Shown here: positions 1-36,085 of the stretch, piece after piece
How positions within the stretch are numbered: the stretch's first letter is position 1
Layout: the number at the start of each line of letters is the position of its first letter
Source: a virus
IMG/VR virus record: IMGVR_UViG_3300025759_000278
Span: 1-36,085 of that record
DNA: 36,085 bases
Strand: one strand, 5' to 3'
Translations under genes and position numbers: made by a program
Notes under the pieces: generated by a model
What the model was told of the DNA's origin: nothing
The model's database searches: none
Seen by the model: only the letters and a program-made list of their open reading frames with translations

Positions 1-1923
1 AACAGATTGTATTTGTGCTTGGGTTAATGCACCTTGCCATATTCCCGCTTGGCTAATGTTTCCTTTAAAATATTGGTCACCATTAGTTGCATTTAATCCA
101 ATTAATAAAGGTGCAGTATTTGTAACAGAAGCATTAGCAGATGATAAATCAGATGATGTTTCCACTAAAATACCATTTATATAACTTTTAAGATAAGTAC
201 CATTCCAAGTTCCTGTAACATGATACCACTCTCCAACTGTTAAATCTGTTGTGTGATAATTAGAGTCATCAAACCCACCACCATCATTTATAAATGTACC
301 AAATTCATTTCCGTTTCGAAGTCCAATTCCATAATTACATTGTCCCCCTGTAGTTTGTTTTCCAATAATTCTATCATAACCAGATGTGCCAGAACCTATT
401 TTAATCCACGCAGATAAAGTCCAAGATGCAGGAGCATCAAGAACATTACTATCTTCAACTTGCACAAAATCTGTACTTCCGTTAAAACTCGCACTACCAT
501 TTCCAATTGCATCTGCTTGTCCTTCTTTAGCTACATCAACTGCACGAGGTAAGATTGGTGCATTGCCACCATATACTGATGTGGTAGTTGTTGCTCCTTG
601 TGTAAGTGTTGCATCATAATGATTATTATTATTAGTTATACTAATACCGCCACCACCCGCATTATTAGTTACTTTTTTAATAGATATGCTTTTAATGTGA
701 ATTTCTACGCTTGAAGTTGGTATTCTAACCCACAAAGAATTTTTACTTGCTTGATGAATAAAATACCCTGTAATTGTTTTTTCAGGAGCTCCATCATCAT
801 CATTATTCCAATAACCTTCTTTAAATATTAAATCATTTACACCGCCATAACTATCATTTATACCTACATACCACGATTGAGCGTGTTGCCCATCTACTCG
901 TGTATAAGTTATTTCAAATTTATAAAGTTGACCTACTATAAAAGCTTCTAATACAGAAGCATTAGTGCCATTAACTGCTACTTTTGTTATTATTGTATTT
1001 TTAGCTTTTAAAGCACCTTCTGAATAAACTCCTGTATCTCCAAACGCTGAATCAGTACCACCACTATGAAAAGTCCAAGCACCTTGAGTTGCAAGACTTC
1101 CATTATTAGCCATTACCTCTGTGTATTCTGTTGCTCCATGACTATTTAAATAAATATTAGTTGGAAATGAAGTAGTAATTGCTCCAGTACCAATAGCTGG
1201 TGTATCCATACGACCAATAGCATCTACACTATCAAGAGACTGCCACATAACTAAACTTGTTTTTTCTACACCCTTTAGTTGGCTATAGGATTTGTTCATT
1301 ATGGATTGGATTTCTTCTGGTTCTAATCCTCTTGACCAAATTGCTACATTGGTAGCAGAGCCTGTGGATGAATAACTTGAATTGTTAATTGCTCTTCCAA
1401 TTTTAAAAGTCCCTGCACTTGATGCAGTAGTTGCGGGTATAGTGTTACCATAGGAAGAACTTTGTTTAACACCATTTATATATATATTTAATCTTGTTGC
1501 ATTATCAGCTTGAGTACCATCATAAACCATAGCTATATGATTCCAATCTGTCCCAGATAAAGAAGCGTATGCCCAAGCACCACCACTTCCTGTACCAACA
1601 TTAGCATATAAAACACCATCAGTATCTAAATTCAAACCAATTCTATCACCTGTGCCTGTGCTTTTTTCAAAAGTTACTCTATCATTTGATTCTAATCTTT
1701 TTGCCCATCCTGCGATAGTAATTTTAGATGCTCCATCCATATCGTTAATATCGCCACAATCAATGTAATCACCATTACCATCAAACGAAGTTGAACCTTC
1801 TGATGGGAATTTTAGCGTGTCTGACTTATTAGATTTGAAGTCGAGGTATAGTTTAAGGTTGTCCTTAACAAAGGTTAAAAGGGATGCACCACCTTTGACT
1901 AAACTACTAGATAATCCTAGCAT
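1..1923 (-). CDS. LamG-domain tail adhesin, 3' end beyond window
   Basis: This reading frame is open from an ATG at 1923 to the left edge, giving 641 visible residues and no stop, so the C-terminus is missing. Two concanavalin A-like/LamG modules can be read. The first begins near residue 46 (SFDGNGDYIDCG, later WNHIAMVYDG and LNIYINGVKQ). The second begins near residue 480 (SFNGSTDFVQVED, later WYHVTGTWNGTYLKSYINGI). A glycine/asparagine-rich linker lies between them. LamG folds are beta-sandwich carbohydrate-binding domains that are common in marine phage tail fibres, so host-surface binding is the likely role. The gene lies one base after the stop of the preceding 99-residue gene and is last in the visible late arm. 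Assignment as a structural adhesin is fairly sure; its place on the virion is inferred. Confidence 0.8.
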   Translation of the reverse strand, partial: MLGLSSSLVKGGASLLTFVKDNLKLYLDFKSNKSDTLKFPSEGSTSFDGNGDYIDCGDINDMDGASKITIAGWAKRLESNDRVTFEKSTGTGDRIGLNLDTDGVLYANVGTGSGGAWAYASLSGTDWNHIAMVYDGTQADNATRLNIYINGVKQSSSYGNTIPATTASSAGTFKIGRAINNSSYSSTGSATNVAIWSRGLEPEEIQSIMNKSYSQLKGVEKTSLVMWQSLDSVDAIGRMDTPAIGTGAITTSFPTNIYLNSHGATEYTEVMANNGSLATQGAWTFHSGGTDSAFGDTGVYSEGALKAKNTIITKVAVNGTNASVLEAFIVGQLYKFEITYTRVDGQHAQSWYVGINDSYGGVNDLIFKEGYWNNDDDGAPEKTITGYFIHQASKNSLWVRIPTSSVEIHIKSISIKKVTNNAGGGGISITNNNNHYDATLTQGATTTTSVYGGNAPILPRAVDVAKEGQADAIGNGSASFNGSTDFVQVEDSNVLDAPASWTLSAWIKIGSGTSGYDRIIGKQTTGGQCNYGIGLRNGNEFGTFINDGGGFDDSNYHTTDLTVGEWYHVTGTWNGTYLKSYINGILVETSSDLSSANASVTNTAPLLIGLNATNGDQYFKGNISQAGIWQGALTQAQIQSV

Positions 1924-1924
1924 G

Positions 1925-2224
1925 TTAGCCTAAATATGCTACAACTGAACCACTAGCTAAAGTAAATCCAGTCCATCTACCAAAAATTGTAACACCTTGT
2001 GGAAATGTATTCCCAGAGTCTACAGCATCTCCATTACCACCTGATGTTCCTATATAATCAGAACTTTCTGGTAATAAAGCACTAAAAGTAGCGTCTTCTA
2101 AAAATTGAATAGCTACAATACTTTTGCCTGTAATTGCATCTGTACCATCCTCAAGCAAGCAACCAGCTTGTCCTAATGCTACATTGTTAGACTCATTAAC
2201 TGAATATTTATGTAAATCTGCCAT
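1925..2224 (-). CDS. small virion protein, unknown
   Basis: This encodes 99 residues with a beta-rich look: short alternating hydrophobic stretches such as KSIVAIQFLEDATFSALLP and a C-terminal GVTIFGRWTGFTLASGSVVAYLG. That resembles small phage surface or decoration proteins, but no family is recognised with certainty. The ATG at 2224 follows a good AGGAGAAAC-type ribosome site. It sits directly upstream of the LamG gene (one-base gap) and after the connector-type genes, so it is probably a virion component. No cysteine-pair motif or membrane segment is seen. Confidence 0.65.
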   Translation of the reverse strand: MADLHKYSVNESNNVALGQAGCLLEDGTDAITGKSIVAIQFLEDATFSALLPESSDYIGTSGGNGDAVDSGNTFPQGVTIFGRWTGFTLASGSVVAYLG

Positions 2225-2280
2225 TTTGTTTCTCCTATCTTATGCCTTACCGAGCGTGACAATTCTCATGGGCATATTGG

Positions 2281-2712
2281 TTATCTAAAATCTGCTGGCA
2301 CTATAGATCTTGTACCGCCAGTCTTATCTCTTTTCTTTGAGCCAAATCTTCTTATGGCTTCATCAAAATTTTTCTGATGCATATTTGCAAGTTGTATTGA
2401 TGCAGCTGATACATTAGGGTCTTGAGCTTGACTAGCTCTATCCATGTATAAACACTTCTTAACATAATCAACTACTGCACTATGCATTGTGTTATCTATA
2501 TCTAAAGAATCTGTTATTGCACTTACACTATTAGGTTCTCCATAATAATGTATTAATAATCCATCAGTAACTGATTCTGCTATAGCTTGAAACTTCTTTC
2601 TATGAGAGCTTCTATTGTCTCCATTACTATCAACGCTAGTTACTAAACAAAGTTTATCTCCCTCGATAAACCATCTAGCAACGCTCTCTGGATATTTTAT
2701 ATTACTAGCCAT
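2281..2712 (-). CDS. connector/neck-region structural protein, unknown
   Basis: This 143-residue protein is rich in helix-forming residues. It has a central segment with STMHSAVVDYVKKC-like character and a basic C-terminus (RRFGSKKRDKTGGTRS). It starts one base after the stop of the 223-residue gene upstream and belongs to the run of small genes that follows the capsid genes, where tailed phages usually encode head-completion and tail-adaptor proteins. No specific family is recognised. The 56-base gap to the next gene holds only its ribosome site. Virion function is inferred from position. Confidence 0.6.
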   Translation of the reverse strand: MASNIKYPESVARWFIEGDKLCLVTSVDSNGDNRSSHRKKFQAIAESVTDGLLIHYYGEPNSVSAITDSLDIDNTMHSAVVDYVKKCLYMDRASQAQDPNVSAASIQLANMHQKNFDEAIRRFGSKKRDKTGGTRSIVPADFR

Positions 2713-2713
2713 A

Positions 2714-3385
2714 TTAATCTGGCCTTTCTACTGCTGATTCATAAGTATATCTAACTTTATTAACAGTCCATGTTGCTTTCTCACCATTACCGGGAGAGGT
2801 AAAAATTACGTAATCACCAACTTTATATCCTAAAGAAGCTGTTGTAACAGCAGTTAATTTTGGATGACCACTTGAATTAGTTGTAATTGTTACTCTAAGT
2901 GTATTTGCTCCACTACCAGTTGTACTATGAGGTGCAACATCTGTATGAGTTTGATTAGCAGTCCAAGTTCCAGTATATGTATTTGGAACTCCACCAGCTC
3001 CAGATAATGTAGTAATAGCAGTACTAGTATTCGGAGTAAACGACAATACTTCTCCTGTGTCTTCAAATGAATCCATTAGTAAAATATTATCATCAACTAA
3101 CCTAGGTATGCGTATATAATCGCCTTCGTTATCCATTAGGTCAACTCTAAAAATTTTATTTGCTTCTAATTTATTTGTAGAAGAATCTGATGCCCCATCT
3201 CCTATATCATACCACATTTGATTAGCAACTGTACTAATTCTTGATTGTACTGATTTAGTATCATACATACCTATTTGTACAAGAGCATCATTAATTAAAG
3301 TCATGATATACTTTTCTGGTGCTCCCGGAAAGTTTTCACGAACTCTACTAATTAATTGCTTTACTGTTATGCCATGAACTGCCAT
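2714..3385 (-). CDS. head-tail connector-like protein, unknown
   Basis: This encodes 223 residues. The N-terminal third is helical (VKQLISRVRENFPGAPEKYI, then MTLINDALVQIGMYD) and is typical of small adaptor proteins that dock on a portal ring. The rest is a serine/threonine-rich beta region (VPNTYTGTWTANQTHTD) that ends with a charged tail. It is one base away from both neighbouring genes, which suggests coupled translation within the late operon. Its position after capsid and before adhesin suits an adaptor, stopper or tail-tube role. This is inference from fold impression and order, not family recognition. Confidence 0.6.
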   Translation of the reverse strand: MAVHGITVKQLISRVRENFPGAPEKYIMTLINDALVQIGMYDTKSVQSRISTVANQMWYDIGDGASDSSTNKLEANKIFRVDLMDNEGDYIRIPRLVDDNILLMDSFEDTGEVLSFTPNTSTAITTLSGAGGVPNTYTGTWTANQTHTDVAPHSTTGSGANTLRVTITTNSSGHPKLTAVTTASLGYKVGDYVIFTSPGNGEKATWTVNKVRYTYESAVERPD

Positions 3386-3386
3386 A

Positions 3387-3989
3387 TTATAAACTTTCTA
3401 TCTCTCTTTTATAATCGTCTTTTAACTGAGCTAATATTGGTATTATTAACTCAACATCTTGGTCGTGAGCTAACATATACTCTGAAGCTTTTATGCAAGC
3501 TAATAAGACTACTGCTCTCTCTGCTTCATCTGGAAATGTAGCTATAGTTGTATCGTCATAAGATATAGTCGGAAACTGAACTTCAGAATACTTGCAAGCT
3601 CCAGAAGCAGGTAATACATCTACCTTATTATTTTCTACAAAAAATACAGGGTCTGTAGCTGTTGCTTGATTAATATCATCAGCATCAGAATACCTACCTT
3701 TTTGATTTGCCTCTATTCTCCTGCAAGGTTGTTCTATGCTACCATCATTTCTTGTTATATGTAAGATATGACCAGTATTTAAAACACTAGGAGAACCAGA
3801 TGTAAATGATACCTCAGATGCACATAAATGAAGAAGTCTTTTAGGAAGCATGTTTATAACTTCCTTTGCAGAATCCTTTAACCATTGATCTGTTAAAGTT
3901 CTGTAAGTTTCTCCAGTAGCAGTACTGTCTGAGCTATCGGCGTCAAACCCAGTTAATGCATGTATCTCTTGTGAAAAGTTCCAAGCCAT
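3387..3989 (-). CDS. head-tail adaptor-like protein
   Basis: This encodes 200 residues from an ATG at 3989. It is mostly helical at both ends (TLTDQWLKDSAKEVINMLPK near residue 31, and ERAVVLLACIKASEYMLAHD near residue 156) around a beta-rich centre. That helix–beta–helix plan, with a conserved-looking C-terminal helix bundle, is common in phage head-tail adaptors. The gene lies immediately downstream of the lysine-rich micro-gene and one base upstream of the 223-residue gene. The call rests on layout and operon position; I cannot name a Pfam family. Confidence 0.55.
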   Translation of the reverse strand: MAWNFSQEIHALTGFDADSSDSTATGETYRTLTDQWLKDSAKEVINMLPKRLLHLCASEVSFTSGSPSVLNTGHILHITRNDGSIEQPCRRIEANQKGRYSDADDINQATATDPVFFVENNKVDVLPASGACKYSEVQFPTISYDDTTIATFPDEAERAVVLLACIKASEYMLAHDQDVELIIPILAQLKDDYKREIESL

Positions 3990-3992
3990 TTA

Positions 3993-4088
3993 TTACTTCT
4001 TTTTCTTTTTCATCTTTTTGCTAGATGCTTTTTTCTTTTTAGGCGGTCTGCCTTTTTTACTTCCGTATGTACCCTTACCGTATGGCAT
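3993..4088 (-). CDS. 31-residue lysine-rich micro-protein
   Basis: The frame reads ATG at 4088 to TAA at 3993 and gives 31 residues: an N-terminal MPYGKGTYGSKKGRPPKKKK, then a tail made almost wholly of Lys and Ser. The opening GKGTYGSKKGRPPK resembles short basic peptides seen in many marine phage late operons, but that comparison is from memory. It overlaps the upstream zinc-ribbon gene by 14 bases and ends three bases before the 200-residue gene starts. Its extreme charge suggests nucleic-acid binding inside the capsid; this is inference. Confidence 0.65.
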   Translation of the reverse strand: MPYGKGTYGSKKGRPPKKKKASSKKMKKKKK

Positions 4089-4314
4089 TTACTTTCTCCT
4101 TCCAAAAGTTTTTTTGTTTAGCTTCTCTTTGTGCTACCTCACTAGCTACATGGTCATCTAAACTTATTGTATTAAATTCTATATCGCTTCTCTTACCCTG
4201 CTCGCTCATCATAAACATATTAGTTGTAAACAATGGAGCTGATGCTCTTTTACCACAAGCTTTACAATAAAACCAGTTATCTTTATTTGGTGTGTTACAA
4301 TGTATACAATTCAT
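4075..4314 (-). CDS. zinc-ribbon protein of the late operon
   Basis: This is 79 residues if started at the ATG at 4314. The N-terminus reads MNCIHCNTPNKDNWFYCKAC, with two CxxC pairs at residues 3/6 and 17/20, a classic zinc ribbon. The rest is polar and ends in a basic helix (REAKQKNFWKEKVNAIR). The frame could be extended to an ATG at 4350, but that start would lie in the 3' arm of the terminator hairpin, so the internal ATG is preferred even though its ribosome site is weak. The role is unknown; it lies between capsid and connector genes. Confidence 0.6.
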   Translation of the reverse strand: MNCIHCNTPNKDNWFYCKACGKRASAPLFTTNMFMMSEQGKRSDIEFNTISLDDHVASEVAQREAKQKNFWKEKVNAIR

Positions 4315-4324
4315 ATTCAAAATA

Positions 4325-4350
4325 GTGGGGACATCATAAGACATCCCCAC
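4325..4350 (-). terminator. rho-independent terminator after capsid genes
   Basis: On the minus strand the perfect 7-bp arms GTGGGGA and TCCCCAC enclose a 12-base loop and are followed by TATTTTG. The hairpin lies 14 bases after the stop of the decoration-like gene. It would partly separate the abundant capsid transcripts from the downstream connector genes. The U-tract is short, so read-through is likely. Confidence 0.6.
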
Positions 4351-4364
4351 ATATCCTTTATTTG

Positions 4365-4646
4365 TTAGTCAGCAGATTTAGCACCAACATCGCCAAAATA
4401 CATGACTGTTAGGTCATCATTAGCGGCTGCAGCTGCACCTAAGGTAACTGTAATTACACTACCAGAAACTGAACAACTTTCAACGTAAGTTCCGTTTGTA
4501 TTTGTGTTTCCAAGGCATGCAATTGCGTAACCATCCGCAGGTGCGTCTGATGGTATATCAACTGTTTGAGAAGCAGAAGCTCCACAATTATGGTCAATTG
4601 TGTAGATTCCACCACCTATGTTTTTTTCTAGTACATTAGCTCTCAT
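4365..4646 (-). CDS. probable capsid decoration protein
   Basis: This encodes 93 residues rich in Gly, Ala, Ser and Thr with beta-strand alternation (SVSGSVITVTLGAAAAANDD) and almost no basic residues. Size, composition and position directly after the major capsid gene (two-base gap) fit a head-decoration or capsid-stabilising protein. Two Cys residues occur in beta-rich stretches. No family is named with certainty. A terminator follows it, so it is probably expressed at a level close to that of the capsid. Confidence 0.55.
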   Translation of the reverse strand: MRANVLEKNIGGGIYTIDHNCGASASQTVDIPSDAPADGYAIACLGNTNTNGTYVESCSVSGSVITVTLGAAAAANDDLTVMYFGDVGAKSAD

Positions 4647-4648
4647 GA

Positions 4649-5968
4649 TTAAACTCCTTGTAAGTGAATTAACATATGGCTTTCAGGAAGTGATACTTCT
4701 AATCCAGCTTCAGTTAAAATCATATCTTTACGTAAGTCTTCATCAGCTGCTTGAACGTTAGTCATGATTTGAGTGTCTCTGTTAACACCATTACCGACTA
4801 ATGGTCTGTAAGCAACATTGTCCATATCAACTAAGCACAAGAAGCCAGAAGCAAATCCTCTGAATAGAGGCTCCTTAACTAAATTCATTGTACCGTGAAT
4901 TGTTTCAATCTGTAAGACTTGATGTCCAAAAGAACCTTGAGATTTTTCTATATTATATCTAAGCTCGTTGTTTATTGAACCGTCAAGAAAGCTATTAGAA
5001 TCCATCTTGTTAAAGAAAGTAATTACAGGTAAACTAGCCAAAGCTAATTTAGAACCTGAGTTACCTCTTGCTGGGTCATAAAGAACTTCAAAATCACTTA
5101 AGATTCTATCATAAGTAAGTTGAGCTCTTGTTGCACTCCTAAAGTAAGGAGAGCCAGCTGAGTAAGCTAAGTCATCAGTTCCTGTTTTAGCAGTACCATT
5201 AGCTAAGATATGTCCAGCAATACCTTCAGTATACTGGATTCCACCTTGACTAGCACGCTGACCAAAAAGCATAGCTCTTTCGATGTCTACTTTGTGCTCA
5301 CGAAGTTTAAGATTCCAAATTCTTTGGAACTCATCTGCGTAACCACGGTAACGAGTAGCTCTTGCAGTATTAGACATTTCACAAGCTGTTTTAAAGATTT
5401 GGGTATAACCAAAATCGTTATCAAGCTCTTCTGACCATACGTCTGGAGAACCAGAACCTTCAGCAAAAGAAGTACCGATTACAGTACACTTTGCATTATC
5501 AACTGTTCCACCAGAATCTGCACCAGAAATTGTCTTACCGATAAAAGAAGTGTCACTTCCCTCATCAACTGGATTAGACTCAATTCTTACGATAACTGGG
5601 TCTGATACAGAACTACTTTCTTGCCCTATTGCAAAAACCATTCCTTTGATAAGCCAATCAACTGAAGCTCCTCCAGAGGTGTCGACATTATAAGATAATG
5701 TAGAACCAACAGCAGGTATAGCTTCTTCACCTTTTAATGAGAAAGAACGGTCAGTCATAGATACTTTTGTTCTATCTTCTAGAAAACGGAACTGTGGGTC
5801 ATCGGTTGGAACTTTAGCTACCTTAGAAAGATACACGAAAAACGGGGATTCGTCTGGAGCTAAGTCTGCAACACGGTCTGAAAAGTTGAATAAACGCCTA
5901 GTATGATAGCCTGAAGCTGCCGAACCGGGGTCACCAACGTTCACAATTCCTGCATTGTAATTCGCCAT
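4649..5968 (-). CDS. major capsid protein
   Basis: This 439-residue protein is encoded directly after the scaffold gene. The segment YTQIFKTACEMSNTARATRY, followed by GYADEFQRIWNLKLREHKVD and IERAMLFGQRA, matches the characteristic core of DUF5309-type HK97-fold phage capsid proteins (SU10-like). In these, a helix-rich spine precedes a Gly-rich loop. The C-terminal half carries the expected beta-rich domain and a conserved-looking NVQAADEDLRKDMILTEAGL near the end. An AAGGAG ribosome site precedes the ATG. It assembles the icosahedral shell around the scaffold. The call is confident on order and core sequence; the exact family label is from recall. Confidence 0.85.
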   Translation of the reverse strand: MANYNAGIVNVGDPGSAASGYHTRRLFNFSDRVADLAPDESPFFVYLSKVAKVPTDDPQFRFLEDRTKVSMTDRSFSLKGEEAIPAVGSTLSYNVDTSGGASVDWLIKGMVFAIGQESSSVSDPVIVRIESNPVDEGSDTSFIGKTISGADSGGTVDNAKCTVIGTSFAEGSGSPDVWSEELDNDFGYTQIFKTACEMSNTARATRYRGYADEFQRIWNLKLREHKVDIERAMLFGQRASQGGIQYTEGIAGHILANGTAKTGTDDLAYSAGSPYFRSATRAQLTYDRILSDFEVLYDPARGNSGSKLALASLPVITFFNKMDSNSFLDGSINNELRYNIEKSQGSFGHQVLQIETIHGTMNLVKEPLFRGFASGFLCLVDMDNVAYRPLVGNGVNRDTQIMTNVQAADEDLRKDMILTEAGLEVSLPESHMLIHLQGV

Positions 5969-5979
5969 TTAAGACTCCT

Positions 5980-6729
5980 TTATATATTATTATTTCTACT
6001 ATTCGTGCCAATAACTCCATTCCAGATTTCATCTAGCTCATTTGGCTTGCTAGGTTCTCCACCTTGTAAGACGCCAGCTGTTTGAGGAATGTTTTTAGTC
6101 CTCTTTACAGCTTCTATACTCTCATTAGTTATTGTCTCAGGAACGTTATTAAATTTCCTATATACATCAACTAATATATTGAGCGGAACATCTTGCCTAG
6201 GCTTTGTAGCAAACTGGACAAAATCATCAACTTGATTCTGATCTGTCATATTGTATTTACTAGATAATTCCTTCTTTAAGTTATTGACAGCCATTGTCTC
6301 TTGTATGCCCTTCATCTTTTCATTTACAGCATTATCTACAAGAGATTTCTGTTCCCTAACTCTCATCTCGTAAGATGGAGAGCCGGGCTTATAGTAGGCT
6401 TCCCATGGGTCGAATGAGTTTTCATCAAGTCCCTGTTGTGGGTCTTGAGGACTACTTACATTCCCAGTTTGTTCACCGTTCAAGGTTTGTTTCATTGCTT
6501 CCACTACATCTGGCCTTTCTTTTAATACATTTCCTAGTTTTTCCAACTGTTTCAATTCATTGTACTCAGCTTTCATCTTATCGTATTCTGCTGATTTTTT
6601 ATCGTACATAGATTGAAACTTCTTAGCATCGTCCTGAGGATTTGCCTCAGGCTCTGCTACTACCTCTTCAAAATGATTATCTGCCATTTCCTCCTGAACA
6701 GTTTCTTCTTGTTTAAGGTTATCTTCCAT
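5980..6729 (-). CDS. capsid scaffolding protein
   Basis: This encodes 249 residues. The N-terminal 45 residues are very acidic (EETVQEEMADNHFEEVVAEP). They are followed by a long predicted coiled coil (residues about 38–80, FQSMYDKKSAEYDKMKAEYN), a flexible Pro/Gln/Gly-rich middle and a helical C-terminal part. This is the usual profile of phage scaffolds, and the gene sits between portal and major capsid as expected. Scaffolds guide procapsid assembly and then leave. No protease motif is seen, so exit rather than self-cleavage is presumed. Confidence 0.75.
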   Translation of the reverse strand: MEDNLKQEETVQEEMADNHFEEVVAEPEANPQDDAKKFQSMYDKKSAEYDKMKAEYNELKQLEKLGNVLKERPDVVEAMKQTLNGEQTGNVSSPQDPQQGLDENSFDPWEAYYKPGSPSYEMRVREQKSLVDNAVNEKMKGIQETMAVNNLKKELSSKYNMTDQNQVDDFVQFATKPRQDVPLNILVDVYRKFNNVPETITNESIEAVKRTKNIPQTAGVLQGGEPSKPNELDEIWNGVIGTNSRNNNI

Positions 6730-6749
6730 TTTAAACTCCTCGATTTCTT

Positions 6750-6824
6750 TTAATTAATAGCTTCACCCTTACGGATGTCATTTAAAAGCAGAACCGTGTG
6801 TTCCTCAAACGTCCTAACGGACAC
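6750..6824 (-). CDS. possible 24-residue micro-ORF
   Basis: A GTG at 6824 opens a 24-codon frame (MSVRTFEEHTVLLLNDIRKG, then EAIN) that ends at TAA 6750. It fills most of the 100-base gap between portal and scaffold. A purine-rich GGAAGG lies almost directly against the start, closer than is ideal. The peptide looks like a plausible amphipathic helix. Evidence is thin; the gap might instead be a leader for the scaffold gene. Confidence 0.3.
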   Translation of the reverse strand: MSVRTFEEHTVLLLNDIRKGEAIN

Positions 6825-6829
6825 CCTTC

Positions 6830-8812
6830 CTACCTTTGTGGTTCTTGTTTTCCTAGTCTTTCCTGCGCATCTACTACATTCTTCAACTTTTCTAACTTTA
6901 CTTTATTATTGAACTTCATGTCCGTCATAATATCCTTAAGCTGTGACTTAAATTTTTGTGCTTCGACCTGCTTCCTAGAGTGAACATTTTCACGTTGAGA
7001 AGTCTGCAAATCTCCGCTTAAGTCTTTTATTTGCTTTTCTAGTTGTTTAATATAGCTTTGCATTTGTGCCATCTGACCTTTCCTTTTCAAGACACCTTCT
7101 TTGTCAAAAATCTCTGATTTCTTTAAGACCTCGACATCGTCTACCAAGCCCATCTTAAAAGCATCTAAGTACATCTGATATTCAGCTACTCTATTAGACG
7201 GCAATGTTGAGCCTGATACTATTCTTACGTCATGCTGACCAATACTAATATCATTTTGTATCGATTGCAATTCACGAGTTTTATCATCGTACATCTTCGT
7301 ATTGATTGTATATTCAGTTAAATCATTATTCGGTTGTACAATTCTAAAAGTTTTTTGATAAGTGTAATGACCCTTGGCTAAATTATAAATACACCTACCT
7401 AATCTGTTTAAGCTTCCTTCAATATCTCTTAACTTTGACTTACCTCGAGTCTCACCGTGTTGAGATAGCATTGCAGTTCCTCTAACTGTATCGGGAGCTT
7501 TATCTCTAAAGCCCTGCATCAACTCAGGAATACCAAAACTTAAATCTATATAATGCTCTACTCTATCTATTAACGCATAAAACTCACCAGCAAGTGACTG
7601 AGGGGCAGGAAAGTGTGGTTGCCCAAACTCTGGATTATAAGGTATGACTGCATTGGGATTGGCCCAATCTTTTTCCAGCTGCCCCAAGTCATCTACGCTA
7701 CCCTCTGGAACGAGTAGCTTTAGGCCTGCAGAGGCCTGTGCGTGAGAGAGAGTGAGAGAAAAAAGTTTGTTTAACAGTCTTTGAGAATCCTTTACCTTAG
7801 ATACATCTGATTTTGGATACGGAGTATTTGTCCATATATTTGGAACTGGTACTATCGGATACACATCAGTATTTAATATGTTCTCGTAAAGCAATACATC
7901 GCCAACTGTACATGTAATTTTAATTCTTGTTTGTTGAACCTCTACTAAATCAACAAGACCTTGCTCAATTATTTCTGCATTCTGCTCAATAAACTGAAAG
8001 TATTGTTCTTGATTTAATATTTGCTCTTGACCATTCTGTCTGTTAAAAAGTCTATAGAATGGAACTTTTACTTTTTGAAATCTTTCTAATATTCTATATC
8101 TCTCTGTTCTCTGTATATCTCTACCTAAAACTTCATCAGGTGTAAAAGACTGAGTTGAGTTTTTCATTTGAGAACTAGGATAATCCTCTTCATTTGTTAT
8201 AGCTTCAATGTCATCTATAGAATCTATTAACGTAGGATATATATTAAGAATCTGGTCTCTTGTAACTACGGTAGATAAAATCATTCCAGATGCGTCATCA
8301 AAGTAACGATGTCTTGACGCTGGGTCTACGTAAACTCTAAAGGGGTCTACATATGTGAATTTTATCTCGCCCCGTCCGTAATCAGCCTCAGGGTCAATGT
8401 AGGCATAAAAATATCCAAGACCTGTTGTAGCATAATCATGCACAGCTTGCTTGAACTGGGTATCTCCATCAGAGATATCCCATACGTACTCTAGTATAAC
8501 ACGCCATACTAGGGCGAGTCTATTATCAGAATCTTCTCGTCCTATGGCGCTATATTTAGGAGAACGAGAAGTTAATAGAGATTTTAATTTTTCTATGGCT
8601 GCATATACACGGTCTATTACAAAATCAGCTTGACCTACTGATTGTAAAATTTCAGACTCATCATTTGTGTAATGGTTGCCTAAAAAGAAGTCGACAGAGT
8701 CACGAGCTTCTGTATCCCAGTCAGCCCTACTGTCTCTCCATGTTCTCCATAACTGCTTATTAACTTCAGCTGGATTTTGCTCCTGCTGTTCTATTTCTTG
8801 TATACTAGAGAT
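6830..8812 (-). CDS. portal protein, non-standard start
   Basis: This is about 660 residues. The body has portal hallmarks: an N-terminal helical region (LWRTWRDSRADWDTEARD, then DFFLGNHYTN), the DPFRVYVDPASR segment, the long clip/stem region, GFRDKAPDTVRGTAMLSQHG and a C-terminal coiled coil (LEKQIKDLSGDLQTSQRENV). The first in-frame GTG (8443) lies deep inside the domain. Coding-quality sequence continues upstream to a stop at 8831–8833, yet contains no ATG, GTG or TTG. The best start is ATC at 8810–8812, seven bases after AAAGG on the minus strand. The portal forms the dodecameric DNA gate at one capsid vertex and docks the terminase. A σ70-like promoter lies just upstream. The function is sure; the start is not. 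Confidence 0.85.
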   Translation of the reverse strand: MSSIQEIEQQEQNPAEVNKQLWRTWRDSRADWDTEARDSVDFFLGNHYTNDESEILQSVGQADFVIDRVYAAIEKLKSLLTSRSPKYSAIGREDSDNRLALVWRVILEYVWDISDGDTQFKQAVHDYATTGLGYFYAYIDPEADYGRGEIKFTYVDPFRVYVDPASRHRYFDDASGMILSTVVTRDQILNIYPTLIDSIDDIEAITNEEDYPSSQMKNSTQSFTPDEVLGRDIQRTERYRILERFQKVKVPFYRLFNRQNGQEQILNQEQYFQFIEQNAEIIEQGLVDLVEVQQTRIKITCTVGDVLLYENILNTDVYPIVPVPNIWTNTPYPKSDVSKVKDSQRLLNKLFSLTLSHAQASAGLKLLVPEGSVDDLGQLEKDWANPNAVIPYNPEFGQPHFPAPQSLAGEFYALIDRVEHYIDLSFGIPELMQGFRDKAPDTVRGTAMLSQHGETRGKSKLRDIEGSLNRLGRCIYNLAKGHYTYQKTFRIVQPNNDLTEYTINTKMYDDKTRELQSIQNDISIGQHDVRIVSGSTLPSNRVAEYQMYLDAFKMGLVDDVEVLKKSEIFDKEGVLKRKGQMAQMQSYIKQLEKQIKDLSGDLQTSQRENVHSRKQVEAQKFKSQLKDIMTDMKFNNKVKLEKLKNVVDAQERLGKQEPQR

Positions 8813-8850
8813 GTCTACACCTTTATAAAGTTAAAATAATTTCAAAGACT

Positions 8851-8879
8851 AATTTAATACAAGTTTTCCCGAAAGTCAA
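8851..8879 (-). promoter_or_regulatory. σ70-type promoter for portal–capsid genes
   Basis: On the minus strand TTGACT (8879–8874), a 17-base spacer and TAAATT (8856–8851) lie in the AT-rich gap between large terminase and portal. The −35 matches consensus at five of six bases and the −10 at four of six. A start near 8844 would leave a leader of about 32 bases before the portal ribosome site. Confidence 0.55.
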
Positions 8880-8897
8880 CCCTTTTTTTAAAAAAAA

Positions 8898-10481
8898 TTA
8901 TAATTTTTGCCCTGTCATCCAAGATATTGCTCTTTTAACGGCTCTTTTCTTATCTTGCTTCTTTAATATGTCATCCATATCCTTAGCTTCAAACCTCCTA
9001 CTTATAGGAGCTCTAGAGTGGACTAATGCATACCATATACCATCAAGAAGGTCATCGTTCTTTCCTTTTGGAAACTGGAACATTTCATCTACAAGATCTT
9101 GATGTTTTCTTTTTATATGCATCTTACCTCTGTTTACTATCGGAGCAACTAAGGATTCTAACCTATCTTCTTTTTTAATACCAGATGGTGGTCTAACTCC
9201 TTTAGCTAAACCCGGCATCATCTTTCTTTCACTACCAGATAATTGGTTAACTGCATCTTTAATTATACCTTGAGCTCCAACTAACTCCACGTTAGCTCTT
9301 TTAATAGGGCTATACTCCTTTGCATATTGCAGTATCTCATCAGGCATTTCATACAAAGGTATACGCTCACGAAAATAATCTATAATATAAACATTCTTAT
9401 CGCTATCTACTCCAACTACCATGATTACTTGAAAGTCACTATTCTCATTTGCTTCGTATGCTAAGTCAACACCTATGTAAACATTTACAGGTATAGCATC
9501 TTCTTTATCAACTATGTAAGCAAAATTGCCATTAGAAACAAACTCACCATTATATGTAACAAGCCTATCTACTTTAAACTTAGCATTTGTTAAGTCACGA
9601 GCTTCGTTTAAATATTCTTGTGCAAACTTGTGAGTAAGCCCTACATCTTGGAATCTTCTTCTAATGTCATCTAACTTCTCAACAGAAAAATAAGATGGCC
9701 ACAAAGCAACTCCGTTATCAATAGCTTTATGATATACAACCTCCCAAGCATACTTTCTTTTTACTTTCTGAGCTTCTGTATATCCATCGTAGATGCCTTG
9801 CAAGAAAGAATCAAAGTGTACAATAGTTCCTATAAGCCAAACAGAACCCTCGTTACCTGCAGAGTTTTCAAGAGCAGGTTCAACAGTTGACATTACCCAC
9901 TCTTTAATTTCTCTTCTTCTATCTGGTGTCTTTGTGTTTAACTCTGATTCAAAGTCATCAAGTATAATATTTGTATATCGAAGTCCTAACTGAGAACGAC
10001 CACGAAGTCTTTGACTTGTACCTTTTGCAATTATCCTATCACCCTTACTAGTCGTAAATTCTTTTTCAGTCCACTTACTTCCCTGCAAGTCACCAAAGTA
10101 ATAATTTAATGCAGGATTTATTTCTATATGATTTTGTATATATTTGATATGGTCAATAGCCTGAGACTGTTCCTCAGCTACCCACGCAATAAATTCTTTT
10201 TTACCCTCTGGATTAAAATAAAGCTTATGCATCAATGCAGATTTAGCTAGTGTACTCTTACCATGACCACGAGGTAATATAATACATATTCTTTTATTTT
10301 CTTCTGATAATAATACGTTGCTTAATTCGTATTGATAAGGAGCGGGAGAAGATTTCATAAAATCCTCTGGCATAAAAAGCTGACCAAAGGCTACAATATC
10401 TCTACTAGCTAACTCAAGAACTTTATCTTTTTGTTTTTGGTTCGAAGAGTTTATATTAAAATTTTCTACTGGTTTATCCAA
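8898..10481 (-). CDS. terL: terminase large subunit
   Basis: This 527-residue DNA-packaging motor has an N-terminal ATPase with a Walker A-type GHGKST at residues 72–77 and a Walker B IILDDFE at 172–178. The C-terminal RNase H-like nuclease shows its first Asp in YIGVDLAYE (near residue 335) and a late Asp cluster in GKNDDLLDGIWYAL. Length is normal for the family. The start is TTG at 10481, five bases after GAGG, inside the last 16 bases of the GGCT gene, which indicates translational coupling. It cuts concatemeric DNA and drives it through the portal. The neighbouring portal and small terminase agree with the call. Confidence 0.92.
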   Translation of the reverse strand: MDKPVENFNINSSNQKQKDKVLELASRDIVAFGQLFMPEDFMKSSPAPYQYELSNVLLSEENKRICIILPRGHGKSTLAKSALMHKLYFNPEGKKEFIAWVAEEQSQAIDHIKYIQNHIEINPALNYYFGDLQGSKWTEKEFTTSKGDRIIAKGTSQRLRGRSQLGLRYTNIILDDFESELNTKTPDRRREIKEWVMSTVEPALENSAGNEGSVWLIGTIVHFDSFLQGIYDGYTEAQKVKRKYAWEVVYHKAIDNGVALWPSYFSVEKLDDIRRRFQDVGLTHKFAQEYLNEARDLTNAKFKVDRLVTYNGEFVSNGNFAYIVDKEDAIPVNVYIGVDLAYEANENSDFQVIMVVGVDSDKNVYIIDYFRERIPLYEMPDEILQYAKEYSPIKRANVELVGAQGIIKDAVNQLSGSERKMMPGLAKGVRPPSGIKKEDRLESLVAPIVNRGKMHIKRKHQDLVDEMFQFPKGKNDDLLDGIWYALVHSRAPISRRFEAKDMDDILKKQDKKRAVKRAISWMTGQKL

Positions 10482-10813
10482 TCTTGCCTCGGTACTTCTT
10501 TAAAAACTGATTGGTGCTGCATTAATAAAGGCCCAGCAATATAAACCCAAGCTTTTGTATACGGAGTGTCTCCATCATATACATCTATTTTTTCTCTCGT
10601 ATATAAACCAGTATCAATACTTTCATACTTATCATAAGACATAATATCAGCATTATCAACATCAATGACTTCAACTACTGCTCCCTTGCCTTCTTTATTT
10701 TTTATAATAGCAGGATAATTTTCATGTCCGGGATATACTAGCGATACATCTTTTAGTCTATATGTTGGTCTCTTGCCATTTCTAAGAGTTCCGTAAACTG
10801 CTAACTTTTCCAT
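10466..10813 (-). CDS. gamma-glutamylcyclotransferase-like (GGCT/AIG2) protein
   Basis: This 115-residue protein has the family signature near the N-terminus, LAVYGTLRNG (residues 4–13), which forms the substrate-binding loop. The expected acidic catalytic residue appears in YDKYESIDTGLYTREKIDV near residue 63. Family members release 5-oxoproline from gamma-glutamyl amines or peptides. Domain length is complete for the compact version. It is wedged between the terminase genes, overlaps the large terminase by 16 bases and overlaps the upstream small gene by 32. Together with the amidoligases and glutaminase on the other strand it may belong to an amide-bond pathway; that link is inference, since it sits in the late operon. 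Confidence 0.78.
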   Translation of the reverse strand: MEKLAVYGTLRNGKRPTYRLKDVSLVYPGHENYPAIIKNKEGKGAVVEVIDVDNADIMSYDKYESIDTGLYTREKIDVYDGDTPYTKAWVYIAGPLLMQHQSVFKEVPRQDWINQ

Positions 10814-11018
10814 TTCTCTTTGCTCTCTTTCTGTACCAAAGGTACTTTAATATCTCATCTACTGCTTCAGAGCCACGCACTCCTGCAACAGTAATAACTT
10901 GTTCAACCTCACCTTGAACTTCGTTTATCTCTTCTAACTCTTCCCAAATTAAATCATTCCATAAATCAACATCTAAGGAATCTTCATTGCAAAGCATAAT
11001 AGTTGGTATAAAAAACAT
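10782..11018 (-). CDS. 78-residue acidic protein between terminase genes
   Basis: The ATG at 11018 lies just beyond the stop of the small terminase (11026) and gives 78 residues. The centre is very acidic (DLWNDLIWEELEEINEVQGE) and the C-terminus is basic (RKRAKRNGKVSSLRNS). The first 10 residues are hydrophobic. The frame extends further upstream to an ATG at 11075, but that start would overlap small terminase by 50 bases without need. No family is recognised. The charge split suggests a protein-binding partner; this is inferred only. Confidence 0.5.
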   Translation of the reverse strand: MFFIPTIMLCNEDSLDVDLWNDLIWEELEEINEVQGEVEQVITVAGVRGSEAVDEILKYLWYRKRAKRNGKVSSLRNS

Positions 11019-11025
11019 AACGATA

Positions 11026-11790
11026 CTACTTCTCAGTTTCACGAGTAGCCTCCGCCAATTGCTTTGTGTCTCCACCTCCTATAGCTTGCAACTGCTCATC
11101 AGAAAATCCTTGGAATACAGTTACAGATTCAGAACGTTTCTCTGTATCTCGCATACCAGCTATACCAACAAGTTCTTTAAGTAAGCTGACTTTATCACTA
11201 TCTTTAGCATCAACGCTTTCAATAATGTCTTTCATCTTATTTAAAATGTACAGAGGAGTTATCTCTGCTTCATTCATTATCTTATCTATTTCTTCTCTTA
11301 TCAAAGACCGAACCCTTTCTGTGTTCATTAGTATTTTAGCCTGAGACTCAGCGTATTTTTTCTTATTAGTAGGATACGCTTTTATAAAAGCATCTACTAT
11401 ATCATCTCCCTTTGCAACATACTTAGCAAAAAGAAACTCTCTTTTAGTAGCTTTCTTTCTATTCTTTCGTATTTCGTATGGTAACTTATCCTTAGCCCCG
11501 AAAGTGTAAATATTTTTTCGAGGCTCTCCTTCCATCTTTATCGTATCTCTACAGACAAAAGAACCTATCGGCGTCCTAATATAATAATTGTACACACCCT
11601 CGACTGTTCCGTTTCGTAGTTCGCCTCGGTGAAGGACAGGACAAACCTGCCCATCATCAGTCTTTACCCAGCACCCTTCTGTGCCTTCCCTCCAATTGTG
11701 AACTAATTCTTCATTAGGGTAATTTTCTGTGAACTCCTGTACCGATTCGAATATTTCGTAATCTTTCCCAGCAACAGTTCTTTTAATCAT
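11026..11790 (-). CDS. terS: terminase small subunit
   Basis: This encodes 254 residues. The C-terminal half carries the small-terminase signature: ATKREFLFAKYVAKGDDIVD, then AFIKAYPTNKKKYAESQAKI, then a helical NTERVRSLIREEI. This is the DNA-binding helix-turn-helix and oligomerisation pattern of the Terminase_2 type. The N-terminal ~110 residues are an added beta-rich domain (YNYYIRTPIGSFVCRDTIKM) not usual for the minimal family. The protein recognises the packaging site and delivers DNA to the large subunit two genes downstream. The start ATG overlaps the end of the 37-residue micro-gene. Confidence 0.8.
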   Translation of the reverse strand: MIKRTVAGKDYEIFESVQEFTENYPNEELVHNWREGTEGCWVKTDDGQVCPVLHRGELRNGTVEGVYNYYIRTPIGSFVCRDTIKMEGEPRKNIYTFGAKDKLPYEIRKNRKKATKREFLFAKYVAKGDDIVDAFIKAYPTNKKKYAESQAKILMNTERVRSLIREEIDKIMNEAEITPLYILNKMKDIIESVDAKDSDKVSLLKELVGIAGMRDTEKRSESVTVFQGFSDEQLQAIGGGDTKQLAEATRETEK

Positions 11791-11896
11791 TGTCTTTAAC
11801 TAAAAACCAAGAAAGATATTCCATATTTGCAAAAGTCCATCCGTAACACTCTAATAGTGTTGCACATAATATACCAACAAATAGCTTCTTATGCAA
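11783..11896 (-). CDS. 37-residue secreted or membrane micro-protein
   Basis: TTG at 11896 to TAA at 11783 gives 37 residues. The N-terminus is MHKKLFVGILCATLLECYGW, then TFANMEYLSWFLVKDND: two Lys, a hydrophobic core and a short polar mature part, like a signal peptide or one-pass membrane peptide. The stop codon overlaps the first codons of the small terminase gene, a typical operon arrangement. AGAGAA lies upstream, slightly close to the start. A 6-bp inverted repeat (11845–11861) falls inside the coding sequence. Function unknown. Confidence 0.5.
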   Translation of the reverse strand: MHKKLFVGILCATLLECYGWTFANMEYLSWFLVKDND

Positions 11897-11915
11897 CTGT
11901 TCTCTGTAAAAAAAA

Positions 11916-12647
11916 CTACGCTGGAACCACGTTAGCATTAGTATATTGCTCTATTTTCTTATGCAGATCTTCTAATATCTCTACATCTGCAACATTATGG
12001 TCTAATACATACTTTAACGCTTCTTTGTTTCCATACCTAGCATTACGCCATACTCTTGGGTCTAGATTTGTTTTACCATCAATACCTAAGAACTGAGTAG
12101 CTGTCTTTAAACTACTTCTTGTTAATTGCATTTTAGACCTAACCAAGTAGTACAAATCCTTATGAGACATCTTCCTAAACTTAGGAAACTGTATATCATT
12201 GTCCATAGCCCTAGTCCTAGTAAAAGGAATGTCAAACCTAGTTCCGTAATATGTCATAACAACATCATACTTCTCAAGAGCTTTACATAAGCTACTTACT
12301 ATTCTATGGTCATACTTACCATTAAAGACTTCTGACTTTTTAATGACATCGTATAAAACTTCATCTTTATCTCTCGTCTTTATCGCCCAAGACAGCATGA
12401 TGTCGACGTTTGCTTTCAAGCCAGTAGTTTCAATATCAAGATAACCAATAGTCTTTTCATGACCAGTCTTGTACCTACTTGGTTTGCGTAGGCCTAATGC
12501 TTCAATCTTTCTAGTAACTGCTTTATATGTTCTAGAATATCCCTCTAGTAAAAGCTTATGATATAACTGATATGCGCTAATAGATGTATTCTGATACTCT
12601 TCTAATATCGATACCTCAGCTTCAGTCCATGTATTTCCTTTAGGCAT
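11916..12647 (-). CDS. DEDD-type 3'-5' exonuclease with N-terminal HTH
   Basis: This encodes 243 residues. Residues 1–55 resemble a Myb/HTH-like DNA-binding segment (WTEAEVSILEEYQN, later YSRTYKAVTRKIEALGL). From residue 66 an RNase H-like exonuclease follows: IGYLDIETTGL (first Asp-x-Glu of DEDD at 71/73), YDVVMTYYGTRFDIPF for the second acidic motif, and HNVADVEILEDLH for the third with its Asp. The domain resembles the predicted 3'-5' exonucleases of the YprB/RNase_H_2 group. It may degrade host DNA, act in repair or trim recombination ends. The helix-turn-helix fusion is a useful clue to DNA targeting. It sits in the late arm, away from the replication genes. Confidence 0.75.
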   Translation of the reverse strand: MPKGNTWTEAEVSILEEYQNTSISAYQLYHKLLLEGYSRTYKAVTRKIEALGLRKPSRYKTGHEKTIGYLDIETTGLKANVDIMLSWAIKTRDKDEVLYDVIKKSEVFNGKYDHRIVSSLCKALEKYDVVMTYYGTRFDIPFTRTRAMDNDIQFPKFRKMSHKDLYYLVRSKMQLTRSSLKTATQFLGIDGKTNLDPRVWRNARYGNKEALKYVLDHNVADVEILEDLHKKIEQYTNANVVPA

Positions 12648-12723
12648 TGTGTAAACCCTTTCTCATTTTGTTAAATAAGTTTATAGTATATAGAATTATA
12701 TTAAGTAATACTGCTTCTAACAT
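12640..12723 (-). CDS. 27-residue hydrophobic micro-protein
   Basis: The ATG at 12723 opens 27 codons (MLEAVLLNIILYTINLFNKM, then RKGLHNA) that end in TAA at 12640, overlapping the exonuclease ATG at 12647. The peptide is one hydrophobic helix followed by a basic tail, so a membrane peptide is plausible. The overlap and the fill of an otherwise empty 90-base gap favour a real gene. The ribosome site is weak. Confidence 0.4.
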   Translation of the reverse strand: MLEAVLLNIILYTINLFNKMRKGLHNA

Positions 12724-12740
12724 GTAATAAATAGTTCTCA

Positions 12741-13124
12741 CTACTTACCCCACTTTCCTTTAGATACTATCTGAGACATTATGCCATAAACAGACACATC
12801 CATGAAAGAATCCGTAATTGGCTCATTTTGCGCTTTTTCATCATTCTTCACTACCAAGTTCAATAGTCTATTGATTTTGTCGTTCATGCGTACAATAAGG
12901 CCCGTTAAAGACAATCTGATGTTATCTGGTGTGTCTAACATAGTACCCATAGCTATATTACCTGTTCCATAGTCATTTTGCTTAATACAAAACAATTCAT
13001 ACTGTTCACGTTGTATTGCTTTGAACTCTTTAGTCATCTCAGGCCATTCTTTTTCTATTTTCTTTGTAACAATAGCTACGTTTGGTTTAACCTCTGTTAC
13101 ATTATTTAGATTAAATTTAGCCAT
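12741..13124 (-). CDS. DUF1599-like protein (nucleotide-modification associated)
   Basis: This encodes 127 residues. The pattern ELFCIKQNDYGTGNIAMGT, then VRMNDKINRLLNL, then DSFMDVSVYGIMSQIVSKGK with a final W fits the small helical DUF1599 family (Pfam PF07659, which I recall being labelled nucleotide-modification associated domain 1). Such proteins are common in phages; their biochemistry is not settled. The start chosen is ATG 13124, which forms TAATG with the stop of the metallopeptidase and follows GAAGAAGG; a TTG six codons upstream is less likely. Presence with a cytosine methyltransferase and amidoligases hints at modified nucleotides, but this is inference. Confidence 0.7.
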   Translation of the reverse strand: MAKFNLNNVTEVKPNVAIVTKKIEKEWPEMTKEFKAIQREQYELFCIKQNDYGTGNIAMGTMLDTPDNIRLSLTGLIVRMNDKINRLLNLVVKNDEKAQNEPITDSFMDVSVYGIMSQIVSKGKWGK

Positions 13125-13426
13125 TACTTTACCTTCTTCCAAAGATAATCAGCAACACCTAGCTGCAGAAGACCATTAGATAGTGCATCGATAGCACCCT
13201 CATCATGGTTTGCACCTGCATTGGTATAGATAACATGGATAATCTCATGCATAAAGGTTTCTACCTTTCTTGAATGAGTCATGTTCTCATCAATGAATAT
13301 ACGGTTTGCTTTTACATCATGCATACCTAGTAGGTCTTTTCCTTCTCTAACGCCATCAAGATTAGTCTCAACTACGTTATAATCATGTCCACCTACTCTA
13401 ATTTGTTTTTTAACTGTTTTACTCAT
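13124..13426 (-). CDS. HEXXH zinc metallopeptidase (ImmA/SprT-like)
   Basis: This 100-residue protein has a clear zincin motif, HEIIH at residues 60–64, preceded by a helix (HSRKVETFM) and followed by an acidic HDEGAIDALSNGL that may give the third zinc ligand. The N-terminal half is beta-rich (IRVGGHDYNVVE, KANRIFIDENM). The compact size and a motif in the second half resemble phage ImmA/IrrE- or SprT-like minimal peptidases. Substrates are unknown; repressor or host-factor cleavage are options. The start ATG at 13426 follows AGGAG by seven bases and is better than the GTG six bases earlier. It overlaps the upstream 48-codon gene. Confidence 0.7.
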   Translation of the reverse strand: MSKTVKKQIRVGGHDYNVVETNLDGVREGKDLLGMHDVKANRIFIDENMTHSRKVETFMHEIIHVIYTNAGANHDEGAIDALSNGLLQLGVADYLWKKVK

Positions 13427-13565
13427 TTTCACTCTCCTCTGGATTCCAACCCCAGAAACGCTCTGAGTACGTACTAGCAGGAGCTTTTACTGGAGATTGT
13501 TTTTGTTTTGCAAAGTTAATCATCTTTAATGCTATTTTAAACTCTTCTCTAAATTTCTTATCCAT
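13419..13565 (-). CDS. 48-residue small protein
   Basis: ATG 13565 to TAA 13419 gives 48 residues: a helical basic N-terminus (MDKKFREEFKIALKMINFAK), then a Pro/Ala linker and a Trp-rich acidic C-terminus (YSERFWGWNPEESENE). Its start overlaps the stop of the Cys-rich gene and its stop overlaps the start of the metallopeptidase, giving a chain of coupled genes. No family is known to me. The two tight overlaps are the main evidence that it is real. Confidence 0.55.
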   Translation of the reverse strand: MDKKFREEFKIALKMINFAKQKQSPVKAPASTYSERFWGWNPEESENE

Positions 13566-13758
13566 CGTTTATACTTTTTACTACAATATTCTCAAAATAG
13601 TCACAACCTTCGTTAGCTGTGCATGGTTTACCTTTTTTCTCTTCGTCAAGCCACATATATAACCTGCCGTCTTTTCTCTGCATCATAGCACCCATGCAAT
13701 TACCAGTCCAATAATTAGCACAATAGTTCTTAGCTTTGTTTAAATTACTATTTATCAT
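13558..13758 (-). CDS. 66-residue cysteine-rich protein, first of left late arm
   Basis: This has 66 residues from ATG 13758. Four of the five Cys sit in the spaced pattern YCANYWTGNCMGAMMQRKDG … KPCTANEGCDYFENIVV, which suggests a small metal- or disulfide-stabilised fold. The same frame is open further upstream to 13863, but that extension is hydrophobic, AT-rich and runs through the control region, so the internal ATG is preferred. The ribosome site is modest. This is the first gene transcribed leftward from the divergent region. Similar short YCANY…GxCxGAM proteins occur in marine phages, by my recollection; no function is known. Confidence 0.6.
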   Translation of the reverse strand: MINSNLNKAKNYCANYWTGNCMGAMMQRKDGRLYMWLDEEKKGKPCTANEGCDYFENIVVKSINDG

Positions 13759-13910
13759 GGTTGAACTTACAAAACAAAAACATTCTAATACAAATACAAA
13801 ATAAATAAAAATAGTAGTTGACTTATATACAGTTTTAGTGTTATATTTAGAGCGGTGAACCAAAGCAAGTAGAATATATTTAATATATATTATACTTTCT
13901 AAAAAGAAAA

Positions 13911-13930
13911 TATAATACTAACGTATTATA
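13911..13930. promoter_or_regulatory. palindromic bidirectional −10 region/operator
   Basis: A perfect 20-bp palindrome, TATAATAC-TAAC-GTATTATA, sits in the AT-rich gap between the leftward and rightward arms. Each arm contains a perfect TATAAT. On the minus strand it is preceded by TGT, making an extended −10. No good −35 is visible on either side. It could be a divergent promoter pair, an operator, or both. The rest of 13,760–14,005 holds no gene. Confidence 0.45.
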
Positions 13931-14005
13931 ACAAAGAAAAAGAAAAAATTTGACTGAAACCTGCTAAACTTAGTAAGTTCTATGTAAGAAAGGGAGAATA
14001 ATACT

Positions 14006-14134
14006 ATGATTTCAACACAAGACCTTATAAGAATTTACAATTTTTTAAATAATATAGGACACCTTAAGCATCTTGATGTGTCTGAGGCTAAGGAATTAGC
14101 AAAAAAGGTTGAGAAATATGTTTACGATAGTTGA
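14006..14134 (+). CDS. 42-residue small protein, first of early arm
   Basis: The ATG at 14006 lies nine bases after GGGAG and opens 42 codons (MISTQDLIRIYNFLNNIGHL, then KHLDVSEAKELAKKVEKYVYDS). The peptide is helical and charged, probably a two-helix hairpin. It is the first gene transcribed rightward from the divergent control region, and its stop lies inside the next gene. No family is recognised; early phage peptides of this size often inhibit host enzymes, but nothing here shows that. Confidence 0.55.
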   Translation: MISTQDLIRIYNFLNNIGHLKHLDVSEAKELAKKVEKYVYDS

Positions 14135-14327
14135 TAGATCTGGTGATGAGGTTAGGTTTAGAACTGATAAGGGTGCATGGATAAAGGAATTGTACTCTGG
14201 GTACAACTTATGTAGCTATTCTGACGAAATAGACGCAGAGATAGCTAAAAACAATATAGAAAACAAAGAGAGACTAAGTAATTTGCAAGTTCTTAAGATA
14301 AAACAAGTAAAAATGGGAGAATACTAA
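14118..14327 (+). CDS. 69-residue protein, unknown
   Basis: ATG 14118 gives 69 residues; a TTG three codons earlier is also possible. The N-terminal half is beta-like (MFTIVDRSGDEVRFRTDKGA) and the C-terminal half is a charged helix (EIAKNNIENKERLSNLQVLK). It overlaps the 42-codon gene by 17 bases and ends in TAATG shared with the next gene, so all three are probably translated together. No motif for a function is seen. Confidence 0.55.
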   Translation: MFTIVDRSGDEVRFRTDKGAWIKELYSGYNLCSYSDEIDAEIAKNNIENKERLSNLQVLKIKQVKMGEY

Positions 14328-14578
14328 TGGGGCCAATGGAATATATGACATTTGCTAAAGAGTTCCATGATATATTACAGTCAAATGGCAAGGTACTAAC
14401 AGCTGCTACTGATATAGAAGCACATCTTGATGAGATATGGATGGGAGAAGTACTAGAATTTTGTGCAGAGAGTAACTATTGCATTATGGATATTGATTTG
14501 AATATAACACATAACAAAGAAAATAACCCATTTGTAGTAGCAATCTATAAATTAGAGCCAAGATACACTCAGTTATAG
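14327..14578 (+). CDS. 83-residue acidic protein, unknown
   Basis: The start ATG overlaps the preceding stop (TAATG) and follows GGGAG. The 83 residues include a central helical acidic segment (ATDIEAHLDEIWMGEVLEFC) and a C-terminal beta stretch (NPFVVAIYKLEPRYTQL). Two cysteines occur in CAESNYC. No family is recognised. It closes the first short early operon; the next gene is more than 500 bases away behind a regulatory stretch. Confidence 0.55.
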   Translation: MGPMEYMTFAKEFHDILQSNGKVLTAATDIEAHLDEIWMGEVLEFCAESNYCIMDIDLNITHNKENNPFVVAIYKLEPRYTQL

Positions 14579-14684
14579 TAAAAAATTGGCTTACAATGTG
14601 TGTGAGCTATAATCTTACATAGTACCCGCCCCCTCATCCTCGTTGGGAATTTTGGATTAGGTTGAACTTTTCGCAAGTTGAGAT

Positions 14685-14699
14685 TGAGATTCATTCTCA
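14685..14699. promoter_or_regulatory. operator-like palindrome 1 (TGAGA-N5-TCTCA)
   Basis: TGAGATTCATTCTCA is a 5-5-5 inverted repeat. An extra TTGAGA half-site begins at 14678. The surrounding 24 bases match those around palindrome 2 at 21 positions, so the two are copies. Confidence 0.55.
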
Positions 14700-14825
14700 T
14701 TAAAAAATAAGTAGTAATCATTACTATTTAGTGCAAAAAATTTGCAACAATATTTCCCTTGCATCGTATCAACTTTTATTTGTAATTTATAGGCTTTGCT
14801 CTTTTTCCACCAAAACACGCCCAAT

Positions 14826-14840
14826 TGAGATTGAGTCTCA
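14826..14840. promoter_or_regulatory. operator-like palindrome 2 (TGAGA-N5-TCTCA)
   Basis: TGAGATTGAGTCTCA has the same arms as palindrome 1. Together with palindrome 3 it shares TTGAGANNGAGTCTCA. Read on the minus strand, the site with its right flank also has some likeness to a Fur box, but the match is incomplete. Confidence 0.55.
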
Positions 14841-14968
14841 TTATCATTTAGCCGCAATTTCCTGATAAAATGGCAAAACCTACAATTTACTATGTTTTAA
14901 CTATATAATGCAAGTGTTTTTTTGACGCTAGGCAGCCGTTATTTATTTTATTTTTTTTTAAAAAAAGC

Positions 14969-14998
14969 TTGCTTCATATTACTTTTTTGTGCTACATT
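14969..14998 (+). promoter_or_regulatory. candidate extended −10 promoter
   Basis: TTGCTT, an 18-base spacer and TACATT preceded by TGC (an extended −10) point rightward. The −35 is weak (three of six). Transcription would begin near 15,005, so palindromes 3 and 4 would lie just downstream in the leader, a position suited to repression. Confidence 0.4.
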
Positions 14999-15044
14999 TG
15001 GCTATGTACAAAAAAACAGAGAATATAAGAGAGAATATCGCTAT

Positions 15045-15080
15045 TGAGACCGAGTCTCAACAGAGAGAGAGCGAGTCTCT
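15045..15080. promoter_or_regulatory. operator-like palindromes 3 and 4
   Basis: TGAGACCGAGTCTCA (15045–15059; extended to perfect TTGAGAC/GTCTCAA arms) is followed 21 bases later, centre to centre, by AGAGAGCGAGTCTCT (15066–15080). Two helical turns between the centres would place bound dimers on the same DNA face. Both share the spacer ending CGAG. They lie between the candidate promoter and the ribosome site of the gene at 15115. Confidence 0.55.
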
Positions 15081-15114
15081 ACGAAAATTCTCGGAGAGAA
15101 AAAAGGTAATATAA

Positions 15115-15375
15115 ATGAAAGATAATAGAACACCAGTAACCGCAGAGAATAAACTTGCAATGATAGCAAGCGGAATGTTAGAGAGCGAATTTAATAGACT
15201 ATTTAGAGTTAAGGGAGAGAAAGGCGGTATCTTACAAGAGTTCGCAGAGATGAACCCAGACCACGAATTGACTAAGTTCGTACAAAAGAACGGCGCTCAC
15301 TTCCGATTTGTAGACAAATTAGGAGTAGAGAAAATAGTTCGTATCAATGGAGCTAAGGTCGTAAACAAGGACTAG
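15115..15375 (+). CDS. 86-residue protein under operator control, unknown
   Basis: ATG 15115 follows AAAAAGGTAATATAA, a usable ribosome site. The 86 residues start with a helical region (TAENKLAMIASGMLESEFNR), have a central acidic helix (GGILQEFAEMNPDHELTKFV) and end in a beta-hairpin-like stretch (AHFRFVDKLGVEKIVRING). It looks like a compact globular protein but no family is recognised. It stands alone between the palindrome cluster and a hairpin, so it is a separate regulated unit. It could be the regulator that binds the palindromes, but that is only a guess from position. Confidence 0.6.
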   Translation: MKDNRTPVTAENKLAMIASGMLESEFNRLFRVKGEKGGILQEFAEMNPDHELTKFVQKNGAHFRFVDKLGVEKIVRINGAKVVNKD

Positions 15376-15391
15376 TGAGAAAGGTAGTCTA

Positions 15392-15424
15392 GGAGAGGTC
15401 AGGTAGTATATATCTGGCCTCTCT
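15392..15424 (+). terminator. hairpin after the 86-residue gene
   Basis: GAGAGGTCAG and CTGGCCTCTC pair over 10 bp with one G·U, around an 11-base loop. The RNA lacks a strong U-tract afterwards (UAUAUUAUAC), so it may be a weak terminator, an attenuator or an RNA-processing site. The 100-base gap holds nothing else recognisable. Confidence 0.45.
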
Positions 15425-15475
15425 ATATTATACACTCATACGACAACTTACCAGATCATAGAAAGATAATAATAG

Positions 15476-15904
15476 ATGTTATATAATAATAGAGAAAAGA
15501 CTCCTATAGATATACTAATAGAGAGTAGCAAGAAAGATATATATATTAATATCTCTCGTAGCGTGTACAAGTCTCCAAGTTATAATATAGATATTGAAGG
15601 TATAGACAATCCTGTATCTATGACAGACTTAAGTAGAGAAGCAACGTATACATATGCGAGATTTATATATAATAAGTATAGGCGAGAGAATGTTATTCTC
15701 AATAATAAATACTCTCGTACAAAAGTTCGTAGCTTTGCACTATGTAAGATATTATCAAACGAGATGTTACACGAAAAGCTAGACAAGTTATTCGCTCTAC
15801 ATAAACGCAGCGAGAGAAGGTTCGGACATATACCAGCCAAAAAGATTAAAGGTTTCAAGAGAGTCAATCCAGTAGCGATGAGGCCCTTTGAGAAACAATG
15901 GTAA
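15476..15904 (+). CDS. 142-residue basic protein, unknown
   Basis: This encodes 142 residues from ATG 15476. The N-terminus is beta-like and acidic, while the C-terminal half is strongly basic and helical (KYRRENVILNNKYSRTKVRS, later LFALHKRSERRFGHIPAKKI). That suggests nucleic-acid binding. Codon use (ATA, AGA, CTA, AGT) matches the rest of this operon. The ribosome site AAAGATA is weak. No family is recognised. It is the first gene of the long 15.5–24.4 kb operon. Confidence 0.6.
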   Translation: MLYNNREKTPIDILIESSKKDIYINISRSVYKSPSYNIDIEGIDNPVSMTDLSREATYTYARFIYNKYRRENVILNNKYSRTKVRSFALCKILSNEMLHEKLDKLFALHKRSERRFGHIPAKKIKGFKRVNPVAMRPFEKQW

Positions 15905-15937
15905 TAGACAATCATAGATCAGAGAAAGGTAATACCT

Positions 15938-16075
15938 ATGAGACAAATAGTAGATAAGATACTAGATATTATAGACTACTTCATGGATATATTCATGGAG
16001 TTCCTAGAGAGATGGCTACCTATATGGATGGTAGCTATATTATTATATATGATATACCAAATTATAGCGAGATAA
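15938..16075 (+). CDS. 45-residue single-pass membrane protein
   Basis: ATG 15938, eight bases after AAAGG, opens 45 codons. After an amphipathic helix (MRQIVDKILDIIDYFMDIFM) comes a membrane-spanning segment (WLPIWMVAILLYMIYQIIA) and the frame ends at an Arg. Size and plan suit a membrane peptide, possibly a holin-like or superinfection protein, though neither is shown. It overlaps the 96-residue frame by 64 bases, so one of the two starts may be wrong. Codon use fits the operon. Confidence 0.5.
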   Translation: MRQIVDKILDIIDYFMDIFMEFLERWLPIWMVAILLYMIYQIIAR

Positions 16076-16302
16076 TATATATGAGTAGAGTTCATTCCTG
16101 CCGCTGTGTTGCTATCGAGAGCGACATTGCTGTAGCAAAAGTTATTAGTAGACAGCCACATTACAGAGAGGAATTAGTATGTAGTTGGCACAAGTCTAGT
16201 TATGAGAATCTAAACGACATGGCAGAGAGACGAGTAGGTATTCTTAGTAAAGATAGTGTCGTAGATATAATAGATTTAGAGAGTAATACTATATTATTAT
16301 AA
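16012..16302 (+). CDS. 96-residue protein, unknown
   Basis: ATG 16012 follows GAGAG and gives 96 residues with a beta-rich N-terminal part (GSYIIIYDIPNYSEIIYMSR) and an acidic helical C-terminus (KDSVVDIIDLESNTILL). An alternative ATG at 16081 would remove most of the overlap with the membrane micro-gene, but it would cut a hydrophobic strand pattern that looks genuine. Two Cys lie in SCRC and one in VCSWHKSS. No family is recognised. It is followed by a strong GGAGAGAG ribosome site for the next gene. Confidence 0.55.
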   Translation: MATYMDGSYIIIYDIPNYSEIIYMSRVHSCRCVAIESDIAVAKVISRQPHYREELVCSWHKSSYENLNDMAERRVGILSKDSVVDIIDLESNTILL

Positions 16303-16311
16303 GGAGAGAGA

Positions 16312-16722
16312 ATGCAAACATTTTTACCATACCCAGATTTCCGAGAGTCGCTAGAATCTCTAGACAATAAGCGTCTAGGTAAACAGAGAGTAGAGGCTTT
16401 GCAACTAATAAAGTCTATATATCTAGAAGACTACGGATGGAGAAATCACCCTTGCTCTAAGATGTGGAGAGACTATCCACAAGCATTGATAGAGTATATG
16501 AATATATCTATTGATGTATGGAAATCGAGAGGGTTTAATAATACTATGGTCAAACAGAGAGTAGAAGATATAGTCTACCCTCATTGGCTTGGCGATACAA
16601 AGTTTCATGACTCGCATAAAGCGAATCTACTATCTAAGGACTACGACTTCTATAGTAGATATAACTGGAACGTAGACAAAAACATGCCGTACTACTGGAA
16701 TGGCTACGGCAAGGAAGAGTAG
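16312..16722 (+). CDS. pyrimidine-dimer glycosylase-like (MSMEG_6728-type) protein
   Basis: This 136-residue protein opens MQTFLPYPDFRESLESLDNK, then RLGKQRVEALQL, and continues GWRNHPCSKMWRDYPQALIE. Later segments read WLGDTKFHDSHKANLLSKD and YYSRYNW-like FYSRYNWNV. This order of motifs is that of the MSMEG_6728/pyrimidine-dimer DNA glycosylase family (Pfam PF03013 type), related to T4 endonuclease V. Thr at residue 3 follows the initiator region, where T4 EndoV uses its N-terminal Thr as nucleophile. Length is complete. A UV-damage repair role would suit a surface-ocean phage; activity itself is inferred. Confidence 0.75.
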   Translation: MQTFLPYPDFRESLESLDNKRLGKQRVEALQLIKSIYLEDYGWRNHPCSKMWRDYPQALIEYMNISIDVWKSRGFNNTMVKQRVEDIVYPHWLGDTKFHDSHKANLLSKDYDFYSRYNWNVDKNMPYYWNGYGKEE

Positions 16723-16731
16723 AGATAATAC

Positions 16732-16920
16732 ATGTGTAGAGAATGTGATAACTCTGGACTTGATTGGCCAGATAGAGATGAGAGAGAAGTAGAAATAGCT
16801 AGAGAAAGAGCTATGGAGAGCTTTGACAGATCTATAAACATACTAGATGAGAATAAAAAAATTCTAGATAGTTTAAAATCTACTACATCAATTTTGAGAG
16901 AAACCTTGGAGAAATTATGA
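16732..16920 (+). CDS. 62-residue coiled-coil protein with CxxC start
   Basis: ATG 16732 gives 62 residues beginning MCRECDNSGLDWPDRDEREV. The first Cys pair (2/5) is not matched by a second, so it is not a full zinc ribbon. The rest is a highly charged helix with heptad character (INILDENKKILDSLKSTTSI). It ends in TGA shared with the ATG of the next micro-gene (ATGA). Function unknown. Confidence 0.55.
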   Translation: MCRECDNSGLDWPDRDEREVEIARERAMESFDRSINILDENKKILDSLKSTTSILRETLEKL

Positions 16921-17060
16921 GTGAATTATATCATACATTAATACATCTATTAGGTTTATGTGGAGAGCCACATCCTAGTCTATTTACAATTATAGCGGCT
17001 ATGATTGCTCTACCATTTAAATCTGTAGTATTATATATCATAGAGAAGTTAAATATATGA
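16917..17060 (+). CDS. 47-residue membrane micro-protein
   Basis: This frame is linked by ATGA overlaps on both sides. It encodes MSELYHTLIHLLGLCGEPHP and a hydrophobic segment SLFTIIAAMIALPFKSVVLY before EKLNI, so it is probably a single-pass membrane protein. The LGLCGExHPS motif is one I associate with short proteins in other marine phages, from memory. No function is known. Confidence 0.6.
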   Translation: MSELYHTLIHLLGLCGEPHPSLFTIIAAMIALPFKSVVLYIIEKLNI

Positions 17061-18433
17061 ATACGTATTTATGTGGAGAGTGTGATGATGTCTACGATGA
17101 GACATTTCTAGCATATTCTCAGATATTAGACCGACAGATATGCCATAATTGCTGTAGCACTAAATGTAGAGACTGCGATTTTTGTGGAGAAACAATATAT
17201 TACGAGAATTTTACTCTACGTATACCATTGACAGATGAAGAGATAGTAAAAGTTAAAGAGATGTTTGCTAAATATGATTGTGAATATATATGTAGGGCCT
17301 GTATACATAGCACATATCGTAGATGTGATGATTGTCCTAGTGTTGATTTTATAGATTTAAATCTATCTGACGATGAGATATATCTAAGAGACGAATGGTA
17401 TCAAGATGAGAGATGGAATAGAATTAGAAATAGAATACTTGAGCCTCGTAAAGCGTATTTGCTAGAGAAGTACAATGTCTATGGTAGTTGCCACTATTGC
17501 AATGATTGTTACGACAATGTAGTAGAATCTACGGCTATCAATCCTACTAGGTCGTTACGTAGAGAAGATTTTAAACCTAGTATAAATGATAGAAATAATA
17601 TTAAGAGACATGTAGGTATAGAGACAGAGATGCTTTACGATGAGTTAAAAGATATGGATGTAAGCGAATTAGATAGCTATGATATAGAGCATTATATAGA
17701 TACTCCAAACTATTGGGATGGAGTCTACGATGGCTCTCTCAGTAATGGTGGTGTAGAGCTTAGAACTCGTAGACCTGTAGTTGGAGACGATATATCTGTA
17801 GCTATAGATAGTTTACGTAGTAATATAAATTCGTATATGCCCGAAGTAGATAATTCATGTGGTGTACATATACATTTCAATGCTCTAGATTTTGGTTATG
17901 TAGAACTAAAGAATTTACTATATGTTATGAAAGGTATAGAGCATGTAATATATAAATCATTGCCAAATAATAGAATAGCTAATAGATATTGTAAATCTAT
18001 AGACTCTTTAAATTATAGTGATTTAGAAAAAGTAGATAATATGAGTTCTCTACATAAGCTATATTATAATAAAATAGCTGATACGATACCCGATAACCAC
18101 CACTACAATGGTGCTAGATATCAAGGCCTAAATCTACATGCTAGGTTTTTTCTAGGAACTATAGAATTTAGATATCATGAGGGTACTACGAATGTAGATA
18201 ATATAATGTCATGGATAAATCTATGTAATTGGATAGTAGACGCATCTAAGATGATGTCTATGGAGAAAAAATTATCTCGAGAACAGAGAAAGTGGAGAGA
18301 TAAGTTAAGAGATACATTTATATATAGTAAATGTATAAAAACGACACCTATAGAGCGTATAGCTTTGATAGGTGGTAGAGATTCAGCTGACTATATAAGT
18401 GAGAGGATATCTAAAAATAGTAAAATACAATAA
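17057..18433 (+). CDS. amidoligase 1 with N-terminal zinc ribbons
   Basis: This encodes 458 residues. Residues 1–155 hold several CxxC knuckles (C6/C9, C29/C32, C37/C40, C79/C82, C90/C93, C145/C148), so two or three zinc ribbons. From residue 185 comes a GS-fold COOH-NH2 ligase (Amidoligase_2, PF12224 type): VGIETE 186–191, YDGSL 224–228, GGVELRT 231–237, CGVHIHF 268–274, and near residue 370 LNLHARFFLGTIEFRYHEGT. These residues bind ATP, metal and acid substrate in the family. It would join a carboxylate to an amine, making an amide or peptide bond; the substrate is unknown. A paralogue lies two genes downstream, with a glutaminase between, all in one operon. Confidence 0.85.
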   Translation: MNTYLCGECDDVYDETFLAYSQILDRQICHNCCSTKCRDCDFCGETIYYENFTLRIPLTDEEIVKVKEMFAKYDCEYICRACIHSTYRRCDDCPSVDFIDLNLSDDEIYLRDEWYQDERWNRIRNRILEPRKAYLLEKYNVYGSCHYCNDCYDNVVESTAINPTRSLRREDFKPSINDRNNIKRHVGIETEMLYDELKDMDVSELDSYDIEHYIDTPNYWDGVYDGSLSNGGVELRTRRPVVGDDISVAIDSLRSNINSYMPEVDNSCGVHIHFNALDFGYVELKNLLYVMKGIEHVIYKSLPNNRIANRYCKSIDSLNYSDLEKVDNMSSLHKLYYNKIADTIPDNHHYNGARYQGLNLHARFFLGTIEFRYHEGTTNVDNIMSWINLCNWIVDASKMMSMEKKLSREQRKWRDKLRDTFIYSKCIKTTPIERIALIGGRDSADYISERISKNSKIQ

Positions 18434-18451
18434 CAAAATAGGAGAGAGAAT

Positions 18452-19531
18452 ATGTGTGGAATATTCGGTTTTGCGAAACAGAGTGGTCATCAGACAGACG
18501 CTCAGATAGATAAGCTAAGAGATGTATTTACAAATCTCGCTAGCGATTCTGTTGTGAGAGGTGAAGATAGTACTGGTGTCTCTATTATATCGCCCGATGA
18601 GAGAAGAACATTCAAGTCTATTGTAGCTTCAGACAAGATAGTCAAGCACGAGACATGGCGTTCTAACATCTTAGATAGGATTGATAGAGAATCAACTATA
18701 GGTATAGGCCATGTTAGACTAGCTACTCATGGAGATGTTACTATGCGTAATGCACATCCATTTGAGATAGGTAGTGTTCTAGGGGCACACAATGGAGTGA
18801 TACATAACTATAACGAGCTTGCTAAGAAATACAACAAATCTATTGAAGTAGATTCTGAGGTAATCTTTGCATATCTAAATAATATGTCAGATAGAGATGC
18901 TCTAGAGAAGTTAGAAGGAGACTATGCTCTATCTTGGGTAAAAGATAGTAATAGGATAGTACATCTAGCTAGAGAATCTAGTAGACCTATATCTGTAGCT
19001 TATTGGAAGAAGGCTCGTATATTATTATGGGCATCTACTAGTCATATATTAGAGAATGCTATGCACGATGCAGGCCTTACTCTTAAACACCATAGTCTAT
19101 TAGTAAATAATATATACTCATTTAATACTGATAACTTTGGTAGTAAGACTGCAGTAGAGAAGTCTACATTCAAGCCTAAGGAGAGTGCTCGTAGTTTATA
19201 CTCCAACTCTAGTTGGAAGTATGCTACGACATACTATGGAGGATACTACGACAATACTAACGATAGTTGTGTAATAGACGATAGTCCTGCTAAATATACT
19301 TGCGAGACTTGTAGAAATTCTGATTATGATTATAATATGATAGATGTAGGAGATAACGTATCTATATGCTACGAGTGTTACGAGGATGTAGAGGCTTGCG
19401 AATGGTGTGGAGATTATGTATTCGGTGCAGAGTTAGTTGAGAGAGGTTTATATAAGGTATGCTCTCTATGTACTAATGATGTTAGTAATACTCTATATCT
19501 ACCCGAAGCAAATGGTATAGTATCAGCTTAA
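18452..19531 (+). CDS. class II glutamine amidotransferase with C-terminal zinc ribbons
   Basis: This 359-residue protein has the N-terminal nucleophile Cys2 after Met removal (MCGIFGF), the glutamine-binding HVRLATHG at 87–94, the oxyanion AHNG at 112–115, and GDYAL at 156–160, all typical of GATase_2/Ntn hydrolases. There is no synthase domain as in GlmS, PurF or AsnB. Instead the C-terminus has four CxxC pairs (C284/C287, C306/C309, C316/C319, C337/C340), i.e. two zinc ribbons similar to those in the flanking amidoligases. It should release ammonia from glutamine or move a glutamyl group. A GGAGAGAG ribosome site precedes it. Placement between the amidoligases suggests that it feeds them. 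Confidence 0.85.
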   Translation: MCGIFGFAKQSGHQTDAQIDKLRDVFTNLASDSVVRGEDSTGVSIISPDERRTFKSIVASDKIVKHETWRSNILDRIDRESTIGIGHVRLATHGDVTMRNAHPFEIGSVLGAHNGVIHNYNELAKKYNKSIEVDSEVIFAYLNNMSDRDALEKLEGDYALSWVKDSNRIVHLARESSRPISVAYWKKARILLWASTSHILENAMHDAGLTLKHHSLLVNNIYSFNTDNFGSKTAVEKSTFKPKESARSLYSNSSWKYATTYYGGYYDNTNDSCVIDDSPAKYTCETCRNSDYDYNMIDVGDNVSICYECYEDVEACEWCGDYVFGAELVERGLYKVCSLCTNDVSNTLYLPEANGIVSA

Positions 19532-19543
19532 ATAGGAGAGAGT

Positions 19544-19837
19544 ATGAAAGATAAGAAAGTTATCTTACTAGGATTTCCTAATCCTATTAAGATGAGAAAC
19601 AAAGAGTATGTCTTAGAAAAGCTATACGAGAAAGCAAAGTCTAATCCATTTATACATGGTAAGACATTCAAAGAGTATAGAGAGTTTCTTTGTGTCCAGA
19701 TCAAAGACTTTGGAGACATTGAAGTTGATTCTAGAGATACTGATAAAATATATGATTCATTAAAATCTATGGGTTGGATAAAAGTAATAAACGCTGTCGT
19801 GCTTGCTATTATCTCTAGCCATACTGCTATCTCATAG
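19544..19837 (+). CDS. 97-residue protein of the amidoligase operon, unknown
   Basis: ATG 19544 follows GGAGAGAG. The 97 residues begin with a beta strand and a basic turn (MKDKKVILLGFPNPIKMRNK), then helices (EYVLEKLYEKAKSNPFIHGK) and end in a hydrophobic stretch (VINAVVLAIISSHTAIS) that could be membrane-associated. No family is recognised. It lies between the glutaminase and amidoligase 2 with 12- and 9-base gaps, so it is probably part of the same pathway, perhaps as carrier, substrate or scaffold. That role is inferred from context only. Confidence 0.55.
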   Translation: MKDKKVILLGFPNPIKMRNKEYVLEKLYEKAKSNPFIHGKTFKEYREFLCVQIKDFGDIEVDSRDTDKIYDSLKSMGWIKVINAVVLAIISSHTAIS

Positions 19838-19846
19838 GAGGATGTG

Positions 19847-21163
19847 ATGCCTCCAGATACCAATAGAGAAAATAACTCTACTCAATCTGAAGAGAATAGC
19901 CAAGACGTATACGTATGCGATGGCTGTGAAGAAGAAAGAGATAGAGGAGATGATGGCGAGAATCTTACTAGACATGGTGAATGTATATGTGATGAATGTA
20001 GAGATGAAAATTACTATAGCTGCAATGATTGTTGTGAGCTAGAACATATACACGACTCATATCTAGGGCCTGATGATTGCTACTACTGCGAAAATTGTAG
20101 AGACAATTCATTTTCGTATTGTGAGAGTTGCGATGTAGCAGAGTGGCACGATGAAATGAGATATGTAGAAAGTACATCTATGTATCTATGTGATAGTTGT
20201 TACGAAGAAGAATGTTGCGACCCTCATAATCATATAGAGAATGCACCATCATCTGTGAGTGTTACTCATCATAGAACTGAAGATACATCTAAATTAGATG
20301 TAAAGAGACTAGTGGGTATAGAATCAGAAGTTACTATGTATAATCCCGAGACAGATGGTGATGGATATGCTCTCGCATATTATAGAGATAATATACCTAA
20401 GTCTTGGAGAGAAGTACATGATGGTAGTATAGAAGGAGAGTATGGTAGAGAGTTAATTTCGTCTCCAGCTAATGGCAATATACTAGATGCAAGAATACGA
20501 GAACTTACTCAATGGGCACATACATATCGTGCTAGACCTAATCACTCTTGTGGGTTACATATACATATAGATGCTACAGATACAGATTGGAATGATTTAA
20601 GATGGATAGCTCTAGTTATGAAAAAGCTAGAATATAATATATTCGATATGCTACCACCAAGTAGACGAGGCAGTAATTGGTGTAAGAAGGTAGAGATGAG
20701 TTTCGAAGACCTACGAGATTGTACTGACGGAGAACGTTTTGTAGAAATGTACTACGATGGATATGGTATAAGTAATGAGAAATATAACGATAGTAGATAC
20801 CATGGATTAAATCTACATTCTAGATACTACTTAGGCACTATAGAGTTTCGATATCACTCTGGTACGACTAACTATGAGAAGATATATAATTGGATTAGAC
20901 TATGTAACTCTGTTGTAGAGACTGGTATATATATAGCTAGATGTAAAGACTCTAATGATGAGAAGTATAAGAAGCTAGTTCAATTCTATACAGAACATAC
21001 TGACTACAATATGGAAAAGTCTACATGGAATCAGATCTTAGACAATATGATTGGTGTAGATGATAAACTTCGTAGATATATATTTACTCGTATACAAAAG
21101 TTTACACCAGAGAGCCCAGACTTGAGAGAAACAAGAACTAAAAACATACTAAAGGAGGTATAA
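19847..21163 (+). CDS. amidoligase 2 with N-terminal zinc ribbons
   Basis: ATG 19847, five bases after AGGAGG, gives 438 residues (GTG one codon earlier is less likely). Six CxxC pairs occupy residues 24–118 (24/27, 48/51, 59/62, 81/84, 92/95, 115/118). The GS-fold amidoligase follows: VGIESE 156–161, HDGSI 191–195, GRELIS 200–205, CGLHIHI 235–241, then YHGLNLHSRYYLGTIEFRYH near residue 320 and a C-terminal helical tail. It is a diverged paralogue of the gene two places upstream, with changes in the catalytic loops (YDGSL to HDGSI, VELRT to RELIS). That suggests a different substrate or a heteromeric enzyme. The stop overlaps the next ATG. Confidence 0.85.
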   Translation: MPPDTNRENNSTQSEENSQDVYVCDGCEEERDRGDDGENLTRHGECICDECRDENYYSCNDCCELEHIHDSYLGPDDCYYCENCRDNSFSYCESCDVAEWHDEMRYVESTSMYLCDSCYEEECCDPHNHIENAPSSVSVTHHRTEDTSKLDVKRLVGIESEVTMYNPETDGDGYALAYYRDNIPKSWREVHDGSIEGEYGRELISSPANGNILDARIRELTQWAHTYRARPNHSCGLHIHIDATDTDWNDLRWIALVMKKLEYNIFDMLPPSRRGSNWCKKVEMSFEDLRDCTDGERFVEMYYDGYGISNEKYNDSRYHGLNLHSRYYLGTIEFRYHSGTTNYEKIYNWIRLCNSVVETGIYIARCKDSNDEKYKKLVQFYTEHTDYNMEKSTWNQILDNMIGVDDKLRRYIFTRIQKFTPESPDLRETRTKNILKEV

Positions 21164-21339
21164 TGCTAAATAAAGTAAACATAAAAGATGTCAAAGATGC
21201 TATAGAGTATCTATGGACAGAGGGATTTGTAGATGAGATGACACGAGATAAGAGATATTACGTGTCTGTCTTGTTAGCAAAAGTCGCTAATGATTATCAA
21301 ATAAAACTAGAAGGAATAGAGGATTATTATAATGGTTAA
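21163..21339 (+). CDS. 58-residue helical protein, unknown
   Basis: The ATG overlaps the amidoligase 2 stop (TAATG) after AAAGGAGG, a strong ribosome site. It encodes MLNKVNIKDVKDAIEYLWTE, then GFVDEMTRDKRYYVSVLLAKVANDYQ-type helices over 58 residues. Its stop lies eight bases inside the next gene. No family is recognised. Codon use matches neighbours, and the two tight overlaps support it. Confidence 0.6.
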   Translation: MLNKVNIKDVKDAIEYLWTEGFVDEMTRDKRYYVSVLLAKVANDYQIKLEGIEDYYNG

Positions 21340-21553
21340 ATTATTATTACTACTACTATGTCTATCGTGTGCATCTGTAGAGAAACCTACTATTGATTAT
21401 AATAAAGGATGGATAGTAGATAAAGATGGTAATAGACATTTTTATAACGAGGAAGTAGTTATAGGAGAGGAGATGAAGTGTCTAATTCATGGAGTCCAAG
21501 AGGTGGTTAGTGTAGATAGAAAAAAAGTTAAAAAAGAATTTGACTCAGAATAA
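21332..21553 (+). CDS. 73-residue exported or lipoprotein-like protein
   Basis: The N-terminus MVKLLLLLLCLSCASVEKPT has one Lys, an eight-residue hydrophobic core and a Cys at residue 13 followed by a small polar mature region. This looks like a signal peptide and possibly a lipoprotein, although the −3 residue (Cys) is not standard for the lipobox. The remaining 55 residues are polar and contain one further Cys (MKCLIHGV). A membrane-tethered protein affecting the envelope or superinfection is possible; nothing more specific is visible. It overlaps the 58-residue gene. Confidence 0.55.
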   Translation: MVKLLLLLLCLSCASVEKPTIDYNKGWIVDKDGNRHFYNEEVVIGEEMKCLIHGVQEVVSVDRKKVKKEFDSE

Positions 21554-21593
21554 TGTATATTTGTAAATTAACTACCCAAATTTGGAGGAATAT

Positions 21594-22469
21594 ATGCCAT
21601 TAAAAGGTTTTAAATATCCCGATGGTGAGATAGTTTCTCTAGAAGATGTGAGAGATAGAAATGTAGATGTAGAGAGAATGGGTATGGCTATACCTACTCT
21701 CTTATATATGTCTAATCAGAGAGATGCTAATCGACCTCCATCTACTACAGAACTACTCATAGGAACTTGCCAAGCGTATCTACAGAGAACAGAAGACTAC
21801 TATACAGACCCTCAAGGTAATGCGTTCTCTCTAGCAGGTACTATACATCATAATAAGTTAGAGGATTCTGCAGAAGATGAGGAGACTATGCTAGCTGAGA
21901 TACCATTAGAGTATGAGGGAATCACAGGTATCGTAGACTTGTATGATTCAGAGAATAGTATGCTGATAGACTACAAGAATACTGGCTCTTACAAAGCATC
22001 TCAAATACTAGGTATACAATCTAGAACAGAGAGCGACCCCGTAGAAGTATATAAAAAGAGTGGTAGATGGGGCACGAAAGGCTCGCCTAAAAAAGTAAAA
22101 GTATTTTATAGAGACCCTGCTACTGCGGATTTTGGAGATTGGTCGTGGCAAGTAAATTTCTATAGACTTATGCTAGAGAAAAATGGATACCCAGTAAATG
22201 AAATGTATATACAAATGACAATACGAGACGGTGGAGTTCATGCGGCTAAGAGTAGAGGTATATACAACAATATATATCTAGTACCAGTTCCATATATAGA
22301 TAATGAGGTACTAGAAGATAGATTTCTAGAGAAAAGAGATATGTTATTATCTGCTTTAGAAAACAAAACAAAACCAGAGATGTGTACACCAGAGGAAACT
22401 TGGAATGGTAGAAAGTGTGAAAGCTTTTGTCCTGTTCGAGAGGTGTGTCCACATCTAGAGAGAAAATAA
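21594..22469 (+). CDS. Cas4/RecB-like PD-(D/E)XK nuclease with Fe-S cysteines
   Basis: ATG 21594 follows GGAGGAA and gives 291 residues. A His-containing helix AGTIHHNKLED (81–91), the catalytic Asp in TGIVDLYD (Asp115) and IDYKNTG (Asp126-Tyr-Lys128) form the PD-(D/E)XK nuclease core of the PDDEXK_1 group. The C-terminus carries four Cys (about residues 264, 275, 279 and 285; CESFCPVREVC) and would hold a 4Fe-4S cluster as in Cas4/AddB. It probably resects DNA ends for the annealing protein two genes downstream. A long insertion between the catalytic parts (about 130–190) is unassigned. Confidence 0.78.
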   Translation: MPLKGFKYPDGEIVSLEDVRDRNVDVERMGMAIPTLLYMSNQRDANRPPSTTELLIGTCQAYLQRTEDYYTDPQGNAFSLAGTIHHNKLEDSAEDEETMLAEIPLEYEGITGIVDLYDSENSMLIDYKNTGSYKASQILGIQSRTESDPVEVYKKSGRWGTKGSPKKVKVFYRDPATADFGDWSWQVNFYRLMLEKNGYPVNEMYIQMTIRDGGVHAAKSRGIYNNIYLVPVPYIDNEVLEDRFLEKRDMLLSALENKTKPEMCTPEETWNGRKCESFCPVREVCPHLERK

Positions 22470-22672
22470 TGGAAAAACAAAACAAAATAAGAGTACTTGA
22501 GTTTAGAATACTGCAACTAGAGATTGCTCTAGGTAGTCTGATGCAAGTCGTAGCATTTCCAGAGAAAAATACTAGCTTTAGAACTAGAATGGAAGAGGCT
22601 ATGAAGATATCAGAGGATAGTGGTATTGATAATATACTCAATGTTATATTAGACGAAGGAGGTGAAGCATGA
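22469..22672 (+). CDS. 67-residue coiled-coil protein, unknown
   Basis: ATG 22469 overlaps the nuclease stop (TAATG). The 67 residues begin with a heptad helix (MEKQNKIRVLEFRILQLEIA), continue with a short hydrophobic stretch, and end DNILNVILDEGGEA. A start 14 codons upstream is open but would overlap the nuclease needlessly. It lies between nuclease and annealing protein, so it may be a small partner of either. No family is recognised. Confidence 0.55.
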   Translation: MEKQNKIRVLEFRILQLEIALGSLMQVVAFPEKNTSFRTRMEEAMKISEDSGIDNILNVILDEGGEA

Positions 22673-23292
22673 GCGACATCATAAGTTCAAACGAAGTAGA
22701 GCACTCTCTAGATATTAGAGAAGGTATAACCGAACTTCATAAGGAAGTATCTAACATAGATACACCTAGATTCTATGTAAAGCAGAAGATGGGTATAGAC
22801 TATGTAGAATATAGTTACATGAGAGATGTAGCAGATAAGTATTTCCCAGGCTGGAGTTGGCATATCATAAAGAGTGAGGCTCTAGGTAGCGAGTCTTATG
22901 TAGTTCATGGTAGGTTAAGATGGTACGATAATGGTATATGGAGAGAAGGAGATGCTGTAGCTGCACATCGCATTCAGAAGAAAAGAGGTAGCGATGAGTT
23001 CGTAGATATAGGCAATGATATCAAGGCTGCAAATACAGATACGATAAAGAAAGCTCTCAACATGTACCTTAATATAGCTGATGATGTATATAGGAATAGA
23101 ATAGAAGATCTGTCCTTAACAGAGGAACAGATAGAGTCTATTATGACTGCTCAAGAGAGCATAGAAGATGCTGATATCAGAGATAAAATAGTAAGTAGTC
23201 TAAAGAAAGGAGAAATACTAAAGACAGACTACAATAGAGTAATGAATAAAATAGAAACACTAACACAAAATAAAGGAGAAAATAATGAGTGA
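22669..23292 (+). CDS. Rad52-like single-strand annealing protein (putative)
   Basis: This encodes 207 residues. The central part resembles the Rad52 superfamily core: DYVEYSYMRDVADKYFPGWS, W-x-I beta strands, the SYVVHGRLRWYDNGIWREGD hairpin, then KAANTDTIKKALNMYLNIAD, which parallels the conserved A-x-TDA-x-KRAL helix. The C-terminal 60 residues are a helical acidic tail. Its neighbours are a RecB-like nuclease and SSB, the usual partners of a phage annealing protein. It would pair complementary single strands to build concatemers. The call is from pattern and context; other unrelated families could look similar. Confidence 0.6.
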   Translation: MSDIISSNEVEHSLDIREGITELHKEVSNIDTPRFYVKQKMGIDYVEYSYMRDVADKYFPGWSWHIIKSEALGSESYVVHGRLRWYDNGIWREGDAVAAHRIQKKRGSDEFVDIGNDIKAANTDTIKKALNMYLNIADDVYRNRIEDLSLTEEQIESIMTAQESIEDADIRDKIVSSLKKGEILKTDYNRVMNKIETLTQNKGENNE

Positions 23293-23812
23293 TTTATTCA
23301 ACGATAGTAATGAGTCTTTCTACGACCCGTCTAAAGATGAGAACAAGTATGAACCTCTAAAAGAGGGAGACTACGAGGCTCATATAGTAGGTCTAGAACT
23401 CAAAGAGAATATAACTGTTCAAGGTAAATTCTTAGCAGATATATTTATACCTAATTTCAAGGTAGCTAGTGGAGACTTTAAGAATCGTAAGGTTAAGTCT
23501 AAAGGTGTATTTAGATTTAAGACTCCCGATAAGGATAAGTACCCAAATCTATCTTCTAATAATGGTAGTAATAAATCATATATGAACTTTATATCTACAA
23601 TAGGTATGCAACCAGAGTCTAAGGAAGTAGATGGTAACACAGTATATTCTCTTCCATATGTTACTGCAGGTGATATAGAGGGTAAAGCGTGTATGATAAG
23701 AGTAGAACATGATAATTGGACTAATAGAGATGGAGAGCCAGTAGTAACTCCAAAGGTTACTAATGTATTCAAGTGGGAAGGTGGAGAAGACGAAGACGGA
23801 TTGCCGTTCTAA
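23285..23812 (+). CDS. ssb: single-stranded DNA-binding protein
   Basis: This encodes 175 residues. Residues 30–165 form a beta-rich body with aromatic and basic strands (YEAHIVGLELKEN, KSKGVFRFKTPDKDKYPNL, EGKACMIRVEHDNWTNRDGE). The last seven residues, DEDGLPF, make the acidic tail with terminal Phe that SSB proteins use to recruit replication partners. It resembles phage SSB/DUF669-type proteins. It overlaps the preceding gene by eight bases and follows AAAGGAG. It protects single strands for the Rad52-like protein and helicase. Confidence 0.75.
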   Translation: MSDLFNDSNESFYDPSKDENKYEPLKEGDYEAHIVGLELKENITVQGKFLADIFIPNFKVASGDFKNRKVKSKGVFRFKTPDKDKYPNLSSNNGSNKSYMNFISTIGMQPESKEVDGNTVYSLPYVTAGDIEGKACMIRVEHDNWTNRDGEPVVTPKVTNVFKWEGGEDEDGLPF

Positions 23813-24033
23813 TGAAAATAACTAACTCAGAATACGGATATATACTCTTAGGTTTAGAGTCTCTATGTGATAATAAATCTTGGAGTCAAGCTACCAAAGA
23901 ATCTATAAAGTCTCTTAGAAGTAAGCTAAAAGCTGAATACACTAGATTAGCTAAGAAGAATATAGAGGAAGGTATGACTTCAGCAGAAGAGGAAATATAT
24001 CCTAGTAGATTAGATACTAACTTTGGAAGCTAA
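23812..24033 (+). CDS. 73-residue helical protein, unknown
   Basis: ATG 23812 overlaps the SSB stop (TAATG). It encodes 73 residues that are mostly charged helix (SIKSLRSKLKAEYTRLAKKN, then IEEGMTSAEEEIYPSRLD). An upstream extension with a run of Arg residues is an out-of-frame reading of the SSB acidic tail and should be ignored. No family is recognised. Position after SSB suggests a replication accessory protein. Confidence 0.55.
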   Translation: MKITNSEYGYILLGLESLCDNKSWSQATKESIKSLRSKLKAEYTRLAKKNIEEGMTSAEEEIYPSRLDTNFGS

Positions 24034-24280
24034 AAAGTATGTCGAGATTGAAGAAGCTTATACAGGCAAGTATGGTTGGGAGAATGGCCTAGATAATTTT
24101 ATCACTATCAAGAGAAATTTTTGGTTAGATAATAATTTAGCAGGCAAGACAATAGAAGACCTTACTATGTCTCAAGAGTATCAGTTAATAAATCGATATA
24201 GAAGTTTCTATAATAAGATAAGTAAAGAGAAAGGAGCCTTATATGGCAAGAAAAAGAAAAAGTCAAGTAGAGAGAGTTAA
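24023..24280 (+). CDS. 85-residue basic protein, TTG start
   Basis: The only reasonable start is TTG 24023, 11 bases inside the preceding gene; the next in-frame Met is residue 49. The 85 residues include aromatic-rich helices (GKYGWENGLDNFITIKRNFW) and a very basic end (GALYGKKKKKSSRES). The basic tail overlaps the HTH gene in another frame, so its composition partly reflects that gene's start. No family is recognised; DNA binding is plausible. Confidence 0.5.
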   Translation: MEAKKYVEIEEAYTGKYGWENGLDNFITIKRNFWLDNNLAGKTIEDLTMSQEYQLINRYRSFYNKISKEKGALYGKKKKKSSRES

Positions 24281-24443
24281 GACTTGGTTAACAAGTGGTA
24301 AATCTATTAACCCTATGACAGCTATTAAGAGATTTAATATCTTTAGATTGGCTGCAGTAATATATAGACTTAGAACCGAGCATGGTTTGACTATATCTAC
24401 TGACAATAGAAGAGGTTTTGCTACTTACAAGTTAACTGCATAG
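24243..24443 (+). CDS. helix-turn-helix DNA-binding protein
   Basis: ATG 24243, nine bases after GGAG, gives 66 residues. A basic N-terminus (MARKRKSQVERVKTWLTSGK) leads into SINPMTAIKRFNIFRLAAVIYRL-type helices and a beta wing (GLTISTDNRRGFATYKL). This is the layout of small phage winged HTH proteins (Pfam PF14090-like). It is the only clear HTH-only protein in the early arm, so it is a candidate binder of the TGAGA-N5-TCTCA sites; no sequence evidence shows that. It ends just before the structured RNA region. Confidence 0.7.
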   Translation: MARKRKSQVERVKTWLTSGKSINPMTAIKRFNIFRLAAVIYRLRTEHGLTISTDNRRGFATYKLTA

Positions 24444-24457
24444 TTAGCCTCCGAATA

Positions 24458-24506
24458 GAGTCGTGAAACTGTAGAGTTTAGGCGGGTTCGCTACCCGCCA
24501 CGACTC
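24458..24506 (+). ncRNA. compact tRNA-like three-way RNA
   Basis: Three stems can be drawn in 49 bases. GAGTCGTG (24458–24465) pairs with CACGACTC (24499–24506) as an acceptor-like stem. AAACT/AGTTT (24466–24479) closes a GTAG loop. GCGGG/CCCGC (24482–24498) closes a seven-base TTCGCTA loop like a T-arm. There is no D-arm and no room for a normal anticodon arm, and T-loop position 58 is C rather than A. So it is not a standard tRNA. It is far more GC-rich than its surroundings and lies in a 191-base gene gap. It could be a tRNA mimic, a tRNA remnant or an attachment-site relic; no integrase is present. Confidence 0.5.
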
Positions 24507-24511
24507 CTAAA

Positions 24512-24628
24512 ATAAGTGGTAGATATTACTATTTCTTAACAACTTAACATATAGCAGAAAGGCTATTTGGTATAAGGTGTATCAGTATAACGAAATAATG
24601 ATAAATGGTTGGCGCCTCTACCACTTAT
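24512..24628 (+). ncRNA. structured element closed by a 12-bp inverted repeat
   Basis: ATAAGTGGTAGA (24512–24523) and TCTACCACTTAT (24617–24628) are perfect inverted repeats that would close a 117-base element starting five bases after the tRNA-like RNA. Inside, ATAGC/GCTAT (24551–24566) forms a 5-bp hairpin with an AGAAAG loop, and a GGCGCC lies next to the 3' arm. No open frame fills the interior. A small RNA or a leader controlling the following gene are both possible. The 3' arm overlaps the alternative upstream start (24605) of that gene. Confidence 0.45.
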
Positions 24629-24634
24629 AGAACT

Positions 24635-24913
24635 ATGAAGATAAGAAACAAACCTAAACTAAGAGATATGATTAGAAAGTTAGATGCATTAGATTCCGTA
24701 GTGATGCAACAGAATAATTTTCTTAATCATATAAACAAGAAAATCGACCTAGTGTCTTCTACATTGTACGGATTATTAGAGATGAATGAAGATACTGAAA
24801 AGGTTATAACTTATATTAAAGAAAGAGAGAAACAAGATGCCGTATCCGATGAGAAAGAGCTTTCTGACGAAAGTGATAGCGGGAGCAAAGAAGTTTCTGG
24901 AGAGTCCGTTTAA
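24635..24913 (+). CDS. 92-residue coiled-coil protein with acidic tail
   Basis: ATG 24635 gives 92 residues; an ATG at 24605 lies inside the inverted repeat and one at 24668 follows AAGAGA, so the start is uncertain. A heptad helix (LRDMIRKLDALDSVVMQQNN, then FLNHINKKIDLVSSTLYGLL) precedes a serine/glutamate-rich tail (SDEKELSDESDSGSKEVSGE). No family is recognised. The stop overlaps the resolvase ATG. Confidence 0.5.
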   Translation: MKIRNKPKLRDMIRKLDALDSVVMQQNNFLNHINKKIDLVSSTLYGLLEMNEDTEKVITYIKEREKQDAVSDEKELSDESDSGSKEVSGESV

Positions 24914-25242
24914 TGCCGAGTCGAAGCAAAGCAAAAGGAAATCGGTTCGAAAGAGAGTGCGTAAAAAAAGCACAAAGTAAAGGTCTAGAGTCTAAGAGAG
25001 CATGGGGTTCTGATGGTCGCTCTCTAGGCTTAGACGCAGAAGTTGACTTAATAATCGAGGACTATACAGTCCAATGTAAAGTAAGAAAGAGAGTAGCAGA
25101 ATGGCTAAAACCAATGAACTTGCCAAACCACGTTCAATTAGTAAAGGAGGACAGAGGCGAGATATATACTATAATGAAAATGGAGATGTTTTTGGAGATA
25201 ATAAAGGCTCTGAAAGAAACTTCTCAGCAACAACAGAAGTAA
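24913..25242 (+). CDS. Holliday-junction-resolvase-like PD-(D/E)XK nuclease
   Basis: This encodes 109 residues. KGNRFERECVKKAQ (Glu14) followed by RAWGSDGRS, then GLDAEVDLIIEDYTVQCKVR (Asp45, Gln-Cys-Lys 54–56) reproduces the minimal archaeal Hjc/VRR-like resolvase core E…D…(E/Q)xK. The C-terminal VQLVKEDRGEIYTIMKMEMF closes the fold. The usual second acid of ExK is Gln here, as in some family members. It would resolve branched DNA before packaging. TAATG overlap couples it to the preceding gene. Its last 142 bases are also read in another frame by the next gene. Confidence 0.72.
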   Translation: MPSRSKAKGNRFERECVKKAQSKGLESKRAWGSDGRSLGLDAEVDLIIEDYTVQCKVRKRVAEWLKPMNLPNHVQLVKEDRGEIYTIMKMEMFLEIIKALKETSQQQQK

Positions 25243-25517
25243 GTAACGATGTAGATAGGGCGAGAACAGAGACCCTTAGATATTATTTTGATGATGATTG
25301 GTTCGATGACCCTAATTATCTAAAGGTATATAATTCTCACAAATCTATGGTTAAGAACATTAGAAACTCTGGAGGTGCTAATCCTCCTATCAGATGTACA
25401 GAGTGTCGTAGACCTTTTCAAGTAGAGGTAAACTCTGGTGGTAGTAAAGTATATCTAGATGATGAATTGTTTATGAATATGCCTTTAGTAGATGGTATCT
25501 GTCATGGATGTGCCTAA
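25101..25517 (+). CDS. 138-residue zinc-finger-like protein overlapping the resolvase
   Basis: The only in-frame start that gives the whole protein is ATG 25101, well inside the resolvase gene, so 142 bases are read twice. The overlapped part (KGGQRRDIYYNENGDVFGDN) looks like ordinary protein, not a chance frame. The C-terminus has CTECRRP (CxxC) and a final CHGC, enough for one zinc finger. Acidic RYYFDDDWFDDPNY lies in the middle. No family is recognised. The next gene begins inside its last codons. Confidence 0.6.
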   Translation: MAKTNELAKPRSISKGGQRRDIYYNENGDVFGDNKGSERNFSATTEVSNDVDRARTETLRYYFDDDWFDDPNYLKVYNSHKSMVKNIRNSGGANPPIRCTECRRPFQVEVNSGGSKVYLDDELFMNMPLVDGICHGCA

Positions 25518-25902
25518 GAAAGAGAAGTGTCCATATTGCAATAGACTTATGAATGTTGTAGACTATACTGCAGGTATACAAAACCTTACTCTAGCTAAAC
25601 CAAAAGATATTGTAAGTGAGGTTAGAAAAGTACTTGGACTTATACATAACAACGTTCAAGAGATTGAGCAGTCTCAATACTATATGTTTTTAAATGAGAC
25701 TAAGGATATAAGTAACTCTATAATGAAAGAATCTATGCGTAAGTTTATAGATAAAAATCATATAGACAAAGGTCATGGTATACATTACTTATTAACAATG
25801 ATAAAAGGCATAAACCATACTAAAAAAATGGAGAAAGAATACGAGAGAAAGACTCTAGATAGAATGCCACCAGTAAAGGAGGTAGTTAATGATAGAACCT
25901 AG
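25504..25902 (+). CDS. 132-residue helical protein with CPYC motif
   Basis: ATG 25504 gives 132 residues; an ATG four codons earlier is also possible. It begins MDVPKKEKCPYCNRLMNVVD (one CxxC knuckle) and continues as a long helical region (VRKVLGLIHNNVQEIEQSQY, then MKESMRKFIDKNHIDKGHGI) ending in a charged tail. With only one Cys pair it may bind metal as a dimer or with a partner. It overlaps both neighbours and sits just before the helicase, so it may be a helicase loader or accessory protein; this is inferred from order. Confidence 0.55.
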   Translation: MDVPKKEKCPYCNRLMNVVDYTAGIQNLTLAKPKDIVSEVRKVLGLIHNNVQEIEQSQYYMFLNETKDISNSIMKESMRKFIDKNHIDKGHGIHYLLTMIKGINHTKKMEKEYERKTLDRMPPVKEVVNDRT

Positions 25903-27220
25903 GCTAGAAGATACTCTACTTGGTTGCGTAATGCAAGACTCATCTAAGTTAACCTTAGTAAAGTCGTGGATTCCCGAAGATGATTTCTTCTACTCTGATT
26001 TAAATAAGCGTATATGGAAAACTATTCTTAAGTTAGAAGACAGAGGATACGAGATTGATGTAAATACCGTTTGCAATTCTATAGAGAAAACTAAGTTTGA
26101 TAATAACTTAACATATACTATATTAGGGTATATGGATTTAGTTGTATCTACAGAAAGAACATCTGATTATTGCAAACTATTACACGCTGAATACTTAAGA
26201 AGAAAACTTCAAACTCAAGTGTATGGCATACAAAAGAATATAGGAGATAATTCTTTAGAGACACAAGTATTACTTGAAGATGCGCATACTACTATAGGTA
26301 ACATTATTAGGTTACAACCTAACTCTAGCTTTAGTATAGAAGATGTATTGAAAGATACTACTAAGTCTATATTTGAAAAAGAGAATCTTATAAACACAGG
26401 TATAAATATACTTGATAGTGTTATCTCTGGTATGACAAGAGGAGAGATAAGTATTATAGCTGGTAGACCCGGAAATGCTAAGACAACCGTAGCTGCGAAC
26501 ATAGCGAGAAATCTAATCAATCAAGGTAAGAAAGTAGTTATGTTCAATAGAGAAATGCCCAATGTAGAGATGATGAAAAAGTTTATGGCTATGGAGTCTC
26601 AAAGTATTTCATACAGAAATCTAAGACATAATATAGACATATCTGATTCAGATATATCTAGTGTATCAGATATAATAAAAGAAAAGTACACAGATAAGTT
26701 GTTTATGTTTGATGAAATAAGAGACTTAGATGGTTCTTTTAGAGAGATAAAAGCTATCAATCCCGATGTAGTTATAGATGACCATATAGGTTTGATAGAG
26801 TACCCAGTAAATGATAATAGAGATTTGAGAATAAAGATAGGAGACACTACTAGAAAGTATAAGTGGTTAGCAAAAGCAGAGAAGATGTCTGTAATACTTG
26901 TATCTCAAATGAATAGAAACATGGAACATAGAAACGATAGAGTACCTAGGCTATCTGACTTAGCTGAGTCTGGTAACTTAGAACAAGATGCAGAGATGGT
27001 TATGTTTACTCACTATCCTTGGGTATCTAGATACGGAGATGATGGTAATAGTGAATGTTACTTAGAACTTATAGTAGCTAAGAATAGATATGGAAATACT
27101 AACTTGTGTAAGGTTGGTTATGATGGAAATACTTGTACGATACACGAGACAGAAGAATCAGCTATGAGTTCTATGCAAAGTAGAGGAGAGAAGATAAAGA
27201 AAATGGAGTTATTCGATTAA
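25889..27220 (+). CDS. replicative DNA helicase, DnaB family
   Basis: This encodes 443 residues. The N-terminal domain (about 1–110) is the helical DnaB-N type, opening MIEPRLEDTLLGCVMQDSSK. A linker leads to the RecA-like motor: TGINILDSVISGMTRGEISI, Walker A GRPGNAKTT (192–200), FNREMPNVEMMKKFMA (motif H1a-like), the Walker B region NPDVVIDDHIGLIEY, and SQMNRNMEHRNDRVPRLSDL with AESGNLEQDAEMVMF, which is the typical H4 and arginine-finger section. It unwinds DNA as a hexamer at the phage fork. No primase or polymerase is recognised beside it. Its stop overlaps the methyltransferase ATG. Confidence 0.9.
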   Translation: MIEPRLEDTLLGCVMQDSSKLTLVKSWIPEDDFFYSDLNKRIWKTILKLEDRGYEIDVNTVCNSIEKTKFDNNLTYTILGYMDLVVSTERTSDYCKLLHAEYLRRKLQTQVYGIQKNIGDNSLETQVLLEDAHTTIGNIIRLQPNSSFSIEDVLKDTTKSIFEKENLINTGINILDSVISGMTRGEISIIAGRPGNAKTTVAANIARNLINQGKKVVMFNREMPNVEMMKKFMAMESQSISYRNLRHNIDISDSDISSVSDIIKEKYTDKLFMFDEIRDLDGSFREIKAINPDVVIDDHIGLIEYPVNDNRDLRIKIGDTTRKYKWLAKAEKMSVILVSQMNRNMEHRNDRVPRLSDLAESGNLEQDAEMVMFTHYPWVSRYGDDGNSECYLELIVAKNRYGNTNLCKVGYDGNTCTIHETEESAMSSMQSRGEKIKKMELFD

Positions 27221-28137
27221 TGAAAATGCTAGATTTGTTTAGTGGTATAGGTGGGTTCGCTCTTGCCGCTAAGTGGACTTGGAAAGAAGATCTGGAGATA
27301 GCAGGCTTCTGCGAGATAGAGGAGTTTTGTTGCAAAGTTCTAGAGAAAAACTTTCCTAGAGTTCCTATATACAAAGATATAACAGAACTAGATGGTAATT
27401 TATTTAACGATATAGACTTGATAACTGGAGGTTTCCCTTGTCAAGATATATCACAAGCAGGGAGAGGAGAAGGAATTGAAAAAGGAACAAGGTCTGGTCT
27501 TTGGTTCGAAATGCTTAGAGTTATTAGCGAAGTACGACCAAAGTTCGTCATCATTGAAAATGTCCCAATGCTCACTATTCGAGGAGGAACAAGAGTTATT
27601 GAAGGTCTTGCCGAAATCGGGTATGATGCAGAGTGGACTGTTGTGGGAGCAAACGAAGTTGGAGCTAGACACATTAGAAAAAGACTTTGGATTGTGGCCT
27701 ACACCAACAGCATCGGACAATCAAGGAGCACCTCAGAAGAATGTAGAACTGAGGAACGGCTCGTTCTCGAGAGTGAACAAGAAAGGACAGAGGTGGGGAG
27801 TGAAACTAAAGGACGCAGTACACTTCATAGAGAAGAGAGTAAACTTTCCGACACCAACAAAGTCAGACGTTTACATAGCGACATTGAAGAGCAATCAAAC
27901 GAAGAAGACATCGAAGCACTCAGTAAGTCTAGGGAAAGCAGTTACGACACACAAAGACTTATATCCGATACCCACTCGAAACCAGAAAACGGAGCCGACT
28001 ACTGGGCGTTTGAACCCTCTATGGGTAGAGTGGCTGATGGGATTCCCGATTGGGTGGACAGAATTAAAGGACTCGGAAACGCAATAGTTCCACAAGTTGC
28101 GAGAGTCGTAATGGAGAGGATAAAACCTCTAATCTAG
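27220..28137 (+). CDS. cytosine-5 DNA methyltransferase
   Basis: This encodes 305 residues. Motif I is LDLFSGIGGFALA (4–16), motif II FCEIEEFC, motif IV GGFPCQDIS with catalytic Cys74, motif VI ENV (113–115), motif VIII RHIRKR (150–155), and motif X GLGNAIVPQVA near residue 287. All catalytic motifs are present, so it should transfer methyl from S-adenosylmethionine to C5 of cytosine. The stretch between motif VIII and the C-terminal motifs (about 165–262) is a low-complexity Ser/Glu/Arg/Thr linker with little predicted fold; this part is also coded in the +1 frame by another gene. It would protect phage DNA from host restriction. It is the last gene of the early arm and meets the minus-strand virion gene with a nine-base overlap. 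Confidence 0.9.
   Translation: MKMLDLFSGIGGFALAAKWTWKEDLEIAGFCEIEEFCCKVLEKNFPRVPIYKDITELDGNLFNDIDLITGGFPCQDISQAGRGEGIEKGTRSGLWFEMLRVISEVRPKFVIIENVPMLTIRGGTRVIEGLAEIGYDAEWTVVGANEVGARHIRKRLWIVAYTNSIGQSRSTSEECRTEERLVLESEQERTEVGSETKGRSTLHREESKLSDTNKVRRLHSDIEEQSNEEDIEALSKSRESSYDTQRLISDTHSKPENGADYWAFEPSMGRVADGIPDWVDRIKGLGNAIVPQVARVVMERIKPLI
27476..28087 (+). CDS. methyltransferase-associated protein encoded in the +1 frame inside the MTase gene
   Basis: TTG 27476, about six bases after GGAG, opens 203 codons lying entirely within the methyltransferase gene. The product has motifs that I know from separately encoded proteins next to phage cytosine methyltransferases: SLKMSQCSLFEE (26–37), LPKSGMMQSGLLW (45–57), LWPTPTASD (73–81), FPTPTKSD near 115, and a C-terminal LNPLWVEWLMGFPIGWTEL. 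Function is unknown to me. The DNA coding LWPTPTAS also codes the methyltransferase LWIVAYTN, and the DNA for IGWTELKD codes DWVDRIKG, so both frames seem conserved. This is unlike a chance shadow frame, which would not recover a known motif series in order. Confidence 0.7.
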   Translation: MKKEQGLVFGSKCLELLAKYDQSSSSLKMSQCSLFEEEQELLKVLPKSGMMQSGLLWEQTKLELDTLEKDFGLWPTPTASDNQGAPQKNVELRNGSFSRVNKKGQRWGVKLKDAVHFIEKRVNFPTPTKSDVYIATLKSNQTKKTSKHSVSLGKAVTTHKDLYPIPTRNQKTEPTTGRLNPLWVEWLMGFPIGWTELKDSETQ

Positions 28138-31100
28138 AAAGGGCAAGTCAAGTTCAGGGAGTCTAATCACATTTTTCTGTCTCTTCTTTTGTTTTTGTAG
28201 CATACGCTTAAAAGTATTTTTCATACTTATGCTCCTACCTGTGATTGGATTCCTTGGATTTGTAGCATTCCAAGCTCTTACTCTACCATAAGCCTTTTCG
28301 TACTCACCTTTATCTAGATATTTATTAATAATTCTAACCTCTCTAGACTTTCTACCTTGTAGTCTTTCTTCTGATAGTCCCTCTGGTTCTATCCTTTTCA
28401 TAAGTTCAGACGGAACAGTTCCTAATAAGGTAGATACTCTAGATGGCAACCTCTTTATAGCTTGTGCTCCATATGTTTGAGCATCGCTCTCCATTCTTTG
28501 AAAGAACTGAAATAGCTTTTCAGCACTAGATAATACTGGTGGACTAGCCATAAATTTTAAAGAGTCAGCTGGACTACCACCTACCTCAACAGTAGAAGAT
28601 AGCATATCTCCAAGCATTCCTAGAGCACCAACCCCAGATAGATTCTCAAGTAACTCTTCAAAATCCTCTGGAAATTTTTCAGCCATAGGGTCAAACGAAG
28701 GTTCGCCACTTAAGAACTCTCTCATATATTTTTTAGCAGTAGCAACTGCAGTACCACCAGCATATCCAGCAACTCCCAATCGCAATACAGACATTACATT
28801 ACCCGATTTTAAATCATCTCTTAATATACCATCTACTAATTTAAATTGTCTATAACCAAATCTTTTAAACTGAAAGAACCATTGACTTCTAGGGTTATTC
28901 ATTATTAATGGGTCTTTTAATATGTCTTTTTGCAGGTTCATATCCTTAGCAAATCTATTAACACCATGTAATAATACTTTTTCTGATATAGGTTTCTTAT
29001 AGTCTATACCCATACTAGATAACTTACCTTGAGCCCACTCTCTCCTAGCTTTTATTGGAGATTTAGTAGCTATTTTAGATAAGTCTTTGATAAATATTTG
29101 ACCTGCGGCCGCAGATGTCCATTGGTTTATCTTGTTTATTCCCTTAAATCCAGAATATTTAGCTAAAAAGTCTGCGACTTTAGCAGTTCTACTACTCATA
29201 GCAGATGTACCTAAGAGTTCTGTAAGCATACTATACTCTGTAGCCCCAGATCTTTTAATAAATTCTCTAGTTTTAGGGTCTGCTAGAGATATAATACCTC
29301 TAAAAAATCTTAAATATCCAGCGTCTAATGCAGATGATATCATAAACTGAGACACGTTAGGTATAGTAGCAGTACCCAATGCTATCTTACTACTTGTTTC
29401 CCAAGCCATTACACTCTCTGCAATTTTCTTACCAGTAGGAGATAGGTTATGAGCTGGGTCTTTGTTTATACTACCAACAACATGAGACTGAACTTCTCTC
29501 ATTATGCTAGCTTCTTTAGCGTTATCATTACCCTCTACAGTCTTAAGCATTCTATGAAACTTCTCACCTTTTCTACCAAATGTTTCAACTTCAGCAATTC
29601 TTTTAGCTGAACCATAAGAATATCTATACCATAAATTCTTCCAGTTTCTTTCTCTCATTTCTTTTGGTATCTGTATCTTACCTCTACTTTTTTCCAAGTT
29701 TCCGAACACACTATATAAATCGTTATAAGCATACCTACCTACATTAATAAAAGCCTCTAAGGTAGGATTGTTTCCAGTCTTCATATTCATTTTAATTAAT
29801 TGTCTTAACTCTGGAGACATATTTGCTTTCTTAATAATTCCTTCTAACTCTGCAGCTCTCTCAGGATTTTTCTTCATCCAATCTTTTGTTCCACTATATG
29901 CATCAAACACGCTACTAGCTTTATTTAATTTTGCAGCCACACTCTGTACATTATTAAATACAATTTCAGCTATCTCTGGTTTAAACATTTGAGGTACGTA
30001 ATTTCTAGTGTAACCCGGAACTTGAATACCAGCTTCTCTAGATGCTAAGAAAGGATAGTTAGTAATTGTATCCCAAACAGGAAGCTCTCCTTTTTCTTTT
30101 CTATCTGAAAAATTTTCCCAATATTCATTCTCGTTTTTAAAGCCACCTTTTCTTAATTCTTTTCTAGATATCTTTCTATCTATACCTTCTTTTATACCTT
30201 GGTTAAAGAATATACTAGTTAACTCAGCTTTTCTATCAAAATACTTTTGTACATCACCTTGATATTTTCTAGCCATAGGGTCTTTAAATCTTAACTCTGG
30301 GCCTTTAAAAACTTCTAACATCTCTGCAACTTTCTTAGGAAAGTATGTATCTATAAAGTTATCTTTAGGCATTGTGTTTATTTTATAGCCATCTTTTAAT
30401 AACTTTGCAGTCTCAGTCATAACTAAATCTTCTGCTTTTAATCTCTCTTTATAGTTAAATAGAGCTTTATCATCCGCTTGTTTTAATGTAGAGAACTTAC
30501 CATCTTCGTTAACCCAGAATTTTCTTCTTGCACCTTGACTTCTTTTACCATTATAACCAAGTTTAGTTTCTAAATCAGCTATCTCTTTTTCTTTAGACTT
30601 TCTAATATCTTGTATGCCTAAATCCGCACTACCTCTCTTATATAGTTTATGGAATGAGTTTACTTCCATATTCATATATTTTTTAGTATTTAAATCTTCT
30701 AATCTATATTTCTCTCCTTGAGTACCAGCTATCCTAACCCTGCTAAAAGGCTTCTTACCTTTAGCAAGTTGTCCAGACCTCCATTCATTTTTCATCATGG
30801 CAGTCTCTAAATCATAAGATACATTAGTTTCAGCTATCTTCTTAGCATCTTCTGGAGATGGTATAAACTTCTCATCTTTCTTAGGTTTCTCAAAAAGTCT
30901 TTTCATTTTAGCTGGGCTAGAGAATAACTTCTGACCACCTTTAACACCTAGTATAACACCAGCTGTATGTAAATAATCTTCGGGAGTTGGTAGCTGACCC
31001 TCTACTAATGGAGCAACTGTACCAAGTACTCCAGTCTCTGCAGCTACTTTGGTTAAAGAACTAGCGCCTCTCGCTCCTAATGTACCACCAACTCCACCAG

Positions 31101-31689
31101 TAATAGCACCAATAAGACTACCTTTCAAACTTTCTTCTGCTACATCCTCTAGTTTAATTTCACCAGTATCAATCTGCTGTCTTAATGCATTACCTAGACC
31201 ATTATAAGTAGCGAAAACACCTGCACTCTGACCAGTTTTTTGAGCTATAGCTTTCTTTACTGCATCGTTTGCTATCTTTTTAGGCACTCCAGCTCCCGCA
31301 AATCCTTTAAACAGAACCTTGCCAGCTGTTCCAAATACTTTACTAGCTGGGCCTAGAGCTAACCAATCAGTAGGTACTAACAACGAGACAGCAGAGGATG
31401 CTATATCTTCTACAACTCCCGGATTGTAATTGCTCATATCAAATCTTTTACGACCCATAAGTAGCTCGTCTGCATGTCCAGTAATAGAGCGATTGTACCC
31501 TTCTTTTATAAAGCTAGGTAAATGGTCTAATATAGAACTAGTTGCAGCCGTATCGTAATCAGATACTGCATTCTTTAAATTAGGATTTGACTTTAGTATC
31601 TCGTAGAATAACTTATCGTCGTTTAAAGTAGTATCTGGATAAGTGTTTCTATATTGTTGTAATAGTGTTTGTTTTGTATATCTAGGCAT
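28129..31689 (-). CDS. very large internal virion protein (putative)
   Basis: This encodes 1186 residues from ATG 31689. The N-terminal 260 residues contain several Ala/Gly-rich hydrophobic segments (SLVPTDWLALGPASKV-like, SLIGAITGGVGGTLGARGAS). A long charged helical middle follows, and further Gly/Ala-rich stretches occur near residue 980 (LRLGVAGYAGGTAVATAKKY). Size, lack of repeats and position next to a 742-residue protein fit internal or ejection proteins of podoviruses, which form a channel across the envelope. No lysozyme or protease motif could be seen. It is convergent with the methyltransferase and overlaps it by nine bases. Confidence 0.65.
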   Translation of the reverse strand: MPRYTKQTLLQQYRNTYPDTTLNDDKLFYEILKSNPNLKNAVSDYDTAATSSILDHLPSFIKEGYNRSITGHADELLMGRKRFDMSNYNPGVVEDIASSAVSLLVPTDWLALGPASKVFGTAGKVLFKGFAGAGVPKKIANDAVKKAIAQKTGQSAGVFATYNGLGNALRQQIDTGEIKLEDVAEESLKGSLIGAITGGVGGTLGARGASSLTKVAAETGVLGTVAPLVEGQLPTPEDYLHTAGVILGVKGGQKLFSSPAKMKRLFEKPKKDEKFIPSPEDAKKIAETNVSYDLETAMMKNEWRSGQLAKGKKPFSRVRIAGTQGEKYRLEDLNTKKYMNMEVNSFHKLYKRGSADLGIQDIRKSKEKEIADLETKLGYNGKRSQGARRKFWVNEDGKFSTLKQADDKALFNYKERLKAEDLVMTETAKLLKDGYKINTMPKDNFIDTYFPKKVAEMLEVFKGPELRFKDPMARKYQGDVQKYFDRKAELTSIFFNQGIKEGIDRKISRKELRKGGFKNENEYWENFSDRKEKGELPVWDTITNYPFLASREAGIQVPGYTRNYVPQMFKPEIAEIVFNNVQSVAAKLNKASSVFDAYSGTKDWMKKNPERAAELEGIIKKANMSPELRQLIKMNMKTGNNPTLEAFINVGRYAYNDLYSVFGNLEKSRGKIQIPKEMRERNWKNLWYRYSYGSAKRIAEVETFGRKGEKFHRMLKTVEGNDNAKEASIMREVQSHVVGSINKDPAHNLSPTGKKIAESVMAWETSSKIALGTATIPNVSQFMISSALDAGYLRFFRGIISLADPKTREFIKRSGATEYSMLTELLGTSAMSSRTAKVADFLAKYSGFKGINKINQWTSAAAGQIFIKDLSKIATKSPIKARREWAQGKLSSMGIDYKKPISEKVLLHGVNRFAKDMNLQKDILKDPLIMNNPRSQWFFQFKRFGYRQFKLVDGILRDDLKSGNVMSVLRLGVAGYAGGTAVATAKKYMREFLSGEPSFDPMAEKFPEDFEELLENLSGVGALGMLGDMLSSTVEVGGSPADSLKFMASPPVLSSAEKLFQFFQRMESDAQTYGAQAIKRLPSRVSTLLGTVPSELMKRIEPEGLSEERLQGRKSREVRIINKYLDKGEYEKAYGRVRAWNATNPRNPITGRSISMKNTFKRMLQKQKKRQKNVIRLPELDLPFLD

Positions 31690-31691
31690 AT

Positions 31692-33920
31692 TTAAAAATT
31701 AGTTGGTGCTTGTCTTAATGAATCTAATAAGTTTTCAAATTCTATCTCTTCAGCCATCTTTTCAGCACTAGCTCCCATTTCTTTTTCAAAATCAAAGTTA
31801 AACTCAGCTCCTTTTGTAAATTCGCTCCAAACTTTCTGAGCAGATTTAGATGCTGTAAGCTTCTGAGCTCTATTTATAAGTTCGTTTATAACCTTAGGGC
31901 TAACACTTGAGACTCCCTTTGCTATACTAGGAGATTTAGATATGTCGCTTTTCAATTTTCTAAGTTCCTTTACAATTCTTTTAGCTTCGTTCTTAACTCC
32001 ACCCATTGTCTTGCCTGCTGTAGATACATCTTGAGTCTTAGAATCTGTAATGTTTGCAAACTGCTGATATATATCCTTCTCTAATTCGTTAGTTTTCCAA
32101 GCTATATACCTAGGATTTTTAAATTTAGATGGAGCTTTAGCCATATTTTCTGGTAACTTTCCATCTTTATACCAACCTTTAGAGTAGTCTACCAGTTGCT
32201 TTTTATATAAGAACTCTGGAGGAGCACCTTCACCTACCCTGACAAAAGAAGTAGTAAAGTAAGTACCTCCTCTAGATACTGCATCTTTATATGCCTGATC
32301 TATGGCATCATCTGGATTCATACCTTGTTCAATATATTTCTTTATATCTGGATTTCTTTGAAAGTTAAATGCTTCTAACGCTCTATGAGGAACTGTACTA
32401 AGAACTTGCATTCCTCTGAGTAATCCTAGCTTTGCACCTCTTGCTTCAGATATTGCCTCAATACCTTGAGAGAATTTATCATTAGCTACGTCTACCATTT
32501 TTTGTATTGCTGGGTCTGCTTTTTCTATTGCTAAGTAAGCAAAGTCTTTTGCCATGTCTCCAGCTTTACCTAATTGCTCTAAAGTAGCGTCTGCTATTTG
32601 AGCTCTCTCTTCTGGAGTAGAAGATGCAAGAGCTAAAGTCCCAGCAACTGGTACTAATATAGGAGCAAAAGCACCAACTGCTGACTTAACTCCTATCGCC
32701 ATCGTTGGATTTTCTTCAGCAAATTTAGAATAAATGTTTTGAGCTTTCTCTGGTAATCCAGATAACTCAGTTCTAGCTAGATAATTAACTACAGTAGGGA
32801 CTCCTTCTATGCCTTCTTGAACATCTTCAATTAAACTTGTATCTTCTCTAGCTAAATATCTACCTATAGTTGGTATACCAGTCCCTTCTAAAAATTCTCC
32901 TATACCTTCTATTAATCCGCTAGCCTCTTCTTTTCTACCAGCTAAAAAGTCTGAAATATCTGCATTAGTTATACTACCATTTTTTATTTCTTCTTCTACT
33001 TCTTCTATAGACATATTTCTGCTATTAGCAAATTGAGCTCTAACCTCTGGGTTCTCTTCTATCCTAGCTAACTGCGGGTTATCTAAACTAGAGCTAGCTC
33101 TTATTTTAGTATTGAGTTGGCTCTCTAAATTACTAATTTCATTTTGATAAAATTCTCTTGCAGATGGGTCAATAGCCATTAAAAGCCCATCGTAAGCTGC
33201 ATCAATTCTATTGTATAAACTTTTATTTCTTTGAATAACATCTGGATTCATCTCGTCAAAAGTTCTAGACATCATTATTTCTTTTATACCTTGAGCTGTC
33301 TTACCACCTTTTAAGTATTCTCCAGTATATTGTAATAATAATTTATCATTACCAGTCTCTGAAAGTTCCTCATCACTTAATCCGGGAAATAAAACATCTC
33401 TTAAATTGCTATTAACATTTTTAAAATTAGTTCTATTCCTATTATTAATAGCCTTTTGAGTAGTAACTGCATCTCTTATATATTTATTCCCAACAGTAGA
33501 TGTGCTATTTAAAATAGAATCAATAGCTTCAAAGCCATCCAAACTAGTGTTTAAACCCTCTGTTATAGCTTTATTATTATCTTGCCAAAAAAGATAATCT
33601 TGATAATCCCTCTCTATATCTCTTTGTTCTTCCTCTATTTTAGCTTTTTGATTATCTTTTTCTTTTTCGTATAGAAATTTCTTTTGTTGAAATTCTCTAT
33701 TTAATGAATCTTGTTGCCTATTATATTCAAGAGTCTCTTCATATTGCTCTTGCTGTTGGTCAAGCCTACTTTGCTGTAATTGCCTAGCTTGCTGTTTATC
33801 GTAAGCGTCTGTTATAGACTTAACAATATCTGCATAATCTCTAGAAGTACTTTGATAAGCTCCTAAAGCCCAAGCTGGTATACTACCACCAGCAAATGTT
33901 TTTGTATCTACTTTAGCCAT
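31692..33920 (-). CDS. large virion protein, ejection-type (putative)
   Basis: This encodes 742 residues. After about 30 residues, a Gln/Glu/Arg-rich coiled coil runs to about residue 110 (QQARQLQQSRLDQQQEQYEE, EFQQKKFLYEKEKDNQKAKI). A hydrophobic segment occurs in the middle (AVGAFAPILVPVAGTLALAS), and the C-terminal part is helical and basic. It ends two bases before the 1186-residue gene begins. The pair resembles the internal core proteins of podovirus particles. No enzymatic motif is seen. Function is inferred from size, hydrophobic segment and position. Confidence 0.6.
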   Translation of the reverse strand: MAKVDTKTFAGGSIPAWALGAYQSTSRDYADIVKSITDAYDKQQARQLQQSRLDQQQEQYEETLEYNRQQDSLNREFQQKKFLYEKEKDNQKAKIEEEQRDIERDYQDYLFWQDNNKAITEGLNTSLDGFEAIDSILNSTSTVGNKYIRDAVTTQKAINNRNRTNFKNVNSNLRDVLFPGLSDEELSETGNDKLLLQYTGEYLKGGKTAQGIKEIMMSRTFDEMNPDVIQRNKSLYNRIDAAYDGLLMAIDPSAREFYQNEISNLESQLNTKIRASSSLDNPQLARIEENPEVRAQFANSRNMSIEEVEEEIKNGSITNADISDFLAGRKEEASGLIEGIGEFLEGTGIPTIGRYLAREDTSLIEDVQEGIEGVPTVVNYLARTELSGLPEKAQNIYSKFAEENPTMAIGVKSAVGAFAPILVPVAGTLALASSTPEERAQIADATLEQLGKAGDMAKDFAYLAIEKADPAIQKMVDVANDKFSQGIEAISEARGAKLGLLRGMQVLSTVPHRALEAFNFQRNPDIKKYIEQGMNPDDAIDQAYKDAVSRGGTYFTTSFVRVGEGAPPEFLYKKQLVDYSKGWYKDGKLPENMAKAPSKFKNPRYIAWKTNELEKDIYQQFANITDSKTQDVSTAGKTMGGVKNEAKRIVKELRKLKSDISKSPSIAKGVSSVSPKVINELINRAQKLTASKSAQKVWSEFTKGAEFNFDFEKEMGASAEKMAEEIEFENLLDSLRQAPTNF

Positions 33921-33938
33921 ATTAAATCCTTTACTATA

Positions 33939-34691
33939 TTAAGGGCCAGTTCTTGGCATTGTTGGGTCTATAAATCCTGCTCCAGAGGTATCTGTATCTC
34001 CACCAGCAAAGCTATCTTCATCAAATCCAGTATAATCTCCGACTCCTTGACCGCTATAACCACCAATATTATGAGGAACCCACACTCCTCCATTCCATCT
34101 GTAGGTTTGTCCATCTGGGCCTTTTTGCAAAGTGCCTACATTATCTCCTGAAAAACCCGGAGAACCCGGAGGCCCATAAAATCCAGATTCTCTAGCTCCC
34201 GGATTGTCTCCATATAAATTTATATTATCCTGTATTCTTCGCTCGTAATCAGTCATTTCTCCTTTTTTTTCTAAGTCAGGAAGTATATCAGAGAAAAATT
34301 GACCAGCTTCACCCTTTAATCTCTCTAGCTCTTTCATCTCAGATCTTTCAGCCCCTAACATAGCTGAATACACATCTGTAAACATTCCTCTTTGAGCTTG
34401 TTGAGCACCTATAAAGCCTGCTCCACCTCCTCCAGAGCCAGCAAATCCTCCAGCACCAGAGACTTGAGCACCCGTAGGTACTTGCATATACTGAGACTGA
34501 GCTCCACTAATAGCACTAGATATATCTTGAGCACCTGAAGCCTGAGTCATCTCTAATAGAGCAGTGCTAAATTCAGGTATTATATCCTCAAACTCAGATA
34601 AATCATATTTGCTTAAATCTATCCCCGGTAGTAATTCTTGCAGGCTCATGCTACCTGCCGTATCAGATGTTGGTATTGTGTAGTCTGGCAT
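33939..34691 (-). CDS. Gly-rich virion protein, unknown
   Basis: This encodes 250 residues: an acidic helical N-terminus (LQELLPGIDLSKYDLSEFED), a Gly/Ser/Ala-rich stretch (GAGGFAGSGGGGAGFIGAQQ), a helix containing FFSDILPDLEKKGEMTDYER, and a Gly/Pro-rich C-terminus (FYGPPGSPGFSGDNVGTLQK, then a WNGGVWVPH motif). The YRWNGGVWVP part resembles small trimerising segments at the ends of fibres. It overlaps the next upstream gene by one base. It shares the ILPDLxKxGEM motif with that gene. A structural role is likely, but the exact one is unknown. Confidence 0.55.
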   Translation of the reverse strand: MPDYTIPTSDTAGSMSLQELLPGIDLSKYDLSEFEDIIPEFSTALLEMTQASGAQDISSAISGAQSQYMQVPTGAQVSGAGGFAGSGGGGAGFIGAQQAQRGMFTDVYSAMLGAERSEMKELERLKGEAGQFFSDILPDLEKKGEMTDYERRIQDNINLYGDNPGARESGFYGPPGSPGFSGDNVGTLQKGPDGQTYRWNGGVWVPHNIGGYSGQGVGDYTGFDEDSFAGGDTDTSGAGFIDPTMPRTGP

Positions 34692-35515
34692 TATTCGTAT
34701 CTCCTAGTCATAAATCCTCCACTACCTATTTTCCTAGATAGCTCTAAATCTTGCATTAACTTTTCATATCCAACTGGCATTTTAGATTGACTCATCTCAC
34801 CTTCCTTTTTTAAGTCTGGTAATATATTAAAGAGGTTTGATAGAACATCAGTTACATCTCTTTTCTTTTGAGCTTCATCTCCTAATACTACTGGAGCTAC
34901 ACCTTCAACCATTGGTATATCAGTCAATCCCTCAACCATACCCTTTACCTTTCCAGCCTCTTCTAAATCTTTTGCTTTAGTTATTTCTTGCAAGCTTGGT
35001 AATAAATCTAAAAGACCAGTTCCAGCTGTAGTTAAACCAGTCATAGTTGCTTGATTTTCTATGCTTTCTTTTAGCATGTCAAGTTGTAAATCTTTTTGAG
35101 CTTCTACAGATTCTACTGCACCTCTGTCAAACCTCATTGCTTTTTCACCAGAAACAGTTTCACCTAAGTACTTTCCCATTAGGTCTTCAAATTCGCTAAC
35201 ATCTACTTTGCCTCCAAAATATTCAGCTCCTTTTTCCATTCCTACTTTTTGAAGACCTCCAGTAACTAATCCTCTAAGTGGTTTAGCAGCTACATAAGAT
35301 GCTCCAAGAGCTGGGTTGACTAATGTTAGTCCAGCTCCAATTAAATAATCTAATCCTTTTGGAACTATAGAGCCTAAGAAAGAGCCGAAAGCACTTTTCT
35401 CTCCCTTTTCTTTCATTTGTTGCCCAAGTTCAAATTGTGCTGGAGCAAGAGCTTTTGCGACGTCAGACCTCTCTTGCATCATCTTTAGCCTTGCTTCCAT
35501 TGGTGTTAATGCCAT
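34691..35515 (-). CDS. virion protein, unknown
   Basis: This encodes 274 residues with a helical start (MALTPMEARLKMMQERSDVA), a hydrophobic Gly/Ala segment (LIGAGLTLVNPALGASYVAA), a central charged region and a C-terminal NILPDLKKEGEMSQSKMPVG motif also found in the following protein. The hydrophobic stretch would suit contact with a membrane during DNA entry. Its stop overlaps the next ATG by one base. No family is recognised. Confidence 0.55.
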   Translation of the reverse strand: MALTPMEARLKMMQERSDVAKALAPAQFELGQQMKEKGEKSAFGSFLGSIVPKGLDYLIGAGLTLVNPALGASYVAAKPLRGLVTGGLQKVGMEKGAEYFGGKVDVSEFEDLMGKYLGETVSGEKAMRFDRGAVESVEAQKDLQLDMLKESIENQATMTGLTTAGTGLLDLLPSLQEITKAKDLEEAGKVKGMVEGLTDIPMVEGVAPVVLGDEAQKKRDVTDVLSNLFNILPDLKKEGEMSQSKMPVGYEKLMQDLELSRKIGSGGFMTRRYE

Positions 35516-35525
35516 AATTATTCTC

Positions 35526-36085
35526 CTACTTAATTATATTAAAAGACCAGATAGTAGTAATGTTTACATCATGCACATTACTAGTAGGGTCTATAGATAT
35601 AGATACAACATCTCCCTTATTAAAACTTGATAAACCAGTAAATCTATACTCGTATGTTGTATCTGCACTTGCTATATTTCTTGTTATTGATTCTATTGGA
35701 GTCGGACTAGGGTCTGTAGTACCATTACTAGCTCTATGAAATCCCATAACGGTGCTTCCTCCTGCGGTTTCACTTCTAACTTCAGCTCTTATTAGCCTAC
35801 CGCCATAAGGTACTACAAACTTATTATAGCTATGTATAGATGAGCTACCAGCATCTCTATTAAATTCTAAATAAATCTTTGCACTAGTTGTTGATGTAAA
35901 GTTATGAGCGTACCAATGTATTTGATTTCCATAAACAGTACCATATGTAAAGCTATCGCCACCCACGTGAAGATGATTATCTACATGATGGTCTCCATTA
36001 GAACTTAAATGTATTTTAAAAAGCCTACCGCCTTTTTTTAATACTAAAGATAAATGCTCTCCTAATCTTTTACCTAAAGATATTT
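35526..36085 (-). CDS. tail/fibre beta-rich protein, 5' end beyond window
   Basis: The frame stays open to the right edge, so the N-terminus is missing; 186 codons are visible. A GTG at 35966 would give a 146-residue product, but sequence upstream (GEHLSLVLKKGGRLFKIHLS, then SNGDHHVDNHLHVGGDSFTY) reads as normal protein, so that GTG is internal. The C-terminal domain is beta-rich with strands such as KIYLEFNRDAG, GRLIRAEVRSETAGGSTVMG and GDVVSISIDPTS, like receptor-binding or fibre-tip domains. It starts the right late block in transcription order. Confidence 0.6.
   Translation of the reverse strand, partial: ISLGKRLGEHLSLVLKKGGRLFKIHLSSNGDHHVDNHLHVGGDSFTYGTVYGNQIHWYAHNFTSTTSAKIYLEFNRDAGSSSIHSYNKFVVPYGGRLIRAEVRSETAGGSTVMGFHRASNGTTDPSPTPIESITRNIASADTTYEYRFTGLSSFNKGDVVSISIDPTSNVHDVNITTIWSFNIIK

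Follow-up and report, generated by a model that had tools for sequence, protein, structure and literature searches.

A conserved glutaminase-amidoligase cassette with a small putative partner protein in a lineage of uncultured tailed phages

Gene content and organization of the locus

The window, meaning the whole stretch of DNA that was analyzed, is a complete IMG/VR record of 36,085 bases with a GC content of 35.4%. The gene families found in it, including an SU10-like major capsid protein, a P22-like portal, a terminase, a DnaB-like helicase and a C5-methylase, are those of a tailed phage. The genes considered in this study are as follows.

10466-10813, minus strand: GGACT, gamma-glutamyl cyclotransferase, AIG2/BtrG-like (PF06094, E 4.6e-12); the proposed eraser
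17057-18433, plus strand: AL1, 458 aa, GS-fold ligase (PF12224 Amidoligase_2, E 1.1e-24) with N-terminal CxxC ribbons
18452-19531, plus strand: GAT, 359 aa, stand-alone class II (Ntn, Cys2) glutaminase (GATase_6, PF13522, E 6.2e-19) with a C-terminal CxxC ribbon
19544-19837, plus strand: P97, 97 aa, a new family; possible carrier, substrate or scaffold
19844-21163, plus strand: AL2, 439 aa, GTG start, GS-fold ligase (PF12224, E 1.6e-26) with three N-terminal CxxC/CxxC units
21582-22469, plus strand: PD-(D/E)XK nuclease (PF12705, E 6.1e-06), a conserved neighbour downstream

AL1, GAT, P97 and AL2 are separated by intergenic gaps of 18, 12 and 6 nt and lie in the replication-gene half of the window, with helicase, Rad52-like and nuclease genes nearby and a pyrimidine-dimer glycosylase gene just upstream. 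The open reading frames, Pfam matches and cysteine positions agreed with a preliminary description of this DNA, which had placed amidoligases and a class II glutaminase in one operon, with CxxC pairs N-terminal in the ligases and C-terminal in the glutaminase. The 97-residue protein that it had noted is indeed inside the operon, its exact place being between GAT and AL2. The four-gene arrangement was seen again in dozens of independent contigs and is neither chance nor an artefact. Searches with the PADLOC models gave no match for any of the four proteins at E 0.1. The PD-(D/E)XK nuclease is probably outside the pathway; its distances correlate with the cassette like those of other neighbours.

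Conservation of the cassette across related phages

Sequence and profile searches served to identify the genes in loci anchored on GAT (56 relatives), P97 (61) and AL2 (78); these three sets share contigs and are not independent. For AL2, a single-protein search of IMG/VR returned one near-copy only, and a profile search was needed to recover its relatives. Amongst the P97-anchored loci with room for the genes in question, GAT was present in 59/59, AL2 in 61/61 and AL1 in 55/58, and amongst the corresponding AL2-anchored loci, P97 and GAT were each present in 70/70 and AL1 in 54/68 (absent in 14/68). Two contigs from the AL2 search (L191 and L194), which carry an AL1-type ligase only, at the contig end, were left out of the tallies, and no P97 was detected in two loci from the GAT search (L057 and L058, 31-33% identity). 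Rather than being carried independently by related phages, the genes co-occur, with GAT, P97 and AL2 found together in all P97- and AL2-anchored loci with room. The core of the cassette is GAT-P97-AL2, and AL1 is optional.

An additional check was anchored on the terminase large subunit (TerL) and covered 25 records out of 80 TerL loci, in which GAT was identified in 13/25 and P97 in 14/25. The cassette was found in 14/14 of the records reaching its site, and the 11 records without a match have, by their contig ranges, less than 5.7 kb of sequence beyond TerL in the direction of the cassette. Within this sampling, the cassette is core to the lineage. The distances of the cassette genes track those of the flanking genes roughly as closely as they track one another. 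For this reason, the constancy within the lineage is attributed to vertical inheritance, and the within-lineage co-occurrence is therefore weak evidence of a functional unit.

Catalytic residues and predicted structure of the enzymes

GAT scored 68.8 bits against PF13522 and has the N-terminal catalytic cysteine and the motifs of a class II glutamine amidotransferase, and AL1 and AL2 scored 88 and 94.1 bits against PF12224, compared with a cut-off of 22. Residue alignments were made with 34 relatives, to which the AL2 and GAT sets add 14 single-ligase relatives. The GS-type residues, 15 positions per ligase, were invariant in 34/34 (AL1) and 48/48 (AL2) aligned relatives. In GAT, Cys2, Arg89, Asn114-Gly115 and Asp134 were identical, and the ribbon cysteines 284/287/306/309 kept, in 48/48 relatives; altogether, the 14 positions examined, with Cys2 and the four ribbon cysteines included, were identical in all 48. 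Loss of ATP- or metal-binding residues, which would have counted against the preliminary description, was seen in neither ligase. Judged by their residues, AL1, AL2 and GAT appear to be catalytically intact.

The AlphaFold2 model of AL2 (pLDDT 80.3, pTM 0.66) was matched by Foldseek to YbdK and its relatives at E 3.4e-6, with Z 13.1-13.2 over 244-251 residues and rmsd 5.2-5.5 (for YbdK itself, 1r8g, Z 13.1, 251 residues, rmsd 5.5). The next structural matches were glutamate-cysteine ligase, glutamine synthetases and Dop, the last with Z 10.5 over 233 residues and rmsd 6.2. AL1 and AL2 share 32% identity across query residues 46-369. A ligase tree was examined for a possible duplication of AL2 within the lineage that would have given rise to AL1; on this tree, which has several long branches, AL1 requires 2 changes and AL2 3. 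Thirteen records have a single ligase per cassette, and one of these (G006) has two such cassettes. The two ligases stressed in the preliminary description are thus both present and intact in the window, but a pair is not essential.

The small protein P97

P97 has 42 distinct members, the window's own included, which are 29-86% identical to that of the window and share nine invariant residues. No convincing match was found among the Pfam, PHROG, NCBIfam or PDB families. Pfam matches to Clenterotox (E 0.0097) and DUF5312 (E 8.4e-5, in 8/42 members) were rejected as chance, as no family fits most members, and the best Foldseek match of the fold, to the acyl carrier AcpM, was not significant (E 1.3). 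Isolate phages, searched with the relative in L013 as the query, gave no P97 relative, and neither did any of 64 pattern matches in bacterial genomes. P97 would thus represent a new family, with no relative outside the lineage detectable by these sequence searches.

The AlphaFold2 model of P97 is confident only in a helical middle, at about residues 18-81, and the conserved segments 1-17 and 82-97 have pLDDT values below 50. The C-terminal end aligned to within a residue or two in both cassette types, with conserved tails (TTNIGV, TANYGIA and SHTAIS) whose last residue is V, S, A, T or G; a conserved Asn near the C-terminus is replaced by His, Tyr, Asp or Gln in part of the relatives. Such ends would suit a protein whose termini fold against a partner, or else a tail that carries a modification. 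The last 16 residues are hydrophobic (mean Kyte-Doolittle 0.97-2.02), as a membrane tail-anchor might be, but only 4/42 members reach 1.6 in a 19-residue window. The proposal that P97 is a dedicated partner of the enzymes was strengthened by its presence in every AL2 locus with room (70/70) and by that of AL2 in every P97 locus (61/61).

Cysteine ribbons

The CxxC pairs span residues 6-151 of AL1 and 25-119 of AL2, and residues 284-340 of GAT. The preliminary description had suggested a ribbon shared by all three proteins, by which they would dock. When an AL2-ribbon profile was compared with cysteine-fixed shuffles, AL1 was above the 95% limit in 15/34 cases and the C-terminus of GAT in 3/34 only. 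A common ribbon as the docking module was rejected, the shuffles giving no support for GAT, and a ligase-glutaminase kinship beyond cysteine spacing is not supported by this comparison. C-terminal CxxC pairs are also found in 3/4 isolate-phage glutaminases (phages tf, Alcaligenes QDWS535 and T5S1), and the glutaminase of Arthrobacter phage Ottawa has none. Because the partner ligases of the three phages are without CxxC, the glutaminase ribbon needs no ligase ribbon; the pairs are therefore a recurrent family trait and no evidence for a ribbon-ribbon dock.

By profile, the AL2 ribbons matched the LIM chains of PINCH and CRP1 at E 2e-5, to which the cysteine-rich composition may contribute. A LIM domain is a double zinc finger of the form CxxC...C/HxxC-xx-CxxC...CxxC, whereas the linker between the zinc pairs is longer in AL2, and the LIM-like match may serve as a lead. 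The accessible parts of the open-licence literature on amidoligases, zinc ribbons and phages described no ribbon-bearing amidoligases.

The gamma-glutamyl cyclotransferase

The list of components in the preliminary description did not include GGACT. This gene directly precedes that of the terminase large subunit and so belongs to the head/packaging operon, which we infer to be late; in 13/13 records with comparable coordinates, no more than 26 nt separate its end from TerL. It was present in 19/19 lineage records tested. Amongst amidoligase-bearing isolates, it was found in 5/5 and in 2/5 further ones (7/10), compared with 0/9 control phages, which were not a random choice and are without Amidoligase_2 (Fisher p 0.003). 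Both the YGTLR motif and the D-x-Y-E motif were retained in 21/21 sequences, and the Glu of the latter is presumably catalytic. An apparent loss of this glutamate was traced to a MAFFT misalignment, D-x-Y-E being present in all 21 sequences when read directly.

In the isolates, GGACT adjoins the amidoligase in Geobacillus GR1, immediately precedes it in Arthrobacter Ottawa, and is separated from it by one small gene in NatCom_20922 and by three in Bacillus 031MP004; in tf and Vibrio 1.293.O, it is inside a larger module. Since enzymes of the GGACT family cleave gamma-glutamyl amides, the presence of this gene suggests that the ligases most likely make gamma-glutamyl bonds. The chemistry of the cassette would then probably be gamma-glutamyl, and the genes point to such bonds being made and later unmade. 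GGACT lies outside the cassette, and its sharing may reflect lineage inheritance.

Comparison with known systems

The closest known kind is the module of phages LUZ24, phiEco32 and RIO-1, which was reportedly predicted by Iyer et al. in 2009 as a phage 'peptidoglycan modification module' in LUZ24, tf, phiEco32 and RIO-1/PSA-HP1. Both the module and the lineage combine an Amidoligase_2 ligase, a class II glutaminase and a gamma-glutamyl cyclotransferase with a location in the early/replication half. The second Amidoligase_2, the tandem ligase ribbons, P97 and a cyclotransferase beside the terminase set the lineage apart from the module. The cyclotransferase of the module has its counterpart in 19/19 records, though next to TerL instead of within the cassette. 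A type-2 COOH-NH2 ligase (PF14395) was found in 0/19 lineage records, with the positive control giving 3/4 isolates, and a RimK-type ATP-grasp enzyme (PF08443) also in 0/19, the control giving 3/4 isolates with E values reaching 2.2e-4, short of the curated cut-off. Because these two components were not detected, the cassette is regarded as a variant of the LUZ24-type module rather than as an ordinary member.

Arthrobacter phage Ottawa resembles the lineage in having GGACT, amidoligase and glutaminase adjacent (gp64-66), but its ligase and glutaminase are both free of CxxC, P97 is absent and there is a single ligase. The Pup ligase and deamidase, PafA and Dop, are likewise GS-fold enzymes that work with a small protein. 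Pup ends in Gly-Gly-Glu or Gly-Gly-Gln, whereas no such terminus was found among the P97 tails, and the lineage adds a glutaminase and a cyclotransferase. In butirosin biosynthesis, BtrJ adds a gamma-glutamyl group and the cyclotransferase BtrG removes it; BtrJ is, however, an ATP-grasp enzyme, and the pathway handles a small molecule on an acyl carrier protein.

The amidoligase/glutaminase association invoked in the preliminary description is borne out by phage papers, which, in the text available, report both genes in marine OM43 phages (PMC10580990) and in a LUZ24-like phage (PMC3890496). The accessible portions of the literature contained no demonstrated chemistry or target for phage amidoligase modules, the functions given there being predictions.

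Proposed mechanism and alternative explanations

Altogether, we consider it somewhat better than an even chance that the cassette is an early operon making amide bonds, most likely of the gamma-glutamyl type, and thereby represents a variant of the module proposed for peptidoglycan modification in other phages. GAT would hydrolyze glutamine at its N-terminal cysteine to provide ammonia or a glutamyl group, as its family and invariant residues suggest. Going by fold and invariant residues, AL2, accompanied by AL1 in most relatives, would use ATP to activate a carboxylate, as glutamine synthetase does, and couple it to an amine. P97, with its strict co-occurrence and conserved ends, may be the obligatory partner of GAT and AL2 as scaffold, carrier or substrate. 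The cyclotransferase, made with the terminase, would cleave the gamma-glutamyl amide as 5-oxoproline and so remove or limit the modification late, which its family, motifs and position would fit. The published phage module, as far as the available descriptions go, has the same enzyme classes; its cell-wall role is a prediction, and the host wall is the target favoured in published work.

The strict association of P97 with AL2 could also mean that P97 is itself the substrate, its C-terminus being modified, or joined to a target, by a GS-fold ligase as Pup is by PafA, with the cyclotransferase as eraser. We regard such protein tagging or capping as rather unlikely. The conserved tails, and end segments that are poorly modelled alone, as expected for folding on a partner, are in its favour, as is the presence of Dop among the AL2 matches; Dop is, however, one of many GS-fold matches with similar Z. 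As the tails have no C-terminal Glu or Gln and the conserved Asn is variable, classic gamma-carboxylate tail chemistry is not supported. We consider it improbable that P97 is a small modifier or carrier with a ligase-recognized tail, amidated or conjugated early by a glutaminase-ligase complex, with the bond undone late by the terminase-coupled cyclotransferase; if true, the phage would write and erase an amide modification on a schedule, in a way that differs from the systems known.

The same enzymes might instead serve auxiliary nitrogen metabolism, boosting glutamine/glutamate or glutathione-type metabolism in the host, a role put forward for the chronic Phage-ZRK32. According to the accessible text on that phage, it has an amidoligase, a glutamine amidotransferase, a glutathione synthase and a gamma-glutamylcyclotransferase, and it reportedly raised host growth on nitrate/ammonium, an effect described for the phage as a whole (PMC10945688). 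Bulk metabolism would leave the dedicated P97 partner and the ribbons unexplained, and no metabolic pathway context is apparent from the window's gene families, so that we find this explanation unlikely. The surroundings of the cassette, with helicase, Rad52-like and nuclease genes and the pyrimidine-dimer glycosylase gene just upstream, would fit a hypermodification of DNA in which the ligases amidate or aminoacylate a base. This was judged very improbable: a thymidylate-synthase homologue was found in 0/19 records, with the control detected in 9/14 genomes, and the C5-methylase had no match among the open reading frames of record G035.

Biological implications

Gene content, gene order, conservation and co-occurrence are directly established. 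The intact enzymes, their co-occurrence and the P97 partner of the earlier interpretation have stood, whereas the ribbon common to three proteins and the need for two ligases have not. The locus is real, conserved and intact in its residues. It would represent a known kind of amide-bond cassette, arranged in a new way and with a new partner family, and its probable eraser, GGACT, is placed with the terminase. The lineage pares the module down to a core of GAT-P97-AL2 plus cyclotransferase, and P97 can be named as a new, putatively obligatory partner protein. A sharp chemical prediction follows, namely a gamma-glutamyl amide that would be releasable by the cyclotransferase as 5-oxoproline. Amidoligase modules are common in phages: amongst GenBank phage records, 103 match AL2 and 341 match GAT.

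Genes outside the cassette

Three genes of the window lying outside the amidoligase/glutaminase cassette were considered in related records:

10466-10813, gamma-glutamyl cyclotransferase gene, directly upstream of the terminase large subunit gene
16312-16722, pyrimidine-dimer glycosylase, upstream of the cassette (Pyr_excise, E 7.4e-23)
27220-28137, C5-cytosine methylase gene

The adjacency of the cyclotransferase and the terminase large subunit was kept in all of the records that could be compared (13/13). G006, a lineage record of 80 kb, and G039, one of 64 kb, both have two cyclotransferase genes together with two cassettes or two genes for the class II glutaminase (GAT), and these records are possibly chimeric or joined contigs. 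The C5-cytosine methylase of the window had no match amongst the ORFs of lineage record G035 and a weak match in record G014. Additionally, in several records with one ligase per cassette (e.g., L129, L131, L155 and L160), an ORF resembling pyrimidine-dimer glycosylase in sequence lies directly upstream of GAT.

Variation in the ligases and in P97

Comparison of the product of 17057-18433, the ligase AL1, with loci L005-L056 showed that AL1 is about 600 aa long in most relatives, with an additional N-terminal region. Shorter forms lacking this region were observed in the window (458 aa) and in L004 (457 aa). A further amidoligase with ribbon-like motifs, of 684 aa and with five CxxC motifs, is encoded by a Manatee Spring phage (L294, MW202637.1); a search of that record for a gamma-glutamyl cyclotransferase found none. 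P97, the 97-aa protein between GAT and AL2, carries NYAIA/NYGIA-like C-terminal ends in L039, L049, L155 and others, and such ends may resemble ssrA-like degron tails.

Follow-up and report, generated by a model that had tools for sequence, protein, structure and literature searches.

A gene nested in the +1 frame of a phage C5 cytosine methyltransferase most likely encodes a second subunit of the same enzyme

Introduction

Does a 203-codon open reading frame that lies wholly inside a viral cytosine methyltransferase gene encode a protein of its own and, if so, what is that protein to the enzyme whose gene surrounds it? The locus belongs to virus record IMGVR_UViG_3300025759_000278, whose 36,085 bases constitute the window analyzed here. 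The record also encodes a terminase, a major head protein, a DnaB-like helicase and an amidoligase, and a glutamine amidotransferase-like gene is found between two amidoligase-like genes at 17057-21163. A preliminary description of the DNA had proposed that the inner frame is a genuine gene, that the two products form a compact module, and that the arrangement is a strong candidate for an undescribed one.

Complementation between fragments of C5 methyltransferases is well documented, and for M.SssI it is most effective when the chain is cut between motif VIII and the target-recognition domain (TRD) (PMC3404938). M.EcoHK31I is a natural two-polypeptide C5 methyltransferase: its large subunit has motifs I-VIII and X, the TRD has been placed there too, and its small subunit has motif IX (PMC3404938).

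Results

The locus

Both frames are read from the plus strand. The outer frame (alpha, 27220-28137) encodes a 305-residue C5 cytosine methyltransferase that matches PF00145 with E=4e-46. It contains motif I (DLFSGIGG, 27232-27255), motif IV with the PCQ signature and catalytic Cys (GGFPCQDIS, 27427-27453), motif VI with ENV (IIENVPM, 27550-27570), motif VIII (RHIRKRLWIVA, 27667-27699) and motif X (GLGNAIVPQVA, 28069-28101). Alpha shares this catalytic core, motifs I-VIII and X, with M.HhaI and M.HaeIII (PF00145), but those enzymes carry the TRD and motif IX in one chain, whereas alpha shows no constrained TRD or motif IX in the interval between motifs VIII and X and departs there from the PF00145 layout. 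A Ser/Glu/Arg linker occupies the interval instead (27700-28038). Matches of alpha to HhaI and HaeIII in the PDB end at residue ~166, and the PF00145 span, which covers residues 2-322 in canonical methyltransferases, mostly extends only to about 165-205 in loci of the nested type. The DnaB-like helicase gene (25889-27220) is directly 5' of alpha and overlaps it by one base in TAATG, which suggests translational coupling.

The inner frame (beta, 27476-28087; 203 codons) is in +1 phase, lies entirely within alpha and begins with TTG, 6 nt downstream of a Shine-Dalgarno-like AGGAG (27465-27469). Its N-terminal conserved block (SSLKMSQCSLF ... LPKSGMMQSG, 27548-27637) is placed over alpha motifs VI-VIII and shows +1-frame constraint. 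Module 1 (LWPTPTASD, 27692-27718) shares its bases with the LWIVAYTNS segment of alpha; it is followed by module 2 (NFPTPTKSD, 27842-27868), a degenerate module 3 (LYPIPTR, 27959-27979) and a segment assigned below to motif IX (LNPLWVEWLMGFPIGWTEL, 28010-28066). The beta sequence GFPIGWTELKD overlies alpha GIPDWVDRIKG, just before motif X. Read in the +1 frame, the alpha linker holds the beta modules and the start of beta motif IX. The coordinates, start site and shared motif positions given in the preliminary description are all borne out.

Occurrence of the nested frame

Synonymous codons of the window methyltransferase were shuffled with the protein and codon usage kept fixed. The nested frame then acquires 9.9 stops on average and stays open in none of 5000 shuffled genes. 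Stops in homologous +1 frames, which would speak against a gene, were sought in 287 loci; against an expectation of approximately 4 per locus there are none, so that 287/287 frames are open, a count that is partly conditioned because the loci were picked by homology. A wider set of 327 loci, of phage, bacterial and archaeal-bin origin, yields 329 matches to the nested-family HMM, and all but one of them (328) overlap a methyltransferase ORF in one and the same +1 phase. The single phase exception (L302) is indel-like.

The family is broadly distributed. Three scans of viral contigs each yielded at least 596 stretches with a match, and the genome loci come from Pseudomonadota, Bacillota, Bacteroidota, Actinomycetota, Verrucomicrobiota, Acidobacteriota and others, together with two archaeal bins. 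Named phages with such loci infect Acinetobacter, Paenibacillus, Lacticaseibacillus, Synechococcus, Porphyromonas, Mycobacterium, Vibrio, Klebsiella and Escherichia; the cultured Acinetobacter phage ABMM1 and Mycobacterium phage Aubs belong to the family. The nested gene is usually unannotated in phage and bacterial records, and a few phage annotations call both frames.

Several individual records deserve mention. For L362, L396 and L400, the public annotation calls the nested frame and thereby displaces most of the methyltransferase; the labels are 'putative cytosine-specific methyltransferase', 'putative Mte8-like protein' and 'hypothetical protein'. The frame is broken in L302 by an indel that fuses the two frames and in L068 by a shift in a CA repeat; both look like indel or repeat-slippage cases. 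An Escherichia coli prophage copy (L401) has stops in both frames and is marked as a pseudogene by PGAP.

Homology of the nested product

Members of the nested family share an N-terminal block, whose consensus is SWKTSQ...TWPRSGMMRNGxxYQL, and a nearly invariant C-terminus, LNPxWVEWLMGFPxGWTDL; nearly all of them also carry PTPxAxD modules, from one to six per protein. The number of modules varies widely across the family. A profile search with beta of the window, as the preliminary description had suggested, identifies phrog_1008 ('DNA methyltransferase') with E=2e-22 over profile positions 66-281, and the same PHROG is matched by 102/102 aligned nested proteins. The PHROG entry is the nested family itself, under a name that is silent on subunit role and nesting. 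A PDB sequence search with the nested profile gave chance matches only.

The role of the C-terminus emerges from actinophage relatives in which the same segments are arranged differently. Ruin and Ryadel have two genes: alpha stops after motif VIII, and beta consists of modules, EWMMGWxxGW and then an in-frame motif X (IIGNGV...QQA), with a match of 1.7e-79 between Ruin beta and phrog_1008. In Nimbo gp63, Shauna1 gp67 and Leonard gp5, a single chain carries motifs I-VIII, LLPTP modules, RLAAAFPEWMMGWPAGWV and GNGVCPQQA, with slight variants of these motifs in Leonard gp5, and all three proteins are matched in frame by the nested-family HMM. Arthrobacter phage KBurrousTX gp80 (L434:355-1683) is a beta-only gene of the form modules-IX-X, with about seven LLPTP modules; it adjoins the 3' end of another gene annotated as a DNA methyltransferase.

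These chains connect beta to canonical enzymes. With hhalign, the nested C-terminus aligns to the single-chain C-terminus with a probability of 96.7% (E=3e-10), and the latter aligns to 55 canonical C5 methyltransferases with 87.6% (E=3.5e-6), motifs IX and X being in register. The direct alignment of nested and canonical motif IX has the same register, though alone it is not significant (1.2%, E=0.046). Because the profile alignments run from nested to single-chain to canonical proteins, we assign LNPxWVEWLMGFPxGW to motif IX. On the evidence of these profiles, beta and the TRD-IX region of its single-chain relatives are homologous in frame. The PTPxAxD modules are placed between motifs VIII and IX, where a TRD belongs, and they most likely represent that domain and would recognize DNA.

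Structure predictions add some detail. AlphaFold2 yields no confident fold for beta alone (pLDDT 61, pTM 0.29), and the model is too poor for a structure search. For L437, which is identical to Shauna1 gp67, the catalytic domain is confidently predicted (residues 1-~70 and 88-190, except 116-139), as is a C-terminal part (~367-450) that contains motifs IX and X. The best PDB matches of this model are M.HhaI and M.HaeIII over ~180 alignment columns. The modules have pLDDT values of 25-48 and amount to no model. The prediction agrees with the assignment of motifs IX and X and does not prove the role of the modules; since these are unmodeled and the beta fold is poor, their TRD label rests on position and exclusion.

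Selection in the two frames

Substitutions in 64 independent pairs were classed by their effect in both frames in an OLGenie-like count. Upstream of the overlap, the methyltransferase frame has a dNN/dSN of 0.135, and a pseudo +1 frame in non-overlapping methyltransferase sequence sets a baseline dNN/dNS of about 0.62-0.64. Over the first 75 overlapping codons, the values are 0.24 for the methyltransferase and 0.41 for the nested frame, and the synonymous rate of the methyltransferase (dSN) falls from 0.47-0.48 upstream to 0.25-0.26. Beyond nested codon 75 the methyltransferase rises to 0.79 and the nested frame has a dNN/dNS of 0.24 (95% CI 0.20-0.29). The +1 product does not change freely, an outcome that would have counted against the proposed gene, but is under strong purifying selection. 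For the phase-2 control, the values within the overlap are 1.6-1.7, with 1.60 beyond nested codon 75.

Splitting 39 pairs by position locates the transition. By linker quarter, the methyltransferase frame scores 0.97, 1.14, 0.93 and 0.69, and the nested frame 0.25, 0.22, 0.26 and 0.17; at motif X the methyltransferase is constrained (0.26) and the nested frame is back to baseline (0.75). Comparison of the window with its nearest relative illustrates the pattern: there are 2 differences in the 218 bases where both frames are constrained, versus 31 in 262 bases upstream. Of 32 differences in the linker, 25 occupy third positions of nested codons, and together they alter 28/128 methyltransferase residues and 3/127 nested residues. 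Both frames are under protein-level selection. From the substitution pattern in the two frames we conclude that the nested gene is real and that, from motif VIII to motif X, the nested frame is effectively the gene. The suggestion that the other frame holds the constraint where alpha is a low-complexity linker is therefore upheld, and with it the view that the overprinted module is genuine. Being nearly neutral, the alpha linker could hardly contain a TRD.

As judged from homology and constraint, beta most likely serves as the second subunit of a methyltransferase split over two chains. It could also have an accessory role of its own, such as anti-restriction or regulation, sharing DNA with the enzyme and remaining outside it; beta is after all a full ORF that has its own start and no catalytic motifs, and it matches no family in Pfam, NCBIfam or PADLOC. 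We regard this as unlikely. In actinophages, the modules and motif IX are found in frame inside a methyltransferase, or on a beta protein together with motif X; the alpha frame lacks a constrained TRD or motif IX; and among the 327 loci no beta was found away from a methyltransferase.

The two frames could alternatively be joined by programmed ribosomal frameshifting from alpha into beta, producing a chimeric single chain. The constant +1 phase would suit such a mechanism, and in the split loci the order I-VIII-TRD-IX-X would result from one +1 shift close to motif VIII. In the nested form, however, a single shift would cost the chain motif X, which stays in frame 0. The +1 frame is also already constrained upstream of motif VIII (dNN/dNS 0.32), where the dSN of the methyltransferase falls, and therefore beta is translated there. 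SD-preceded starts near the nested N-terminus are likewise enriched in the +1 frame (206/291 loci; the remaining phases have 95 and 90), an enrichment that may be in part a by-product of the conserved alpha sequence GxGI. Given the early +1 constraint and the frame of motif X, we consider frameshifting very unlikely. That the nested frame is a passive open frame, conserved in the shadow of the methyltransferase, has a negligible chance of being correct: some of the +1 similarity over motifs V-VIII is indeed passive (baseline about 0.62-0.64), but this reading is contradicted by the substitution pattern, with the methyltransferase frame free and the nested frame conserved in the linker, and by the avoidance of stops.

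Nested, split and single-chain forms

A FastTree phylogeny of the catalytic domain, midpoint-rooted and built from 143 sequences over 171 columns, groups the nested, split and single-chain forms together with a support of 0.998, apart from canonical methyltransferases; one canonical sequence falls within the nested-family group in a weakly supported position. The actinophage single-chain group is located inside nested-type lineages (supports 0.91-0.95), and the single chains therefore look like later re-fusions. Descent of the nested form from a single-chain ancestor through two frameshifts was considered and is unsupported, given this placement. The nested state looks old in this sample, with split and single-chain forms arising later as segments moved between frames, a direction that is provisional because the tree is quick, short and midpoint-rooted.

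In the actinophage single-chain loci (L437, L439, L440, L448, L453 and others), the TRD and motifs IX and X are in frame 0, and a +1 ORF over motifs V-VIII is retained that corresponds to the beta N-terminal block and some LLPTP modules. The retained ORF appears constrained (0.33, versus 0.84 upstream), with few substitutions behind these values.

Discussion

We propose that the locus encodes one C5 methyltransferase as two polypeptides from the same DNA, and put the probability of this reading at roughly 0.8. Alpha, in frame 0, would contribute motifs I-VIII, for AdoMet binding and catalysis, together with motif X and the unconstrained linker that precedes it. Beta, in the +1 frame and with an independent start inside alpha, would consist of the N-terminal block, one to six PTPxAxD modules and motif IX, and is probably produced by internal initiation on the shared message. 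It would then bind alpha, supplying motif IX and the recognition modules, to form a single active heterodimer in which beta sets the sequence specificity of the predicted enzyme; the resulting methylation may protect phage DNA against host restriction. The preliminary description was right that there are two products and did not see that the nested one is a piece of the same enzyme, comprising motif IX and probably the TRD. Its remark that such proteins occur beside phage methyltransferases needs correcting: the gene is nearly always inside the methyltransferase gene, with a partly separate form in actinophages.

The split boundary in the window, between motif VIII and the TRD, coincides with the best cut in M.SssI. 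The closest parallel is M.EcoHK31I (YGGCCR), compared here by description: its alpha also has motifs I-VIII and X, and motif IX is on the small polypeptide. The small subunit of M.EcoHK31I (~176 residues) is also encoded in an alternative frame within the gene for alpha (309 residues), as in the window. The two differ in that the window alpha has a nearly neutral linker between motifs VIII and X, with recognition most likely on beta, and in that M.EcoHK31I is a member of a restriction-modification system, whereas the window carries a phage gene; no restriction gene is seen beside the window methyltransferase. A 309-residue PADLOC model, MTase_II, was considered as a relative of M.EcoHK31I and proved to be a canonical single-chain methyltransferase. 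The two-subunit C5 methyltransferase M.AquI (CYCGRG) is similarly split near the variable region, with motifs I-VIII on alpha, but has both IX and X on its beta, unlike the window, where motif X is on alpha. The AquI-like layout is found in the relatives Ruin, Ryadel and L048.

The arrangement is thus not undescribed, as had first been suggested: M.EcoHK31I is a precedent (PMC3404938), phrog_1008 is already in PHROGs, and a few phage annotations call both frames. No earlier report of the nested phage family was found in the literature searched, which most subscription papers lie outside. Relative to M.EcoHK31I and M.AquI, the novelty lies in how widely the family occurs, in the evidence that both frames are under selection, in assigning recognition to beta, in the modular repeats and in segments having moved between frames. 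On balance we favor, with only modest confidence, the broader view that these loci form a large and mostly unannotated class of phage and prophage methyltransferases, in which a specificity subunit is overprinted on the catalytic gene and constraint passes from one frame to the other, the nested state being old and the modules and motifs having later moved to give split and single-chain forms.

If this is true, the family would rank among the most widespread of the long same-strand gene overlaps that are known from anywhere but eukaryotic viruses. In hundreds of sampled loci, from many bacterial phyla and their phages, a single enzyme appears to be encoded twice on shared DNA. Annotation usually omits one of the two frames, and codon optimization that disrupts beta would cause cloning and functional studies of 'orphan' phage methyltransferases to fail or mislead. 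With its unequal, position-dependent constraint, the family gives detection methods for overlapping genes a strong natural benchmark, and the movement of modules from frame to frame would make both the origin and the reversal of overprinting testable.
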